From contig NZ_JAASAF010000001.1 of NCBI RefSeq assembly GCF_012726195.1, forward strand, positions 186,001-250,000: a stretch of 64,000 bases of DNA. Reading direction: 5' to 3'. Numbering within the stretch: the stretch's first letter is position 1; each line of letters starts with the position of its first letter. Below are positions 1 to 64,000 of this stretch, one piece after another. The translations under genes and the position numbers were made by a program. The notes under the pieces are model-generated. The model was not told where the DNA came from. It worked only from the letters and a program-made list of their open reading frames with translations, and did no database searches. Source of the stretch: Rhodococcus sp. HNM0563. Its GTDB lineage: Bacteria; Actinomycetota; Actinomycetes; Mycobacteriales; Mycobacteriaceae.

Positions 1-818
1 AACACCTCGGATGGCCGTTCGTGCTCAAGGCCGCCCGCGGCGGGTACGACGGCCGCGGGGTGTGGATCGTCGACGAGGTGGCCGAACTCGAGCGGATCGT
101 CTCCGAGCAACTCGACCGCGGTGTGCCGCTGCTAGCGGAGGAGAAGGTCGCATGGCGTCGGGAGCTGTCGGCGATGGTCGCCCGCTCACCGTTCGGGCAG
201 GGCGCAAGCTGGCCGGTCGTGGAGACTGTGCAACGAGACGGCCAGTGCTCCGTCGTGATCGCACCGGCACCGGGTCTGCCCGCCCACCTTGCCGCTGACG
301 CGGAGCAGCTTGCGTTGCGGATCGCAGGTGAGCTCGGGGTGGTCGGTGTGATGGCCGTCGAACTGTTCGAGACTCAGGCCGGCGAGCTGATCGTCAACGA
401 GCTCGCGATGCGCCCACACAACTCGGGACACTGGGGAATGGACGGTGCGCGAACGGGCCAGTTCGAGCAGCATCTGCGCGCGGTGCTCGACTACCCCCTC
501 GGCGACACGACTCCCCTCGCACCCGTCGTGGTGATGGCCAACGTCCTCGGTGCTCCGGAGGCTCCGGCGATGAGCATGGACGAGCGACTCCATCATCTGT
601 TCGCCCGGATGCCCGACGTGCGTGTACACCTCTACGGCAAGGGCGAACGCAAGGACCGCAAGATCGGGCACGTCAACCTGCTCGGCGACCCGTCCGGCTC
701 ACTCGACGACCCCGAGTACGTCGCAGCGGTTCGGGAACGCGCCGAACGTGCCGCGCATTGGCTCTCGCACGCACAGTGGACCGACGGCTGGAACGAACAC
801 ACGGGAGAATCAGAATGA
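1..818 (+). CDS. purK: PurK, N5-carboxyaminoimidazole ribonucleotide synthase (C-terminal part)
   Basis: This is the 3' part of an ATP-grasp enzyme that carboxylates aminoimidazole ribonucleotide with ATP and bicarbonate in purine synthesis. The gene is cut by the left window edge: the frame is open from base 3 and reads [17 protein letters not shown], the conserved ATP-grasp lysine and glycine loop of PurK. The later motif [12 protein letters not shown] carries the metal/phosphate-binding residues typical of the family. Its TGA overlaps the purE ATG (ATGA), so the two are translationally coupled. Together they replace the single PurE2-type step. Identification is firm; only the N-terminus is missing. 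Confidence 0.97.
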
Positions 819-1345
819 CGGACACGGCACAGGGGACCCCGATGACGCAGGGCGCACAGGTCGGCCTGATCATGGGCAGCGATTCGGATTGGCCCACGAT
901 GGAAGCCGCTGCCGAGGCGCTGGCCGAGTTCGGTATCCGATTCGAGGTCGGTGTCGTCTCCGCCCATCGCACTCCCCAGCGCATGCTCGACTATGCGAAG
1001 GACGCCGCCGGTCGCGGGATCAAAGTCATCATCGCCGGCGCCGGCGGTGCAGCTCACCTGCCGGGAATGGTCGCGTCCGCGACCCCACTGCCCGTGATCG
1101 GGGTTCCGGTTCCGTTGAAGTACCTCGACGGAATGGACTCACTGCTGTCGATCGTGCAGATGCCGGCCGGTGTTCCCGTGGCCACCGTGTCGATCGGCGG
1201 GGCACGTAACGCCGGCCTGCTCGCGGCCCGCATCCTCGGGGCTGCCGACCCGGCGCTGCGTGAACGCATGGAGCGGTTCCGGGCCGGACTCGAGAGCATG
1301 GTGCTCGACAAGGACGAGGCGTTGCGGCAGAAGCTGCTCGGCTGA
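815..1345 (+). CDS. purE: PurE, N5-CAIR mutase
   Basis: This is the catalytic mutase converting N5-CAIR to CAIR, directly after PurK in the pathway. The start is the ATG in the ATGA overlap with purK, giving 176 residues, normal for bacterial PurE after a short N-terminal extension. Diagnostic motifs are GSDSDWPTM (phosphate loop), the SAHRTP segment with the catalytic histidine, and [12 protein letters not shown]. Longer upstream starts would lie inside purK and are not needed. The gene ends 11 bases before the convergent MarR gene, with no obvious terminator between. Confidence 0.97.
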
Positions 1346-1356
1346 CGGCCGGGTGG

Positions 1357-1836
1357 TCACGAACTCTTCGGGTGCCCGATATCGGCGCGCCGGGTCCACG
1401 GCGAGCCGGACAAGCGTTCGATGTCGGTGTTGAACCGTTCTAGATAGCGCGCGAATTCGGCCACGTCGTCGGCGTCCCAATCGACCAGAACGCGTTCGAG
1501 TGATTCGATAGCTCGGGCGCGTTCGTGGTCCAGGCGTCGGGCGCCGTCCTCGGTGATCTGGAACTTGCGTGCGATGCCCCCGTCAGGGTCGGGGATGCGC
1601 TCGGCCAACCCTGTCTTCAACAGTGCCGAGGTCTGGCGATTGACCGTGGATGAATCGAGTCCGAATGCGTCGCTCAGCTGGCCGATGCTCATCGGTCCCT
1701 GGGCTGAGAGGCGACTGAGCATGGTGTACGCACTGCGGTCCAGACGTCCGGCATCTCGCCGGCGGGGGCCGAAGAAGTTGAGATGCCGCCCGACGAGCAT
1801 CATTTCGAACTCGATCAGGTGCGTCGGCTTGTCCAT
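1357..1836 (-). CDS. MarR-family transcriptional regulator
   Basis: A 159-residue winged-helix repressor-type protein. The helix-turn-helix lies at about residues 48-80 (MSIGQLSDAFGLDSSTVNRQTSALLKTGL), followed by the wing RIPDPDGGIARKFQITEDG. N- and C-terminal helices would form the dimer interface. It is divergent from the MFS transporter at 1984, and the 147-base spacer contains a 15-bp palindrome. The usual MarR arrangement is repression of the neighbouring efflux gene and of itself, with release by a ligand; here that is inference. The ligand is unknown. Confidence 0.9.
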   Translation of the reverse strand: MDKPTHLIEFEMMLVGRHLNFFGPRRRDAGRLDRSAYTMLSRLSAQGPMSIGQLSDAFGLDSSTVNRQTSALLKTGLAERIPDPDGGIARKFQITEDGARRLDHERARAIESLERVLVDWDADDVAEFARYLERFNTDIERLSGSPWTRRADIGHPKSS

Positions 1837-1890
1837 CTGTGTGTCTCATCACTCCTAGGTCGCGTTTTCCCAGTATGGGCGAACTCGGTG

Positions 1891-1919
1891 TTGACCCGTG
1901 TATATGCATCATGCATACC
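1891..1919 (+). promoter_or_regulatory. Candidate promoter with palindromic operator between marR and the MFS gene
   Basis: TTGACC at 1891-1896 and CATACC at 1914-1919 are 17 bases apart, as for a housekeeping promoter reading toward the transporter. A perfect 7-bp inverted repeat with a one-base centre, TATGCAT-C-ATGCATA (1903-1917), fills the spacer. A dimer of the divergent MarR protein bound there would block RNA polymerase. The -10 match is only moderate, so the operator is better supported than the promoter. Confidence 0.55.
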
Positions 1920-1983
1920 ATGTGCTCAATACATATTACCCGCTGGTTTGGGTTTTTCTTTACTCGAAGACGGAGTTCGTTTC

Positions 1984-3426
1984 ATGCAAGGTTCTGTCGA
2001 GGCGCCGGACGTGCGCCCCTCACTGCTGGTGGGGGTGCTCGCGTTCACTGGAATCGCCGGTGCCCTCACACAGACGCTGGTGGTTCCCCTCATCGGGCAG
2101 CTGCCCGTGATGCTGGACACGACCGCGTCCAACGCATCGTGGGTGATCACCATCACCCTGCTCACGGGCGCGGTCGCGACGCCCGTCATCGGACGCCTCG
2201 GCGACACGTACGGCAAGCGCCGAATGCTGCTGATCTGCACGGTTCCGTTGATCCTCGGCGCCATCATGTGTGCGCTGTCGTCATCGCTGCTGCCGATGCT
2301 TCTCGGTCGCGGACTGCAGGGGCTCGGTGTCGGCCTGATCCCGCTGGGCATCAGCCTGCTACGTGACGTCCTCCCGCCAGAGCGTCTTCACTCGTCGATC
2401 GCTCTGATGAGCGCGTCGATGGGTATCGGCGGCGCCCTCGGCCTCCCGGTCGCTGCAGCTGTCGCCGAGAACACGAGCTGGCGGGTGCTCTTCTGGGCAA
2501 CGGCAGTCCTGAGTGCGGTTGTCTTCGTACTGCTGTGGAACGTGGTGCCCGATCGTCCCGGCAAAGCGAATCCCGGGCGTTTCGACATGGTGGGGGCCAT
2601 CGGCCTGGGCATTGCGCTGACGGCTTTGCTGGTTGCCGTGTCGAAGGGCGCCGACTGGGGGTGGGGGAGTGCGACGACACTGGAACTGTTCGCTCTCGCT
2701 GCGGTCGTGCTGGTGGCATGGGGCTGGTGGGAACTGCGCCGTCCCGAACCCCTCGTCGATCTGAGAATCGCGGCCCGGCCCGCAGTGTTGCTGACCAACG
2801 CGGCATCGGTCGTCGTCGGTTTCGGGATGTACGCGCAGTCGCTGATCATTCCCCAGTTGCTTCAGCTGCCCACCGAAACCGGATACGGACTCGGCCAGTC
2901 GATGCTGGCGATGGGTCTGTGGATGGCGCCGGGCGGACTGATGATGATGGCGGTCTCGCCGATCGCGGGCAAACTGTCGTCGGCCCGCGGGCCGAAGGTC
3001 TCCCTGTTCGTAGGATGCGTGATCATCGCGATCGCGTACGGCTCCTCCCAGCTGCTCATGGGCTCGACGTGGGGCCTGATGATCGTTGCGGCGATCTGCA
3101 GCACCGGCGTCGGGTTCGCTTACGGTGCAATGCCCGCGCTGATCATGGCGGCGGTGCCGCAGACCGAGACGGCGTCGGCCAACAGCGTCAACTCCCTGAT
3201 GCGCGCGATGGGCACGTCGATCTCGGCCGCTGTCGTCGGCGTCGTACTGGCACAGATGAGTGTTCAGGTGGGTGCCTACACCATTCCGACCGAATCGGGC
3301 TTCCGGACCGGTCTGCTCATCGGATGCGGTGTCGCACTGGTCGCTGCCGTCATCACGCTCACGATTCCGGTGGCCAAGCGGAAGCAACTCGACAAGGTCG
3401 ACGAAGCGGTCCCTGTCCGGGTCTGA
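1984..3426 (+). CDS. MFS drug-efflux transporter, DHA2 (EmrB/QacA-like) type
   Basis: A 480-residue polytopic membrane protein. The chosen ATG starts MQGSVEAPD; upstream in-frame codons run through the regulatory spacer and are not protein-like. Motif A appears as GRLGDTYGKRRM between the second and third helices, and motif C-like glycine-rich helices follow (GLGVGLIPLGISLLRD). About 14 hydrophobic helices are visible, as in proton-driven DHA2 multidrug exporters. Substrate cannot be read from sequence. It is divergent from, and probably controlled by, the MarR protein at 1357. Confidence 0.9.
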   Translation: MQGSVEAPDVRPSLLVGVLAFTGIAGALTQTLVVPLIGQLPVMLDTTASNASWVITITLLTGAVATPVIGRLGDTYGKRRMLLICTVPLILGAIMCALSSSLLPMLLGRGLQGLGVGLIPLGISLLRDVLPPERLHSSIALMSASMGIGGALGLPVAAAVAENTSWRVLFWATAVLSAVVFVLLWNVVPDRPGKANPGRFDMVGAIGLGIALTALLVAVSKGADWGWGSATTLELFALAAVVLVAWGWWELRRPEPLVDLRIAARPAVLLTNAASVVVGFGMYAQSLIIPQLLQLPTETGYGLGQSMLAMGLWMAPGGLMMMAVSPIAGKLSSARGPKVSLFVGCVIIAIAYGSSQLLMGSTWGLMIVAAICSTGVGFAYGAMPALIMAAVPQTETASANSVNSLMRAMGTSISAAVVGVVLAQMSVQVGAYTIPTESGFRTGLLIGCGVALVAAVITLTIPVAKRKQLDKVDEAVPVRV

Positions 3427-3429
3427 AAC

Positions 3430-3580
3430 GTGTCGCGGTGGGCGGTCATCGTATGAAGGTCGCCCACCGCACGACACTTTCCTCCCGTTGCCTGGGTTGC
3501 CGTAGGTCGTGAGGCAACGGAAACTCGGACAAGTGGGGGAAAGTGTCGAGGTGGGCGGTCCTCGTGGGAGGCCGCCCACT
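3430..3580. repeat. Three-hairpin palindromic element after the MFS gene
   Basis: The spacer between the transporter and the next gene is almost wholly self-complementary. Hairpin 1 pairs 3430-3444 with 3461-3477 (GGTGGGCG against CGCCCACC, flanked by GTGTCG/CGACAC). Hairpin 2 pairs CCGTTGCCT (3485-3493) with AGGCAACGG (3512-3520). Hairpin 3 pairs GTGGGCGG (3551-3558) with CCGCCCAC (3572-3579). CGACACTTTCC (3472-3482) also pairs with GGAAAGTGTCG (3538-3548), enclosing hairpin 2. Hairpins 1 and 3 are near-identical direct copies. It may act as a terminator, or be a dispersed REP/MITE-like element. Confidence 0.7.
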
Positions 3581-3600
3581 GTCGTCGCTAGGCTCGAGGC

Positions 3601-3984
3601 GTGTCGAGAACAGGCCGCAGTCCACACCGTATGACGCGAGCGTCGCGGGGAGTCCCCTCCGCTCGTATCCCGACTGCCCTCGCCCTGACCTGGGCACGTC
3701 TCTGGGGCGGTGCGGTGACGTTCGACGACGAGTTCGGTCTCTACGTGAGTACCGGTATGCGTGGCGGATTCGCGCGCGGCGGCACCACCATCGGGGGAGT
3801 GTTCCTCACCCGCACGATGCCCTCGCGTCGGCTGCTTCGCCACGAGGCCGTCCACGCCGATCAGTGGGCACGTCACGGACTCGGTTTCGCGGTGCGCTAT
3901 CTGTGGGAGGAAGTACACAACCCCGGTTCGCGCAACAAGTTCGAAATCGAAGCGGGGCTCGAGGACGGCGGCTACCGCACCTGA
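3601..3984 (+). CDS. Conserved hypothetical protein with HEXXH-type motif
   Basis: A 127-residue basic soluble protein. I do not recognise a named family with certainty. The centre holds GGTTIGGVFLT followed by RHEAVHADQWARHG, so a zinc-protease-like HEXXH motif lies at residues 81-85, with possible third ligands in the EIEAG segment near the C-terminus. There is no signal peptide. The GTG start at 3601 is used; ATG at 3631 is an alternative and would remove ten basic residues. It stands alone between the hairpin element and a convergent frameshifted antitoxin. A metal-dependent hydrolase role is only suggested by the motif. Confidence 0.7.
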   Translation: MSRTGRSPHRMTRASRGVPSARIPTALALTWARLWGGAVTFDDEFGLYVSTGMRGGFARGGTTIGGVFLTRTMPSRRLLRHEAVHADQWARHGLGFAVRYLWEEVHNPGSRNKFEIEAGLEDGGYRT

Positions 3985-4021
3985 AGACGCTACGTTTGCG
4001 AATTGAATCCGACGCTTCAAT

Positions 4022-4278
4022 TCACACGGCTGGATGCCTGGCCAGGTACTCGTCGATCGCAGCTCGAATGACAGCACTCATCGGCCGCCCAGTCCGTTCG
4101 GCGTACTCCGCCAACCGACGCCGATCGGTCTCGGTGAGTCGAACGGCAAGGGCCGGGTTTCTTCGGCAGCATCCCCACTGCGGGGCCGGCCGGGGCGATA
4201 GTCCGGACGCACCTCAACCGAGTTGTCGAGCACGTCATACTCGCCGACCTCCACCGCATCAGCGAGACGGGATCCCAA
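4022..4278 (-). pseudogene. Frameshifted ribbon-helix-helix antitoxin-like gene
   Basis: Two frames together encode one ribbon-helix-helix (RHH) protein. The first reads SRLADAVEVGEYDVLDNSVE from a TTG at 4278. The second, after a shift near 4151-4157, reads ALAVRLTETDRRRLAEYAE followed by GRPMSAVIRAAIDEYLARH and a TGA. Adding one G to the CCCGGCCC run (minus strand) joins them as EETRALAVRLTE, giving about 85 residues. The arrangement (acidic linker, then C-terminal RHH fold) matches solitary antitoxin-like regulators of toxin-antitoxin modules. No toxin gene is adjacent. It is either a true 1-bp deletion or a base-calling error. Confidence 0.65.
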
Positions 4279-4346
4279 TGCGTGCGGAGAATATCGGCAT
4301 GCTCTGGTGGTAGATATACGGAGGTGTTCGTCCCAGTGGATCCGAA

Positions 4347-4571
4347 GGGGCGTCCTTTCGCCCAGCGCCGCGGCAGATGCGGTATTCGGGGTGGTGGAGG
4401 TTCAGAAAGGCGTTGGAACTCCACTCGTATGCTCCCGAATCTGTTTCCGCACTCATTGACGTAGTGATACCCGAACTCGTTTGCAATGCCATTGATTCGG
4501 GCCACTGTGAGGGTGAACTCGCGCGGATCGAGCGTGACGAGGGCCGCGGCCCGTTCTCTGCGACCGTCTTC
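4347..4571 (-). pseudogene. Decayed third copy of the 245-residue hypothetical protein module
   Basis: The minus strand reads LDPREFTLTVARINGIANEF, then GYHYVN and RFGSIRVEFQRL followed by PPPPRIP. This closely parallels the module of the gene at 4660-5397 (REFTVTVARMNGIANTYGYHYI, then YGSTRIAFQFL and PPPRIP). The frame has a TGA immediately upstream and runs into unrelated sequence downstream; the N-terminal membrane segment is absent. No start codon with a ribosome-binding site is visible, so it is scored as a gene fragment. It fills most of the 380-base stretch between the antitoxin remnant and the next gene. Confidence 0.65.
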
Positions 4572-4659
4572 TTGGAACGGGTGAGTCCGTCACGGCGAGT
4601 GGGCCTCGACAGCATGAGTAGCTCACCCTCGAGGTTGGGGCGGCCCCGAAACGAGCGCG

Positions 4660-5397
4660 TCATTCGGCGGGGTAGAGACGGCGAAAGCAGAAGCACGGTG
4701 CGTTTTTCGACGATCGGATTCTGGGCATATACGACCATGCGAAGGCATATCCGCGCTCGTGTGCAATGTCGGCGAGGTATACCGGATCCTCCAAGGGGCC
4801 CCGTACGCGTACGAGGTCGCGGCCGTCGAAAAAGTACCTGGTCGCTCTGTATAGATCCGGACGCGGCGAGCTGGTTGCGGCCCGAATTCCGTTATGCGCT
4901 GAAAACCCCTGTGGGTAACCGGCGTGCTGCGTGCCGGTGGGGAAGTGCTGGGGGTGCGTCGCGGTCGGAACCTGGGGAAGGGGGGACGGTCGCCAACGAA
5001 TCGAAACGATAGGGATCCGCGGAGGGGGGCGGCAGGGCAGGAACTGGAACGCGATTCGAGTGCTGCCATAGGCATGGCCGCGTTCTCCTATGTAGTGGTA
5101 GCCATAGGTGTTGGCGATACCGTTCATGCGAGCCACTGTGACCGTAAATTCTCTGGGGTCGATTGTGGCAATGGGGCTGCCGTCGAAAATTGCGCGGATC
5201 TGTGTTTCTTGAATGTCGATAGCAGGTGCTTTTTTGATACCTCTTCGTACCTTCCAGCGGTGACCGACTCGATAATCGTAGAAGGCAACGTAATACAGAA
5301 AGGCCACGAGCAGCGCCACGCTTGCCCACCAGCTGGCGGTGTAAGCGCCGGTATCGCCTGATGCGACTATTGCGGTCAATGGTGTCGGCAGATGCAA
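4660..5397 (-). CDS. Hypothetical membrane protein, last gene of the WXG/ESX-like operon; contains two copies of a module
   Basis: A 245-residue protein of unknown function. One membrane helix lies at about residues 22-42 (SWWASVALLVAFLYYVAFYDY) and is followed by a basic segment and the module FDGSPIATIDPREFTVTVAR. A proline-rich, poorly conserved-looking linker follows. A degenerate second module (FDGRDLVRV, then YLADIAHERGYAFAWSY) ends the protein. The start is TTG, only three bases after the preceding stop and behind GAGAGGTG, so it is co-translated with the upstream gene. The C-terminal half may be a read-through fusion with a decaying duplicate. An immunity role for the operon toxin is possible but unproven. 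Confidence 0.6.
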   Translation of the reverse strand: MHLPTPLTAIVASGDTGAYTASWWASVALLVAFLYYVAFYDYRVGHRWKVRRGIKKAPAIDIQETQIRAIFDGSPIATIDPREFTVTVARMNGIANTYGYHYIGERGHAYGSTRIAFQFLPCRPPPRIPIVSIRWRPSPLPQVPTATHPQHFPTGTQHAGYPQGFSAHNGIRAATSSPRPDLYRATRYFFDGRDLVRVRGPLEDPVYLADIAHERGYAFAWSYMPRIRSSKNAPCFCFRRLYPAE

Positions 5398-5400
5398 CGC

Positions 5401-6033
5401 TCACCTCTCGGCTCGGTCGGAGTGGGCATCGTCGGAGGATCCGATGCGGATGCTGTCGACCATCGTCAGCGCGATGTCCACGAACCGGGGCCACAGTTCG
5501 CGCGATGAACTACTGAGATCGAGCACAGCCATCTCGGCACCTCCAGGCAGCGGAACCAGGGCTTGGAACGAATCGGAAGTGATCAGGACCGCTTTGCCGT
5601 TGACCGTCATGTCCCCCGGCAGATCGAACAGGGATGCCCTCAGCGCGAGGACGACCGGTCCGCATCCGAGTCGGCGGTATTGAACCACCGCGGCAGGGTT
5701 GGCCCGAGCCAGTGTGTCCGCCAATGCTCGTGCGAGTTCATCCCGTGCTTCGGGTCGATTGAAGGGGCCGCGTCTGTCAGGAAGGCGCCGAACGGCCAGC
5801 GTCACAGCGGCGAACTCGCTCGGCTCGGAATCAGGCAGGGCGAGGGCGCCGGCCAGCACCAGGTCGCAATGCGACAGGAGTTCGCTTGTTGCGAGAACAC
5901 TGGAGATGTCGGCCTTCGAGTCTTGTGTAGTGGCTGAGGCGACAAGAGCCTCGGCTGCGGCTGTCCTCAGCGGAATATCCCTTTGGAGCGGAATGAGAGA
6001 GAGCCCTGACGGGAGATCGAGTTGCAGTCTCAC
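5401..6033 (-). CDS. Hypothetical protein of the WXG/ESX-like operon
   Basis: A 210-residue soluble protein with no signal peptide and no domain I can name. It starts with GTG inside a GTGA overlap with the preceding WXG-like gene, so expression is coupled to it. The sequence alternates hydrophobic strands (VLAGALAL, EFAAVTLAVRRLP, VVQYRRLGCGPVVLALRASL) and ends in a charged tail. In actinobacterial ESX-type cassettes this position is often filled by a secretion-associated or immunity protein. Which applies here cannot be decided from sequence. Confidence 0.65.
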   Translation of the reverse strand: MRLQLDLPSGLSLIPLQRDIPLRTAAAEALVASATTQDSKADISSVLATSELLSHCDLVLAGALALPDSEPSEFAAVTLAVRRLPDRRGPFNRPEARDELARALADTLARANPAAVVQYRRLGCGPVVLALRASLFDLPGDMTVNGKAVLITSDSFQALVPLPGGAEMAVLDLSSSSRELWPRFVDIALTMVDSIRIGSSDDAHSDRAER

Positions 6034-7280
6034 GACGACTCCCGAACAAGAGTGTTGAAGGCTGAACCGGATATCGGACCGAAAATGAGAGTGCTCAATT
6101 GTTCGGAAGGGGTATCAGGGAGTACGTACTTGTTGACGTCCTGAAAGATGTTGGTCACCCCTTCAGCGCCGGTCAGTTGTGCAGCAATCGGGACGGTAAG
6201 TGCGGTACCCGCGCCGGTCCTGCCTGCTGCTTTGTCGACCACTTCAAGCTGCGCTTGCCGGACGGCCGCGGCAGCAGCGCCCGGGGCGTCCCCGATGCTG
6301 TCGGCGCCTTTGACGACCATCCCGGCGCCGTCTCCCAGCGTCGAAGCAACCTTGCCGATCCCGCCTGTGGCGACCCCGACGATATCGACCACGAATGTTG
6401 TTGCGGTCACTTCGGCTCCGGCTGCCTTCGCGAGTGCGTGCCCCGCGAGCGCAGCGACGCCCAATCCGAGAGCCGCCGTTCCGAGCGGTCCGCTGATGGC
6501 GGGAAAGTAGAACGTGACCGCTGCCGCAGCGCCGAGGACAGAACTCAAAGTAGCGAGGGTGTTCGACAACTCGTTGATGAGATCGGCATTGTCCTGCACG
6601 TAATCCCAGATGTCCTCGAACAGCTCGCCGACGTCGTCGAGGAAGTCGTCGAGGCGACGCCCGAGCCGTTCGAAGAGTCCTTCGTCGGGTGCCTGTTCGG
6701 CGGCCTTACGGAGGACACGTGTGGTCTCGTCCACGAGTCCGCGATGTTGCGTTCGGAGCGATTCGGCGCGCGCGATGATGTCGTCGAGTGTGGTGCGGGC
6801 GCGGTCCAACTCCGCGACGGCACTGTCGAGCCGGGCCTGTGCAGCTGCCAACCGGTCGGGATCGGAGTACGTGCGATGACGTTCCTGCAGCGCAGGATTG
6901 GATTCCGCCGCAGCAACATTGCTGCGTGCGACCCGAGCAAGCTCTTCGAGGCTCACTGCCTTTTTCTGCAGCGAGACAAGGTCGTCGCTCCATGCCTCGA
7001 GCGCCCGACCGGCCTGCTGGAGTGAGGAGCCGGCGGTGTCGAGTATCGGTGGAAGTTCGGCGCTTCGAGCGCGGAATGCTGTCGCAGCGGTCGACCGCCA
7101 GATGCCGTCGCTGTGCCCCATCCGGGCCAGTGCTCGGTGCGCCTCGTCGAGCGTGCGTGCGGTGGTGCGCAGTTGGGTAGCGACCGAACCGACCGTGGCC
7201 GGATTGCCCGGGGCAGGGTCGAAGCCGAGGTTCGGGAACAGCGCGGCATTCGAATCGCCCGACGTGCCGGGTGCCGACAT
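6030..7280 (-). CDS. WXG100/ESX-like large secreted protein, candidate type VII effector
   Basis: A 416-residue protein. The start is the ATG overlapping the previous stop (TGATG), reading MSAPGTSGDS; the longer frame upstream overlaps the partner gene. The first 110 residues are helical with the WXG-type turn HSDGIWRSTAATAFRARS. A long coiled-coil region follows (LEELARVARS to ESLRTQHRGL). The central part, about residues 225-360, is alanine/glycine-rich and hydrophobic (FPAISGPLGTAALGLGVAAL) and could insert in membranes. No known catalytic toxin motif is visible. Family-level knowledge suggests export by an ESX system, with the upstream 130-residue protein as partner. Confidence 0.7.
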   Translation of the reverse strand: MSAPGTSGDSNAALFPNLGFDPAPGNPATVGSVATQLRTTARTLDEAHRALARMGHSDGIWRSTAATAFRARSAELPPILDTAGSSLQQAGRALEAWSDDLVSLQKKAVSLEELARVARSNVAAAESNPALQERHRTYSDPDRLAAAQARLDSAVAELDRARTTLDDIIARAESLRTQHRGLVDETTRVLRKAAEQAPDEGLFERLGRRLDDFLDDVGELFEDIWDYVQDNADLINELSNTLATLSSVLGAAAAVTFYFPAISGPLGTAALGLGVAALAGHALAKAAGAEVTATTFVVDIVGVATGGIGKVASTLGDGAGMVVKGADSIGDAPGAAAAAVRQAQLEVVDKAAGRTGAGTALTVPIAAQLTGAEGVTNIFQDVNKYVLPDTPSEQLSTLIFGPISGSAFNTLVRESS

Positions 7281-7672
7281 CAGAAGTCTCCCAGCAGTAC
7301 GACAGGGGGCCGGGCGGGTGGAGGTGCGGCATTCCCGGCGGAGTCGTCCCCGTCGGGCAGTGCCGAACCGACCGCGCCCAATGCTGCAGCGGTGGCATGA
7401 ACCTGAGCGCTGTAGGCATCGCACGTCTCTGTCAGTGCGACCGCGAGGCCGTCTGTGGCCGACGCGATCTTGCGGATACCGTCCTGCCAGCGGTCACGGA
7501 AATCGGCTGCAGCGCGATCCAATTCGGCGCAGCCGAGGTCCTGACCGCTGATCGATCCGAGGACATCGACCGCCGCCGACATGTCGTCCGATGCCGTGTC
7601 GAGCGTCGACGCGAGCATGGCAACGGCCACGACGTCGATGAACAGTTCTTCTGATGGTGAGCCCCCCGGCAC
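7280..7672 (-). CDS. Small ESX/EspC-like WXG partner protein
   Basis: A 130-residue, mostly helical protein that opens the four-gene operon. It reads VDVVAVAMLASTLDTASDDM, an EspC-like N-terminal helix, then AAADFRDRWQDGIRKIASAT, where DRW resembles the WXG turn. A proline-rich unstructured tail follows. The GTG start at 7672 is preceded by AGGGGGA. Its stop overlaps the ATG of the larger WXG-like protein by one base. Paired secretion partners of this size normally form a helical heterodimer with their effector. No ESX ATPase or core gene is in the window, so secretion would use machinery encoded elsewhere. Confidence 0.72.
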   Translation of the reverse strand: MPGGSPSEELFIDVVAVAMLASTLDTASDDMSAAVDVLGSISGQDLGCAELDRAAADFRDRWQDGIRKIASATDGLAVALTETCDAYSAQVHATAAALGAVGSALPDGDDSAGNAAPPPARPPVVLLGDF

Positions 7673-7755
7673 GAATCCCCCTACGTGTCTTCTCCGGCGA
7701 GGAGACTACCGCACGGGGCCGACCTCACTTCCATGGTGCGGAACGAGGGTGTGCG

Positions 7756-8466
7756 TCATGCGTCCAATCGTGCGGTGATCTTCTCGCTCTCGACGCGACG
7801 GCCGATCGCGGCACGGTCGGGATTGCTGACCTGGACCAGGGAAGCTCCGACGGAGAGCACCGAGATCAACCCGTCGACGAGTTCGTCGACGGTGGTCCAG
7901 TCGCGACTCGACAACACACGGTCGGTGCCGGTGATCCCGGATCGTGACGCAGACTCCTGTGCTGCCGCAAGGAGATCGGCGACCGTGCGACCGTCGAGCG
8001 CGGCATCGCCGGCGCCGGACGGACGGAACTGGTCGCCGTGCAGTCGCACATTGGTGGCGTAGTCGGTGACACCGGGCGGCAGATCGGGGACAGGACGTCC
8101 GAAAGCGTCGAGGGACAGCGCGGCCACCTCGGCGACGTCGTCGACCTCGTCGAGTCGGTCCGGGGTGACGAGCGCGAGCTCCGCGTCGGGGTCGGCGTCG
8201 AGGACGACCTCCGCACCGGCCCACCACGCGCCGAGCAGAACTGCCGCGCTCTGCCAATGCGCGGGTAGCAGCACCGACACCCGGCCGCCGGGCAGGATCC
8301 CGAACTCGTCACGGATCATGTTGGCGGTCTTGGCTGCCCAGTTCGCGAGCGTGATCGCAGACAGTTCGATCCGTGCGCCGGTCGCGTCGTCGTACCACGT
8401 GATGCGCGGACCGGCGGGATCGGACGCAAGGATCGGGTCGAGCAGGGCGGCGGTCAAGGTGGTCAC
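7756..8466 (-). CDS. TIGR03089-type conserved actinobacterial protein (AMP-binding-enzyme-like)
   Basis: A 236-residue protein resembling the N-terminal part of acyl-adenylating enzymes. It reads ITWYDDATGARIELSAITLANW, LPAHWQSAAVLLGAWWAGAEV and RVLSSRDWTT. It lacks the P-loop and adenylation core, so it is probably not a complete ligase. GTG at 8466 is chosen because upstream residues overlap the intergenic region before the LCP gene. From memory, the M. tuberculosis counterpart lies in the same place (Rv3268). Function is unknown. Confidence 0.8.
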   Translation of the reverse strand: MTTLTAALLDPILASDPAGPRITWYDDATGARIELSAITLANWAAKTANMIRDEFGILPGGRVSVLLPAHWQSAAVLLGAWWAGAEVVLDADPDAELALVTPDRLDEVDDVAEVAALSLDAFGRPVPDLPPGVTDYATNVRLHGDQFRPSGAGDAALDGRTVADLLAAAQESASRSGITGTDRVLSSRDWTTVDELVDGLISVLSVGASLVQVSNPDRAAIGRRVESEKITARLDA

Positions 8467-8500
8467 GGAAACCTCGTTCTGGGAGTCGTATCGGGATGGA

Positions 8501-10165
8501 TCAATTGACGCAGCGCGGCCCGTCGGACCCGGCGTCGATGGGCGGTGCGGCCGGAGCGGGCGTCGCCGACTCACCTGCAGGCATCACGTCGGATTGCGTC
8601 GTCGTGCCCGACGTGTAGGACGAGCTCGACCCGGAGTAGGACGACGAACCGGGTCCGGTGTAGTCGTCGGCGAGCACGAGCTCGACGGTGCCTGCCGGGA
8701 GGCTCGGGTCGGAGTCGATGTCGACATCCCCGAGTGCCGCCGCGACGGCCAGCGCCTCGTCGGAGTCGGGGTCGGCTGCATACAGCGTGGTCGAGGACAT
8801 CGCGGAGCCCGCGTAGTTACCGACCACACCTTCGCGGTAGCCTTCGGAACTCATCGCCAGCGACACCGCGGACGCCAATCCGGACACGTTGCCCGCGTTG
8901 GAGACGTTCACGGTCACGGACGACGGATCGATGTCAGGCACAGGCGAGTCGCTGGTGGTCGTCTCCGATCCCTCGTAGTCCCCACCCACCAGAGCAGCGA
9001 CATACTCGCGCACCTCATCGGGATCGACCTGGACGACGGACTCGCCGTAGTCGGTCATCGCATTGATGTCCTGCACCGGAATCGTCGAGAACTTCACCGC
9101 ACCACCCGCGAGATCCTGCATCTGGGTCGCGAGTTGCACGATGTCCCAATCCGAATCGAGCACCACCGAGCGTTGCACCGCTGCGGTCAATTGCCCCACC
9201 TTCGACGGATTGCTCAATGTCTTCGCGCTGAGAACCTTCTGCACGAGCGACGCCATGAACACCTGCTGACGCACGATCCGATCCAGATCTCCGCGCGGCA
9301 GGTCGTGACGCTGGCGGACGAAACTCAGCGCGTCGGACCCCTGAAGGGTCTGCTCGCCTGCTGCGAAGTGGGCGCCCGACAACGGTTCGTCGACCGCGGC
9401 GTTCAGACACACATCGACGCCGCCGACCGCATCGGTGAGCAGGACGAACCCGAGCAGACCGACCTCGGCGTAGTGATCGACCGTCACGCCGGTCAGGTCC
9501 GCGACCGATTCGATCAGCGCATCCCGGCCTGCCTTCGTGGAGGACTTCTCGACCGCCGCTTCGTCCTCGCCGGATTCGACGGCCTCGAGCCGGGCGAGTT
9601 CCTTCGTGGCGCCGTATGCGGCGTTGATCTTGGACATCCCGATGTCCGGCACCTCGACATACGTGTCACGGGGAATGGAGATGGCCGTCGCGGAACTTCC
9701 GTCGTTCGGCACCCGGATCAAGATGATGGTATCGGTGTTGTTGGCGACCTCCTCGCCGGCACGCAGTGCATCGAGTTCGCGCTGCGACAGAGGGTTGCCG
9801 TGCGCGTCGGTACGGCTGTCGGTACCCACCAAGAGAATGTCGAGCGCGCCGTCCTTGCCGTTTCCGAGGTTCAGGCCGTCGACCGATGCGAGCGAAGATG
9901 CGAACGAATCGTAGGTGCGCCATCCGACGCCGGTGGCGATCAAGACGAGGGCGGCTGCGACCGCGGCAGCGAACTGGCGTGGTCGCCCTGTGAACACCCG
10001 CGAGACACCCTGGGTGGCCTGGGGCATGGCGCGGTCACCGGCGGCGCGCCGCGAGGTGCTCGGCTCTCGTACGGGCCTGGACGACGAGCGCGTCGGACGC
10101 GTCCTGCGCCGCTCATCCGTGCTGGGGCGCCCCCTGGCACTGCGGCGGGGCGGCTCTGACGGCAC
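8501..10165 (-). CDS. LytR-CpsA-Psr (LCP) family glycopolymer ligase with LytR_C domain
   Basis: A 554-residue membrane-anchored phosphotransferase. LCP enzymes attach lipid-linked glycopolymers, in this group arabinogalactan, to peptidoglycan outside the membrane. Residues 1-60 are basic and cytoplasmic, and one helix spans about 65-85. The LCP domain follows, with DILLVGTDSRTD, NTDTIILIRV and the IPRDTYVEVP motif carrying the phosphate-binding arginine; FVRQRHDLPRGDLDRIVRQQ is the second conserved block. A LytR_C domain lies near residues 390-490, before a Ser/Thr/Pro-rich tail. Start is GTG at 10165. It diverges from rmlD, fitting a shared role in wall-polymer assembly. Confidence 0.93.
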   Translation of the reverse strand: MPSEPPRRSARGRPSTDERRRTRPTRSSSRPVREPSTSRRAAGDRAMPQATQGVSRVFTGRPRQFAAAVAAALVLIATGVGWRTYDSFASSLASVDGLNLGNGKDGALDILLVGTDSRTDAHGNPLSQRELDALRAGEEVANNTDTIILIRVPNDGSSATAISIPRDTYVEVPDIGMSKINAAYGATKELARLEAVESGEDEAAVEKSSTKAGRDALIESVADLTGVTVDHYAEVGLLGFVLLTDAVGGVDVCLNAAVDEPLSGAHFAAGEQTLQGSDALSFVRQRHDLPRGDLDRIVRQQVFMASLVQKVLSAKTLSNPSKVGQLTAAVQRSVVLDSDWDIVQLATQMQDLAGGAVKFSTIPVQDINAMTDYGESVVQVDPDEVREYVAALVGGDYEGSETTTSDSPVPDIDPSSVTVNVSNAGNVSGLASAVSLAMSSEGYREGVVGNYAGSAMSSTTLYAADPDSDEALAVAAALGDVDIDSDPSLPAGTVELVLADDYTGPGSSSYSGSSSSYTSGTTTQSDVMPAGESATPAPAAPPIDAGSDGPRCVN

Positions 10166-10264
10166 GTGCGGTCCTCCTTCGGCTTGCGTCCGGGTACTCG
10201 ATGAAGGTTACTGGTGGAATTCCCCGACGGGCGTGTTCGACACCGGCGTGCCAGACTCGGCCAC

Positions 10265-11131
10265 GTGCGTAACGTTCTCGTGACCGGGGCCCACGGTCAG
10301 CTCGGTAGCCATGTGATCGACCTGGGGACGTCTTCGGGAAGTCCTGTTCGTGGCGTGGGCTCGGCCGAACTCGACATCACCGACGAGGCGGCGGTGGCTG
10401 CGGCCGTCGCGCCGGGGTCGGTGGTGATCAACTGCGCCGCATACACCGCGGTCGATGCAGCAGAGACCGACGAGGACACGGCCACGGCCGTCAACGGGCA
10501 CGGTCCGGCCGTGCTTGCCCGGGCGTGCGCCGACGTCGGCGCGGCCCTGATCCATGTCTCCACCGACTACGTGTTCGCCGGCGACGCAACACAGCCGTAT
10601 CCGGTCGATGCGCGCCCCGATCCGCGTAGCGCGTACGGGCGGTCCAAGCTGCTCGGTGAGCAGGCCGTTCGCGCGATCCTGCCGTCCGCGCACGTCGTGC
10701 GGACCGCGTGGGTCTACACCGGTGAGGGAAACGACTTCGTCGCGACGATGCGACGTCTCGAACGTGACCGCGACACCGTGCGGGTCGTCGACGACCAGCT
10801 GGGATGCCCCACCTATGCGCGCGATCTCGCTGCCGGCCTGCTCGAACTCGCCTTTCGCGCCGACTCCGATCCGGTGCCCGGGGGGATCCTGCATGCGACC
10901 AACGGGGGTGAGGCCACGTGGTACGACCTGGCGTGTGCGGTTTTCGCAGGTGTCGGCGCCGACCCGCACCGGGTCCTGCCCTGCACCAGCGACGAGTTCG
11001 TCCGGCCGGCTCCGCGTCCCGCGTACTCGGTGCTGGACGGGCGGGCCTGGTCGGCGGCCGGTCTCACGCCGCTCCGGCCGTGGCGGGAAGCGTTGGAGGC
11101 GGCGCTCGGCGCGCTGGATGCGCACGCGTGA
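10265..11131 (+). CDS. rfbD: RmlD, dTDP-4-dehydrorhamnose reductase
   Basis: Makes dTDP-L-rhamnose, the donor for the rhamnose in the arabinogalactan linker. The GTG start at 10265 places the dinucleotide loop at the very N-terminus (NVLVTGAHGQLGSHV), as usual for this short-chain dehydrogenase family. STDYVFAGD and the YGRSK catalytic Tyr-Lys pair follow. The length, 288 residues, is normal. An upstream in-frame ATG at 10214 would add a non-conserved arginine-rich leader. The stop abuts the wbbL reading frame (GTGA), indicating an operon with the rhamnosyltransferase that uses its product. Confidence 0.95.
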   Translation: MRNVLVTGAHGQLGSHVIDLGTSSGSPVRGVGSAELDITDEAAVAAAVAPGSVVINCAAYTAVDAAETDEDTATAVNGHGPAVLARACADVGAALIHVSTDYVFAGDATQPYPVDARPDPRSAYGRSKLLGEQAVRAILPSAHVVRTAWVYTGEGNDFVATMRRLERDRDTVRVVDDQLGCPTYARDLAAGLLELAFRADSDPVPGGILHATNGGEATWYDLACAVFAGVGADPHRVLPCTSDEFVRPAPRPAYSVLDGRAWSAAGLTPLRPWREALEAALGALDAHA

Positions 11132-11178
11132 GCTTCGCGAAGTCTGCCCGTGAGTCGTCGCACACTGCTTCGGCCGCT

Positions 11179-12108
11179 ATGGTTGCGCGCGTGGATTCGA
11201 CGCTGGCCGTGGTGACGGTGACCTACTCGCCCGGCGAGCACCTGGAGAACTTCCTGACTTCGCTCACGACGGCGACCTCGCTGCCGACTCGCGTGATCAT
11301 GGCAGACAACGGCTCGACCGACGGCACGCCGGAAGCGGCGGCGAAGGCGCATTCGAATGCGACCCTGCTGCATACCGGGGGAAACATCGGCTACGGCGGC
11401 GCAGTCAACCGTGCGGTTGCCGAGATCGACGAGTCGGCGGAGTTCGTGGTGGTCGCCAATCCCGACGTGCGCTGGGGCCCGGGATCACTGGACACCCTTC
11501 TCGATGCGGCGCAGCGGTGGCCGCGCGCCGGTTCGCTGGGGCCGCTGATCCGTGAACCGGACGGGACCATCTATCCGTCCGCGCGTACGGTGCCGACGCT
11601 GTCCTCCGGGGCAGGTCACGCATTGCTCGGTACGGTATGGCCCACGAACCCGTGGACGCAGCGTTACCGACAGGAGAACGAAGCGATCAGCGAGCGGCCC
11701 GTAGGTTGGCTTTCCGGATCCTGCTTGCTTCTTCGCCGTGCCGCGTTCGACAGCGTCGACGGATTCGATTCCCGATACTTCATGTACATGGAGGATGTGG
11801 ACCTCGGCGATCGTCTCGGGCGAGCCGGCTGGCACAACGTCTATGTTCCGTCCGCGGAGGTCACTCACGCGAAGGGACATGCCGCAGGACGCCACCCGGA
11901 ATTGATGCTTCCGGCGCACCATGAGAGTGCGTACCGATTCCAGGCAGATCGGCATCCGCATCCGTGGCAGGCACCGTTGCGCTGGGCGCTGCGTGGTGGC
12001 CTCGCGGTGCGATCCAAGATGGTGGTTGCTTCGGCTGTACGCGAGCGCGATGCAGGCAAGGTCGGTCATGAGGGGACCGATCTCGACGAGAAACAGGGGA
12101 GACCATGA
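11179..12108 (+). CDS. wbbL: WbbL, rhamnosyltransferase (GT2)
   Basis: Transfers L-rhamnose from dTDP-rhamnose to the decaprenyl-PP-GlcNAc linker intermediate at the inner face of the membrane. The GT2 fold begins LAVVTVTYSPGEHLENFLTS, with MADNGSTDGTPE and VVANPDVRW supplying the nucleotide and metal-binding part. GWLSGSCLLLRR and YFMYMEDVDLGDRL are the acceptor-side motifs. ATG at 11179 gives 309 residues. GTG at 11191, and GTG at 11128 overlapping the rmlD stop, are alternatives. The stop overlaps the next ATG (ATGA). Confidence 0.92.
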   Translation: MVARVDSTLAVVTVTYSPGEHLENFLTSLTTATSLPTRVIMADNGSTDGTPEAAAKAHSNATLLHTGGNIGYGGAVNRAVAEIDESAEFVVVANPDVRWGPGSLDTLLDAAQRWPRAGSLGPLIREPDGTIYPSARTVPTLSSGAGHALLGTVWPTNPWTQRYRQENEAISERPVGWLSGSCLLLRRAAFDSVDGFDSRYFMYMEDVDLGDRLGRAGWHNVYVPSAEVTHAKGHAAGRHPELMLPAHHESAYRFQADRHPHPWQAPLRWALRGGLAVRSKMVVASAVRERDAGKVGHEGTDLDEKQGRP

Positions 12109-13190
12109 CGAGTGCTGCCGCACCGCATACCGACGCGGTGATTCTGGTCGGGGGCCAGGGAACGCGGCTTCGCCCGCTGACCCTGTCGGCGCCGAAGCCG
12201 ATGCTGCCCACCGCGGGACTGCCGTTCCTGACACATCTGCTCGCGCGGATTCGTGAGGCCGGAATCAAGCATGTGGTTCTCGGCACGTCGTTCAAGGCGG
12301 AGGTTTTCGAGGAACACTTCGCGGACGGATCGGATCTCGGCCTCGAGATCGAGTACGTCACCGAAACCGAGCCGCTCGGGACCGGCGGGGGCATCCGCAA
12401 CGTGCTGCCGAAGCTTCGCGCAGAGAACGTCATGGTGTTCAACGGCGACGTGCTCGGTGGAACAGATCTCGGGGCCGTACTCGACACCCACGTCCGCACC
12501 GAGGCGGATGTCACCTTGCATCTTGTTCGCGTGGGCGACCCCCGCGCGTTCGGCTGCGTGCCGACCGATGCCGACGGCCGGGTCACCGCTTTCCTCGAGA
12601 AGACCCAGGATCCGCCGACCGATCAGATCAACGCGGGCTGCTACGTGTTCCGTCGCGAGATCATCGAGGCGATCCCCGAAGGCCGTCCGGTGTCGGTCGA
12701 GCGCGAGGTGTTCCCCGCCCTCCTGACGGAGGGCAGGAAGCTTTTCGGCCACGTCGACGCCGCGTACTGGCGCGACATGGGCACCCCGGAGGACTTCGTC
12801 CGTGGTTCGGCCGATCTGGTGCGCGGTATCGCTCCGTCACCGGCACTGCCGGGGCAGCGCGGTGAGTCGCTGGTGCATCCCGGTGCGTCCGTTGCGCCGG
12901 GGGCGTTGCTCATCGGTGGCACAGTGATCGGCCGCGGCGCCGAGATCGGCGCGGGTGCGCGCCTCGACGGTGCGGTGATCTTCGACGGCGCGCGGGTCGA
13001 GGCCGGTGCGGTGATCGAGCGCACGATCGTCGGTTTCGGCGTGCGGGTGGGTCCGCGTGCATTGATTCGAGACGGTGTGATCGGCGACGGTGCCGATATC
13101 GGTGCGCGCTGCGAACTGCTACGAGGTGCGCGGGTATGGCCCGGGGTCCAGATCCCGGATGGAGGAATCAGGTTCAGCACAGATGTCTGA
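12105..13190 (+). CDS. manC: Mannose-1-phosphate guanylyltransferase (GDP-mannose pyrophosphorylase)
   Basis: Makes GDP-mannose from GTP and mannose-1-phosphate. The N-terminal nucleotidyltransferase signature is AVILVGGQGTRLRPLTLSAP with the KPMLP lysine. NGDVLGG holds the metal-binding aspartate, and DPRAFGCV and the INAGCYVF block follow. The last third is a left-handed beta-helix with hexapeptide-like repeats (VAPGALLIGGTVIGRGAEIG). It has 361 residues. The gene is called manB in M. tuberculosis (Rv3264c); manC is used here because the phosphomannomutase is the ManB-type enzyme. It overlaps wbbL upstream and the SGNH gene downstream, so the set is one operon. Confidence 0.93.
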   Translation: MTSAAAPHTDAVILVGGQGTRLRPLTLSAPKPMLPTAGLPFLTHLLARIREAGIKHVVLGTSFKAEVFEEHFADGSDLGLEIEYVTETEPLGTGGGIRNVLPKLRAENVMVFNGDVLGGTDLGAVLDTHVRTEADVTLHLVRVGDPRAFGCVPTDADGRVTAFLEKTQDPPTDQINAGCYVFRREIIEAIPEGRPVSVEREVFPALLTEGRKLFGHVDAAYWRDMGTPEDFVRGSADLVRGIAPSPALPGQRGESLVHPGASVAPGALLIGGTVIGRGAEIGAGARLDGAVIFDGARVEAGAVIERTIVGFGVRVGPRALIRDGVIGDGADIGARCELLRGARVWPGVQIPDGGIRFSTDV

Positions 13191-13968
13191 CTTCGAGACT
13201 GCCACGACCTACACGAAGTACGTGGCGTTGGGGGATTCGTTCACCGAGGGCGTGGGAGACGATGATCCGTCCCGCCCGAACGGTGTGCGCGGGTGGGCCG
13301 ACCGTGTCGCTGAGCAGCTCGCTCGCGGCAACGACGGATTCGGCTATGCCAACCTCGCAATCCGTGGTCGGTTGCTCCGGCAGATCCTCGACGAACAGCT
13401 CGATGCTGCACTTGCACTCGAACCCGACCTCGTGACGATCTATGCGGGCGGCAACGACATCATGAGGCCCGGCCTGGATCTCGATGTGCTCGTCGCGCAG
13501 TACGAGGAGGCGATCGCCGCGCTCACCGGCTCCGGCGCCCGGGTGCTGATGTGGACGGCGTACGACGTCGGCTGGGCCCCGGTGTTCCGGCATCTGCGGG
13601 GACGGGTCGCCATCTACAACGAACTCGTCCGTGAGGTCGCCGACCGCCACGGTGCGACGCTGGTCGACTATTGGCGGTTCTCCGAATACCGGGACTACCG
13701 CATGTGGGACTTCGATCGCTTGCACATGTCGCCGGAAGGGCACCGCAACATGGCGATCAGGGTGTTGGACACGCTCGGAGCGCAACACGAGATCGAGCCT
13801 GTGGAACTCGGACCGGCAGCGGTCGTGGCTCGCCCGGAGCAGCGTCGAGCCGACGCCAAGTGGGCGCGCGAGTTCTTGATGCCGTGGGTCCGGCGACGCG
13901 TCCGCGGCGAATCGTCGGGGGACGGGATCGCTCCGAAGCGTCCGGTCCCCGCGCCCATCGACCTGTAG
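13183..13968 (+). CDS. SGNH/GDSL-type hydrolase
   Basis: A 261-residue cytosolic SGNH hydrolase. All four blocks are visible: GDSFTEGVGDD with the nucleophile serine, the glycine region NLAIRGR, GGND with the oxyanion asparagine, and DRLHMSPEGH with the Asp-His pair. There is no signal peptide. ATG at 13183 lies within the end of the guanylyltransferase gene, an eight-base overlap that indicates co-translation. Substrate is unknown; esterase or deacylase activity on sugar or lipid esters would suit the operon. It converges on the NUDIX gene 20 bases downstream. Confidence 0.9.
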   Translation: MSDFETATTYTKYVALGDSFTEGVGDDDPSRPNGVRGWADRVAEQLARGNDGFGYANLAIRGRLLRQILDEQLDAALALEPDLVTIYAGGNDIMRPGLDLDVLVAQYEEAIAALTGSGARVLMWTAYDVGWAPVFRHLRGRVAIYNELVREVADRHGATLVDYWRFSEYRDYRMWDFDRLHMSPEGHRNMAIRVLDTLGAQHEIEPVELGPAAVVARPEQRRADAKWAREFLMPWVRRRVRGESSGDGIAPKRPVPAPIDL

Positions 13969-13987
13969 CGGGCCGTCCGCCGGTAGA

Positions 13988-14539
13988 TCAGCGGCGGGCG
14001 GCAGCGAGCCGTACGAGGTGTTCGATCGTCTCGTGTTCGGCATCGGCAGGCAACGCGTCGACCGGCCACCACTGCAGGTCGGTCGACTCGTTGCTGCGGA
14101 CCGGTACCGAGCCCACCGGTGCGGTGACGAGGAACCTCAGATCGAGGTGTCGTGTGGGCTTGCCGAGTGAGCACGTGATCGGATGCGTATGCGCCGAGAG
14201 CAGGTTCGGGTCGATCGTGAGGTTGTCGATCCCCGATTCTTCCGAAGCCTCACGAAGTGCGGCATCGACGACGGTCTCGTCGCTTTGTTCGCAGTGCCCA
14301 CCGAGCTGGATCCACCTGCCCACCCGCGGATGCAGCGTGAGCAGCACATTGCGATGATCGGCGTCGAGTACGAGCGACGACGCGGTGATGTGCCCGGGAA
14401 CGTGCGAACGCAGGCAGCCGCCGGGTGCGGAATCGAGGAACGCGAGCATCGTGTGTTTCAAGGACTCTGCGTTCTCCGAATCCGTGCGCCACGCGTCCAG
14501 GCGCTCGAGTGCGGATGCGTGCAACGACTCGGCCGACAC
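13988..14539 (-). CDS. NUDIX hydrolase
   Basis: A 183-residue protein with the full NUDIX box GGHCEQSDETVVDAALREAS followed by EESGI, whose glutamates bind magnesium for pyrophosphohydrolysis. HPRVGRWIQLGGH precedes the box and a tryptophan-rich segment (DLQWWPVDALP) follows it. GTG at 14539, two bases after the FbiB stop, gives VSAESLHASALERL; longer starts would run back into fbiB. It is the last gene of the fbiA-fbiB transcription unit, but a link to F420 synthesis is only positional. Substrate unknown. Confidence 0.9.
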   Translation of the reverse strand: MSAESLHASALERLDAWRTDSENAESLKHTMLAFLDSAPGGCLRSHVPGHITASSLVLDADHRNVLLTLHPRVGRWIQLGGHCEQSDETVVDAALREASEESGIDNLTIDPNLLSAHTHPITCSLGKPTRHLDLRFLVTAPVGSVPVRSNESTDLQWWPVDALPADAEHETIEHLVRLAAARR

Positions 14540-14541
14540 GG

Positions 14542-15912
14542 TTACAGCTCCCGCAGGGAGTCGCCGGGCTCCGAGACCTCGCGAGGCCGCGGCTCGTCTT
14601 TCGGGTATCCCACCGCGATCGCGCCGAGAGGCGACCAATCGTCGGGAAGATCGAGTTCTCTACGCACGACCTCGGGCGCGAAGATCGTCGATCCGATCCA
14701 GCAGCTACCCAGGCCACGTGTGGCGAGTGCGACGAGTAGACCTTGTACGGCAGCGCCCGCGGCGACGGTGAACATCGTGGCTTCGGCGGCGGTGCGGCGC
14801 GCATCCGGGTACTCGTGGGCCCCGTCGGGAACCCAGAACGGCACCAGCACTTCGGGCGCGTCGTAGAGGATCGATCCGCGTGCGAGACGGCGTTCGATGG
14901 CCACGGGCTCGAGTCCGTCGCCTGCGAGGTCGTCGGCCCAGCGGTCGCGCATGCCGTCGAGAAGACGTCGTCGTACCTGTTCGGTGCGCACCCATACGAA
15001 CCGAACCGGGCGGGTGTGGTGGGGCGCCGGCGCGGTGAGTGCTTCGGCAACTGCGTCGCGTAGGTCTTCGGGGTCGACGGGGTCGGTGGAGAATTCGCGT
15101 ACCGACCGGCGCAACAGCAGTGCTTCGCGTCGGCCCCGTTCGAGCGCCTCGGCGGTGCCGAGCCAGAAGAGGTCGTCCTCTCCGCCGCGTAGGAGTGCGC
15201 GTGCGGTGGAACCATCGTCGGGAAGGTCGAGGCCGCGAATCACTGCGACCGGGACCCCGCCGAGCTTGCCCTTGACGAGATCACCCGCGGCCGCGATCTC
15301 GTCGGCGAGTGCGACCGACGTGACCATGAGTTCGTTGCCCTGCGAGTCGTGGGAGCCCTCGTAGCCGTGGAGCACCGGTAGCCCGGCGGATCCGATCGCA
15401 GAGTCGGTCTGGCCGACACGCCACGCGCGGCCCATGGTGTCGGTGACCACCACGCCGACCCGCGCTCCGAGCAGTTCCAGGATCCGAGCACGCAGCGTCG
15501 CTGCGCTGGCATCGGGATTCTCGGGCAGCAGCGCGAGTTCCGCGCCGTCGACGTTGGAGCCGTCGATGCCTGACGCGGCCTGCACTATGCCGAGCTTGTT
15601 CTCGGTGATCAGTGTGCGGCCCTTCTGGGCGAGCACCCGCACCGCTTCCTGGGTGACGAGGCGTCGCCGCAGTGCGTCGCGTGCGTCGGGGTCGGTGGGG
15701 GAGGGCACGATGCGCCCCTCGGTCTTCGACAGGACCTTGCTGGTGACCACCAGGATGTCGCCGTCGACGATCCACGGCGCGGCGGCGGCGAGCGCAGCTG
15801 CGAGGTCGTCGCCGGGTCGGAACTCCGGTAGGCCGGTGACCGGTCGGATCTCGACCGGGCCGCCCGGTGCGTGGTCACGCACAGAGGTGCCGGTCGCGCT
15901 GTCTGCGGGCAT
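14542..15912 (-). CDS. fbiB: FbiB, F420:gamma-glutamyl ligase with FMN/dehydro-F420 reductase domain
   Basis: A bifunctional 456-residue enzyme of coenzyme F420 synthesis. The N-terminal half is CofE-like and adds the poly-glutamate tail; see [18 protein letters not shown] and [15 protein letters not shown]. The C-terminal half is a nitroreductase fold ([23 protein letters not shown]) that reduces the dehydro-F420 precursor. Actinobacteria fuse the two, archaea do not. The ATG at 15912 overlaps the fbiA stop (TGATG); GTG at 15915 is an alternative. fbiA, fbiB and the NUDIX gene form one minus-strand unit. Confidence 0.95.
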
Positions 15913-16901
15913 CACAATTGCACTCCGGCGAGTTCCAGTGCGGCGCGGGCCATATCAGCGGTCGCGTCGACGTCGGTCATCAGTAGCGGCACGCTTCGTA
16001 CCTCGACGCCGGGAACCTCGGCCTCATCGGTCGAATGCACGAGCCAGCCGTCGAGGATTCCGGTGCCACTGCGGGCTCCGTAGTGCCTGCCCACTGCCTC
16101 GGCGGTGGTGGCGACTCCGATCACGTCGAGGCACGCGTCGGCCATGCCTCGTAGCGGCTTACCTCCGATCACGGGGGACAGGCCGACGACCTTCGCCTTC
16201 GTGGTCCGTAGTGCGCCCCGGATGCCCGGCACGGCGAGGATCGCACCGACGCTCACGACGGGGTTCGACGGCGCAAGAACGACCGCGTCGGCGGACTCGA
16301 TGGCTTCGAGGACGCCGGGTGCTGGTTTCGCGTCGTCGGCACCGATGTGGGCGAAGCTGTGGGTAGGAACCTGGGCGCGGTGACGCACCCACCATTCCTC
16401 GAAGTGGATGGCGCGCTGCATGCCGTCGGCGGGATCGGTGATCACCACGTGGGTCTCGCTGCGGTCGTCGGATGCCGGTAGCAACGTCACGCCGGGCTTC
16501 CATCGTGCACACAGCGCTTCGGTGACAGCGGAGAGTGGATATCCCGTGCGCAGCATCCTCGTGCGGATCAGGTGGGTGGCGATATCGCGGTCGCCGAGAC
16601 CGAACCAGTCGGGGTCTGCGCCGTAGGCTGCGAGTTCTTCCTTGGCATTCCAGGTTTCGGCCTTTCGGCCCCATCCGCGCTCGGAGTCGATGCCGTCGCC
16701 GAGCGTGTACATGCATGTATCGAGATCGGGACAGATCCTCAGGCCGTGCATCCACACGTCGTCACCGACGTTGACGACGGCAGTGATCCGATGCGGTGCG
16801 TCGGGGTCGATGTCCGAGCCCTGTGCGATGCCGAGGAATTCTCGCAGTCCTGTGAGGAAACGGGCACCGCCGACACCTCCGACCAATACAGTCACATTCA
16901 C
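15912..16901 (-). CDS. fbiA: FbiA, 2-phospho-L-lactate/phosphoenolpyruvate transferase of F420 synthesis
   Basis: Joins the lactyl or enolpyruvyl guanylate donor to the deazaflavin Fo, giving (dehydro-)F420-0, the substrate of FbiB. The CofD signature opens the protein, [49 protein letters not shown] and [14 protein letters not shown] follow. It has 329 residues, normal for the family. The start is ATG at 16901, which faces the whmD promoter region, so fbiA probably has its own promoter in the same 258-base spacer. Very secure identification. Confidence 0.96.
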
Positions 16902-17000
16902 GGGGGCCAGCCTATGCGGTGCGCGTGGTACCCCGGCGAGCGCCGTCCTAAACCAAGAAATTGCAAAGTCGTCGATCGTAAGCGAGAAAATTCGTTCCGC

Positions 17001-17029
17001 TTGACCGCGACACGCCCGGCGTGTCTAAT
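17001..17029 (+). promoter_or_regulatory. whmD promoter with 17-bp GACAC palindrome
   Basis: TTGACC (17001-17006) and TCTAAT (17024-17029) are separated by exactly 17 bases, a good housekeeping promoter 131 bases before the whmD start. A perfect inverted repeat, GACACGCC-C-GGCGTGTC (17009-17025), fills the spacer. GACAC is the core bound by WhiA, the partner of WhiB-type proteins in Streptomyces, so autoregulation by WhmD with WhiA is plausible. This is inference from motif and position. Confidence 0.65.
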
Positions 17030-17159
17030 CACATATGTGTCATTCCGAATTTCCGGATCGGGATCGATTGTGACGACGTCGCATTCGAGCAAGATTCGGG
17101 GGGTGGCAGAAAGATCCCGATCCGCGAAAGTTGCGGCGCTGCAGGTGAGGAGGCGGAGG

Positions 17160-17507
17160 ATGGCCGACGAGCGCGAAGTTTTCGAGATCTCTCGGATCGA
17201 TACTGCAGTCGAGAGTGTCTGCGACGACTCCGACAGTGGCACACCGATTCTGCAATTGATTACAGGATTTGGTGATTCGACGGACGTCGAGGAGCAGTGG
17301 CAGGAACGTGCACTGTGCGCACAGACCGACCCGGAGGCGTTCTTCCCTGAAAAGGGTGGTTCGACGCGGGAAGCGAAGCGCATCTGCCTGGGGTGTGAGG
17401 TTCGTGACGAATGTCTCGAATACGCCCTTGCTCACGACGAACGTTTCGGAATTTGGGGCGGGCTGTCCGAAAGGGAACGGCGGCGCCTCAAGCGCGGCAT
17501 CGTCTGA
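17160..17507 (+). CDS. whmD: WhmD/WhiB2, iron-sulfur transcriptional regulator of septation
   Basis: A 115-residue WhiB-family protein. The four [4Fe-4S] ligands are visible: ALCAQ, then RICLGCEVRDEC, a C-(long spacer)-CXXC-X5-C arrangement. The GIWGG turn and the basic tail RERRRLKRG complete the family pattern. The block LCAQTDPEAFFPEKGG is typical of the WhiB2 subgroup, needed for cell division in mycobacteria. ATG at 17160 follows a GGAGGCGGAGG stretch; the longer open frame upstream covers the promoter. About 45 N-terminal residues before the first cysteine are variable. Confidence 0.95.
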   Translation: MADEREVFEISRIDTAVESVCDDSDSGTPILQLITGFGDSTDVEEQWQERALCAQTDPEAFFPEKGGSTREAKRICLGCEVRDECLEYALAHDERFGIWGGLSERERRRLKRGIV

Positions 17508-17573
17508 CGGTCTGGTCCGGCCCGGTACGGGGAGTACGGGCTTGATTCATCGGTGTCCGGGGACGATCCATGA

Positions 17574-17613
17574 CGAAGGCCGGGTACTCGGGCGACCGAG
17601 TACCCGGCCTTCG
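17574..17613. terminator. Bidirectional terminator between whmD and the convergent gene
   Basis: An 18-bp perfect stem, CGAAGGCCGGGTACTCGG (17574-17591) with its complement at 17596-17613, closes a GCGA loop. It sits between convergent stops and has no long T-run on either side, as is common in high-GC actinobacteria. Confidence 0.85.
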
Positions 17614-17635
17614 CTGTATTCGCCTCCCGCCGGCG

Positions 17636-18133
17636 TCAGTTCTCGTCGCCGAGATCGCCCAGTTCCGGATCGATGACCTCCGGTTCGATGCCGAGATATG
17701 TCGCGACCTGATGGACGAGAACGTCGTGCACGAGGTCGGTGAGATCGTCGGGATCCTCGGCGCGGAGCTCGAGCGGGCGGCGGAACAACACGATCCGTGC
17801 GCGAGTCGCGGCGCCCCTGCGGTCGATCCCTGCGGGGACGAGCCGCGACAGTGGGACCGGCCCGTCGGCGACGACTTCGTCGGGCCAGTTCACCGAGTCG
17901 GGGTCGCGCGCGCGAATCTTGGGGACGTCGTCGACCGCAAGGTCGAGTTTCGTGAGGCGATCGTGCCACTGAGCGTCGATCGGCGCGAACGCGCTGAGGA
18001 CGAGGAGGTCGAACTTCTCGGCTCGGGACTTGCGCGCAGGCAGGTCGTGGGGAAACAGCGGTCCGCGGATTCCGCGACCGCGTCGCGTCACCGTGCGGGA
18101 CGACACGGGAGTGGTACGACGTGCTCGGGCCAT
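17636..18133 (-). CDS. Zincin-like metallopeptidase-family protein (Rv3259-like) with altered motif
   Basis: A 165-residue protein of the small actinobacterial metallopeptidase-like family. The N-terminus is basic (RRTTPVSSRTVTRRGRG) with GIRGPLFPHDLPARKSRAEKF. The C-terminal helix, where this family normally has an HEXXH-like zinc site, reads DLVHDVLVHQVATYLGI, so residues 141-145 are HQVAT. The catalytic glutamate and second histidine are missing, and hydrolytic activity is doubtful. The rest of the protein appears intact. It is convergent with whmD and shares the 18-bp terminator. Family assignment is from recalled motifs and synteny. Confidence 0.78.
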   Translation of the reverse strand: MARARRTTPVSSRTVTRRGRGIRGPLFPHDLPARKSRAEKFDLLVLSAFAPIDAQWHDRLTKLDLAVDDVPKIRARDPDSVNWPDEVVADGPVPLSRLVPAGIDRRGAATRARIVLFRRPLELRAEDPDDLTDLVHDVLVHQVATYLGIEPEVIDPELGDLGDEN

Positions 18134-18237
18134 GCAGTGGAGATTACGACAGGGAGATTGCGGCAGCCGAAATCGGAGGGCTGCTCCCCGGTGTGTCCGA
18201 ATAGTCCCGGGGCCGGTGACACGCTACGCTCCGAGGC

Positions 18238-18633
18238 GTGAGATCACTGCGTCGATGCTGCCGGCCTGGGTGCAAGAACCCTGCTGTTGCGACGCTGACC
18301 TACGTGTATTCGGACTCGACCGCTGTTGTGGGGCCTCTTGCCACGGTCGCGGAGCCGCACTCGTGGGATCTGTGCGAAACGCACGGCTCGAGAATCACCG
18401 CGCCGAAGGGTTGGGAACTCGTCCGGTACGAGGGGGCGTTCGACACCGCCACCCCCGACGAAGACGATCTCACCGCCCTCGCTGAAGCGGTGCGCGAGGC
18501 AGGCATGGGCGAACGCAACCGGCCCGAAACGGACCCGGCAGTGGCCGAGGTCGCGCCGCGTGCGGTGGTTCCTTCGGCTGCGCGTACGGGCCGCCGAGGC
18601 CACCTGCGAGTGTTGCCAGATCCCACGAGCTGA
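18238..18633 (+). CDS. DUF3499 protein
   Basis: A 131-residue actinobacterial protein. The N-terminus carries CCRPGCKNPAVATLTYVYSD and later WDLCETHGSRI, so cysteines in CXXXC and CXXH arrangements could bind zinc. PKGWELVRYEG is the most conserved end of the domain. The C-terminal third is low-complexity and charged. GTG at 18238 is the only reasonable start because the cysteine motif begins a few residues later. It precedes the phosphomannomutase gene by 77 bases. From memory it is Rv3258c in M. tuberculosis; its function is unknown. Confidence 0.85.
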   Translation: MRSLRRCCRPGCKNPAVATLTYVYSDSTAVVGPLATVAEPHSWDLCETHGSRITAPKGWELVRYEGAFDTATPDEDDLTALAEAVREAGMGERNRPETDPAVAEVAPRAVVPSAARTGRRGHLRVLPDPTS

Positions 18634-18710
18634 CCTCGTCGCATTAGGCTGATCGCGGACCTGCGCCACGAGGATGGCGTGGCGCAATTCGACGATCAGG
18701 AGCGGAAACA

Positions 18711-20081
18711 GTGGCGAGATCTGCCGAATCGGTTGCAGCCGTGATCAAGGCGTACGACGTTCGCGGCGTGGTGGGGACGCAGATCGACGAGGATTTCGTC
18801 CGCGAGGTCGGTGCGTCGTTCGCCCGGCTCGTCCGCAGCGACGGCACTACAACCCGCGTGGTGATCGGTCACGACATGCGTGAATCGTCGCCGGTTCTGT
18901 CGAACGCCTTCGCCGAGGGTGTCGTCGCACAGGGGCTCGACGTGGTGCTCATCGGTCTTGCCTCCACCGATCAGCTGTACTTCGCCTCCGGCATCCTCGA
19001 TGCCCCCGGTGCGATGTTCACCGCAAGCCACAACCCGGCCGAGTACAACGGCATCAAACTGTGCCGGTCCGGCGCGAAGCCGGTCGGTCAGGAGACCGGA
19101 CTCGGAACAATCTCCGCCGAGGTGATCGAAGGGGTACCGGCCTATGACGGCGCCCCCGGCACGATCAGCGAACAGGACGTGCTCGAGCAGTACGCGTCGT
19201 TCGTGCGGGGACTGGTCGACCTGTCGCAGATGCGCCCGCTCAAGGTTGCAGTCGACGCGGGGAACGGGATGGGCGGTCACACCGTCCCGGCCACGTTCGG
19301 CGCGCTACCGATCGAGCTGGTCCCGTTGTATTTCGAGCTCGACGGAACGTTCCCCAATCACGAGGCCAATCCGTTGGAGCCTGCGAACCTGGTAGACCTG
19401 CAGCGCCTCGTCGTCGAGTCCGGTGCCGATGTCGGCCTCGCCTTCGACGGCGACGCAGACCGTTGCTTCGTCGTCGACGAGCGTGGTGAACCCGTGACCC
19501 CGTCTGCCGTTACCGCTCTGGTCGCGGCCCGCGAACTCGGCAAGGAACCGGGCGCGACGATCATCCACAATCTGATCACCTCACGTGTCGTCCCCGAACT
19601 GGTCACCGAACTCGGCGGCAAGCCGGTGCGTACTCGGGTCGGCCACTCGTTCATCAAGCAGCAGATGGCCGAGACCGGTGCGGTTTTCGGCGGGGAACAC
19701 TCCGCTCACTACTACTTCCGCGACTTCTGGGGCGCCGACTCCGGCATGCTCGCCGCCCTGCATGTCCTGGCCGCGCTCGGGGGCCAGGACGGTTCGCTGT
19801 CCGACCTCATGGCGTCCTACAACCGGTACGAGGCGTCAGGGGAGATCAACTCCACCGTCAGCGACGCATCGGAACGGACAGAGGCAGTGGTCGCCGCGTT
19901 CGCCGACCGTGCTCGGTCGGTCGACCGGCTCGACGGTGTGACCGTCGACCTTCCTGACAATGCGTGGTTCAACCTGCGTGCGTCCAACACCGAACCGTTG
20001 CTGCGGTTGAATGTGGAGGCGCCCACCCGCGCAGAGGTCGACGCGCTGGTCGAGGAAATCCTGGCCGTCGTGCGTGCGTGA
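18711..20081 (+). CDS. manB: Phosphomannomutase / phosphoglucomutase
   Basis: Interconverts hexose-6-phosphate and hexose-1-phosphate, feeding GDP-mannose synthesis. The alpha-D-phosphohexomutase motifs are all present: GHDMRESSP, the phosphoserine loop FTASHNPAEYNG, the magnesium loop AFDGDADRCFVVDE, the sugar-specificity loop GGEHSAHYYF, and the C-terminal phosphate-binding RASNTEPLLRLNVE. Length is 456 residues with start GTG at 18711 (VARSAESVAAVIKAYDVRGV). It heads the unit continuing through the TobH-like gene to manA. Together with manC upstream the window encodes the complete route from fructose-6-phosphate to GDP-mannose. Confidence 0.95.
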   Translation: MARSAESVAAVIKAYDVRGVVGTQIDEDFVREVGASFARLVRSDGTTTRVVIGHDMRESSPVLSNAFAEGVVAQGLDVVLIGLASTDQLYFASGILDAPGAMFTASHNPAEYNGIKLCRSGAKPVGQETGLGTISAEVIEGVPAYDGAPGTISEQDVLEQYASFVRGLVDLSQMRPLKVAVDAGNGMGGHTVPATFGALPIELVPLYFELDGTFPNHEANPLEPANLVDLQRLVVESGADVGLAFDGDADRCFVVDERGEPVTPSAVTALVAARELGKEPGATIIHNLITSRVVPELVTELGGKPVRTRVGHSFIKQQMAETGAVFGGEHSAHYYFRDFWGADSGMLAALHVLAALGGQDGSLSDLMASYNRYEASGEINSTVSDASERTEAVVAAFADRARSVDRLDGVTVDLPDNAWFNLRASNTEPLLRLNVEAPTRAEVDALVEEILAVVRA

Positions 20082-20175
20082 CGGAAGTATTCGTGGCAGC
20101 GATAATCGAGGTACCCGGTGCGCATGCCGTATCGTGGCCGACTCGATTCTGTGAGGAGAGAAAGGGGGCACGGTC

Positions 20176-21258
20176 GTGACGGCTCCCTCGCCGCTGTTCG
20201 ACTTCGATGACGCGAGTGCACTCATCGAGGCCGATGTCGATGGAATCCTGCGTAGCGCCGCACTCGGGGGTGCGCAGATTCGCGCGAGCGTGGCTGCTGC
20301 CGAGGAGGGCGTGCGCGACCGTCTTCATGGTGTCCATCCACGCAGCGTCGTCCTCGTCGGTGGGGACGTCCGCGCCGGTCGCGCTGCAGAACTTGTGGTC
20401 GCGCTCTTCTCGGATCGCTGTGCAGTGCCACTCGTTGCCGCTCCTGCCACACCACCGTGGGTGGGTCCACTCGATATCGTCGTCGTCGCAGGGGACGACG
20501 CGGGTGATCCAGCGCTCGCCGCGTCCATCGACGGTGCGCTCAGGCGAAGTGCGGAGGTCGTGGTGGACGCCCCCGACGAAGGGCCCGTCCGATCGGTGGC
20601 TGCGGGTCGCGCGCTGGTGCTCGCGCCGCGCGTACATGTGCCGACCGCCTATGCATTCACGCGGCACCTCGCTGTGTTCTGCGCGGTGCTGGACTCGCTG
20701 GAAGCCTCCCGTCTCGGCAGCGCACTCCCCGATCTCGGGAGGATCGCCGATTCGGTCGACGCAGAGTCTGCGCGTGACCACCCGTCGAACGAGGTCTTCG
20801 AGAACCCGGCGAAGTCGCTGGCGACGCGGATGTTGTCGCGCCGCGTGGTGATTGCGGGTGATTCGCAGACCACCGCGGTACTGGCGCGACACGCCACGGA
20901 TTCGTTGTTGATGGTTGCCGGTGTGATCGCCACCCCGGCGGCGCTACCGGACGCGCTCGTGGCACGAAATCGTCTGCTCGACTCGTCCGCCGGTCCCGAC
21001 GCGTACGACCCGTTCTTCCACGATGAAGAACTGGACGGGCCCGCACCGGCCGCACCGGTACGGGTGTTCGTGCTCAGCACGGACGAGGACCGACCGGCCG
21101 CGCGACGCCGAGCCGCGGCACTACCGGATATGGAATTGGTGTCTGTTGTGGGGGAGTTCGAAGCCCGTGAGGTCCCATCTGCGCTCGAGCAGGTGGCCGT
21201 ACTGACCGCGAGACTGGAATTGGCTGTGGCCTACCTGCGACTGGCCGGTGGTCGGTAG
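20176..21258 (+). CDS. TobH-like / SIS-domain-like protein between phosphomannomutase and ManA
   Basis: A 360-residue protein. From memory the gene is always found between these two mannose genes in Corynebacteriales (Rv3256c) and is often labelled TobH. The N-terminal half has Rossmann-like segments (SVVLVGGDVRAGRAAELVVAL, GPLDIVVVAGDD) and the C-terminal half a second one (RVVIAGDSQTTAVLARHATD), in the manner of two SIS sugar-isomerase domains. The stop shares one base with the GTG of manA. It may assist or regulate sugar-phosphate isomerisation; no activity is proven by the sequence. Confidence 0.82.
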   Translation: MTAPSPLFDFDDASALIEADVDGILRSAALGGAQIRASVAAAEEGVRDRLHGVHPRSVVLVGGDVRAGRAAELVVALFSDRCAVPLVAAPATPPWVGPLDIVVVAGDDAGDPALAASIDGALRRSAEVVVDAPDEGPVRSVAAGRALVLAPRVHVPTAYAFTRHLAVFCAVLDSLEASRLGSALPDLGRIADSVDAESARDHPSNEVFENPAKSLATRMLSRRVVIAGDSQTTAVLARHATDSLLMVAGVIATPAALPDALVARNRLLDSSAGPDAYDPFFHDEELDGPAPAAPVRVFVLSTDEDRPAARRRAAALPDMELVSVVGEFEAREVPSALEQVAVLTARLELAVAYLRLAGGR

Positions 21259-22496
21259 TGCACCGTCTCGAAGGTGCGGTGCGCTCCTACGCGTGGGGTT
21301 CGCGCACTGCCATTGCCACGTTGTGCGGCAGGACCGTGCCGTCCGATCATCCCGAGGCGGAACTGTGGTTCGGCGCGCACCCGGCGGATCCGGCCCGGGT
21401 GGTCGACAACGGTCAGGCGCCGGTGTCATTGCTCGAACTGCTCGATGACGACCCTCCCGCGCAGCTCGGTGACGACAGCGTCGAACGGTTCGGGCCGAGG
21501 TTGCCGTTCTTGTTGAAACTGCTCGCAGCAGAGGAACCGTTGTCCTTGCAGGCGCATCCCAGTGCTGTGCAGGCCGCCGAGGGCTATGCGCGCGAGGAAG
21601 CGCTCGGTGTGCCACTCGATTCGTCGGTGCGCAATTACCGCGACCCGAACCACAAGCCCGAACTGGTTGTGGCGTTGACGCGTTTCGAGGCGCTCGCGGG
21701 GTTCCGCGATGCGGCTCGCACCGTCGAGTTGCTCGAGGCGCTGCGCGTGCCCGAACTCGATCCCTATGTGGGCCTGCTTGCGGGACAGCCGGACTCCGAC
21801 GGCCTCCGTGCTTTGTTCACCACCTGGATCACGTTGCCCGCGCAGGCGCTGTCAGCGCTCGTTCCGCGCGTCCTGGATGGATGCGTGACATATCTCGCGA
21901 CCGGAGGTGATGATCCCCGCGAGTTCGTCGCAGAGGTGCGGACCGCGTTGCAGCTCGCCGAGATCTATCCCGGTGATGCGGGTGTCCTCGCATCGTTGTT
22001 GCTGAACCGGATCACTCTGGAACCGGGGCAGGGACTGTATCTCGATGCAGGGAACTTGCACGCTTATCTGCACGGGATGGGAATCGAGATCATGGCGAAC
22101 TCGGACAATGTCCTGCGCGGTGGCTTGACTCCCAAGCATGTGGATGTACCGGAACTGTTGAGAGTGCTCGATTTCGGTTCACCGGAGGTCCCTGTCCTCG
22201 AGGCCGACCCGGTGGGCACGCATGAATGGCGGTATCGCACGCCGGCGCCGGAGTTCGCTCTGTCACGCCTCGAACTCGAGGCGGGTGAGACGGTGTCGCT
22301 GGCGCCGTGCGGACCGCAGATCCTGCTGTGCACGTCAGGGTCGACGACGGTCGAGTGCGGCGGAGAGAGCATCGAATTGGGGCAGGGCCGCTCGGTGTGG
22401 CTTCCCGCGTCCGATCCGAAGCTGGATGTCATTGCCGGCGATGTCGATGTGCAGGTGTTCCGTGCCCGTCTCGGGTGGGACCGCGCGGATAGGTGA
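21258..22496 (+). CDS. manA: ManA, mannose-6-phosphate isomerase, class I
   Basis: A zinc enzyme converting fructose-6-phosphate to mannose-6-phosphate, the entry to GDP-mannose and all mannosylated envelope lipids. The type I motifs are visible: EELWFGAHP-like (AELWFGAHPADPA), LSLQAHPS with zinc ligands, and YRDPNHKPELVVALT with the catalytic segment. GLYLDAGNLHAYLHGMGIE supplies the last ligand region. It has 412 residues; start GTG overlaps the preceding TAG by one base. A strong terminator follows 39 bases after the stop. Confidence 0.96.
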   Translation: MHRLEGAVRSYAWGSRTAIATLCGRTVPSDHPEAELWFGAHPADPARVVDNGQAPVSLLELLDDDPPAQLGDDSVERFGPRLPFLLKLLAAEEPLSLQAHPSAVQAAEGYAREEALGVPLDSSVRNYRDPNHKPELVVALTRFEALAGFRDAARTVELLEALRVPELDPYVGLLAGQPDSDGLRALFTTWITLPAQALSALVPRVLDGCVTYLATGGDDPREFVAEVRTALQLAEIYPGDAGVLASLLLNRITLEPGQGLYLDAGNLHAYLHGMGIEIMANSDNVLRGGLTPKHVDVPELLRVLDFGSPEVPVLEADPVGTHEWRYRTPAPEFALSRLELEAGETVSLAPCGPQILLCTSGSTTVECGGESIELGQGRSVWLPASDPKLDVIAGDVDVQVFRARLGWDRADR

Positions 22497-22534
22497 TCTC
22501 GCGAGAGCACCGGCTCGGACGAATCGGATCTGTC

Positions 22535-22568
22535 GAATGAGGGCGCTCCTGCGGGAGCGCCCTCATTC
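22535..22568 (+). terminator. Terminator of the manB-manA unit
   Basis: A perfect 15-bp stem, GAATGAGGGCGCTCC (22535-22549) with its complement at 22554-22568, closes a TGCG loop. It separates manA from alkB. Confidence 0.88.
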
Positions 22569-22676
22569 GTGCCTATGACGGGTTACAAACTCCTCAATTT
22601 GTCTAGACTACGTACGTCAACGCGGGTAATGTCAACAAGTGAGTGATATAGGTCATTGATCTCCGGCTGAAGGGGA

Positions 22677-23948
22677 ATGGGCATGGCCACGCGCACAGAA
22701 GGGGTCCCGAACCCCTCCGCATCGCAATGGCGAGACCGCAAGCGATACCTCTGGCTGCTCGGTCTCGTCCCGCCGACAGCGGTCTTCATGGCCACTGCGT
22801 TGGTCTGGGGCGGTAACCGGCTGGGGCTCGACTCGGTCACACCGGTTCTCTGGTGGATCGGGCCGATCCTCGTGTTCGTGCTCGTCCCCGCCCTCGATCT
22901 TGTCGTCGGTCCCGATGGTGAGAACCCGCCCGACGAAATCGTCGAGGCGCTCGAGAACGACCGGTTCTACCGGTACTGCACCTACCTCTACCTGCCGTTC
23001 CAGTTCGCGACGCTGGTCTGGGCGTGCTACCTGTGGTCGTCCGAGGACCTGTCGTGGCTCGGTATCGACGGTGGCCTCGGCGTCGTCTCGAAGATCGGAC
23101 TCGCGATCTCGGTGGGTGTAGTCGCCGGCATCGGCATCAACACCGCGCACGAGCTCGGGCACAAGACCGTCCGCCTGGAACGACGGCTGTCGCGGATCGC
23201 GCTCGCGCAGTCCTTCTACGGTCACTTCTACGTCGAGCACAACCGCGGCCACCACGTCCGGGTGTCGACACCTGAAGACCCGGCCTCGGCTCGGTTCGGA
23301 GAGAGCTTCTGGGAGTTCCTGCCGCGCAGTGTGGTCGGGAGCCTGCGTTCGTCCTGGCGGCTCGAACGTGACCGGCTGGAGCGTCTCGGTCGCCCCGTGT
23401 GGTCGCTGCGCAACGAGGTGCTGAGTGCATGGCTGATCTCGGTGGTCCTGTTCGCCGCGCTCATCGCAGCGTTCGGGATCGGGATCGCACCGTATCTCGC
23501 GATTCAGGCCGTATTCGGTTTCAGCCTGCTGGAAGTCGTGAACTACCTCGAACACTACGGATTGTTGCGTCAGCGGACGCCAAGCGGCCGGTACGAGCGG
23601 TGTACCCCTGCGCACAGCTGGAACAGCGACCACCTCGTGACGAATGTCTTCCTCTATCACCTGCAGCGACACAGCGATCACCACGCGAATCCGACACGGC
23701 GTTACCAGACGCTGCGCAGCATGGAGGTCTCCCCTCAGCTGCCTGCGGGCTACGCGACGATGCTCACGCTCGCCTATTTCCCGCCGCTGTGGCGCAAGGT
23801 GATGGACCACAGAGTTCTCGAGCACTACTCCGGCGATATCTCCCGGATCAATGTGCACCCCAGGCGCCGGGAAAAGATCCTCGCCCGTCACCGCGCTACA
23901 TCGAATGCGGATCAGGGCCGCACGCCAGACTTCGGGGAGGAATCATGA
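22677..23948 (+). CDS. alkB: AlkB, alkane 1-monooxygenase (integral-membrane diiron)
   Basis: Hydroxylates the terminal carbon of n-alkanes in the membrane, taking electrons from rubredoxin. The histidine boxes typical of AlkB are visible: [18 protein letters not shown] and [10 protein letters not shown], plus the signature [11 protein letters not shown]. About six hydrophobic helices surround them, beginning [19 protein letters not shown]. Length is 423 residues. ATG at 22677 follows GAAGGGGA; a second ATG six bases on is possible. The stop overlaps the rubredoxin ATG. The 180-base leader has two GTCAAC direct repeats, but no operator I can assign. Confidence 0.97.
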
Positions 23949-24130
23949 CCGACGAGTACCGACTGTTCCGCTGCCTCGTCTGCGGATTCGAATACGACGA
24001 AGCGCAGGGCTGGCCCGAGGAGGGTATCGATCCGGGCACCCGGTGGGGCGACATCCCTGACGATTGGTCGTGCCCGGACTGCGGCGCGGCGAAGGCCGAT
24101 TTCGAGATGATCGAGATCGTCCGGCGATGA
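23945..24130 (+). CDS. rubA: Rubredoxin (electron donor to AlkB)
   Basis: A 61-residue one-iron electron carrier. The two iron knuckles are CLVCGF and CPDCGA, separated by [20 protein letters not shown] and DIPDDWS. The second knuckle is followed directly by AKADFEMI, without the extra residue that, from memory, marks AlkG1-type rubredoxins unable to serve AlkB; it therefore looks AlkG2-like. The start overlaps the alkB stop (ATGA). Many rhodococci carry two rubredoxins and a reductase here. Only one is present and no reductase, so reduction must come from elsewhere in the genome. Confidence 0.96.
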
Positions 24131-24176
24131 GCTGTGCGCTTTGACGCACCCGCACGGTCGTGAAATTGTCACGGTC

Positions 24177-24794
24177 ATGGCACCGGTGCGCGGACAGTCC
24201 CCTCGTCACTTCCACGAGGCAAGCCGGGTCCTCCTGCGCACGACGATCCTCGACGCCATGCGCGGGCTGCTTCTCGAACGGGACTGGTCTTCGGTCACCA
24301 TGAGCGAGATTGCCCGCGCAGCCGGGATCAGCCGGCAGACGCTCTACAAGGAATTCTCGTCCCGGAACGGGCTCGCCCAGGGTTACGCGCTGCGCCTCGT
24401 GGACGAATTCGCTGATGCGGTGGGGGATTCGGTGTATGCACACGTCGGTGACGTGCGCGCAGCCCTCGTCGACGGCTTCGCGTCGTACTTCGTCGCTTCT
24501 GCGGCAGACCCGCTCGTGCGGTCATTGCTCGACGGCGAGGCCAAACCCGACCTGCTGCGCTTGATCACGACCGACGCCGCGCCGATTCTCGAGCGGGGCG
24601 CAGGCAGACTCGCCGACACTTTCGCGAACAGCTGGATCGCGGCACCCGCCGAGGACGCCGTGATGCTGGCCCGCGTCGTCGTGCGCGTGGCGCTGAGTTT
24701 CATTTCGATGCCCCCGACGTCGGGGTCGGATGTCGCGGCCGAGCTCGCCGACATCCTTGTGCCCTTCGTCGAGAAGGTTGCCGTGACGGACTGA
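24177..24794 (+). CDS. TetR-family regulator of the alkane cassette (AlkU/AlkX-like)
   Basis: A 205-residue TetR-type regulator. The N-terminal helix-turn-helix reads VTMSEIARAAGISRQTLYKEF, then NGLAQGYALRLVDEFADAV leads into the ligand-binding helices. ATG at 24177 gives MAPVRGQSPRHFHEASRVLL, matching what I recall of the M. tuberculosis neighbour (Rv3249c); TTG at 24141 is a longer option. It lies 46 bases behind the rubredoxin gene in the same direction, so alkB, rubA and this regulator probably form one unit under its own negative control. Inducer is likely an alkane or fatty acid; that is inference. Confidence 0.88.
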   Translation: MAPVRGQSPRHFHEASRVLLRTTILDAMRGLLLERDWSSVTMSEIARAAGISRQTLYKEFSSRNGLAQGYALRLVDEFADAVGDSVYAHVGDVRAALVDGFASYFVASAADPLVRSLLDGEAKPDLLRLITTDAAPILERGAGRLADTFANSWIAAPAEDAVMLARVVVRVALSFISMPPTSGSDVAAELADILVPFVEKVAVTD

Positions 24795-25014
24795 GCACTG
24801 CGGTCGGGACGGCTCGTCGATGCTGTGGCCGGACCGGAACGACGGGACGTGACCGGCCTCCGATGTGGCCATGCAATCCTCTCCTCCGGTGTGTCGGGGT
24901 GTTCTGCGGTTCGTTGGGACACGGGAAGGTGCTATCGAGTACCTGACGTCCCGTCCGCTGTTGTTAGCCTGGTGGGCATCCACCGATTTGCCGATAGGAA
25001 GAGGCATCCGCACA

Positions 25015-26484
25015 GTGTCTGACACCACGCTTGTCGCAGACCAGATCAACGGGCTCGATTTCAAGGTCGCCGATCTCTCGCTTGCCGAGTTCGGCCGCAA
25101 AGAGATCCGCCTGGCCGAGCACGAGATGCCGGGATTGATGGCGCTGCGCCGTGAATACGCCGAGGTCCTGCCGCTGAAGGGCGCGCGTATCTCCGGTTCG
25201 CTGCACATGACGGTGCAGACCGCGGTCCTGATCGAGACACTCGTCGCTCTCGGTGCCGACGTCCGGTGGGCATCGTGCAACATCTTCTCCACGCAGGACC
25301 ATGCTGCGGCAGCCGTGGTGGTGGGCCCGCACGGCACCACCGACGAGCCCAAGGGTGTGCCGGTGTTCGCGTGGAAGGGTGAGACGCTCGAAGAGTACTG
25401 GTGGGCGGCCGAGCAGATGCTCACGTGGCCCGGCGACCCGGCCAACATGATTCTCGACGACGGTGGCGACGCCACGATGCTCGTCCTCAAGGGTGCCCAG
25501 TTCGAGAAGGCCGGTGTCGTGCCGCCGACGGACGAGGAGCAGGACTCCACCGAGTACCAGGTGTTCCTGCAGTTGCTGCGCGAGTCGCTCGCCGCGGACT
25601 CGAAGAAGTGGTCCACCGTCGCCGAGTCCGTGCAGGGCGTCACCGAAGAGACGACGACGGGTGTGCTGCGGCTCTACCAGCTGTCGGCTGCCGGTGAGCT
25701 GGCGTTCCCGGCGATCAACGTCAACGATTCGGTCACCAAGAGCAAGTTCGACAACAAGTACGGGACCCGCCACTCCCTGCTCGACGGTATCAACCGCGGC
25801 ACCGACGTCCTGATCGGCGGCAAGGCCGCACTGGTCTGTGGCTACGGCGACGTCGGCAAGGGCTGCGCCGAAGCGTTGCGTGGCCAGGGTGCACGTGTGT
25901 CCGTCACCGAGGTCGACCCCATCAACGCGCTGCAGGCGATGATGGACGGCTTCGACGTTGTCACCGTCGAGGATTTCATCGGCCGGGCCGACATCGTGAT
26001 CACCTCGACAGGCAACAAGGACATCATCACCTTCGAGCACATGAAGGCGATGAAGCACCAGGCGATCCTGGGCAACATCGGTCACTTCGACAACGAGATC
26101 GACATGGCAGGGCTCGAACGTGCCGCCGATGTCACGCGGGTCAACATCAAGCCGCAGGTCGACGAGTTCCGTTTCGCGGACGGCCACACGATCATCGTGC
26201 TGTCCGAGGGACGTCTGCTGAACCTCGGCAACGCCACGGGTCACCCGTCGTTCGTCATGTCCAACTCGTTCGCGAACCAGGTGATCGCGCAGATCGAACT
26301 GTGGACGAAGCCGGACGAGTACGACAACGAGGTCTACCGCCTGCCCAAGCATCTCGACGAGAAGGTAGCGCGGATCCACGTCGAGGCGCTCGGTGGCACG
26401 CTCACCAGGCTCACCAAGGAGCAGGCCGAGTACATCGGCGTCGATGTCGAGGGCCCGTACAAGCCCGAGCACTACCGCTACTGA
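25015..26484 (+). CDS. ahcY: S-adenosyl-L-homocysteine hydrolase
   Basis: Splits S-adenosylhomocysteine into adenosine and homocysteine, relieving product inhibition of methyltransferases. The NAD-binding motif is [19 protein letters not shown]. The substrate-site segments [30 protein letters not shown] and [11 protein letters not shown] are intact, and the C-terminal [20 protein letters not shown] with terminal HYRY is present. Length is 489 residues, the long form with an actinobacterial insert. GTG at 25015 starts [20 protein letters not shown]. The 220-base leader was read for a SAH or SAM riboswitch and none was recognised. Confidence 0.97.
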
Positions 26485-26522
26485 TACGGCTACGGTCCGG
26501 AGCTACGAGAAACTCGAACCGC

Positions 26523-27188
26523 ATGGGTGTTCTGATCGTCGTCGAAGGTCTCGACGGGGCGGGTAAGCGGACGCTGTCCGCCGGCCTCGTCGAGACCTGG
26601 CGTGCGCACGGTGCGTCGGTGGCGACGCTCGCCTTTCCCAGATACGGGAAATCCGTGCACGCCGACCTCGGGGCCGAGGCCCTGCGAGGCGGGCACGGCG
26701 ACACCGCCTCGAGCATCGAGGCGATGGCACTGCTGTGGGCGCTGGATCGCCGCGACGCGGGAGGCGAGCTCCGAAAGCTTCTCGCCGACAACGATATTGT
26801 GTTGCTCGATCGGTATGTGGCATCGAACGCCGCGTATACCGCTGCCCGGCACCACGAGTCGGCATCGGGGCCGTCCGTCGAGTGGGTGGGCGATCTCGAG
26901 TTCGGCAGGTTCGGCCTTCCGAGACCGGATTTGCAAGTGCTGCTGCGGGTCCCCGTCGATCTCGCCGCCGAGCGCGCACGCACGCGCGAGGCCGCCGATT
27001 CCACGCGCGAGCGCGATGCCTACGAACGCGACACCGACCTGCAGGCGCGCACCGGTGCGGTATACGACGGGCTTGCGGCGGACCGGTGGGCGTCGGAGTG
27101 GATTGTGGCCGGACCTGATTCCGACCCGCGACAACTCGCCGTTCGGATCTCAAATCTGCTTCACAACGGTCGAGGAGTGACACGATAG
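26523..27188 (+). CDS. tmk: Thymidylate kinase
   Basis: Phosphorylates dTMP to dTDP with ATP. The P-loop is [17 protein letters not shown] at the N-terminus, followed by [20 protein letters not shown] and the DR(Y/X) motif [16 protein letters not shown]. Actinobacterial Tmk carries lysine-arginine in the P-loop as here. It has 221 residues from ATG 26523; upstream in-frame codons belong to the ahcY end. It is followed five bases later by mtrA, an order known in mycobacteria (tmk-mtrA-mtrB-lpqB). Confidence 0.95.
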
Positions 27189-27193
27189 AGGTC

Positions 27194-27872
27194 ATGAAGC
27201 CGAGGATTCTGGTTGTCGACGACGATTCTGCGCTCGCAGAGATGCTCACGATCGTCCTGCGTGGTGAAGGGTTCGAACCCTTCGTGGTGGGCGACGGGAC
27301 TCAGGCTCTCGGGGCGGTGCGCGAGATCCGCCCCGATCTCGTCCTGCTCGATCTGATGCTCCCAGGCATGAACGGGATCGACGTGTGCAGGGTGCTCCGG
27401 TCGGATTCGGGCGTGCCCATCGTCATGCTCACTGCGAAGTCGGACACCGTGGACGTCGTCCTCGGTCTCGAGTCCGGCGCCGATGATTACATCGTCAAGC
27501 CGTTCAAGCCGAAGGAACTCGTCGCGCGGGTGCGGGCGCGGTTGCGCCGCACCGAGCAGGAGCCCGCCGAGATGTTGTCCATCGGCGAGATCGCGATCGA
27601 CGTCCCCGCACACAAGGTGAGTCGCGGTGAGGAGCAGATCTCCCTCACGCCGCTCGAATTCGATCTGCTCGTCGCACTCGCCCGGAAGCCGCGGCAGGTG
27701 TTCACACGCGAGGTGTTGCTCGAGCAGGTGTGGGGATACCGTCACGCCGCTGATACCCGACTGGTGAACGTTCACGTGCAGCGTCTGCGCGCGAAGGTGG
27801 AGAAGGATCCCGAGAATCCCGAGGTCGTACTGACTGTCCGGGGGGGTCGGCTACAAGGCCGGACCGCCGTGA
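27194..27872 (+). CDS. mtrA: MtrA response regulator (3' end frameshifted by a G7 tract)
   Basis: The essential OmpR-type response regulator of the MtrAB system controlling replication, division and wall genes. The receiver domain has [14 protein letters not shown], the phospho-acceptor in [16 protein letters not shown], and the conserved Thr and Lys in VMLTAKS and YIVKPFKP. The winged-helix DNA-binding domain reads [20 protein letters not shown] to [13 protein letters not shown]. At 27840-27846 there are seven Gs; six would give the usual [11 protein letters not shown] and TGA at 27870-27872. With seven, the stop is skipped and the frame continues into mtrB. The end given assumes the six-G reading (225 residues). 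Confidence 0.9.
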
Positions 27873-29644
27873 TCCGTGCTTACCGTCTGCGGCGGAGGAT
27901 CACACGGAGAACTCTGCCGCTGCTGAGGTGGTCACGCACGCTGAGCAGTGGGCTCGCACATACCTGGCGTCGATCACTTCAGCTGAGGGTCGTTGCATCG
28001 ACCCTTTCCCTCTCACTGATCGTGATGCTCGTGTTGGGGGTCGTCCTCACGAGCCAGATCACCGACCGTCTCCTCGAAGTCAAGATCGATGCGGCTACCG
28101 AGGAGATGGAACGCTCTCGCGCGCTGGTGGAAGCCCAGCTCGCGGGAGCCGACGATTCCGGTTCGCTCACGGTCCGGCTCGACGGTGCTGCCGCGAGCCT
28201 GACCAACCGGGGAAGTGATGCAGGGCAGGACACCGGGGTCGCCGGGACGTTCGATCCGGTGCTCATCGTCCCCGGTGACGGGCCACGTGCGCCGACGTCG
28301 AGCGGGCCGGCCGACCAGATCCCGCAGAATCTGCGCGCGTTCGTGCAGAACGATCAGATCGCCTACCAATTCGCGCCGGTTGACGACCCGGACGGATATT
28401 CCGGTCCGGCACTGATCATGGGTAGCCCGACCGAGTCCGACATCTCGACACTCGAGCTCTATCTGGTATTTCCGTTGGCCGGCGAGGAACGCACCCTCGC
28501 GTTGGTCCGCGGAACCCTTCTCGTCGGTGCCGGTGTGCTTCTGGTGTTGCTGGCAGCGATATCCATGATCGTCGCCCGACAGGTGGTTCTGCCGATTCGC
28601 TCGGCCTCGCGTATCGCGGTGCGCTTCGCGGACGGCCGGCTCAAGGAACGCATGCCGGTGCGCGGTGAGGACGACATCGCTCGCCTGGCGATGTCGTTCA
28701 ACGAGATGGCGGAGAGCCTGTCGCGGCAGATCACCCAGCTCGAGGAATACGGCAACCTGCAGAAGCGGTTCACATCCGACGTCAGCCACGAGCTCCGCAC
28801 TCCGTTGACCACTGTCCGGATGGCTGCCGATCTCATCCACGACGGCAGCGACGAGCTGGATCCCTCCCTCAAACGTGCATCAGAACTGCTGGTCGCCGAA
28901 CTCGATCGGTTCGAGTCGCTGCTGAACGACCTCCTCGAGATCAGCCGCCACGACGCCGGAGTGGCAGAACTCGCGTCCGAACAGCTGGACCTGCGCATGT
29001 GTGCGCGGGCGGCGATCGGGACGGTCCGTCATCTCGCGCGCGAGACGGCCACCGAATTGATCGTGGATCTGCCGGACGATGCAGTCAACGCGGACGTCGA
29101 TCCGCGTCGCGTCGAGCGGATCCTGCGCAATCTCCTCGCCAACGCCATCGACCACGGCGAGGGCAAACCGATCTTGCTGCGCCTACGCGCCGACGACAAT
29201 GCGGCCGCGTTCGTCGTGCGCGACCAGGGTGTCGGCCTGCGTCCGGGGGAGGAGAAGCTCGTCTTCAACCGGTTCTGGCGCTCCGATCCGTCGCGGGTAC
29301 GACGCTCTGGTGGCACCGGCCTGGGACTGGCGATCAGTGTGGAGGACGCGAATCTGCACAACGGCAAACTGGAAGCGTGGGGTGAGCCGGGGCGAGGCGC
29401 GAGCTTCCGGTTGACGTTGCCACTTGTGCGGGGGCGCAAGGCGGGCCGTAGCCCACTCCCGCTCGTCCCCACTGCGGTTCGTGCGGTCCAAGGCAAGCCC
29501 CCGCCGGAACTGCCGGCGGGCGAGAACGCGGGAGTCGTCGAGAATACGGCCGGTCCGGAAAAGGCCGGAACGAGCGAGAACACCGGGCCCAGCGACAGCA
29601 CCGGAACGAATGAGCCTGCACCATCCGAAGGAGCCGCAACATGA
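27869..29644 (+). CDS. mtrB: MtrB sensor histidine kinase
   Basis: The membrane sensor partner of MtrA. The GTG at 27869 overlaps the expected mtrA stop (GTGA), giving 591 residues. A basic leader precedes helix 1 (about residues 41-62, [20 protein letters not shown]). An extracytoplasmic domain follows, then helix 2 ([20 protein letters not shown]), a HAMP domain, and the HisKA box [20 protein letters not shown] with the phospho-histidine. The ATPase motifs are [26 protein letters not shown] and GGTGLGLAI. The C-terminal 70 residues are low-complexity. As sequenced, the same frame is continuous with mtrA. The ATG of lpqB overlaps the stop. Confidence 0.93.
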
Positions 29645-31425
29645 GCCACCGCCGCTCACGTGTGCTCGGTTGCGTGATCGCCCTGTTGTCGGCGCTCGCG
29701 TTGGTGGTGCCCGGTTGTGCGAGCCTTCCCGATTCCTCATCGCCCCAGGCCATCGGAACGATCGACCGCGGACCGGCGACGACGGAGGTGCCCGCGCCGG
29801 AACCGGGACGCGAGCCCGACCTGCTTTTGAGAGACTTCCTCCAGGCCAGTACCAACCCCGCCAACCGCCACGTCGCGGCTCGCCAGTTCCTCACCTCGGA
29901 GATGTCGGCGCGGTGGGACGACGCAGCCAGTGCCACGATCGTTGACAAGGTCGATGTTCTGGCCGAGGAGCGTGACGGCAACACCGCCACGTACGTCGTG
30001 CGCGCGAACATCGTCGGGCATCTCGAGGAGGGCGGCCTCTACCGCGCCGACAACGGTGATCTCGAAGCGAAGTTCTCGCTGGTCCGGGACAACGGCGAAT
30101 GGCGGATCGACGAGACGCCGCCGGGCGTGATCATGGACAAGGCTCGATTCCTCAACAGTTACCAACGTCGATCGTTGTACTTCGTCACTCCAAGCGGCAG
30201 CACCGTCGTTCCCGATCCGCGGTGGATATCCGGAACACCCGAGCAAGCGGCGACGCAGCTGATCGGGCTTCTCATCGAAGGACCCAAACCTTCGCTTGCG
30301 CCCGCCGTGCACAACGAGCTGGCCGACACGACGATCCTCGGTCCGATCACCAAGGCGGACGGCCGGACCAGTCAGGTCGGCGTGGGCCTCGGCGGGATCC
30401 GGGTGGACTTCGGCGGACTAGCGTCGCTGGCGGAACCGGCAAGGGAACTCCTCGCAGCCCAGGTGATATGGACGCTGGCCAACGCCGAGATAGCGGGGCC
30501 GTACGTCCTCCTCTCGGACGGACAACCGCTGGACGAGCGCTACCCCAACGGGTGGACCACAGCCGATGTGGCGACGATGAATCCACTGGCGACTTCGGGG
30601 ACACCGATCGGGTTGCATGCGCTTCTCGGCGGCAGTCTGGTCAGTGTCGCGGAAACCGGCGTCACACCGGTCCAGGGCTTCTTCGGTTCGGTCGACAATC
30701 TTCGTTCGGTGGGGATGTCGCGCGACGGAGCCCTTCTTGCGGCCGTAGCGGACACCGGCCGGCCGGCACCCGAGCCTGCCGCGGAGCTCGTGGTCGGTGC
30801 GTACAACGACGGATCGCCGGAACCGGCTGTCGAAGGAGCGTCCATCACCCGGCCGTCGTGGGCACCCGACGGCAATTCCGTGTGGGCGGTCGTCAATGGC
30901 ACTGCCGTGGTGAGGGCGGTCCGAGAACCGGGCAGCGGACGCGTCACGGTCGTGGGGGTCGAGGCCGGAGCGATCCGCGCACTCGGCGGCCGCATCAGCG
31001 AATTGCGTCTGTCGCGCGACGGCGTGCGCGCCGCGATGATCATCGACGGACGCGTGTATATCGCGATCGTGGTGCAGACCCCGAACGGTGAGTTCTCGCT
31101 GACGAGTCCACGCGAGATAGCGTTCGATCTGGGCGGGCCCGCCTTGTCGCTGGACTGGAGCACTTCCGACACAGTCGTGGTCTCCCGGTCGGCCTCCGAC
31201 ATTCCCGTCGTTCAGATCGCGATCGACGGATCGCGGATGGACGCGCTTCCGAGCCGGAACCTGACACCACCGGTCGTCGCGGTCGAGGCATCGACGACCA
31301 CCGAGTACGTGGCCGACACGAGAGCGGTCTTCCAACTGAACAACAGCGATCCTGCAGGCGACCGGTACTGGCGGGAAGTACCCGGCCTGGCCGGGTTGAC
31401 CGCGGAGCCGGTGTTGCCCGGCTGA
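29641..31425 (+). CDS. lpqB: LpqB, lipoprotein partner of MtrAB
   Basis: A 594-residue lipoprotein that modulates MtrB signalling at the outer face of the membrane. The signal peptide ends in the lipobox LVVPGC with the modified cysteine at residue 26. A GerMN-like domain ([20 protein letters not shown]) is followed by a beta-propeller ([48 protein letters not shown]). ATG overlaps the mtrB stop (ATGA), keeping the three genes translationally linked. Length and domain order are normal. Confidence 0.95.
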
Positions 31426-31449
31426 TCTGTCGTACCGGCCCGGCACACT

Positions 31450-32100
31450 GTGCAGGTGCTCTCAGCGCTCCTCGACCTGGTGCTGCCCGTCCGCTGTGGC
31501 GGTTGTGAGACGGCGGGCACTCCGTGGTGCCGGAGGTGCGCTGACACTTTGAACGACTCGCCTGCCCGGGTGCGTGCGCGGGTCGATCCGGGGGTGCCGG
31601 TGTGGGCGCTCGGGGCGTACTCCGGTGCTCGGCGCAATGCTGTCGTCGCGGCGAAGGAGCGTGGTCGCCGCGACCTCGCGACACCACTGGGATTGGCGGT
31701 GGCGGTCGCGATCGCCCGATTGCGACGCTGGGGTGAGATCCCCAGCGGACCGCTGCTCGTGGTGCCTGCACCGAGCCGAGCCAGGGCAGCGAGAGCGCGC
31801 GGCGGAGACCCGGTCACCCGGATGGCCCGGTGCGCGGCTTCTCACGATCGGTCGCTCCACGTGCATCCCGTATTGGTCACCGATGCCGGGGTGCGCGACT
31901 CCGTCGGTTTGTCGGCGCGTCAGCGGCAGGCCAATCTTGCCGGACGCATTTCGATTCGGGCGGGTTCGATACCACGAGGACTTCCCGTGCTCGTGATCGA
32001 CGACATCGTCACCACCGGCGCAACCGCGGCCGAGGCTGTCCGAGTGCTCCGAAAAGAGGGGTTTCGGACGTCCGGAATCCTGGCGATCTCACATGCCTGA
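31450..32100 (+). CDS. ComF-family phosphoribosyltransferase-like protein
   Basis: A 216-residue ComF/GntX-type protein. The N-terminal zinc-finger reads VRCGGCETAGTPWCRRCAD, with four cysteines in two CXXC pairs. The C-terminal PRTase loop reads PVLVIDDIVTTGATAAEAVRVL, where the two aspartates and TTGAT bind PRPP. Members are linked to DNA uptake in some bacteria, but the activity in actinobacteria is unknown. Start GTG at 31450 lies 25 bases after the lpqB stop, so it is probably in the same operon. Confidence 0.9.
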   Translation: MQVLSALLDLVLPVRCGGCETAGTPWCRRCADTLNDSPARVRARVDPGVPVWALGAYSGARRNAVVAAKERGRRDLATPLGLAVAVAIARLRRWGEIPSGPLLVVPAPSRARAARARGGDPVTRMARCAASHDRSLHVHPVLVTDAGVRDSVGLSARQRQANLAGRISIRAGSIPRGLPVLVIDDIVTTGATAAEAVRVLRKEGFRTSGILAISHA

Positions 32101-32315
32101 ACGGGTCTGTGTGATAGGCGGCGAACTGCCGAAAAAGTGAATTCGATCGGAACAGTGGCGGACCTTCCGGTTACGTACTACCGTCGGCGGCAGACCCGGA
32201 AACAACAAGGTAGACGGGTAGAAATACTCGATCTTCCCTGTTTCGGGCAGAGCGCCCAAGCGCTCATCGATCCTGCCGGTGCGCGTGCTGCGCCGGCCGT
32301 ACTCGGGAGGTACGA

Positions 32316-32984
32316 GTGACGAACCCTTCGAATTCCACCGTCGCGGTCGCCGAGACCGGCGAGTCCGCTCCGCAGACCGTGAACGCCGACGTCGTGGTGA
32401 AAGGCCGCAATGTCGAGGTGCCGGATCATTTCCGGATCTACGTGTCGGAGAAGCTAGCTCGGCTCGAACGGTTCGACCCGACGATTTTCCTGTTCGACGT
32501 CGAACTACAGCACGAACGCAATCGTCGCCAGATGAAGAGTTGTCAGCGGGTCGAGATCACCGCTAGAGGTAAAGGGCCCGTCGTTCGCGCGGAGGCTGCG
32601 GCCGACAGCTTCTATGCCGCCTTCGAGTCGGTGACGGCCAAGCTCGAGTCTCGTCTGCGTCGCACGAAGGACCGCCGTAAGGTCTCCTACGGCGACAAGA
32701 CCCCGGTTTCGGTTGCAGAGGCAACAGCCGAGCTCGCGCAAGACGACTCGCTCGGAATCTCGCCGGATGTCAGCCTCAACGGATACGAACAGGAGCCGGA
32801 GGGTCCCGGCCGGATCGTCCGGACCAAGGAGCACAGGGCAGATCCGATGACGGTCGACGACGCACTGTACGAGATGGAACTCGTAGGCCACGACTTCTAC
32901 CTTTTCCACGACAAGGAGACCGACAAACCGTCGGTGGTGTACCGCCGCCATGCGTTCGACTACGGGTTGCTCAGACTCGGATGA
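32316..32984 (+). CDS. hpf: HPF, long-form ribosome hibernation-promoting factor
   Basis: A 222-residue ribosome-associated protein that dimerises and silences 70S ribosomes under stress. The N-terminal S30AE domain reads VVVKGRNVEVPDHFRIYVSE and KLARLERFDP, with HERNRRQMKSCQRVEITARG. The C-terminal dimerisation domain reads VRTKEHRADPMTVDDALYEM, ELVGHDFYLFHDKE and VVYRRHAFDYGLLRL. The linker is about 60 residues. GTG at 32316 follows GGGAGG. The 215-base leader has no certain promoter. Two hairpins follow the gene before secA. Confidence 0.93.
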   Translation: MTNPSNSTVAVAETGESAPQTVNADVVVKGRNVEVPDHFRIYVSEKLARLERFDPTIFLFDVELQHERNRRQMKSCQRVEITARGKGPVVRAEAAADSFYAAFESVTAKLESRLRRTKDRRKVSYGDKTPVSVAEATAELAQDDSLGISPDVSLNGYEQEPEGPGRIVRTKEHRADPMTVDDALYEMELVGHDFYLFHDKETDKPSVVYRRHAFDYGLLRLG

Positions 32985-32995
32985 CGTCTGTGTGA

Positions 32996-33025
32996 GACGG
33001 CGATGAGGTAGTCGCCATCGCCGTC
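32996..33025 (+). terminator. Hairpin after hpf
   Basis: A 10-bp perfect stem, GACGGCGATG (32996-33005) with its complement at 33016-33025, begins 11 bases after the hpf stop. It is probably the first of two transcription stops before secA. Confidence 0.65.
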
Positions 33026-33049
33026 CGCTCGAGAGAACGCCTACCATGG

Positions 33050-33084
33050 AATCCGGCCGGGGTCCGAAAGGCCTCGGCCGGATT
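33050..33084 (+). terminator. Second hairpin before secA, with T-rich tail
   Basis: AATCCGGCCG (33050-33059) pairs with CGGCCGGATT (33075-33084) and is followed by TCTTGT. It lies 42 bases before the secA GTG. It could instead shape the secA leader RNA. Confidence 0.55.
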
Positions 33085-33126
33085 TCTTGTCCGTGCAGGT
33101 ACCCGAGATTGAGGACGAACACACCA

Positions 33127-35964
<2,838 letters not shown>

Positions 35965-35970
35965 TCCACT

Positions 35971-36495
35971 TCAGCCGAGCCACAGGGTCGTGATCACCCA
36001 TCCGTGACGGGTGTGTCCGCGTGCCGGTGCACGTACGACCCGTCCGGCCATCGCGAACACCCGATGCCCGCGCGCGTAGGACCCGAACAGTTCTGCCGTG
36101 CGGGCATCGACCGTCTGCAGACGTGCCCGAAGCACGACTGCCGAGTCCGCGTCGCCTCGCACACGACGCGCGGCACCGAAGGTCTGGACCAGCGCCGGCG
36201 TGAGGACCGTCGCGAGCTGGGCGTCCGGTCGGCGGCCGTCCACGACTTCCAGAACGAGCCGCACGGCGAAGTCTGCGAACCGGTGCGCGCTCGCATCGAC
36301 GTTCCTGTTCGGCACCGTCTGCGCGGACCGGTGCGGTCGCCGCCGCTCCGCTGCTGTGCGGGTTCGCCCGGACCGCCCGGAGTGCGGGGTGGTCCGGGGG
36401 AACGCATGCGACCGGTGCGCGGCGCAGGGCTCATGAACCGGAGGCTCGAAATGTGGAACGGGCCGGATGAAGCGACCGGACTGTAGAGGTGACAT
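35971..36495 (-). CDS. DUF6459 / Rv3235-like protein
   Basis: A 174-residue arginine/proline-rich protein. The conserved part is C-terminal: FAVRLVLEVVDGRRPDAQLA, TVLTPALVQTFGAARRV, VDARTAELFGSYARGHRVFA and AMAGRVVRAP. ATG at 36495 follows GGGAG and gives MSPLQSGRFIRPVPHFEPPV; ATG at 36588 is a longer option. It converges on secA, six bases from its stop. From memory the M. tuberculosis neighbour is Rv3235; no function is known. No membrane segment or signal peptide is visible. Confidence 0.75.
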   Translation of the reverse strand: MSPLQSGRFIRPVPHFEPPVHEPCAAHRSHAFPRTTPHSGRSGRTRTAAERRRPHRSAQTVPNRNVDASAHRFADFAVRLVLEVVDGRRPDAQLATVLTPALVQTFGAARRVRGDADSAVVLRARLQTVDARTAELFGSYARGHRVFAMAGRVVRAPARGHTRHGWVITTLWLG

Positions 36496-36637
36496 ACGCG
36501 AGACTCCCGGGCGTCGGCTGGTACCGGCCGGCGGACGCCGGTCGGTGGCAGGCTCCGGGAGAGGGCGGAACCGGGGATATCGTGACATATTGTCGCGCGG
36601 TAGGCCCGGGTGTCGCGATCGGAAGCCGAGGAGAAGA

Positions 36638-37093
36638 GTGCTGCGCGGGTTGATCTTGGATTTCGGAGGGGTCCTCGCCGGACCGGGTACAGAGCCTCGG
36701 GCGCTGTGGACGATTGTGGCCGAGTTGCGCAGTCGCGGTGTGCGCACGGCGATCCTGAGTAACGATCCAGGCGGAGCGGGGCCCGGTGCCCGTGCGCTGC
36801 GTCGCCTGCGGACAGACCGGATGGTCGACGAGGTCGTCCTGTCGGGCGACGTCGGCGTGGCGAAACCCGATGCAGCCAGTTATCTTCTCGTGGCACAACG
36901 GTTGGCACTGGAACCGTCGCAATGTGTGTTCGTCGACGATCTCGTCGTGAACGTGCGCGGGGCCGCCGCGGTGGGGATGGTCGGTGTCCACCACCACGTT
37001 CCGCGCGCGGCGAGGGAGGAGTTGGCCGTACTCTTCAATATCGGTGTGGCATCGGAAGATGCCGACGGGATCGAGGGGGGCGCTTCGCAATGA
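36638..37093 (+). CDS. HAD-like hydrolase-family protein
   Basis: A 151-residue HAD-fold protein. Motif I is normally DXDXT/V; here the N-terminus reads GLILDFGGVLAGPG, so the second aspartate is glycine, as in some epoxide-hydrolase-N-terminal-like HADs. Motif II is AILSNDPGG, and motifs III/IV lie in VGVAKPDAASYLL and CVFVDDLVVNVRGA. A cap domain is absent. GTG at 36638 follows GAGGAGAAGA. The stop overlaps the ATG of the WS/DGAT-like gene (ATGA), so the two are co-translated. Substrate unknown. Confidence 0.85.
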   Translation: MLRGLILDFGGVLAGPGTEPRALWTIVAELRSRGVRTAILSNDPGGAGPGARALRRLRTDRMVDEVVLSGDVGVAKPDAASYLLVAQRLALEPSQCVFVDDLVVNVRGAAAVGMVGVHHHVPRAAREELAVLFNIGVASEDADGIEGGASQ

Positions 37094-38502
37094 CCAGCCG
37101 AATGACGGCGCAGGACGCATCGTTCTACTACCTGGAGACGAGCAACACCCCGATGCACATCGGATCGTTGGCGATCCTCGAACCGCAGGAGGGCGGGCTC
37201 GACTACGAGAACGTCGTCCGCCTCGTGGAAACGCGTCTCCCGGAGGTCGCGAGATACCGGCAGAAAGTCCGCGAAGTGGCCTTCGGTATGGCACGTCCGG
37301 TCTGGGTGGATGATCGGGACTTCGACATCACCTACCACGTGCGACGCTCGGCGCTGCCGCGCCCCGGATCGGACGAACAGCTGTTCGATCTGATCGCGCG
37401 TCTGATCTCCCGTCCGCTCGATCGCACGCGCCCGCTGTGGGAGATGTATCTCGTCGAAGGCCTTGCCGATGGCCGGGCAGCGTTGTTCACCAAATCCCAC
37501 TCGTCACTCGTCGATGGTGAGGACTCCCTCGAGATCGGGCAGGTGCTCTTCGATCGCACGCCCGAGCCGCGCGAGGTCGCCGAAGAACTCTGGATGCCTG
37601 AGCGGGAGCCGTCCGACCTCGCGCTGCTTGTGGGTGCGTTTGCGGGTGTGGTGGCGCGGCCGGGGGAGGGCGTGGCAGCGGTGCGCGCCGCGTTGGGTGA
37701 TGTCGCGTCGACGGTTACCGAAACTGTCGATGTGGTGGGCAGGCTGGCGCGGACTGCTGCGCAGTCCGCGCCGGAATCGCCGCTGAACGCGTCCATCTCG
37801 CGCAGCAGGCGGTTCACGGTCGTGCAGTCCGGTCTCGAACCCTATCGAAAGATCCACGCCCGCTACGGATGCACGATCAACGACGTGGTCCTTGCCGTCA
37901 TCGCGGGCGCGTTACGTTACTGGCTGTTGTCGCGCGGAGAACCGCTCACCGAAGCGACGACAGTCCGCGCGATGGTGCCGATGTCGGTGTACGTACAGAA
38001 ACCGGAGGAGTCGGCCGCCGCAAGTGACACCATTCAGGTCCATCCGCAGGGCGAGGTGTCGTCGTTCCTGGTGGATCTACCGGTTGGCGAACCGAACGCG
38101 GTGGTACGTCTGTCCCACATCTCGCACGCCGGGGAGGCGTATTCGCGGCAGCGTCGCCGGATCGCCGCGCAGACGATGATCAGGCTGTCGGGCTTTGCGC
38201 CCGCCACGATGCACGCCGTGGGTGCGCGGGTGGCGACGGGGTTTTCGCAACGAATGTTCAACCTCATGATCACCAACGCGCCAGGACCCCAGCACCCGTT
38301 GTATCTCGCGGGAGCCCGCGTCCTCGCGATGTACCCGGTGTCGCCGTTGCTCAAGACGCAAGCGCTCAGCGTTGCCCTCACGTCGTACGACGGCAACATC
38401 TATTACGGTTTGAATGCGGACCGCGATGCCATGCCCGACGTGGATGTCCTCGCATCATTGCTGCACGAGTCGCTCGAGGAGTTGTTGGATGCCAGTAGGT
38501 GA
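37090..38502 (+). CDS. WS/DGAT-family acyltransferase-like protein with degenerate active site
   Basis: A 470-residue member of the wax-ester synthase / diacylglycerol acyltransferase family, which esterifies long-chain alcohols or diacylglycerol with acyl-CoA for storage lipid. Family features are MTAQDASFYYLETSNTPMHI, LDRTRPLWEMYLVEGL, GCTINDVVLAVIAGALRYWL and the late FNLMITNAPGPQHPLYLAGA block (NVPGP/PLYLAG type). The catalytic HHXXXDG motif reads HSSLVDG at residues 137-143, so the second, catalytic histidine is serine. The rest is intact and uninterrupted. It may be inactive, regulatory, or use another chemistry. Co-translated with the HAD gene. Confidence 0.9.
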   Translation: MTSRMTAQDASFYYLETSNTPMHIGSLAILEPQEGGLDYENVVRLVETRLPEVARYRQKVREVAFGMARPVWVDDRDFDITYHVRRSALPRPGSDEQLFDLIARLISRPLDRTRPLWEMYLVEGLADGRAALFTKSHSSLVDGEDSLEIGQVLFDRTPEPREVAEELWMPEREPSDLALLVGAFAGVVARPGEGVAAVRAALGDVASTVTETVDVVGRLARTAAQSAPESPLNASISRSRRFTVVQSGLEPYRKIHARYGCTINDVVLAVIAGALRYWLLSRGEPLTEATTVRAMVPMSVYVQKPEESAAASDTIQVHPQGEVSSFLVDLPVGEPNAVVRLSHISHAGEAYSRQRRRIAAQTMIRLSGFAPATMHAVGARVATGFSQRMFNLMITNAPGPQHPLYLAGARVLAMYPVSPLLKTQALSVALTSYDGNIYYGLNADRDAMPDVDVLASLLHESLEELLDASR

Positions 38503-38505
38503 GAA

Positions 38506-39009
38506 GTGACGCGCGTCTATGTGCCGGCGACGCTCGCGATGTTGCAGCGGCTCGTGGCCGACGGCCGGCTCGAGGCCGTCAGCGGGACGGCCTTCGCTGT
38601 CACTGCTGCGTTGCGTGAGGCGTACACGGCGGGGGACGACGACGAGCTGGCCGAGGTTGCGATGAGAGAGGCAGCCAGAGCCTCGTTGCGCCTGCTCGCA
38701 GCAGAGGACGACGAGGGGACGTTCGGACCTCGGCGCGTCGTGATCGCGGCAGACGTCGAAGGCGCGACGCCCCGCCCCGATCTCGACGATGCGGTGATCA
38801 GGCTCGACGCGCCGGTTCCGATGTCGGCTCTCGCGTCGGTCCATGTCGATCTGGGCGCGGCCGAGAGCGATGTTGCACGGGCCGTGGCGGTGATCGACGC
38901 GGCGGATCTCGGTGACGAGGAAGCGGAGTTCGTGCTCGGCGACGCCGAGGATCACGAACTCGCGTGGTACGCCGCTCAGGAGGTGCCTTTCCTCCTGGAG
39001 CTGCTCTGA
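38506..39009 (+). CDS. DUF6912 / Rv3231c-like protein
   Basis: A 167-residue acidic soluble protein. It reads TRVYVPATLAMLQRLVADGR, AVTAALREAYTAGDDDELAE, and AWYAAQEVPFLLELL at the C-terminus. The family is conserved in Corynebacteriales next to the desaturase genes, but its function is unknown. GTG at 38506 lies three bases after the previous stop. The last codons and the TGA fall in the first unit of an 18-bp tandem duplication. Confidence 0.8.
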   Translation: MTRVYVPATLAMLQRLVADGRLEAVSGTAFAVTAALREAYTAGDDDELAEVAMREAARASLRLLAAEDDEGTFGPRRVVIAADVEGATPRPDLDDAVIRLDAPVPMSALASVHVDLGAAESDVARAVAVIDAADLGDEEAEFVLGDAEDHELAWYAAQEVPFLLELL

Positions 39010-39030
39010 GATCTGGAGCTGCTCTGCGAT
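38995..39030 (+). repeat. 18-bp tandem duplication covering a stop codon
   Basis: CTGGAGCTGCTCTGAGAT (38995-39012) is followed directly by CTGGAGCTGCTCTGCGAT (39013-39030), differing at one base. The TGA in unit 1 is the stop of the upstream gene; unit 2 has TGC at that place. Confidence 0.9.
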
Positions 39031-39035
39031 CTCGT

Positions 39036-39079
39036 AACCTACGCTACCGTAGCTTCTGTTAACCTACGGTGGCGTAGGA
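39036..39079. promoter_or_regulatory. Two palindromic operators before the desaturase reductase gene
   Basis: Site A, AACCTACG-CTAC-CGTAGCTT (39036-39055), has 8-bp arms with one mismatch. Site B, CCTACG-GTGG-CGTAGG (39063-39078), is a perfect 6-bp inverted repeat with the same four-base gap. The same motif stands before the second desaturase at 41599. Such paired palindromes suit a dimeric TetR-type lipid regulator. The regulator itself is not identifiable here. Confidence 0.7.
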
Positions 39080-39101
39080 GTCGGCGAGGAGAAGGTGTCG
39101 G

Positions 39102-40232
39102 ATGGGTTTGAAGGAATGGATCGAGAAGCCGGCGGCGCATGTCGTGTCCTCGGAGCGGTCCTTGTCGAATGTGCTGCGCGGTGCCGTCGCACGTGTGACG
39201 ACGCCATTGCTGCCCGACGACTACCTTCATCTGGTCAATCCGCTCTGGTCGGCACGTGAGCTCCGCGGCCGAATCGTGGAAGTGCGTTCCGAGACGCCCG
39301 ACTCCGCCACGATCGTCATCCGCCCGGGGTGGGGTTTCGACTTCGAGTACGAGCCGGGCCAGTACGTAGGTATCGGACTGCATATCGAGGGGCGCTGGCA
39401 CTGGCGGTCGTATTCACTGACCTCCACGCCCGTTCGCGACGACAAGCTCATCTCGATCGCTGTGAAGGCGATGCCGGAAGGTTTTCTCTCCAGTCACCTG
39501 GTCAGCGGTGTTCCGGCCGGTACCGTTGTTCGGCTGGCGGCCCCGCAAGGAGACTTCGTCCTTCCGGATCCGCCCCCCGAGAAGATTCTCTTCCTCACGG
39601 CGGGTAGTGGTATCACGCCGATCATGTCGATGCTCCGGACGCTCGATCGTCGCGCGACCGAACGAGGTGCTGCGATCTCGGACGTCGTTCATGTCCACTC
39701 GGCGCCCACGGCCGACAGCGTGATGTTCCGCTCGGAACTGGAGGGGTTCGACGAAAGCCACGAGCAATTCCGTTCGCACCTGCAGTTCACGCGCGAGCAG
39801 GGCAAGTTCGCTCTGTCGAGCCTCGACGAGGTGTGCCCGGATTGGCGCGACCGTACGGTCTGGGCCTGCGGTCCTCAGGCGATGCTCGACGATATCGCTG
39901 CGTTCTGGAAGCGCGCGGGTCTCGACGAGAGACTCCACCTCGAGCGTTTCGCAGTATCCCGGGCCGACACGTCGGGATCCGGCGGTACGGTGACCTTCGC
40001 CAAGTCGGGCAAGACGGTCGCCGTCGACGGCGCAACAACCCTGCTCGAGGCAGGGGAGAGTGTCGGTGCTCTCATGCCGTTCGGCTGTCGCATGGGAATC
40101 TGTCAGACTTGTGTTGTGCCGTTGGCAAAGGGGCACATCGTCGACCTTCGGTCGGGCAAGGAGCATGCAGAGGGCGAACGTGTCCAGACCTGCATCTCTG
40201 CGGCCGCGGGCGATTGCACGCTCGACGCCTGA
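39102..40232 (+). CDS. Ferredoxin reductase partner of acyl-CoA desaturase (Rv3230c-like)
   Basis: A 376-residue iron-sulfur flavoprotein that passes electrons from NADPH to the desaturase. The flavin-binding motif is [11 protein letters not shown], and the pyridine-nucleotide part is [20 protein letters not shown] and [13 protein letters not shown]. The C-terminal plant-type [2Fe-2S] domain has [14 protein letters not shown] and the last cysteine in [15 protein letters not shown] at 39102 follows GAGGAGAAGG. It lies 45 bases before the first desaturase, the order known for the DesA3 system in mycobacteria. Transcription probably begins at the operator region just upstream. Confidence 0.93.
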
Positions 40233-40277
40233 CCGCGTCGTTCAACAGGTCGTTCAACACAGGGGGAAGGGCCCCGT

Positions 40278-41573
40278 TTGGCTATCAGCGATATTCGCGA
40301 ATTCGCGCATCTGACCGATGCCGATGTCGAGGCGCTCGGACGTGAGTTCGACGCGATTCGAACAGATATCGAGCGGTCGCGCGGTGTGCGCGATGCGCGG
40401 TACATCCACAACACCATCCGGCTGCAGCGGACACTCGAGGTCGTCGGTCGCCTGGCGCTGTTCCGGTCCCGAGAGCGGGCGTGGTGGTTGTTGGGCACCG
40501 CATCGCTGTCCCTGTCGAAGATCATCGAGAACATGGAGCTCGGGCACAATGTGATGCACGGGCAGTGGGATTGGATGAACGACCCCGAGATCCATTCGAC
40601 ATCCTGGGAATGGGATCAGACGGGTCCGTCCGAACATTGGAAGCGTGCCCACAACTACGCGCACCACACGTACACGAACATCGTGGGGATGGACGACGAC
40701 GTCGGATTCGGGATCCTCCGGATGACCCGCGACGACAAGTGGCGTCCGATCAACCTCCTGCAGCCGGTGGCGAACGTGATCCTTGCTGCGACCTTCGAGT
40801 GGGGCATCGCGCTGCACGATCTGTCGGCAGCCAAGGAGATTTCGGGTGTTCCTCGTATGCAATGGAATTCAGGTCCGAACAAGGAGTTCGCCGTCAAGGC
40901 GGGCAAGCAGGTCCTCAAGGACGGCGTGTTGTTCCCCGCAGTCACCGGTCCTGCATGGCGATCGACACTGAAGGCGAATCTCACTGCGAATCTCGTGCGC
41001 AATCTCTGGGCGTACGCGGTGATCTTCTGCGGGCATTTCCCCGACGGCGCGGAGAAGTTCACTCCCGGCGAGTTCGAGCGAGAGACGCGCGGGCAGTGGT
41101 ATCTGCGCCAGTTGCTCGGTAGCGCGAACATCTCGGGCGGCAAGATCATGGGCTTCATGACGGGCAATCTGAGTTACCAGATCGAGCACCATCTGTTCCC
41201 GGATCTGCCGAGTAATCGGCTTCCCGAGATCGCGGCCCGGGTTCGTGCGTTGTGTGGCAAGTACGATCTCCCCTACACCACGGGATCGCTGGGGCGTCAG
41301 TACTGGCTCGCTCTGCGGACGATTCACAAACTTGCTCTTCCCGACCGGTTCTTGAAGGCGACATCCGACGATGCGCCGGAGACATCGTCCGAGCGCAAGT
41401 TCCGGCACGCACGAGCGAATGTGGGATTGCCTGCCATCGCCACAGATCCGATCACGGGCCGGCGACGAGGTCTGCTCACCGCGTTGCGGGCGCACGCGGA
41501 GGGCGCCGTGGCGGAACGACGCATGAAGGCTGCTGTGCGACACGGGAAGACGCACGCACACGGCGGCGAGTGA
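40278..41573 (+). CDS. Acyl-CoA delta-9-type fatty-acid desaturase (DesA3-like), copy 1
   Basis: A 431-residue integral-membrane diiron desaturase, introducing a double bond into long acyl chains. The three histidine boxes are HNVMHGQWDW, HNYAHHTYTN and QIEHHLFPDLPSN. Helices surround the boxes. The start is TTG at 40278 behind GGGGGAAGG; the paralogue starts at the same residue (MAISD) with ATG, which supports the choice. It carries a longer basic C-terminal tail than copy 2. Electron supply is most likely from the reductase immediately upstream. Confidence 0.94.
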   Translation: MAISDIREFAHLTDADVEALGREFDAIRTDIERSRGVRDARYIHNTIRLQRTLEVVGRLALFRSRERAWWLLGTASLSLSKIIENMELGHNVMHGQWDWMNDPEIHSTSWEWDQTGPSEHWKRAHNYAHHTYTNIVGMDDDVGFGILRMTRDDKWRPINLLQPVANVILAATFEWGIALHDLSAAKEISGVPRMQWNSGPNKEFAVKAGKQVLKDGVLFPAVTGPAWRSTLKANLTANLVRNLWAYAVIFCGHFPDGAEKFTPGEFERETRGQWYLRQLLGSANISGGKIMGFMTGNLSYQIEHHLFPDLPSNRLPEIAARVRALCGKYDLPYTTGSLGRQYWLALRTIHKLALPDRFLKATSDDAPETSSERKFRHARANVGLPAIATDPITGRRRGLLTALRAHAEGAVAERRMKAAVRHGKTHAHGGE

Positions 41574-41598
41574 TTCCGGTCACAGAGCAGAAATCCGT

Positions 41599-41632
41599 TA
41601 ACCTACGGAGTCGTAACCTACGGTAGGGTAAG
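41599..41632. promoter_or_regulatory. Overlapping desaturase operators before copy 2
   Basis: CCTACG-GAGT-CGTAAC (41602-41617) and CCTACG-GTAG-GGTAAG (41617-41632) repeat the CCTACG-N4 motif seen at 39036-39079, sharing one base. The second ends three bases before the ATG at 41636, so binding would block both transcription and initiation. Half-site conservation is lower on the right arms. Confidence 0.65.
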
Positions 41633-41635
41633 TGC

Positions 41636-42871
41636 ATGGCGATTTCGGATGTCAAGGAGTATGCGCACCTCACCGAGGCCGACGTCGAGGCTATCGGTCG
41701 CGAACTCGACGCGATCAGGCGCGATGTGGAGGACTCGCGCGGTGAGCGCGATGCCCGCTACATCCGCAACACCATCCGGCTGCAACGTGGTCTCGAGATC
41801 GGGGGGCGCGTGGTGCTGCTCGGGTCGCGGAAGCGTCCGCTCTGGATTCTCGGGACGACCATGCTGTCCCTGTCGAAGATCATCGAGAACATGGAGCTCG
41901 GGCACAATGTGATGCACGGGCAGTGGGATTGGATGAACGATCCGGAGGTGCACTCGGCGAGCTGGGAGTGGGACAACGTCGACCCGTCGGCGCACTGGAA
42001 GACAACCCACAATCACCACCACCACAAGTACACCAACATCCTGGGCATGGACGACGATGTCGGATACGGATTGCTCCGCGTCACCCGCGATCAGCGATGG
42101 AAGCCGTTCTACCTCGGCAACGTCGCATACAACGCGATCCTCGCCTCACTGTTCCAATACGGCATCGCGATTCAGCTCCTCGAACTCGGCAAGGTCATCC
42201 AGGGTCGTGACGATCGTGAACTGACGAAAGCACGTGGCAAGGAAGTGCTCGCCAAGATCGGCAAGCAGAACCTCCGCGACTACGTGGTGTATCCGGCGCT
42301 GACCGGCAAGGCATGGAAGTCCACGATCAAGGCCAATGCCACCGCGAACTTCGTCCGCAACGTGTGGACCAACGCCGTGATCTTCTGCGGGCACTTCCCT
42401 GACGGAGCCGAGAAGTTCACCAAGCAGGACATCGAGAACGAGACCCACGCCGAGTGGTACCTGCGGCAGATGCTCGGGTCGGCGAACATCTCGGGTGGCA
42501 AGGTCATGGATTTCATGACCGGAAACCTGAGCTACCAGATCGAGCATCACATCTACCCGGACCTACCGTCGAACCGGTACGCCGAGATCGCCGTGCGGGT
42601 GCGGCAACTCTGCGACAAATACGACCTGCCGTACACGACAGGTCCGCTCGCGGTGCAGTACTGGAAGTCATGGCGGACCATTGCCAAGCTGTCGCTGCCC
42701 GACAAGTACCTCAAAGACACCCGCGACGCCGCGCCCGAGACGGCCTCCGAACGTGGTTTCGGCGGGTCTGCCGAGGTGGATCCGGTCACCGGCCGCAGGC
42801 TGGGGCTGGCGACCGCCATCGAGAAGACCCGCAAACGTGGTCTCGTCCGCCGTGTGCTCGGGATGCGCTGA
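41636..42871 (+). CDS. Acyl-CoA fatty-acid desaturase (DesA3-like), copy 2
   Basis: A 411-residue paralogue of the preceding gene, same family and topology. Histidine boxes are HNVMHGQWDW, HNHHHHKYTN and QIEHHIYPDLPSN. The second box has an added histidine run (HNHHHHK), unlike copy 1. A 78-base stretch is identical between the two copies. It has its own operator pair directly upstream, so it can be expressed separately from the reductase and copy 1. No strong ribosome-binding site precedes the ATG. Substrate difference from copy 1 cannot be deduced. Confidence 0.94.
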   Translation: MAISDVKEYAHLTEADVEAIGRELDAIRRDVEDSRGERDARYIRNTIRLQRGLEIGGRVVLLGSRKRPLWILGTTMLSLSKIIENMELGHNVMHGQWDWMNDPEVHSASWEWDNVDPSAHWKTTHNHHHHKYTNILGMDDDVGYGLLRVTRDQRWKPFYLGNVAYNAILASLFQYGIAIQLLELGKVIQGRDDRELTKARGKEVLAKIGKQNLRDYVVYPALTGKAWKSTIKANATANFVRNVWTNAVIFCGHFPDGAEKFTKQDIENETHAEWYLRQMLGSANISGGKVMDFMTGNLSYQIEHHIYPDLPSNRYAEIAVRVRQLCDKYDLPYTTGPLAVQYWKSWRTIAKLSLPDKYLKDTRDAAPETASERGFGGSAEVDPVTGRRLGLATAIEKTRKRGLVRRVLGMR

Positions 42872-42894
42872 CCAGAGCACATCGCACGGAAACA

Positions 42895-42932
42895 CCAGAG
42901 CCCGGCTTCGTTTCGACGAAGCCGGGCTCTGG
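42895..42932. terminator. Bidirectional terminator between desaturase copy 2 and rsgA
   Basis: A 17-bp perfect stem, CCAGAGCCCGGCTTCGT (42895-42911) with its complement at 42916-42932, closes a TTCG tetraloop. The flanking genes converge on it. Confidence 0.92.
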
Positions 42933-42945
42933 TGCGTAGCTCAGC

Positions 42946-43965
42946 TCACCAGGAGTCGTTGGTGGCGAGCGCGGCCAGCAGTTCCCGCACGGCCATCGCG
43001 CGGCGGAACGACTGGCCTTCGAGTTTGTCGAGGGCACATTCGGGATCTGCCGGCGGTCCGAGATGGGTGCACCCGCGGGGGCACTGCTCGACGGCGACCG
43101 CAAGATCGGAGAATGCGCCGACGACGTCGTCGGGTTCGATGTGTGCGAGTCCGAACGACCGGATACCCGGTGTGTCGACGACCCATCCGCCGTCGGGGAG
43201 CGGCAGTGCAACGGACTGCGTGGATGTATGACGTCCCTTGCCGACCCCGGAGACGACACCGGTGGCGCGTGCGGCGTCGGGGACCAGCCGATTCACCAGG
43301 GTCGACTTACCCACCCCGGAATGGCCGATCAGCGCCGTGACACGGCCGTGCAGGAGTGCGGTCAGCTCAGTGAGGTCGTTGTCCTGCCCGACGAGCATCA
43401 CCGGAACGGCGAGGTCTGCGAAGTGTGCGGCGAACTCGTCGGGATCGGCCAGGTCGCTCTTCGTCAAGCACAGCACCGGCGTCAACCCGCCGGTGAACGC
43501 GGCCACCAGTGCGCGCTCCACGAGACCGGTGCGCGGGGGAGGATCGGCAAGCGCGACGACGATCAGCAGATGTGAGGCGTTGGCAACCACTACCCGTTCG
43601 TACGGGTCGGTGTCGTCCGCGGTGCGACGTAGCACCGTGGTGCGGTCGTCGACGCGCACGATCCGGGCCAGCGTATCGGGACGGCCCGACAGATCACCGA
43701 CCACGCCCACTTGATCGCCGACAACGATCGGAGTCCGGCCCAGTTCGCGGGCGCGCATCGTGGTGACAGCGCGTTCGGGGTCGCCGCCGAGGACCACACC
43801 CCATCGACCGCGGTCGACGGAGACGACCATTCCGTCCATCGCATCGCGGTGGGCCGGTCGATCCTTGGTACGCGGACGTGAACCTCTGCCCGGGCGGACC
43901 CGGACATCGGACTCGTCGTACTGCCGCCGTTTCAGGAGCGCACTCCCGTCAACATCGATCCCCAC
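42946..43965 (-). CDS. rsgA: RsgA, circularly permuted ribosome-biogenesis GTPase
   Basis: A GTPase that helps mature the 30S subunit. The permuted order is visible: [12 protein letters not shown] (G4) comes before [14 protein letters not shown] (G1) and [12 protein letters not shown] (G3). The C-terminal zinc domain has [16 protein letters not shown]. Residues after the N-terminal [18 protein letters not shown] form the OB-fold. GTG at 43965 gives 339 residues and overlaps the aroA end by 34 bases. A shorter start right at the aroA stop would need a CTG codon. Start therefore uncertain, identity secure. Confidence 0.93.
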
Positions 43966-45218
43966 AGCGCCTCGAAGCCGGGCAGCGTCTTCGCTGTCGT
44001 GCCGATGTCCTCGACGTCGACGTCGTCGATCACGAGACCTATGATCGCGCCGGCTGTGGCCATCCGGTGATCCGCGTACGACCGCCACACACCACCGCGG
44101 AGCGGCGTCGGCTCGATTCGCAGGCCGTCATCGGTCTCGCTGACAGATCCGCCGAGACCGTTGATCTCGGCGGTGAGAGCGGCGAGCCGGTCGGTTTCGT
44201 GGCCACGCAGGTGAGCGATCCCGCGCAGGTGCGACGGGGTGGTCGCGAACGCGGCGAGCGCAGCGACGGTGGGAGTCAACTCTCCGACGTCGTGCAGGTC
44301 CACGTCGATGCCGACGAGTTGCTGCGGTCCGCACACGGTGAGGGCACCGTCGGCCAATGACACGTCGGCGCCCATCTGCTCGAGAATGCCGCGGATCGCA
44401 TCCCCGGCCTGGGTGGTGCTCGTAGGCCACAGCGGCACCGAGACGGTGCCGCCGGTGACTGCCGCGGCGGCGAGGAACGGTGTGGCGTTCGACAGATCGG
44501 GTTCGACCGTCACGTCGTGGGCCTTGATCGTGCCCGGCGCGACCCGCCACGTATTCGCCTCGGACGTGTCGACGGAAACCCCTGCCGCCCGAAGCATTTC
44601 GACGGTCATCTCGATATGCGGCATCGACGGCACCGGCTTGCCGTCGTGATGCACGACGACACCGGTGTCGAAGGAAGCGGCCGACAGCAGCAGACCCGAG
44701 ACGAACTGTGAGGACCCGGATGCATCGATGGTGACACTGCCGCCGCGTACTCTGCCCTCGCCTCGTACGGTGAACGGAAGTCCGTCGCCGTCGATGTCGA
44801 CGCCGAGGCCACGTAACGCGTCGAGGACAGTGCCCATCGGACGGACCCGTGCCTGTTCGTCGCCGTCGAAGTGCACGTCGCCGTCGGCCAGCGCAGCCAA
44901 CGGCGGTACGAACCGCATGACCGTGCCTGCCAGGCCGCACTCGACCGAACCGCCGTGCAACGTGCCGGGTGTGACCTCGAGTGTCGTGCCCCCGTCGCGT
45001 TCGGTGATGGTGGCACCGACCGCGCGCACGGCCTCGATCATCAGGTCGGTGTCGCGGCTGCGCAATGCCCCGGTGATCGTCGACGTCCCGTCGGCCAGTG
45101 CAGCCAGGATCAGGGCGCGGTTCGTGATCGACTTCGATCCGGGCAGGGCAACAGACGCGTCGATCGGGTTCACGGCTCGAGGTGCTCTCCACAGGCTCAC
45201 CCGACCATCTTCGCCCAT
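43932..45218 (-). CDS. aroA: AroA, 3-phosphoshikimate 1-carboxyvinyltransferase (EPSP synthase)
   Basis: Sixth step of the shikimate pathway, joining shikimate-3-phosphate and phosphoenolpyruvate. Motifs: [20 protein letters not shown] at the N-terminus, [15 protein letters not shown] with the PEP-binding segment, [12 protein letters not shown] and [18 protein letters not shown] at 45218 gives 428 residues; the longer open frame upstream passes through the SRAP promoter and is not protein-like. It diverges from the SRAP gene and is coupled to rsgA downstream. Confidence 0.95.
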
Positions 45219-45297
45219 CGACCGGGCGGACCTCGACTGCGGATGGTCCGGTGCGGCGAAATGGCGAGGTACAGGGTTCGGCTGACACACTCGTGGC

Positions 45298-46044
45298 ATG
45301 TGCGGCAGGTATGCGATCACGGCGGATCCGGCGACGTTGGCAACCGAGCTCGACGCGATCGACGAGACGGGTGACGCAGAGATCCTGCCCGAGTACAACG
45401 TGGCACCCACGACCGGTGTGCTCACCGTGGTGGCACGACACGATCGTGACGATCCGGAGAGCGCCGCTCGACGCAGAATCCGCCGGATGCGCTGGGGCCT
45501 GGTGCCGTCCTTCGCGAAGGAGGTCGGCACGAGTGCGCCGTTGATCAACGCCCGTTCCGAGTCTGTCGCGAGCAAACCGTCGTTCTCACAGTCGCTCCGC
45601 TACAAGCGCTGCCTGGTACCGATGGACGGCTGGTACGAATGGCAGCTCGAACCGGCGTCCGGCGGCAAGACCCGCAAGATTCCGTACTTCATGTCGCAGG
45701 GAGACGGTTCACGCCTCTACATGGCAGGGGTGTGGGCGGTGTGGCGTGATCCGCGCACCCCCGACGCACCACCATTGCTCAGTACTGCGATCCTCACCGC
45801 GGATTCGATCGAGCAGCTGAGCAATGTGCATCGACGGATGCCTCTGATCATGCCTCCCGAACGGTGGGATGCGTGGCTCGACCCCGACAGCCTCGGGCAT
45901 CCTGACCTGATCGTGCCCAGCACGGAGGTGGTCGCCGGAATCGAGATTCGGCGCGTATCCGACAAGGTGAACCGTGTTCGGAACAAGGGGCCCGAACTGG
46001 TGGAACCGTACGACGGCAGCGGTGACCAGCTGGCCTTGCTCTGA
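45298..46044 (+). CDS. SRAP-domain protein (HMCES/YedK-like) protecting abasic DNA
   Basis: A 248-residue SRAP protein that crosslinks to abasic sites in single-stranded DNA through its catalytic cysteine. The N-terminus is [11 protein letters not shown], with Cys2 exposed after Met removal. The central block reads [21 protein letters not shown] and [20 protein letters not shown], followed by [12 protein letters not shown] and the catalytic-site histidine in [11 protein letters not shown]. It is divergent from aroA. Length and motifs are normal. Confidence 0.95.
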
Positions 46045-46067
46045 ACGGCCCGGGTATCGACCGGTCG

Positions 46068-46565
46068 TCAGCGCCCCGAAGTGACGGGTGCCACCACAGC
46101 GTCGGTGAGACGGATCAAATCGGCGGGCGCGAGTTCGATCTCGAGACCCCGTCTGCCTGCACTGCACAGCACGCGCTCCCACTGCGCCGCGGAGGCATCG
46201 ACAACGGTGCGCAAGCGCTTGCGTTGACCGAGCGGTGAGATTCCACCCAGTACGTACCCGGTAGCGCGTTCGGCCGCCGTGCGTTCGGCCAGGACGGCCT
46301 TGCCGCCGCCCAGTGCCCCCGCCGCGGCCTTGAGCGACAACATGTCGGGGACGGGGATGACCGCGACCGCGAGCGACGAGTCGGACAACGAGATCACCAG
46401 TGTCTTGAAGATCTGCGCGGGAACGACCCCCAGTCGCTCCCCGAGGACGTCCACCGCTTCCGCGCCGTACGAGCCGGACTTCGGGTCGTGCGAATATTCA
46501 TGGACCAGATGCTCGACCTTCTCCCGCTTCAGCAGAGTGGTCGCAGGTGTCGACGTCGAGGCCAT
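46068..46565 (-). CDS. ybaK: YbaK/EbsC-type Cys-tRNA(Pro)/Cys-tRNA(Cys) deacylase
   Basis: A 165-residue trans-editing protein that hydrolyses mischarged aminoacyl-tRNA. The YbaK fold reads TLLKREKVEHLVHEYSHDPK, then GVVPAQIFKTLVISL with the conserved lysine, and GYVLGGISPLGQRKRLRTVV with the GXXXP motif. ATG at 46565 gives MASTSTPATTLLKREK. It diverges from sigH; the 236-base spacer carries a SigH-type promoter. It converges on the SRAP gene, 23 bases apart, without a clear terminator. Confidence 0.92.
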   Translation of the reverse strand: MASTSTPATTLLKREKVEHLVHEYSHDPKSGSYGAEAVDVLGERLGVVPAQIFKTLVISLSDSSLAVAVIPVPDMLSLKAAAGALGGGKAVLAERTAAERATGYVLGGISPLGQRKRLRTVVDASAAQWERVLCSAGRRGLEIELAPADLIRLTDAVVAPVTSGR

Positions 46566-46627
46566 GAGTATCACCCTAGGAGTGGATGTCGAGAGGACGT
46601 CGGGAGGCCCGCGAATCCGGGGTTTCG

Positions 46628-46654
46628 GGAACAACTCGCCCCGGAGCGTTGTTG
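46628..46654 (+). promoter_or_regulatory. SigH-type autoregulatory promoter of sigH
   Basis: GGAAC (46628-46632) and GTTG (46651-46654) are separated by exactly 18 bases, matching the SigR/SigH consensus GGAA(C/T)-N18/19-GTT. It lies 147 bases before the sigH ATG. Autoregulation from such a promoter is known for this sigma factor. Confidence 0.7.
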
Positions 46655-46801
46655 ATCCCCGTGGGCCGCAGGTCGACGAGTTCGGTCCGGCCGAGCGAAC
46701 CATATCGAAGCGAGTAGATCGGAGCACCGGTGCCAGTACTGAGTCCTCCCCGCCGTCCCTCCCGCCCGGATCCCGACTGCCCGGTAGCCTTCACCGAGGG
46801 G

Positions 46802-47452
46802 ATGAGTGAAGGGATCGGTGTGGTCGAGGAGTCTGCAGAACAACTGGCCGAGCGGTTCGAGCGGGATGCGATGCCCTTGCTCGACCAGCTCTACGGCGCC
46901 GCATTGCGGATGACCCGCAATCCTGCAGACGCCGAAGACCTGGTGCAAGAGACCTACATCAAGGCATTCTCGGCGTTCAGATCGTTCCGGGAAGGCACCA
47001 ATCTCAAAGCCTGGATGTACCGGATTCTGACGAACACGTACATCAACACGTACCGGAAGCGTCAGCGCCAGCCGGCCCAGTACCCGACGGACGAGATCAC
47101 CGACTGGCAGCTCGCGGCCACCGCCGAGCACTCGTCGACCGGTCTGCGGTCCGCGGAGGTCGAAGCGCTCGATGCACTGCCCGACGACGACATCAAGGCG
47201 GCACTGCAGGAGCTTCCGGAAGACTTCCGGATGGCTGTGTACTACGCAGATGTCGAGGGTTTCCCCTACAAGGAGATCGCCGAGATCATGGGTACCCCGA
47301 TCGGCACCGTGATGTCCAGGCTGCACCGGGGTCGCAAGCAACTGCGGGGACTCCTCGCCGATGTCGCGCGTGAACGCGGGTTCCACCGCGGGCGCGGCTC
47401 CGGCGAGGTGACCACCATCGGTACCGAGGGTCAGAAGGGAGTCTCGCAGTGA
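46802..47452 (+). CDS. sigH: SigH/SigR, ECF sigma factor for thiol-oxidative and heat stress
   Basis: A 216-residue group IV sigma factor. Region 2 reads [20 protein letters not shown]-like ([20 protein letters not shown]) and [20 protein letters not shown]; region 4 reads [20 protein letters not shown] and [18 protein letters not shown] at 46802 gives a length equal to that recalled for M. tuberculosis SigH; an upstream ATG at 46730 would add a proline-rich leader. The stop overlaps the GTG of rshA (GTGA), ensuring matched synthesis of the anti-sigma. Confidence 0.95.
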
Positions 47453-47727
47453 GCGAGCAGGCAGATTTCGAGCAACTCGACTGCTCAGCGGTCATCGCAG
47501 ACGTGTACCTGCTCCTCGATTCGGAGTGCGACGAAGCGTCGAGAACGCGACTGCAACGACATCTCGACGACTGTGGTTCGTGCCTGGAGACGTACGGCAT
47601 CGAGGAGAAGGTCAAGGCCTTGCTCAGCCGCAAGTGCGGGGGTGAACACGCGCCGGAGGGGCTGCGGGAACGCCTGATGATCGAGATCCGGAGAACCGTC
47701 GTGGTGAACGTCAGAGAATCCGACTAG
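47449..47727 (+). CDS. rshA: RshA, redox-sensing ZAS anti-sigma factor
   Basis: A 92-residue zinc-containing anti-sigma that holds SigH until its cysteines are oxidised. The ZAS motif HXXXCXXC is present as HLDDCGSC, and further cysteines lie in EQLDCSA, DSECDE and SRKCGG. GTG at 47449 overlaps the sigH stop. Two hairpins follow the stop. Confidence 0.94.
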
Positions 47728-47754
47728 AACGGACGACACCTCCGACGCTGTCTA

Positions 47755-47830
47755 CTGCAGCAGTTCTGCTGCAGGCGCAGTTCGACGTCGAGGGGGCCGG
47801 AAAGCAGTGCTTTCCGGCCCCCTCGACGTC
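47755..47830. terminator. Double hairpin between rshA and the bL37 gene
   Basis: CTGCAGCAG (47755-47763) pairs with CTGCTGCAG (47766-47774). Then a 22-bp perfect stem starts GACGTCGAGGGGGCC (47784-47805) and pairs with 47809-47830. It separates convergent genes and should stop both transcripts. Confidence 0.9.
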
Positions 47831-47840
47831 TGTCTACGTG

Positions 47841-47915
47841 TCAGGCGTTGGGACGCTTGCCGTGGTTTGCGGCGTTACCCTTACGGCTGCGCTTCTTGCG
47901 ACCTCGCTTACCCAT
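47841..47915 (-). CDS. Ribosomal protein bL37 (24 residues)
   Basis: A 75-base gene, far below usual ORF cut-offs. It encodes 24 residues beginning MGKRGRKKRSRKGN and ending ANHGKRPNA, with ten basic Arg/Lys side chains. From memory this is the actinobacterial large-subunit protein bL37, seen in mycobacterial ribosome structures. AAAGGAGAT sits seven bases before the ATG, a strong ribosome-binding site. It is divergent from the biotin-carrier gene and convergent with rshA across the 22-bp hairpin. The gene lacks any duplicate in this window. Confidence 0.85.
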   Translation of the reverse strand: MGKRGRKKRSRKGNAANHGKRPNA

Positions 47916-48018
47916 GGTGGGATCTCCTTTCTGGTTGATTACAGTGTTCCACGTGCGGTCGAGTGGCCCTGTCAGCAGGTCCACCGTCCGGGCTCCGGAG
48001 CAGCGAATCGAGGTTTCG

Positions 48019-48234
48019 ATGGCAGAGGATGTGCGCGCCGAAATGGTCTCCACCGTCTTCGAGGTGGTTGTCAGTGAAGGCGATGTGGTGGCAGAGGGAG
48101 ATACCTTGGTAATCCTGGAGTCGATGAAGATGGAGATTCCGGTGATCGCTGAGAACGCGGGCACCGTGACCTCGGTCGACGTCTCGGTCGGCGACGTCAT
48201 CCAACAGGGTGACCTCATCGCGGTCATCTCCTGA
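48019..48234 (+). CDS. Small biotin/lipoyl-attachment protein (TB7.3-like)
   Basis: A 71-residue single-domain biotin carrier. It reads VFEVVVSEGDVVAEGDTLVI and LESMKMEIPV, where the MKM lysine is the biotinylation site, then AGTVTSVDVSVGDVIQQGDL. It begins MAEDVRAEMV at ATG 48019. Stand-alone BCCP-like proteins of this size are typical of actinobacteria (Rv3221c from memory). The cognate carboxylase is not in the window. Confidence 0.92.
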   Translation: MAEDVRAEMVSTVFEVVVSEGDVVAEGDTLVILESMKMEIPVIAENAGTVTSVDVSVGDVIQQGDLIAVIS

Positions 48235-48251
48235 GCACGGAAATTCGGACG

Positions 48252-49724
48252 GTGTCGACGCTCAGCGCGCTGCTCGCAACCCATACCGACCTGCCGGGCG
48301 CCGCCGTTGACCACCTCCAGCGGGTGGTGGGGGAATGGCAGTTGCTCGCCGACCTGTCGTTCGCCGATGTGCTGTTGTGGGTGAGTGCAGAGCCCGGAGG
48401 CATCGTGTGCGTCGCCCAGTGCCGTCCGACCACGACCTCGACGGTGCTGCCGGAGGACGCGGTGGGAACCATCGTCTCGGACGACGAGCACCCGTACGTA
48501 CGTGAAGCGTTCGAAACGGGGCGGATCGTCACTGCGCAGCCCGGTTCCGGCGATGCGATCAACATGCGGCAGGCCGTTCCGGTGCGATGGGGCGACGACA
48601 TCGTGGCAGTCCTCAGCCGGGACGCCGCGCGCGTGTCGAGACGGTCGGCGAGCGCACTGGAGACCGCCTATCTGGAATGCGCCGATGCGCTCTACCGGAT
48701 GATCAGTGAAGGTAGTTTCCCGACTGCCGAGGCACGTTCCGACACGAAGTCGAGTCCCCGCGCCGGTGACGGCTTCATCCGGCTCGATCGGGAAGGGCGC
48801 GTGGTCTACGCGAGTCCGAACGCCCTGTCGGCGTATCACCGCATGGGATTCAACGCCGATCTACGCGGGCAGGATCTGATCGAGACGACTCGGGCACTGG
48901 TCAGCGACCCCTTCGAGAGTCGTGATGTCTCCGACTATCTGAGGAGCGCGGTGGAGGGCCGCAACGGGCAGCGCATGGAGGTCGAGGCCCGCGGCGCAAC
49001 GGTCCTGATCCGTGCCCTCGTTCTGACTCCTGGGGGCCGGATCGATGGCGCGGCTGTCGTCATCCGCGACGTCACCGAGGTCAAGCGGCGCGACCGTGCG
49101 CTGATGAGCAAAGACGCGACGATCCGGGAAATCCACCACCGGGTCAAGAACAATCTGCAGACCGTCGCAGCGCTTCTGCGACTGCAGGCGCGCCGCACGA
49201 GCAACGGGGAAGCTCAGCAGGCACTCGGCGAGGCTGTCCGCCGCGTGACGTCGATTGCGTTGGTGCACGAAGCACTGTCGATGTCGGTCGACGAGGAAGT
49301 CGATCTCGACGACGTCTTCGATCGGTTGATTCCGATCGTCGTCGATGTGTCGGCGGTCGGCAGCCAGGTACGAGTGCATCGAGAGGGCGATCTGGGCGTG
49401 TTTCCCGCAGATCGGGCGACCCCGCTCGTGATGGTTCTCACCGAACTCGTGCAGAACGCCGTCGAGCACGCGTTCGATCCGGGTACACACGGCACGGTGA
49501 CCGTGACGGCGCACCGTTCTGCTCGGGTGCTCGATGTGGTGGTGCACGACGAGGGCAAAGGGCTGCCCGACGGTTTCCGCCTCGAGGATTCCGATCGTCT
49601 CGGCCTGCAGATCGTCCGGACTCTCGTCGCAGCAGAGTTGGGAGGGTCGATCGAATTGGAAACGAGCAGTTCCGGGGGAACGGAAGCCCGGCTGAGCCTG
49701 CCGCTGGGGAAGCGGCCGACGTGA
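48252..49724 (+). CDS. pdtaS: PdtaS-type cytosolic sensor histidine kinase
   Basis: A 490-residue soluble kinase of the HWE/HisKA_2 type, partner of the ANTAR-domain RNA-binding regulator PdtaR. An N-terminal GAF-like domain (residues 5-145) is followed by a PAS domain (GFIRLDREGRVVYASPNALS). The HisKA_2 box reads REIHHRVKNNLQTVAALLRL with the phospho-histidine, and the ATPase region reads LTELVQNAVEHAFDPG and DEGKGLPDGF. There is no transmembrane helix. GTG at 48252 lies 17 bases after the biotin-carrier stop, suggesting co-transcription. pdtaR itself is not in the window. Confidence 0.92.
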   Translation: MSTLSALLATHTDLPGAAVDHLQRVVGEWQLLADLSFADVLLWVSAEPGGIVCVAQCRPTTTSTVLPEDAVGTIVSDDEHPYVREAFETGRIVTAQPGSGDAINMRQAVPVRWGDDIVAVLSRDAARVSRRSASALETAYLECADALYRMISEGSFPTAEARSDTKSSPRAGDGFIRLDREGRVVYASPNALSAYHRMGFNADLRGQDLIETTRALVSDPFESRDVSDYLRSAVEGRNGQRMEVEARGATVLIRALVLTPGGRIDGAAVVIRDVTEVKRRDRALMSKDATIREIHHRVKNNLQTVAALLRLQARRTSNGEAQQALGEAVRRVTSIALVHEALSMSVDEEVDLDDVFDRLIPIVVDVSAVGSQVRVHREGDLGVFPADRATPLVMVLTELVQNAVEHAFDPGTHGTVTVTAHRSARVLDVVVHDEGKGLPDGFRLEDSDRLGLQIVRTLVAAELGGSIELETSSSGGTEARLSLPLGKRPT

Positions 49725-49772
49725 CGACCAACTTGTGGAAGCCGACGTAGAACATGACTCAGAGCGCACAAA

Positions 49773-49800
49773 GGCCCGGCACCCGAAGTGGTGCCGGGCC
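49773..49800. terminator. Bidirectional terminator between pdtaS and whiB1
   Basis: An 11-bp perfect stem, GGCCCGGCACC (49773-49783) with its complement at 49790-49800, closes a CGAAGT loop between the convergent genes. Confidence 0.88.
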
Positions 49801-49836
49801 GTGCGTCGGACTTCGATGCCTCAGGCAGGAGTCAAA

Positions 49837-50091
49837 TCAGACAGCGGTGCGTGCCCGGGTCCGTGCGTTGCGACGCTTGAGCGCGCGGCGCTCGTCCTCG
49901 CTCATACCGCCCCACACGCCGGCGTCCTGGCCGGACTCGAGTGCCCACGAGAGACATTCGGTGGTGACCGGGCAGCGGTTGCACACGAGCTTGGCATCAG
50001 CGATCTGCGCGAGCGCCGGGCCGCTGTTTCCCACCGGGAAGAACAGTTCCGGATCCTCGTCGCGGCAGATGGCCTTGTGGCGCCAGTCCAT
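49837..50091 (-). CDS. whiB1: WhiB1, iron-sulfur NO-responsive transcription factor
   Basis: An 84-residue WhiB protein, essential in mycobacteria, which binds the primary sigma factor and reacts with nitric oxide. The [4Fe-4S] ligands are AICRDEDPE, then LVCNRCPVTTEC. GVWGGMSEDERR and the basic RRNARTRART tail match the WhiB1 subgroup. ATG at 50091 starts MDWRHKAICRD; the longer frame adds a non-conserved leader. A CRP-like palindrome lies about 92 bases upstream. Confidence 0.96.
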   Translation of the reverse strand: MDWRHKAICRDEDPELFFPVGNSGPALAQIADAKLVCNRCPVTTECLSWALESGQDAGVWGGMSEDERRALKRRNARTRARTAV

Positions 50092-50182
50092 GCTTCTACT
50101 CTCCTTCGATGGTGCTGCGCGCACCGGATGATGGTCTTGTCGAGTTCATGCTGGAGTCGCGAAGTATTTCCGCGGAGTTACT

Positions 50183-50198
50183 TGTGAATGCTTTCACG
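50183..50198 (-). promoter_or_regulatory. CRP-like site upstream of whiB1
   Basis: TGTGA-ATGCTT-TCACG (50183-50198) matches the CRP consensus TGTGA-N6-TCACA at nine of ten arm bases. Control of whiB1 by cAMP-CRP is established in M. tuberculosis. The 224-base spacer holds nothing else I can support; TTGACT on the minus strand (50211-50216) is a possible -35. Confidence 0.6.
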
Positions 50199-50315
50199 AA
50201 CGAGCGTGAAGTCAATAGAATCGACCACGACCGTGGGGAAGCTCACGCCGACATTGATGCCGCGTTGTTCTCGAAGTACATTTTTACACCCTGGCCAGCG
50301 GTGATGTAAGACGAA

Positions 50316-51278
50316 TCACAGAATTTCCCGCTTGGTTTCAGACGCCGGGGCCACTACGTCCAGTAAGTCCGGAACCGAAACGAATTCGACGTCGGTTCGC
50401 ATTCCCAAGTAATCGCCGTCGACCTGAAGTCCGATCGGGCGCGTGGATACTGCCCGTACCCGCGGGGTGTCGTCGACACGAATCAGATGCGGGGATTCCG
50501 GTTCGCCGCGTGGGGCCAGCAATTGACGTACCACTCTCAGGCTCGCAGCCACCCGAGTGGTGGTCATGGCGAATACACCCAGTCCGGTATCGAAAGACGT
50601 GCCGGGATTGGTGTGCACCGGTCGCTTGTCGAGGAAGGTCCACGGACTCGAGTTCGACACGAAGACGTAGTACACACCGTCGACGCGATCACGGCCGGGA
50701 ATCTCGAGCGCCAGCGCGGGCGCCACCTTCTTCGATTCGAAGAACTGTTTGACGGAGTGCCTCACGTACCGCGCGGACGTGACCTTCTTTCCGGAAGACC
50801 GCGACAGGTCGATGGCCTCGCACACCTGAGCGTCGAGTCCCAGGCCCGCGTTGAACACGAACCAGCGGTCCTCGCAGAATCCGAGCCCGATCCGGCGGCG
50901 GGACCGCTCGGAGAGCAGCGTCAGCAGTTGCTCGGTGGCCTCCATCGGATCGGCGGCGATCCCCAACGAGCGCGCGAATACATTCGCCGAACCGCCGGGA
51001 ACCACAGCGAGCAGAGGCATCGAGGGATCTGCGGTCCGAGGGGACGGGTCGCCGAGCATCCCGTTGACGATCTCGTTGACCGTGCCGTCGCCCCCGTGAG
51101 CGATGACCACGTCCATACCGTCGGCGTGCGCAGATCGGGCAAGGTCCGCAGCATGCCCGCGGTGTGTCGTATGCGCCACGGTCAGCGCGACCCGGCCTGC
51201 CAGAGCGTGAGCGAGTCGGTCGCGACCGGCCGGTGTGGTCGTCGTCGCGTTGGGGTTCACGATCAGCAGTGCACGCAC
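50316..51278 (-). CDS. Diacylglycerol/lipid kinase-family protein
   Basis: A 320-residue DAGK-catalytic-domain protein. It begins MRALLIVNPNATTTTPAGRD, and the nucleotide-binding glycine motif is VVIAHGGDGTVNEIVNGML. PLLAVVPGGSANVFARSLGI and GLGFCEDRWFVFNAGLGLDA follow in the usual order. Members phosphorylate diacylglycerol or related lipids at the membrane surface. No transmembrane helix. It diverges from the next membrane-protein gene across 47 bases. Exact substrate is unknown. Confidence 0.9.
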   Translation of the reverse strand: MRALLIVNPNATTTTPAGRDRLAHALAGRVALTVAHTTHRGHAADLARSAHADGMDVVIAHGGDGTVNEIVNGMLGDPSPRTADPSMPLLAVVPGGSANVFARSLGIAADPMEATEQLLTLLSERSRRRIGLGFCEDRWFVFNAGLGLDAQVCEAIDLSRSSGKKVTSARYVRHSVKQFFESKKVAPALALEIPGRDRVDGVYYVFVSNSSPWTFLDKRPVHTNPGTSFDTGLGVFAMTTTRVAASLRVVRQLLAPRGEPESPHLIRVDDTPRVRAVSTRPIGLQVDGDYLGMRTDVEFVSVPDLLDVVAPASETKREIL

Positions 51279-51325
51279 GGAAGATCAGCCTAAGTGGTCC
51301 TGGTCGGGTCCACTACGCTGGCCGG

Positions 51326-51799
51326 GTGACCACCGAATCTTCCCGCAGTGCCATTCCGTCGACGGTCCGTATCGCCGGCATACTCGTCGTTCTCGAGGGT
51401 GCAGTGGCGATGGGGTTCGCGGTGTACTCGATCTTCCGCGCTGCATCGGGTGAACACGACCAGTCGGTGACGAACGGCTACGGGTTCGCGATGTGGCTGG
51501 GACTGTTGTTCGGTGGTGTCCTGGCCGCCGGCATCGCGTTGTTGCGGGGCGTGCGGTGGGGTCGAGCGGTAGCGGTCGTTGCACAGATCCTTCTGCTGCC
51601 GGTGGTGTGGTCGCTGCTCACCGACTCGCATCAGCCCCTGCTCGGAACGTTGATGGCAGTGATCGTGATTCCGGCCTTGGTGTTGCTGTTCGCACCCGCG
51701 ACAACCGGATGGCTCGCGCAGGACTATGCACCGGACGCACCGCCGGAATCGGACACCGACACAGGTGCCGGCAGCGGTTCAGGTTCCGAGCGCACGTAA
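51326..51799 (+). CDS. Four-helix integral membrane protein (Rv3217c-like)
   Basis: A 157-residue membrane protein. Four hydrophobic segments are visible: VRIAGILVVLEGAVAMGFAV, YGFAMWLGLLFGGVLAAGIA, AVAVVAQILLLPVVWSLL and TLMAVIVIPALVLLFAPA. The C-terminal 25 residues are acidic and serine/glycine-rich. Start GTG at 51326. Its 3' end overlaps the convergent acetyltransferase gene by 21 bases. No function is known for the family. Confidence 0.85.
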   Translation: MTTESSRSAIPSTVRIAGILVVLEGAVAMGFAVYSIFRAASGEHDQSVTNGYGFAMWLGLLFGGVLAAGIALLRGVRWGRAVAVVAQILLLPVVWSLLTDSHQPLLGTLMAVIVIPALVLLFAPATTGWLAQDYAPDAPPESDTDTGAGSGSGSERT

Positions 51800-52249
51800 T
51801 GCTTCTCCGCTGAGCCGGAAGGTCGTCCACTCGTCCTGAGGCTCCGCGCCGAGCGATCGGTAGAAACCGATGGACGGCTCGTTCCAGTCCAGCACAGACC
51901 AACTCAGACGTGTGTAACCGCGTTCGACGCACTCGCGGGCGAGGGCCGCGAGCAGGCCGCGCCCGTATCCCGCGCCTCGGTGCTCCGGGAGGACGAAGAG
52001 ATCCTCGAGGTAGATGCCGTGTACGCCGTCCCACGTCGAGAAATTCCGGAACCACAGCGCGACGCCTACCACCGAGCCGCCTGGTTCTTCTGCGACGTGA
52101 GCGAATACCGAGGGGTCCGGCCCGAACAGCGCGGTGTGGACCTGCTCCGGAACCACCGTGCACAGTTCCCGCGCGTGTTCGTACTCGGCGAGGGCGTAGA
52201 TCAGGTCGGTGACAGCGGTGATGTCGTCGGGACGGGCGCGGCGGATCAC
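51779..52249 (-). CDS. GNAT-family N-acetyltransferase
   Basis: A 156-residue GNAT enzyme using acetyl-CoA. It begins IRRARPDDITAVTDLIYALA; the acetyl-CoA-binding motif A is LEDLFVLPEHRGAGYGRGLL, with Q/RxxGxG/A in HRGAGYG. LSWSVLDWNEPSIGFYRSLG is motif B. This pattern resembles spermidine/diamine acetyltransferase-like GNATs. GTG at 52249 is chosen because the longer frame overlaps the parA leader and is not conserved-looking. Acceptor unknown. Confidence 0.9.
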   Translation of the reverse strand: MIRRARPDDITAVTDLIYALAEYEHARELCTVVPEQVHTALFGPDPSVFAHVAEEPGGSVVGVALWFRNFSTWDGVHGIYLEDLFVLPEHRGAGYGRGLLAALARECVERGYTRLSWSVLDWNEPSIGFYRSLGAEPQDEWTTFRLSGEALRALGT

Positions 52250-52341
52250 GGGCGTGGTGCCTCCTGGTGTCGTGTCGAACGGCGCACCGGTGATTCGCCC
52301 GGGCAACCGTGGATTCGTCAAGTCTCGCGCGCGGTGCCTCA

Positions 52342-53160
52342 ATGAGCGAGGATCGACGCGTGGCAACAGTACTTGCGGTGGCAAATCAGAAAGGTGGCGT
52401 CGCCAAGACGACCACTGTCGCGTCACTCGGCGCTGCCCTGGTGGATCTCGGGCAGCGCGTCCTCGTGGTGGATCTCGACCCGCAGGGATGTCTGACATTT
52501 TCCCTGGGACACAACCCGGATCGGCTCGAGCGATCTGTGCACGACGTGCTCATGGGCGACGCCGAGATCGGGCAAGTGCTCCTGGAGACGGGGGAGGGGC
52601 TGACACTGCTGCCCGCGACGATCGACCTCGCGGGGGCGGAAGCGCTGCTGCTGATGCGTCCCGGACGCGAGTACGTCCTCAGGCGCGCTCTTGCCGCGAC
52701 CGAGGACGATTACGACGTCATCATCGTCGACTGTCCGCCGTCCCTCGGCGTCCTCACCCTCAACGGCCTGACCGCCGCCCGCTCGGTCCTGGTACCGCTG
52801 CAGTGCGAGACCCTTGCGCACCGAGGCGTCGGGCAGTTACTGCGCACCGTCGACGAGGTGAAGCAGATCACCAACCCGGATCTGGAGATGCTCGGAGCCC
52901 TACCGACCTTGTACGACGCGCGGACCACGCACAGCCGTGACGTGCTCGCCGACGTGTCGGATCGGTACGGCCTGCCTGTCCTCGCACCCCCGATTCCGCG
53001 GACCGTGCGGTTCGCCGAAGCGTCGGCGTCGGGCGCGACGGTGCTGTCCGGGCGCAAGAACAAGGGTGCGCAGGCATACCGGGAACTCGCCGAGAACCTG
53101 CTGGCGTGCTGGACGAGCGGTGCGAAGCCGGCCACGCTCGCCGTCCAGGCCGAGGCGTAG
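52342..53160 (+). CDS. ParA/Soj-like ATPase (Rv3213c-like)
   Basis: A 272-residue deviant-Walker ATPase. The P-loop is AVANQKGGVAKTTTVASLGA with the signature lysine in KGGVAKT; Walker A' follows as VLVVDLDPQGCLTFSLG and Walker B as VIIVDCPPSLGVLTLN. It is an orphan ParA: no ParB or parS-like site is adjacent. Such solitary ParAs position various cargoes. ATG at 52342 gives MSEDRRVATVL; GTG at 52360 is an alternative. It converges on the propeller gene. Confidence 0.92.
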   Translation: MSEDRRVATVLAVANQKGGVAKTTTVASLGAALVDLGQRVLVVDLDPQGCLTFSLGHNPDRLERSVHDVLMGDAEIGQVLLETGEGLTLLPATIDLAGAEALLLMRPGREYVLRRALAATEDDYDVIIVDCPPSLGVLTLNGLTAARSVLVPLQCETLAHRGVGQLLRTVDEVKQITNPDLEMLGALPTLYDARTTHSRDVLADVSDRYGLPVLAPPIPRTVRFAEASASGATVLSGRKNKGAQAYRELAENLLACWTSGAKPATLAVQAEA

Positions 53161-53195
53161 GCCGGAAACCGATCAGCAACGGCGGATCGGCTGCG

Positions 53196-54428
53196 TCAAC
53201 GTCGACCGCTTTCGGTCAGCGCGACCACGTCGTCTCCTCGCTGTTCGAGAACCGTCTCGCCCGCGACGGACAACGAGACCGTGGCGTCCGTGTCGCGGTC
53301 GACCTCGATGGTCCGGGCGATCTCGCCGCTGACCGGATCGACCACCGCAATCGCGTCGTCGACCGGCAGCAGCACCGATCCGGCCATCTCGGAGCCGTGC
53401 CCGAGCGTGCCCTCGACGGTCCAGAGCGGCGTGAAATCCTCGGTGTCGAGCGCGATCGTGTCGGTACCCGTCCACCACAGGAGCAGATCGTCGAACTTGT
53501 CCGCCGGACCGGTGTCCACTCCGGATTTCGTCACCTGCGGCAACTCGTATCGGTCGACTGCCGAACCTGAGCCGTCGAACACCTCGAGGCGTGCACCGCC
53601 ATCGGGGCCGGCAGGGAGATAGACCGCGGTGTGGTCGTCGACCACCGCGACTATCTGCGCGGCGCCGTCCGGCACCGCGGCAGGCAGGATCGAGGATGCG
53701 AACTCCTCGGGTTTCTGGCTGTCCTCGGGCGTGGTGTCGAGCAGCGTCAGCCGCGCGGCCGGCTCCTTGGAACACTGCTCGAGAACTGCGAGGTGACTGC
53801 TGTCTGCGTCCGCAGAACGGAGCGCGCAGCCGCTGCGAGGCTGTGCGCCGGGGTTCACCGGAGCATCGACCCGGCCGTACTCGACCGTGCGCACCAGATC
53901 CGACCGCCACATCTCCAGGCGCGTGTCGCCGAGTGCGATCAAGTGTGTCCCGGTATCGATGAGACGCACCTCGCTGTCGGTATCACTCGAACGTTGTGCT
54001 CCACGGGCACCGGTGTCTGCGTCGAGCGCTGTCACTTGGCCGCATCCACGGGGGTCGTTGTAGACCGACACGATGTGCCCCCAGGCTCCGATCGCGGCGC
54101 ACAGGGGGCGGTCGCGTCGGTAGCTCCATCGTTCGACGCCCGTCTGCAGGTCACGGCCGACAACGGTGTCGCCGTCGGCAGTGGCAGCGGTATCGGCGAT
54201 CACGACGGCATGTGCCGTCGCAGCACTTCGCGCGCGCCACGACTCTGCGAGGGTGTCAGGCACGAACTTCGCGACAGGAGGGGCGCTGGTCGCCCCGTCC
54301 CAGGTGATCGACGTGGTCCCGCGTGCGTCCGACCGCAGCCACACGACACTCGCCGCCGCCAGGACGGCGGCAACGAGTATCGCTGCAATGATCAGGTCGG
54401 CCCGCGTGCGACGTTCGGGCGCGAGCAC
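53196..54428 (-). CDS. Membrane-anchored beta-propeller-like protein (Rv3212-like)
   Basis: A 410-residue protein. A single N-terminal helix, DLIIAAILVAAVLAAASVVW, anchors it, with the rest outside the membrane. Repeated strands of PQQ/WD-like type are visible: DTVVGRDLQTGVERWSYRRD, QVTALDADTGARG, DAIAVVDPVSGEIARTIEVD. GTG at 54428 lies five bases from the rhlE stop, so the two minus-strand genes are probably co-transcribed. Function unknown. Confidence 0.85.
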   Translation of the reverse strand: MLAPERRTRADLIIAAILVAAVLAAASVVWLRSDARGTTSITWDGATSAPPVAKFVPDTLAESWRARSAATAHAVVIADTAATADGDTVVGRDLQTGVERWSYRRDRPLCAAIGAWGHIVSVYNDPRGCGQVTALDADTGARGAQRSSDTDSEVRLIDTGTHLIALGDTRLEMWRSDLVRTVEYGRVDAPVNPGAQPRSGCALRSADADSSHLAVLEQCSKEPAARLTLLDTTPEDSQKPEEFASSILPAAVPDGAAQIVAVVDDHTAVYLPAGPDGGARLEVFDGSGSAVDRYELPQVTKSGVDTGPADKFDDLLLWWTGTDTIALDTEDFTPLWTVEGTLGHGSEMAGSVLLPVDDAIAVVDPVSGEIARTIEVDRDTDATVSLSVAGETVLEQRGDDVVALTESGRR

Positions 54429-54432
54429 GTGG

Positions 54433-56124
54433 CTAGCCGGCCGAGTTGCTCGACACTGCGTTCGTCACGTCGTCGGCGTTCGACGGCGTGCTCGCGGAGG
54501 CGTCGCCTTCGGCCGGCTTGCGGCGGCGCCTGCGGCGTCTGCGGCCGGCCGAAGCGGAGCCATCGGAAGTGGTTTCACCTGTGCCGGCGTCGGAACCGGC
54601 AGGAGTCGCCGTCGGAGCCTCGGCTGCGGCGGTATCCGCCTGTTCGGTGCTCGCGGTGGTGGCAACCTTGCCGCGCACCGTGCGACGACGGGTCCGTGTG
54701 CGTTTGGGTCGCGTCGGGCCCTCGCTACGAGCAGGACGGTCGCCCGGGCCGCCCTCGGTCTCGGTGCGGGTGGTCGCAGGCTTACGAATCCGGCCCGTCG
54801 ATCCCTCGGGGATACCGAGGTCCTCGAACAGGTGCGGAGAGCTCGAGTACGTCTCGACAGGCTCCGGTATGCCGAGGCCGAGGGCCTTGTCGATGAGCTG
54901 CCAGCGCGGGACATCGTCCCAGTCGACCAGTGTGACGGCGATGCCCGTGCGACCCGCACGACCCGTGCGGCCGATCCGGTGTACGTACGTCTTCTCGTCT
55001 TCGGGGCACTGGTAGTTGATGACGTGGGTGACGTCGTCGATATCGATGCCACGTGCGGCGACGTCGGTGGCGACGAGAACGTCGATCTTGCCGTCCCGGA
55101 ACCGTCCGAGCGATTTCTCGCGGGCGATCTGACCGAGGTCGCCGTGGACCGCGCCCACCGCGAAACCGCGTTCGGCGAGATCGTCTGCGACCTTCTGCGC
55201 TGTCCGTTTGGTGCGGGTGAAGATCATCGTCGCGCCGCGGCCTTCGGCCTGGAGGACGCGAGCGACGAGCTCGGCCTTGTCGAGGGCATGAGCCCGGTAG
55301 ATGAGCTGGCTTGTGCGCTCGTGCACCGCGGAGGACTGGGGTTCCTCGGCACGGATGTGCGTCGGCCGGGTGAGGAAGGTGCGGGCGAGGGTGATGATCG
55401 GCCCGGGCATCGTTGCCGAGAACAACATCGTCTGACGCTTGTCGGGGACCATCCCGAGGATCCGCTCGATGTCGGGGAGAAACCCTAGGTCGAGCATCTC
55501 GTCGGCCTCGTCCATCACGAGCACACCGATCTTGCCGAGAATCAGGTGTGACTGGTTGGCGAGGTCGAGCAGACGACCAGGGGTGCCCACGATGACGTCG
55601 ACACCCTTCTTCAACTGGTCGATCTGCTGCTCGTAGGGGCGGCCACCGTAGATGGCGAGGACCTCGAGGCCCTTCTTGCCGCTGCCGGGCAGATACTTCG
55701 ATGCGTTCTCGAGGTCTTGTGTGACCTGGATGCACAACTCGCGGGTCGGGACGATGACCAGCGCGCGCGGCGTGCCGTCGAGCGGAGCGGTGCCGGAGGC
55801 GGTGGTGGTGACGCGATGCAGCAGGGGTACGCCGAATCCGAACGTCTTGCCCATGCCGGTGCGGGCCTGGCCGATGAGGTCGTCGCCGGCGAGTGCGAGC
55901 GGCAGCGTCAGTTCCTGGATGGCGAAGGTACGTTCGATGCCCGTCTCGGACAGCGCCCGGACGATTTCGTCGCGAACACCGAGTTCGGCGAATGTGGGGG
56001 CAACGTGAGTGTCGTCGAGTTGTGCGGAGACGGTCTTCTCGCTTGCGTCGTCTTCGTGGTCGATGGTGATCTTGCTCAGGGGTCTGGCCTTCCTGGTCTC
56101 GGCACGCACGCACGAGGTGGACAA
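54433..56124 (-). CDS. rhlE: DEAD-box RNA helicase (RhlE-like)
   Basis: An ATP-dependent RNA helicase of about 563 residues. All core motifs are present: Q motif (GIERTFAIQELTLPLAL), motif I ARTGMGKT, PTREL, GTPGRL, DEAD as VMDEADEMLDLGF, SAT, ARGIDIDDV, and HRIGRTGRAGRTG. The C-terminal 130 residues are low-complexity with runs of arginine (GRRRRRRRRKPAEGD), a likely RNA-binding tail. The start is unclear: TTG at 56124 and GTG at 56109 both lack a Shine-Dalgarno. Conserved sequence starts near residue 43. Confidence 0.92.
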   Translation of the reverse strand: MSTSCVRAETRKARPLSKITIDHEDDASEKTVSAQLDDTHVAPTFAELGVRDEIVRALSETGIERTFAIQELTLPLALAGDDLIGQARTGMGKTFGFGVPLLHRVTTTASGTAPLDGTPRALVIVPTRELCIQVTQDLENASKYLPGSGKKGLEVLAIYGGRPYEQQIDQLKKGVDVIVGTPGRLLDLANQSHLILGKIGVLVMDEADEMLDLGFLPDIERILGMVPDKRQTMLFSATMPGPIITLARTFLTRPTHIRAEEPQSSAVHERTSQLIYRAHALDKAELVARVLQAEGRGATMIFTRTKRTAQKVADDLAERGFAVGAVHGDLGQIAREKSLGRFRDGKIDVLVATDVAARGIDIDDVTHVINYQCPEDEKTYVHRIGRTGRAGRTGIAVTLVDWDDVPRWQLIDKALGLGIPEPVETYSSSPHLFEDLGIPEGSTGRIRKPATTRTETEGGPGDRPARSEGPTRPKRTRTRRRTVRGKVATTASTEQADTAAAEAPTATPAGSDAGTGETTSDGSASAGRRRRRRRRKPAEGDASASTPSNADDVTNAVSSNSAG

Positions 56125-56311
56125 GGCGACCGGCCTGCGAATTCACGCGAGCTTGTAGACGGGCCCGCGAGCGCGGCAGCGATCCTCAAACGGGTGCGCG
56201 CACATTATCGTCGAAGACCGCGGGCCACGGTGAGCGGCTCGATGCGCGGTCTTCTGAGCCCATTGTACCGCGAGGGGCGCGTTCGCCGAGGTAGTACTAC
56301 GCTTTGTCGTC

Positions 56312-57016
56312 ATGGGAGCCGAAACATCGCCGTCCGCAGCAGAACCTCGCCTGTCTCCGCCTGCGACTCCTCTACCGGCAGATCATCCGGGTGTCTCGGA
56401 ATTGTTCTCGGTGCTCGCAGCCGGTGAGATCGCAGCGTTCTACCGGCTCGCCGACGAAGCGGCGTTTGCGCCGTCGCTCCAGGGGAAGGTCGCATTCGCG
56501 CAGATGGCGACCTCGGAGATGGGTCATTTCGAGATCTTGCGCACAGCGCTCGAAGAGCGAGGTGTGGACATCTACGAGGCGATGGAGCCCTACCATCAAG
56601 TGCTCGACGCCTATCACGAGTCGACAACACCATCGACGTGGCTCGAGTCGTTGGTCAAGGCCTATGTCGGTGACCGGATCGCGGCCGACTTCTATTGTGA
56701 GATCGCCGACATGCTCGATCCGCAGGTCGCCACCGTGGTGCGCGGAGTACTCGCCGAGACGGGACACTCGGAGTTCGTAGTACATGAGGTCAGGTCGGTC
56801 GTCGAACGCAGCAGTACTCAGAAGGACCGGCTCATGTTGTGGGGCAGGCGTCTGCTGGGCGAGGCGATCACGCAGGCTCAGTACGTGCTCGCGCAGCGCG
56901 AAGAACTGGCCGAACTCGTCATTCTCGCGTCGGGAGACCTATCCAACATCGCGGCACTCATCGATCGTATGCAGGTCGAGCACGCCAAGCGGATGGCAGT
57001 GCTCGGATTGCACTAA
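56312..57016 (+). CDS. Ferritin-like-fold protein (Rv3210c-like)
   Basis: A 234-residue all-helical protein. The diiron-type helices carry glutamates and histidines: AGEIAAFYRLADEAAFAP, MATSEMGHFEILRTALEERG, AYVGDRIAADFYCEIAD and LAETGHSEFVVHEVRSVVER. The EXXH pairs (SEMGHFE, ETGHSEF) suggest a two-iron site, as in MiaE-like tRNA hydroxylases. ATG at 56312. It lies 46 bases before the DUF3107 gene. The substrate is unknown; MiaE-type activity is only one possibility. Confidence 0.85.
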   Translation: MGAETSPSAAEPRLSPPATPLPADHPGVSELFSVLAAGEIAAFYRLADEAAFAPSLQGKVAFAQMATSEMGHFEILRTALEERGVDIYEAMEPYHQVLDAYHESTTPSTWLESLVKAYVGDRIAADFYCEIADMLDPQVATVVRGVLAETGHSEFVVHEVRSVVERSSTQKDRLMLWGRRLLGEAITQAQYVLAQREELAELVILASGDLSNIAALIDRMQVEHAKRMAVLGLH

Positions 57017-57062
57017 CCTGACGAGGACAAGCAGTCCAGCCTGAGAATCTCGGAGGTCTTTC

Positions 57063-57293
57063 GTGGAGGTCAAGATCGGTGTCGCGGACAGCCCGCGCGA
57101 AATCGTCATCGTCAGCGAACAGACACCCGACGAGGTGGAGGCGCTCGTGACCGATGCCCTGAACGGCGGAAACAAGGGTGTACTCGCGCTGGTCGACGAG
57201 AAGGGCCGCAAGGTCCTCGTGCAGGCCACGAAGGTCACCTACGTCGACATCGGTCCCGGTACCGCCGGCAAGGTCGGATTCGCCGCGAACTGA
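57063..57293 (+). CDS. DUF3107 protein (TB9.4-like)
   Basis: A 76-residue protein reading VEVKIGVADSPREIVIVSEQ, then VEALVTDALN and TYVDIGPGTAGKVGFA. The domain is found throughout actinobacteria and has an ATP-binding-like beta-alpha pattern, but function is unknown. GTG at 57063 follows CGGAGG. A strong terminator follows 14 bases after the stop. Confidence 0.9.
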   Translation: MEVKIGVADSPREIVIVSEQTPDEVEALVTDALNGGNKGVLALVDEKGRKVLVQATKVTYVDIGPGTAGKVGFAAN

Positions 57294-57306
57294 CGTCGAT
57301 CGCGCC

Positions 57307-57346
57307 GAAGGGGCCGGAACGCACTCGGGTGCGTCCCGGCCCCTTC
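57307..57346. terminator. Bidirectional terminator between DUF3107 gene and fasR
   Basis: GAAGGGGCCGG-A-ACGCAC (57307-57324) pairs with GTGCGT-C-CCGGCCCCTTC (57329-57346), a 17-bp stem with one internal mismatch and a TCGG loop. The flanking genes are convergent. Confidence 0.88.
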
Positions 57347-57375
57347 CGCGTATCCAGGTATCCGTCGTGCGGGAG

Positions 57376-59326
<1,951 letters not shown>

Positions 59327-59389
59327 CCACTTCGGAGTGAGGTCGTCGACGGTGGGACAATCGGCGGCGTACCCGCAGAGGAGGAGATC

Positions 59390-60592
59390 GTGACCACACT
59401 GCCGTCGGTGGAACCGAACCTTGCCCTACCGCCATTGGTGGAACCCGCAGGTGAACTGACCCGTGAGGAGATCGCGAGATACAGCAGGCACCTGATCATT
59501 CCCGATGTCGGGGTCGCGGGACAGAAACGGCTCAAGAACGCCGAGGTTCTGTTCATCGGTGCCGGAGGTCTCGGTTCGCCAGCGCTGCTCTACCTCGCGG
59601 CAGCCGGTGTCGGCACCATCGGCATCGTCGAGGACGACCACGTCGAAACTTCGAACCTGCAGCGGCAGATCATCCATGGGCAGGCGGACGTCGCGCGTTC
59701 CAAGGGCGAGAGCGCGCGCGACAGCATCCTTGCCATCAACGACAACATCACGGTGCGCCTGCATCCGGAGCGGCTCGATTCGAGCAACGCCGTGGCGCTG
59801 TTCGCGCAGTACGACCTGATCCTGGACGGCACCGACAACTTCGCGACCCGCTACCTCGTCAACGACGCCGCGATCATTGCCGGGAAGCCGTACGTGTGGG
59901 GGTCGATCTTCCGGTTCGAAGGGCAGATCTCGGTGTTCTGGGAGGATGCTCCCGGTGGACGCGGACTCAACTACCGCGATCTCTATCCCGAAGCTCCGCC
60001 CCCGGGCATGGTGCCGTCGTGCGCAGAAGGTGGTGTGCTGGGTGTCCTTCCCGGGACCGTCGGCACGATCATGGCCACCGAGGCGCTCAAGCTGATCACG
60101 GGCATCGGCGACCCCCTGTTGGGCCGGCTGATGATCTACGACGCCCTCGCCATGAACTTCCGAACCGTCACGCTACGCCGTGACCCCGGGCGAGTACCGG
60201 TGACCGAACTCGTCGACTACGAGGAGTTCTGCGGGATCGTGCCGGAGGATGCGGTGGCGGCGGGGGTGGATGCGACGATCACCGCGAGCGAGCTGCGGGT
60301 GATGATGGATTCGGGGCGAGACGTTGCGCTGATCGACGTCCGCGAACCCGTCGAGTGGGAGATCGTGCGCATCGAGGGGGCGCGACTCGTTCCGAAAGAT
60401 CGGATCCTGTCCGGCGACGCGCTCGCCGAGCTACCTCAGAACACACCGCTCGTCCTGTACTGCAAAACAGGCATCCGTTCGGCAGAGGCGCTCGCTGTGC
60501 TCAAACGGGCCGGATTCGCAGACGCGAGTCACTTGCAGGGCGGTGTGGTGGCCTGGGCCCAGCAGGTGGACACATCCCTTCCGCTGTACTGA
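59390..60592 (+). CDS. moeZ: MoeZ, MoeB-like adenylyl/sulfurtransferase with rhodanese domain
   Basis: Activates small ubiquitin-like sulfur carriers (MoaD, CysO, ThiS types) by adenylation and thiocarboxylation. The E1-like domain reads LFIGAGGLGSPALLYLAAAG, VGTIGIVEDDHVETSNLQRQ, DGTDNFATRYLVND and PSCAEGGVLGVLPGTVG. The C-terminal rhodanese domain has LIDVREPVEWEI and the active-site cysteine in LVLYCKTGIRSAEAL. Length is 400 residues. The E1 domain lacks the paired CXXC zinc motifs seen in E. coli MoeB; a single cysteine is at the usual site. Confidence 0.95.
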   Translation: MTTLPSVEPNLALPPLVEPAGELTREEIARYSRHLIIPDVGVAGQKRLKNAEVLFIGAGGLGSPALLYLAAAGVGTIGIVEDDHVETSNLQRQIIHGQADVARSKGESARDSILAINDNITVRLHPERLDSSNAVALFAQYDLILDGTDNFATRYLVNDAAIIAGKPYVWGSIFRFEGQISVFWEDAPGGRGLNYRDLYPEAPPPGMVPSCAEGGVLGVLPGTVGTIMATEALKLITGIGDPLLGRLMIYDALAMNFRTVTLRRDPGRVPVTELVDYEEFCGIVPEDAVAAGVDATITASELRVMMDSGRDVALIDVREPVEWEIVRIEGARLVPKDRILSGDALAELPQNTPLVLYCKTGIRSAEALAVLKRAGFADASHLQGGVVAWAQQVDTSLPLY

Positions 60593-60731
60593 CGACGGTG
60601 GGTGGCGATTCAACCGGCGCCCGGCTCTTGCGCAGAGGCGCAAGATCGCACGGCGGATCGGTGTCAACTTGTGACCTGAGGGTCGGGGCGCCTTCCCTAG
60701 GGTGCCGCATGCCGGCGGTACGGTTGGCCAC

Positions 60732-61586
60732 GTGAGTTCGCTCGAACCCCCGCAACACGTGTGCTCCACGTTCGGTCTCCGCGATGTCCAGCCGGTCCCG
60801 CTCGGGGCGGACTGGGACGGAGGATACCGATGTGGAGATGTGGTCCTGTCCAGGGTCGCCGACCATGCACGTGCAGCGTGGTCGGCGAAGGTCCGGGAAA
60901 CCCTCACTGTGGACGGAGTGCGGCTGGCCCGTCCGGTCCGCGCAACCGACGGACGCTACGTGGTTTCCGGCTGGCGTGCCGACACCTACATCGTCGGCAC
61001 ATCCGAACCTCGACACGACGAAGTGGTGTCCCTGTCGCTACGGCTGCACGCAGCCACATCCCAGCTCGAGCGTCCTCGATTCCTGATGCAACCTCCGGTC
61101 GCACCGTGGGCGGACGTCGACGTCTTCGTCGCGGCGGACCGCGCCGCGTGGGAGACGGTGCCGCTGCGTTCGGCACGTGCCGCCGGTGCGCCGGAAACGG
61201 TCACCCCTGACGGACGTAAGAGTCTCGACCTGATCGCCCAGCTCGCCACGTTTCGCAAGCCCGTCCACCTTCCGGATCAGCTCGTCCATGGCGATCTGTT
61301 CGGCACGGTGTTGTTCGCGGGACGGGCTGCTCCGGGGCTGACCGATATCACTCCCTACTGGCGACCGGCGTCGTGGGCCGCGGCGGTGGCCGTCGTCGAC
61401 GCATTGTCGTGGGGCGGGGCCGACGACGCACTGATCGGCCGGTGGGAGGATCTGCCGGAATGGCCGCAGATGCTCCTGCGCGCGGCGATGTTCCGTCTTG
61501 CCGTGCACGCGTTGCACCCGCGGTCCACCGAGGAAGCGTTCCCCGGTCTCGCACACACCACTGACCTCGTGCGCCTGCTCCTCTGA
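60732..61586 (+). CDS. TIGR02569-family protein
   Basis: A 284-residue protein resembling a minimal aminoglycoside-phosphotransferase/kinase fold: it reads YVVSGWRADTYIVG, then LVHGDLFGTVLFAG, which mimics the catalytic HGD loop, and ITPYWRPASWAAAVAVVDAL. The family is conserved after moeZ in Corynebacteriales (Rv3205c from memory). GTG at 60732 begins VSSLEPPQHVC. Activity is unknown. Confidence 0.85.
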   Translation: MSSLEPPQHVCSTFGLRDVQPVPLGADWDGGYRCGDVVLSRVADHARAAWSAKVRETLTVDGVRLARPVRATDGRYVVSGWRADTYIVGTSEPRHDEVVSLSLRLHAATSQLERPRFLMQPPVAPWADVDVFVAADRAAWETVPLRSARAAGAPETVTPDGRKSLDLIAQLATFRKPVHLPDQLVHGDLFGTVLFAGRAAPGLTDITPYWRPASWAAAVAVVDALSWGGADDALIGRWEDLPEWPQMLLRAAMFRLAVHALHPRSTEEAFPGLAHTTDLVRLLL

Positions 61587-61729
61587 CGCCGCCCCACACC
61601 GGACACGCCCTCACACCGGACATCGGGGGCCGGTGAGGAACTCTTGACTTTCCAGTCACCGCGGGCAGCACCGCGGCAACACCCGCGCCATACCTTGGGT
61701 TCATCAGAAACCTGAGAGAGGTGGCCGGC

Positions 61730-63160
61730 GTGAGTGTTGCACTCGAAAAAGAGCCGCTGCGAAGCAAGTTCGCGCGCAAACACTACATCGACAAGTGGGA
61801 CGCCGAGGACGTCGACGCATGGGAGGCCGGCGGCAAGGACGTCGCCAAGCGCAACCTGATCTGGTCGGTGATCGCCGAACACGTCGGTTTCTCGGTGTGG
61901 TCGATCTGGTCGGTGATGGTGCTGTTCATGCCCACCGAGATCTACGGCATCGATGCCGCAGGCAAATTCTTCCTTGTCGCGGTGCCCACCCTCGTCGGAT
62001 CTGTCCTGCGCATCCCGTACACGGTGGCCACCGCCAAGTTCGGAGGACGCAACTGGACGATCTTCAGTGCGCTGGTTCTGCTCGTCCCGACCGTGGCCAC
62101 GCTGTATCTGATGTTGAACCCCGGCCACTCCTACACCACGTTCATGCTGGTTGCAGCATTGGCGGGCGTAGGCGGCGGAAACTTCGCGTCGTCGATGACG
62201 AACATCAACGCGTTCTATCCGCAGCGGCTCAAAGGCTGGGCACTGGGTCTGAACGCGGGCGGCGGCAATATCGGCGTTCCCGTGATCCAGCTGATCGGCC
62301 TGCTGGTCATCGCGACGGTCGGAAATACCGCACCGTGGATCGTCTGCGCGATCTACCTCGTTCTCTGCTCGGGTGCAGCGCTCGGCGCAGCGTTGTTCAT
62401 GGACAATCTCGGCGACCAGCACGCAGATCTCCGTGCGATGGGCGAGTGCTTGAAATTCAGTGACTCGTGGGTCATCGCCTTCCTCTACATCGGCACCTTC
62501 GGCTCGTTCATCGGATTCAGCTTCGCGTTCGGGCAGGTACTGCAGATCAACTTCCTCGCCGGGGGCGACACCCCCGCACAGGCAGCCCTTCACGCCGCGC
62601 AGATCGCCTTCATCGGCCCCCTGCTCGGCTCGGTGGCCCGCCCGCTCGGCGGAAAACTCGCCGACCGGATCGGTGGGGGACGCATCACCGTCTGGACGTT
62701 TTCCGCGATGGCCCTCGCTGCCGGTGTCCTCATCGCCGCGGGAACCGTCGACGACGCCACCGAAGGCGCCGCATCCGGTGGAATCCTGGTCGCATTCGTC
62801 CTCGGTTTCGTCGCACTGTTCCTCCTGTCCGGACTCGGCAACGGTTCGGTCTACAAAATGATCCCGTCGATCTTCGAAGCGAAGGCGCAGGGCCTCGAGC
62901 ATCTCGACCGAGCCGAGAAAGCAGCGTGGTCGCGCAGCATGGCTGGTGCGCTCATCGGCTTCGCCGGTGCCATCGGTGGTCTCGGCGGAGTCGGCATCAA
63001 CCTGGTCCTCCGGGCCTCGTACTCGGGTGAGGCCCAGTCCGCGACGATGGCCTTCTGGGTGTTCGGAGCCTTCTATCTGGTCTGCATCGTCGTGACCTGG
63101 AGCGTCTTCCTGCGTGTGCCGCGGCAGGCCGCAGCACACGAGCCGGCTGCGACCCCCTGA
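61730..63160 (+). CDS. narK: NarK-type nitrate/nitrite MFS transporter
   Basis: A 476-residue membrane transporter of the NNP family. The two glycine-rich signatures are AALAGVGGGNFASSMTNINA and ALIGFAGAIGGLGGVGINLV, and the family arginines lie in PYTVATAKFGGRNW-like and PLGGKLADRIGGGRITVW segments. An N-terminal extension of about 45 residues precedes helix 1. GTG at 61730 is chosen because GAGAGG lies eight bases upstream; GTG at 61721 has no room for one. It is followed 50 bases later by nirB, so imported nitrate/nitrite is reduced for assimilation. Confidence 0.92.
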   Translation: MSVALEKEPLRSKFARKHYIDKWDAEDVDAWEAGGKDVAKRNLIWSVIAEHVGFSVWSIWSVMVLFMPTEIYGIDAAGKFFLVAVPTLVGSVLRIPYTVATAKFGGRNWTIFSALVLLVPTVATLYLMLNPGHSYTTFMLVAALAGVGGGNFASSMTNINAFYPQRLKGWALGLNAGGGNIGVPVIQLIGLLVIATVGNTAPWIVCAIYLVLCSGAALGAALFMDNLGDQHADLRAMGECLKFSDSWVIAFLYIGTFGSFIGFSFAFGQVLQINFLAGGDTPAQAALHAAQIAFIGPLLGSVARPLGGKLADRIGGGRITVWTFSAMALAAGVLIAAGTVDDATEGAASGGILVAFVLGFVALFLLSGLGNGSVYKMIPSIFEAKAQGLEHLDRAEKAAWSRSMAGALIGFAGAIGGLGGVGINLVLRASYSGEAQSATMAFWVFGAFYLVCIVVTWSVFLRVPRQAAAHEPAATP

Positions 63161-63210
63161 CCGGCACCACCAGTACCAGCACCACCTGCACGAAGAGAAA
63201 GTGAACAACC

Positions 63211-64000
63211 ATGAGCCGCAAGAACGTACTCGTCGCCGGTCACGGTATGGTCGGCCACCGTTTCGTCGAAGCGCTGCGCGCCCGCGACGATCAGGATGCC
63301 TGGTCGATCACGGTGCTGTGCGAGGAAACAGAGCCTGCTTACGACCGTGTCGGTCTGTCGTCGTACGTCGGTTCGTGGGACCGCAAGGAACTTGCTCTTG
63401 CCGGCAACGACTACCGCGGTGACGATCTCGTCGATCTCCGGATCGGGACGCGTGCCGCGTCGATCGACCGATCGGCGCGCACGGTCACCACGTGCGACGG
63501 AGAAATCCTGCCTTACGACGCGCTCGTCCTCGCTACCGGTTCCTACGCGTTCGTTCCGCCTGTCCCCGGCCACGACCTGACCGGTTGTTTCGTCTACCGG
63601 ACCCTCGACGACCTCGACGGGATCCGCGAGGCCGCAGCACGGACGGTCGCCGCCGCCGAGGCCACCGGAGGCAGCGCCGACGGGGTGGTGGTCGGGGGCG
63701 GCCTGCTCGGGCTCGAAGCGGCGAACGCCCTGCGCGGTATGGGCCTGACCGCACACGTCGTCGAGTACAACGACCGGCTCATGCCTGCCCAGGTCGACGA
63801 GGGCGGCGGCAAGGTGCTCGATCGGCTCGTCACGGGCCTCGGTCTCGTTACACACACGGGAGTCGCCACCGAGAAGATCGAGCCGACGACCGCGGGCCTG
63901 CGGGTGTCGCTGTCCGACGGCAGCACGATCGACGCAGGCCTGGTCGTGTTCTCGGCGGGCGTTCGTCCCCGTGACGATCTGGCGCGGGAGGCCGGACTCG
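63211..64000 (+). CDS. nirB: NirB, assimilatory nitrite reductase large subunit (N-terminal part)
   Basis: The N-terminal FAD/NAD(P)H-binding half of the siroheme nitrite reductase large subunit. It reads RKNVLVAGHGMVGHRFVEAL, then YDRVGLSSYVGSWDRKELAL, LVLATGSYAFVPPVPGHDLT, VVVGGGLLGLEAANALRGMG and VVFSAGVRPRDDLA. ATG at 63211 follows GAAGAGAAAG. The frame stays open to the window edge (over 260 codons). The siroheme and [4Fe-4S] parts lie beyond the window. Confidence 0.94.
   Translation, partial: MSRKNVLVAGHGMVGHRFVEALRARDDQDAWSITVLCEETEPAYDRVGLSSYVGSWDRKELALAGNDYRGDDLVDLRIGTRAASIDRSARTVTTCDGEILPYDALVLATGSYAFVPPVPGHDLTGCFVYRTLDDLDGIREAAARTVAAAEATGGSADGVVVGGGLLGLEAANALRGMGLTAHVVEYNDRLMPAQVDEGGGKVLDRLVTGLGLVTHTGVATEKIEPTTAGLRVSLSDGSTIDAGLVVFSAGVRPRDDLAREAGL

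Follow-up and report, generated by a model that had tools for sequence, protein, structure and literature searches.

In the window, i.e., the whole stretch of 64,000 nucleotides from Rhodococcus sp. HNM0563 that was analysed, a run of seven Gs close to the 3' end of mtrA places this gene and the downstream mtrB in a single open reading frame of 816 codons, as an earlier note on this DNA had claimed. Comparison with related genomes makes it probable that the seven-G tract is a true product of slippage on a six-G tract, and that this slippage is recurrent and fuses the two frames. The evidence for the fusion consists of assembled sequences, from one strain of each of three fused species. Beyond the earlier note, these sequences show that the fused frame recurs across species and suggest that the start signal of mtrB stays intact within it. 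A conserved regulator of cell division and envelope growth would appear to have been altered repeatedly by a one-base slip that joins regulator and kinase; if real in culture, the fusions would offer natural test cases for the function of a tethered response regulator and a reason for checking the tract in strain collections. No report of a fusion at the mtrA tract was found in the open-access literature, as far as the available portions of its texts extend.

The mtrA-mtrB junction

The genome of the window (G000; a 5.54-Mb assembly in 53 contigs, 100% complete) carries mtrA, mtrB and lpqB in this order on the plus strand (Table 1), encoding an OmpR-type regulator and a HAMP/HisKA/HATPase kinase. 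Gene order and domains are those of the MtrAB-LpqB system of Actinobacteria, in which, however, regulator and kinase are two proteins, whereas G000 reads both as one frame in which the last eight MtrA residues are changed relative to its relatives. Apart from two partial paralogue matches, mtrA has one full-length match in G000, and its codons 1-215 are 93-99% identical to those of 17 other genomes of the genus (99% in the case of G001, whose MtrA matches the M. tuberculosis MtrA structure 2gwr over 1-225). The tract reads gtc c, then GGGGGGG, then tcggctacaaggcc. The start codon of mtrB lies in a GTGA overlap, and with one base added the reading of MtrA therefore continues in the MtrB frame without meeting a stop. 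The resulting frame (27194..29644, plus strand) reads through the GTG of mtrB, so that as sequenced mtrA and mtrB are not separate reading frames in G000. In agreement with the domain content described in the earlier note, a domain search places Response_reg at 5-114, Trans_reg_C at 147-217, HAMP at 460-510, HisKA at 523-589 and HATPase_c at 636-745 of this frame. Runs of seven Gs are rare: 400 kb of G000 contain three, including that of mtrA, and of the remaining pair one falls outside the alignment to G001 and the other is in frame.

Table 1. Features of the mtrA-mtrB-lpqB locus, in window positions.
Feature	Position	Strand	Basis
mtrA, unaltered part: codons 1-217, receiver and most of the winged helix	27194..27844	+	ORF, domain search
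Seven-G tract; six Gs in most relatives having the tract	27840..27846	+	sequence comparison
Shifted stretch from tract to mtrB start: GRLQGRTA replaces VGYKAGPP	27845..27868	+	alignment
AAGG, probable mtrB ribosome-binding site, 10 nt before GTG	27855..27858	+	
mtrB, GTG start at 27869, sensor kinase, in frame with mtrA here	27869..29644	+	
lpqB, unbroken frame, third in the operon, overlapping mtrB by ATGA	29641..31425	+	

From the tract to the mtrB start, none of the six four-fold sites varies among 17 genomes, whereas elsewhere in mtrA 11 of 116 such sites are invariant. This strong synonymous constraint at the end of mtrA (27847-27872) probably reflects the mtrB start signal. The AAGG motif within mtrA, which is unchanged in G000 and G010, is the probable ribosome-binding site of mtrB, and since this start signal is intact, free MtrB may still be made despite the fusion.

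The predicted MtrA-MtrB fusion of about 816 residues resembles hybrid histidine kinases (PMC3018481, in the portion available) in joining receiver and transmitter in one chain, but differs from them in that a receiver and a DNA-binding domain stand ahead of the membrane sensor and in that a single base separates it from the two-gene form. Within the fusion, MtrA would lack the final strand of its winged helix and would be tethered to the membrane. The loss of the VGYK strand should weaken DNA binding, on our assumptions about the structural role of this strand and the membrane topology of the fused protein.

Tract length among relatives

Six Gs, taken as the normal count in the earlier note, is indeed the usual length among relatives having the tract. 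In the 18 genomes of the window's genus, the tract has six Gs in 10, seven in two (G000 and G010) and five in one (G005), and is interrupted in five. G010 (Rhodococcus yananensis FBM22-1) has the same seven-G tract and open fusion, as does G166, which belongs to another genus and was first recognised by its long open frame. The fused frames of G000, G010 and G166 comprise 816, 820 and 780 residues, respectively, with the kinase motif at 528-529 in all three. A pattern search for at least seven Gs at the site, after either Arg codon, returned exactly these three out of 401 family genomes; the first family pattern, requiring C before the run, had missed AGG-coded tracts, and wider patterns were used later. 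In a scan of 84,980 species with C required before the run, G010 was matched and no other locus was, G000 itself possibly lying outside the scan.

In the genus of G166, 34 of 59 genomes have a run of at least five at the site. All 14 forward-strand tracts have six Gs. Reverse-strand matches came without run length in the pattern search, and the 20 reverse-strand lengths, read from the loci, are six in 17, seven in G166 and five in G297 and G383. The codon pair AGG GGG at the mtrA tract is common to at least 22 genomes of this genus, across its six-G, seven-G and five-G forms, and a run of VGYR type is uncommon there. In G297, which has five Gs, the MtrA frame continues into an unrelated tail to give 311 residues in total, and mtrB lies in one frame.

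The tract thus differs between species at 5, 6 and 7 Gs with a change of frame, which is the pattern expected of phase variation. Likewise, phase variation in M. tuberculosis involves short homopolymers with frame-changing length variants (ESX-1-associated tracts, PMC11898584; glycerol kinase variants, PMC6667613; both in the portions available); there, however, one gene is switched off, whereas the mtrA slip fuses two genes and is known here from differences between species.

The count of pure-G tracts comprised 48 (12 in the window's genus, 33 in the genus of G166 and three others), AGG six-G tracts being counted in the genus of G166 only; that of G023 falls outside the 48. Four of these tracts are off-length (G000, G010, G166 and G297), three by +1, the fusing direction, and that of G297 by -1. 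G297 was retained on account of its mtrB, which lies in one frame, whereas G005 and G383 (five Gs plus a further loss) were dropped beforehand because other genes are split there too; their loci (L098 and L154, respectively) lie in poor assemblies with split genes around mtrAB. Against these 4/48, none of 57 control runs in coding sequence with a length of at least six was scored as shifted (p = 0.04). The excess is weak and vanishes if three alignment-flagged control runs are counted as shifts; these three sit at ORF ends where the alignment is gappy and did not pass the two-sided coding test, for which reasons they were scored as unshifted.

A tree built from the operon region places G010 outside G000+(G001,G005) with support of 1.0. 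Because G010 branches outside and G001 has six Gs, at least two length changes took place within the genus, either two gains or a gain and a loss. The fused tract of G166 would add a further event.

Sequencing error or DNA change

The earlier note had offered two explanations, a homopolymer error in the assembly and a genuine fusion, the latter perhaps with free MtrA made through slippage. Some platforms are prone to errors in G runs, and an error would mean that the locus really holds six Gs and encodes separate proteins, the same homopolymer having been miscalled in a few genomes. In favor of this explanation, the off-length tracts of G005 (75% complete, 950 contigs) and G383 do accompany other split genes, showing that errors can produce tract lengths of this kind. 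The three fused genomes, however, are 99-100% complete, and mtrA is their only shift judged coding. When 400 kb of G000 were compared with 400 kb of G001, in blocks mostly about 88% identical, 287 G000 ORFs used as reference gave four frame changes with a coding signature on both sides and 291 G001 ORFs gave two; by eye, two of these were recognised as coding shifts, one at the mtrA tract of G000 and the other a 1-nt insertion in G001 mtrB. The remaining candidates (210989 and 231260 in the G000 stretch, 309454 and 315500 in the G001 stretch) were judged by eye to be upstream or poorly conserved sequence. For G010, 77 ORFs in two contigs used as reference gave no frameshift event, and none of 49 genes compared by protein was split. 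Two of these 49 proteins matched two frames, which was taken as a tandem paralogue pair, and one candidate obtained with G000 as reference against G010 contig C18 shares its stretch with 231260 and was likewise taken to be non-coding. In G166, 44 ORFs over 70 kb aligned to G345 gave mtrA as the only shift.

The G/C runs in G000 ORFs checked against G001 comprised 43 of six, two of seven and 342 of five (9/342 unaligned); alignment flagged five G000 runs as shifted, and the two-sided coding test was passed by mtrA only. The other flagged runs (three of six and one of five in G000, three of five in G166, six of five in G010) lie in divergent alignment and failed this test. Among 102 gene-genome pairs, from 17 genomes and six genes of the operon region (the tract being outside the query), only mtrB of G001 is split. 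In this strain (L094, C2), a single-base insertion at about codon 47 leaves a 136-residue MtrB, and the mtrA tract has six Gs. Codons 1-215 of mtrA align in one frame in 146/146 family genomes, as does mtrB in 141/141 family genomes sampled, G001 not being among them. One or two stop codons lie inside 27 of these 141 mtrB matches, and in six of the 27 (G013, G016, G022, G132, G155 and G166) the kinase frame runs without a stop for 253 residues or more, counted from the H box; on the basis of these six, the stops were taken as natural ends.

Collectively, these frameshift checks speak against generally faulty assemblies, and a lone sequencing error behind the seven-G tract is unlikely. Because the same slip occurs in two other species, a real unstable spot is preferred over a lone sequencing mistake. 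Between the two options of the earlier note, a true DNA change is favored by the clean surrounding coding sequence and by two further genomes with the fusion, one of them outside the genus, and miscalling of the same homopolymer in several genomes appears rather improbable.

Origin and possible roles of the fusion

The repair background is compatible with slippage. MutS was not found in any of the 18 genomes of the window's genus, and NucS is present in 17 of them, the miss being the 75% complete G005. According to the available parts of the respective sources, MutS-MutL is absent in almost all Actinobacteria (PMC5290159), indels are not corrected by NucS and loss of nucS leaves the numbers of short indels unchanged (PMC8228993), and a 6-C reporter in M. 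smegmatis acquired +1 in the run in 15% of sucrose-resistant clones (PMC10159617). In a lineage with no detected MutS and a NucS of a type that does not correct indels, the six-G tract at the 3' end of mtrA (Arg-Gly-Val, CGG GGG GTC) could slip to seven Gs, possibly in a reversible manner.

Slippage could also take place during expression, with ribosome or polymerase yielding free MtrA and fusion in six-G and seven-G strains alike. A -1 slip on a six-G tract would enter the same fused frame, and the G run could act as a slippery site for programmed ribosomal frameshifting. Folding of the RNA at this site of the window showed nothing unusual (z -0.51) and so lent no support to recoding, which is judged very unlikely. 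Slippage in the DNA, the preferred reading, could in turn have been selected, the tract being retained as a reversible 6/7 switch between diffusible MtrA with a separate MtrB and a membrane-tethered fusion, i.e., a phase-variable master regulator of envelope growth in this family. The run at the site in over half of the genomes in the genus of G166 and the excess of +1 over -1 changes among the kept off-length tracts are in line with such a switch. In the same genus, A precedes the run (AGG GGG) in 22 of the 23 tracts read, although, in proxy genes of G166, AGG accounts for 2.4% of the Arg codons and GGG for 17.6% of the Gly codons. The VGYR form, which we take to be that expected of paralogous regulators, has only 28 matches in 19 of the same 59 genomes (genes counted by pattern, with run length known for the forward strand alone), mostly with other bases between the Gs and T. 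However, the run may be an inherited codon choice, the tract is absent in 5 of the 17 kept genomes of the window's genus, its CGG form is absent in 385 of 401 family genomes (AGG forms being outside this count) and the change in G297 goes in the opposite direction. A selected switch is judged unlikely, on what the compared genomes offer.

Changed or broken mtrAB alleles, the fusion among them, might instead have been picked up in culture, which is a tentative possibility. The unrelated insertion that truncates MtrB in the close relative G001 points in this direction, as does the ability of several relatives to dispense with MtrAB (PMC9599347 and PMC6265350, in the portions available); the fusions, however, retain the entire kinase and the greater part of MtrA, and mtrB aligns in one frame throughout the family genomes sampled. 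Culture, natural selection and drift would all be routes to recurrent change of the operon, and the data choose none of them. The earlier view that MtrAB is normally essential holds for M. tuberculosis (PMC6265350, PMC9159947) but is not general, as strains lacking mtrA have been made in M. smegmatis (PMC6265350) and strains lacking mtrAB in Dietzia (PMC9599347), both by deletion, according to the available portions of these reports. Since such deletions are tolerated, a changed MtrAB is compatible with life, and recurrent change of the operon, including the truncated MtrB of G001, is plausible.
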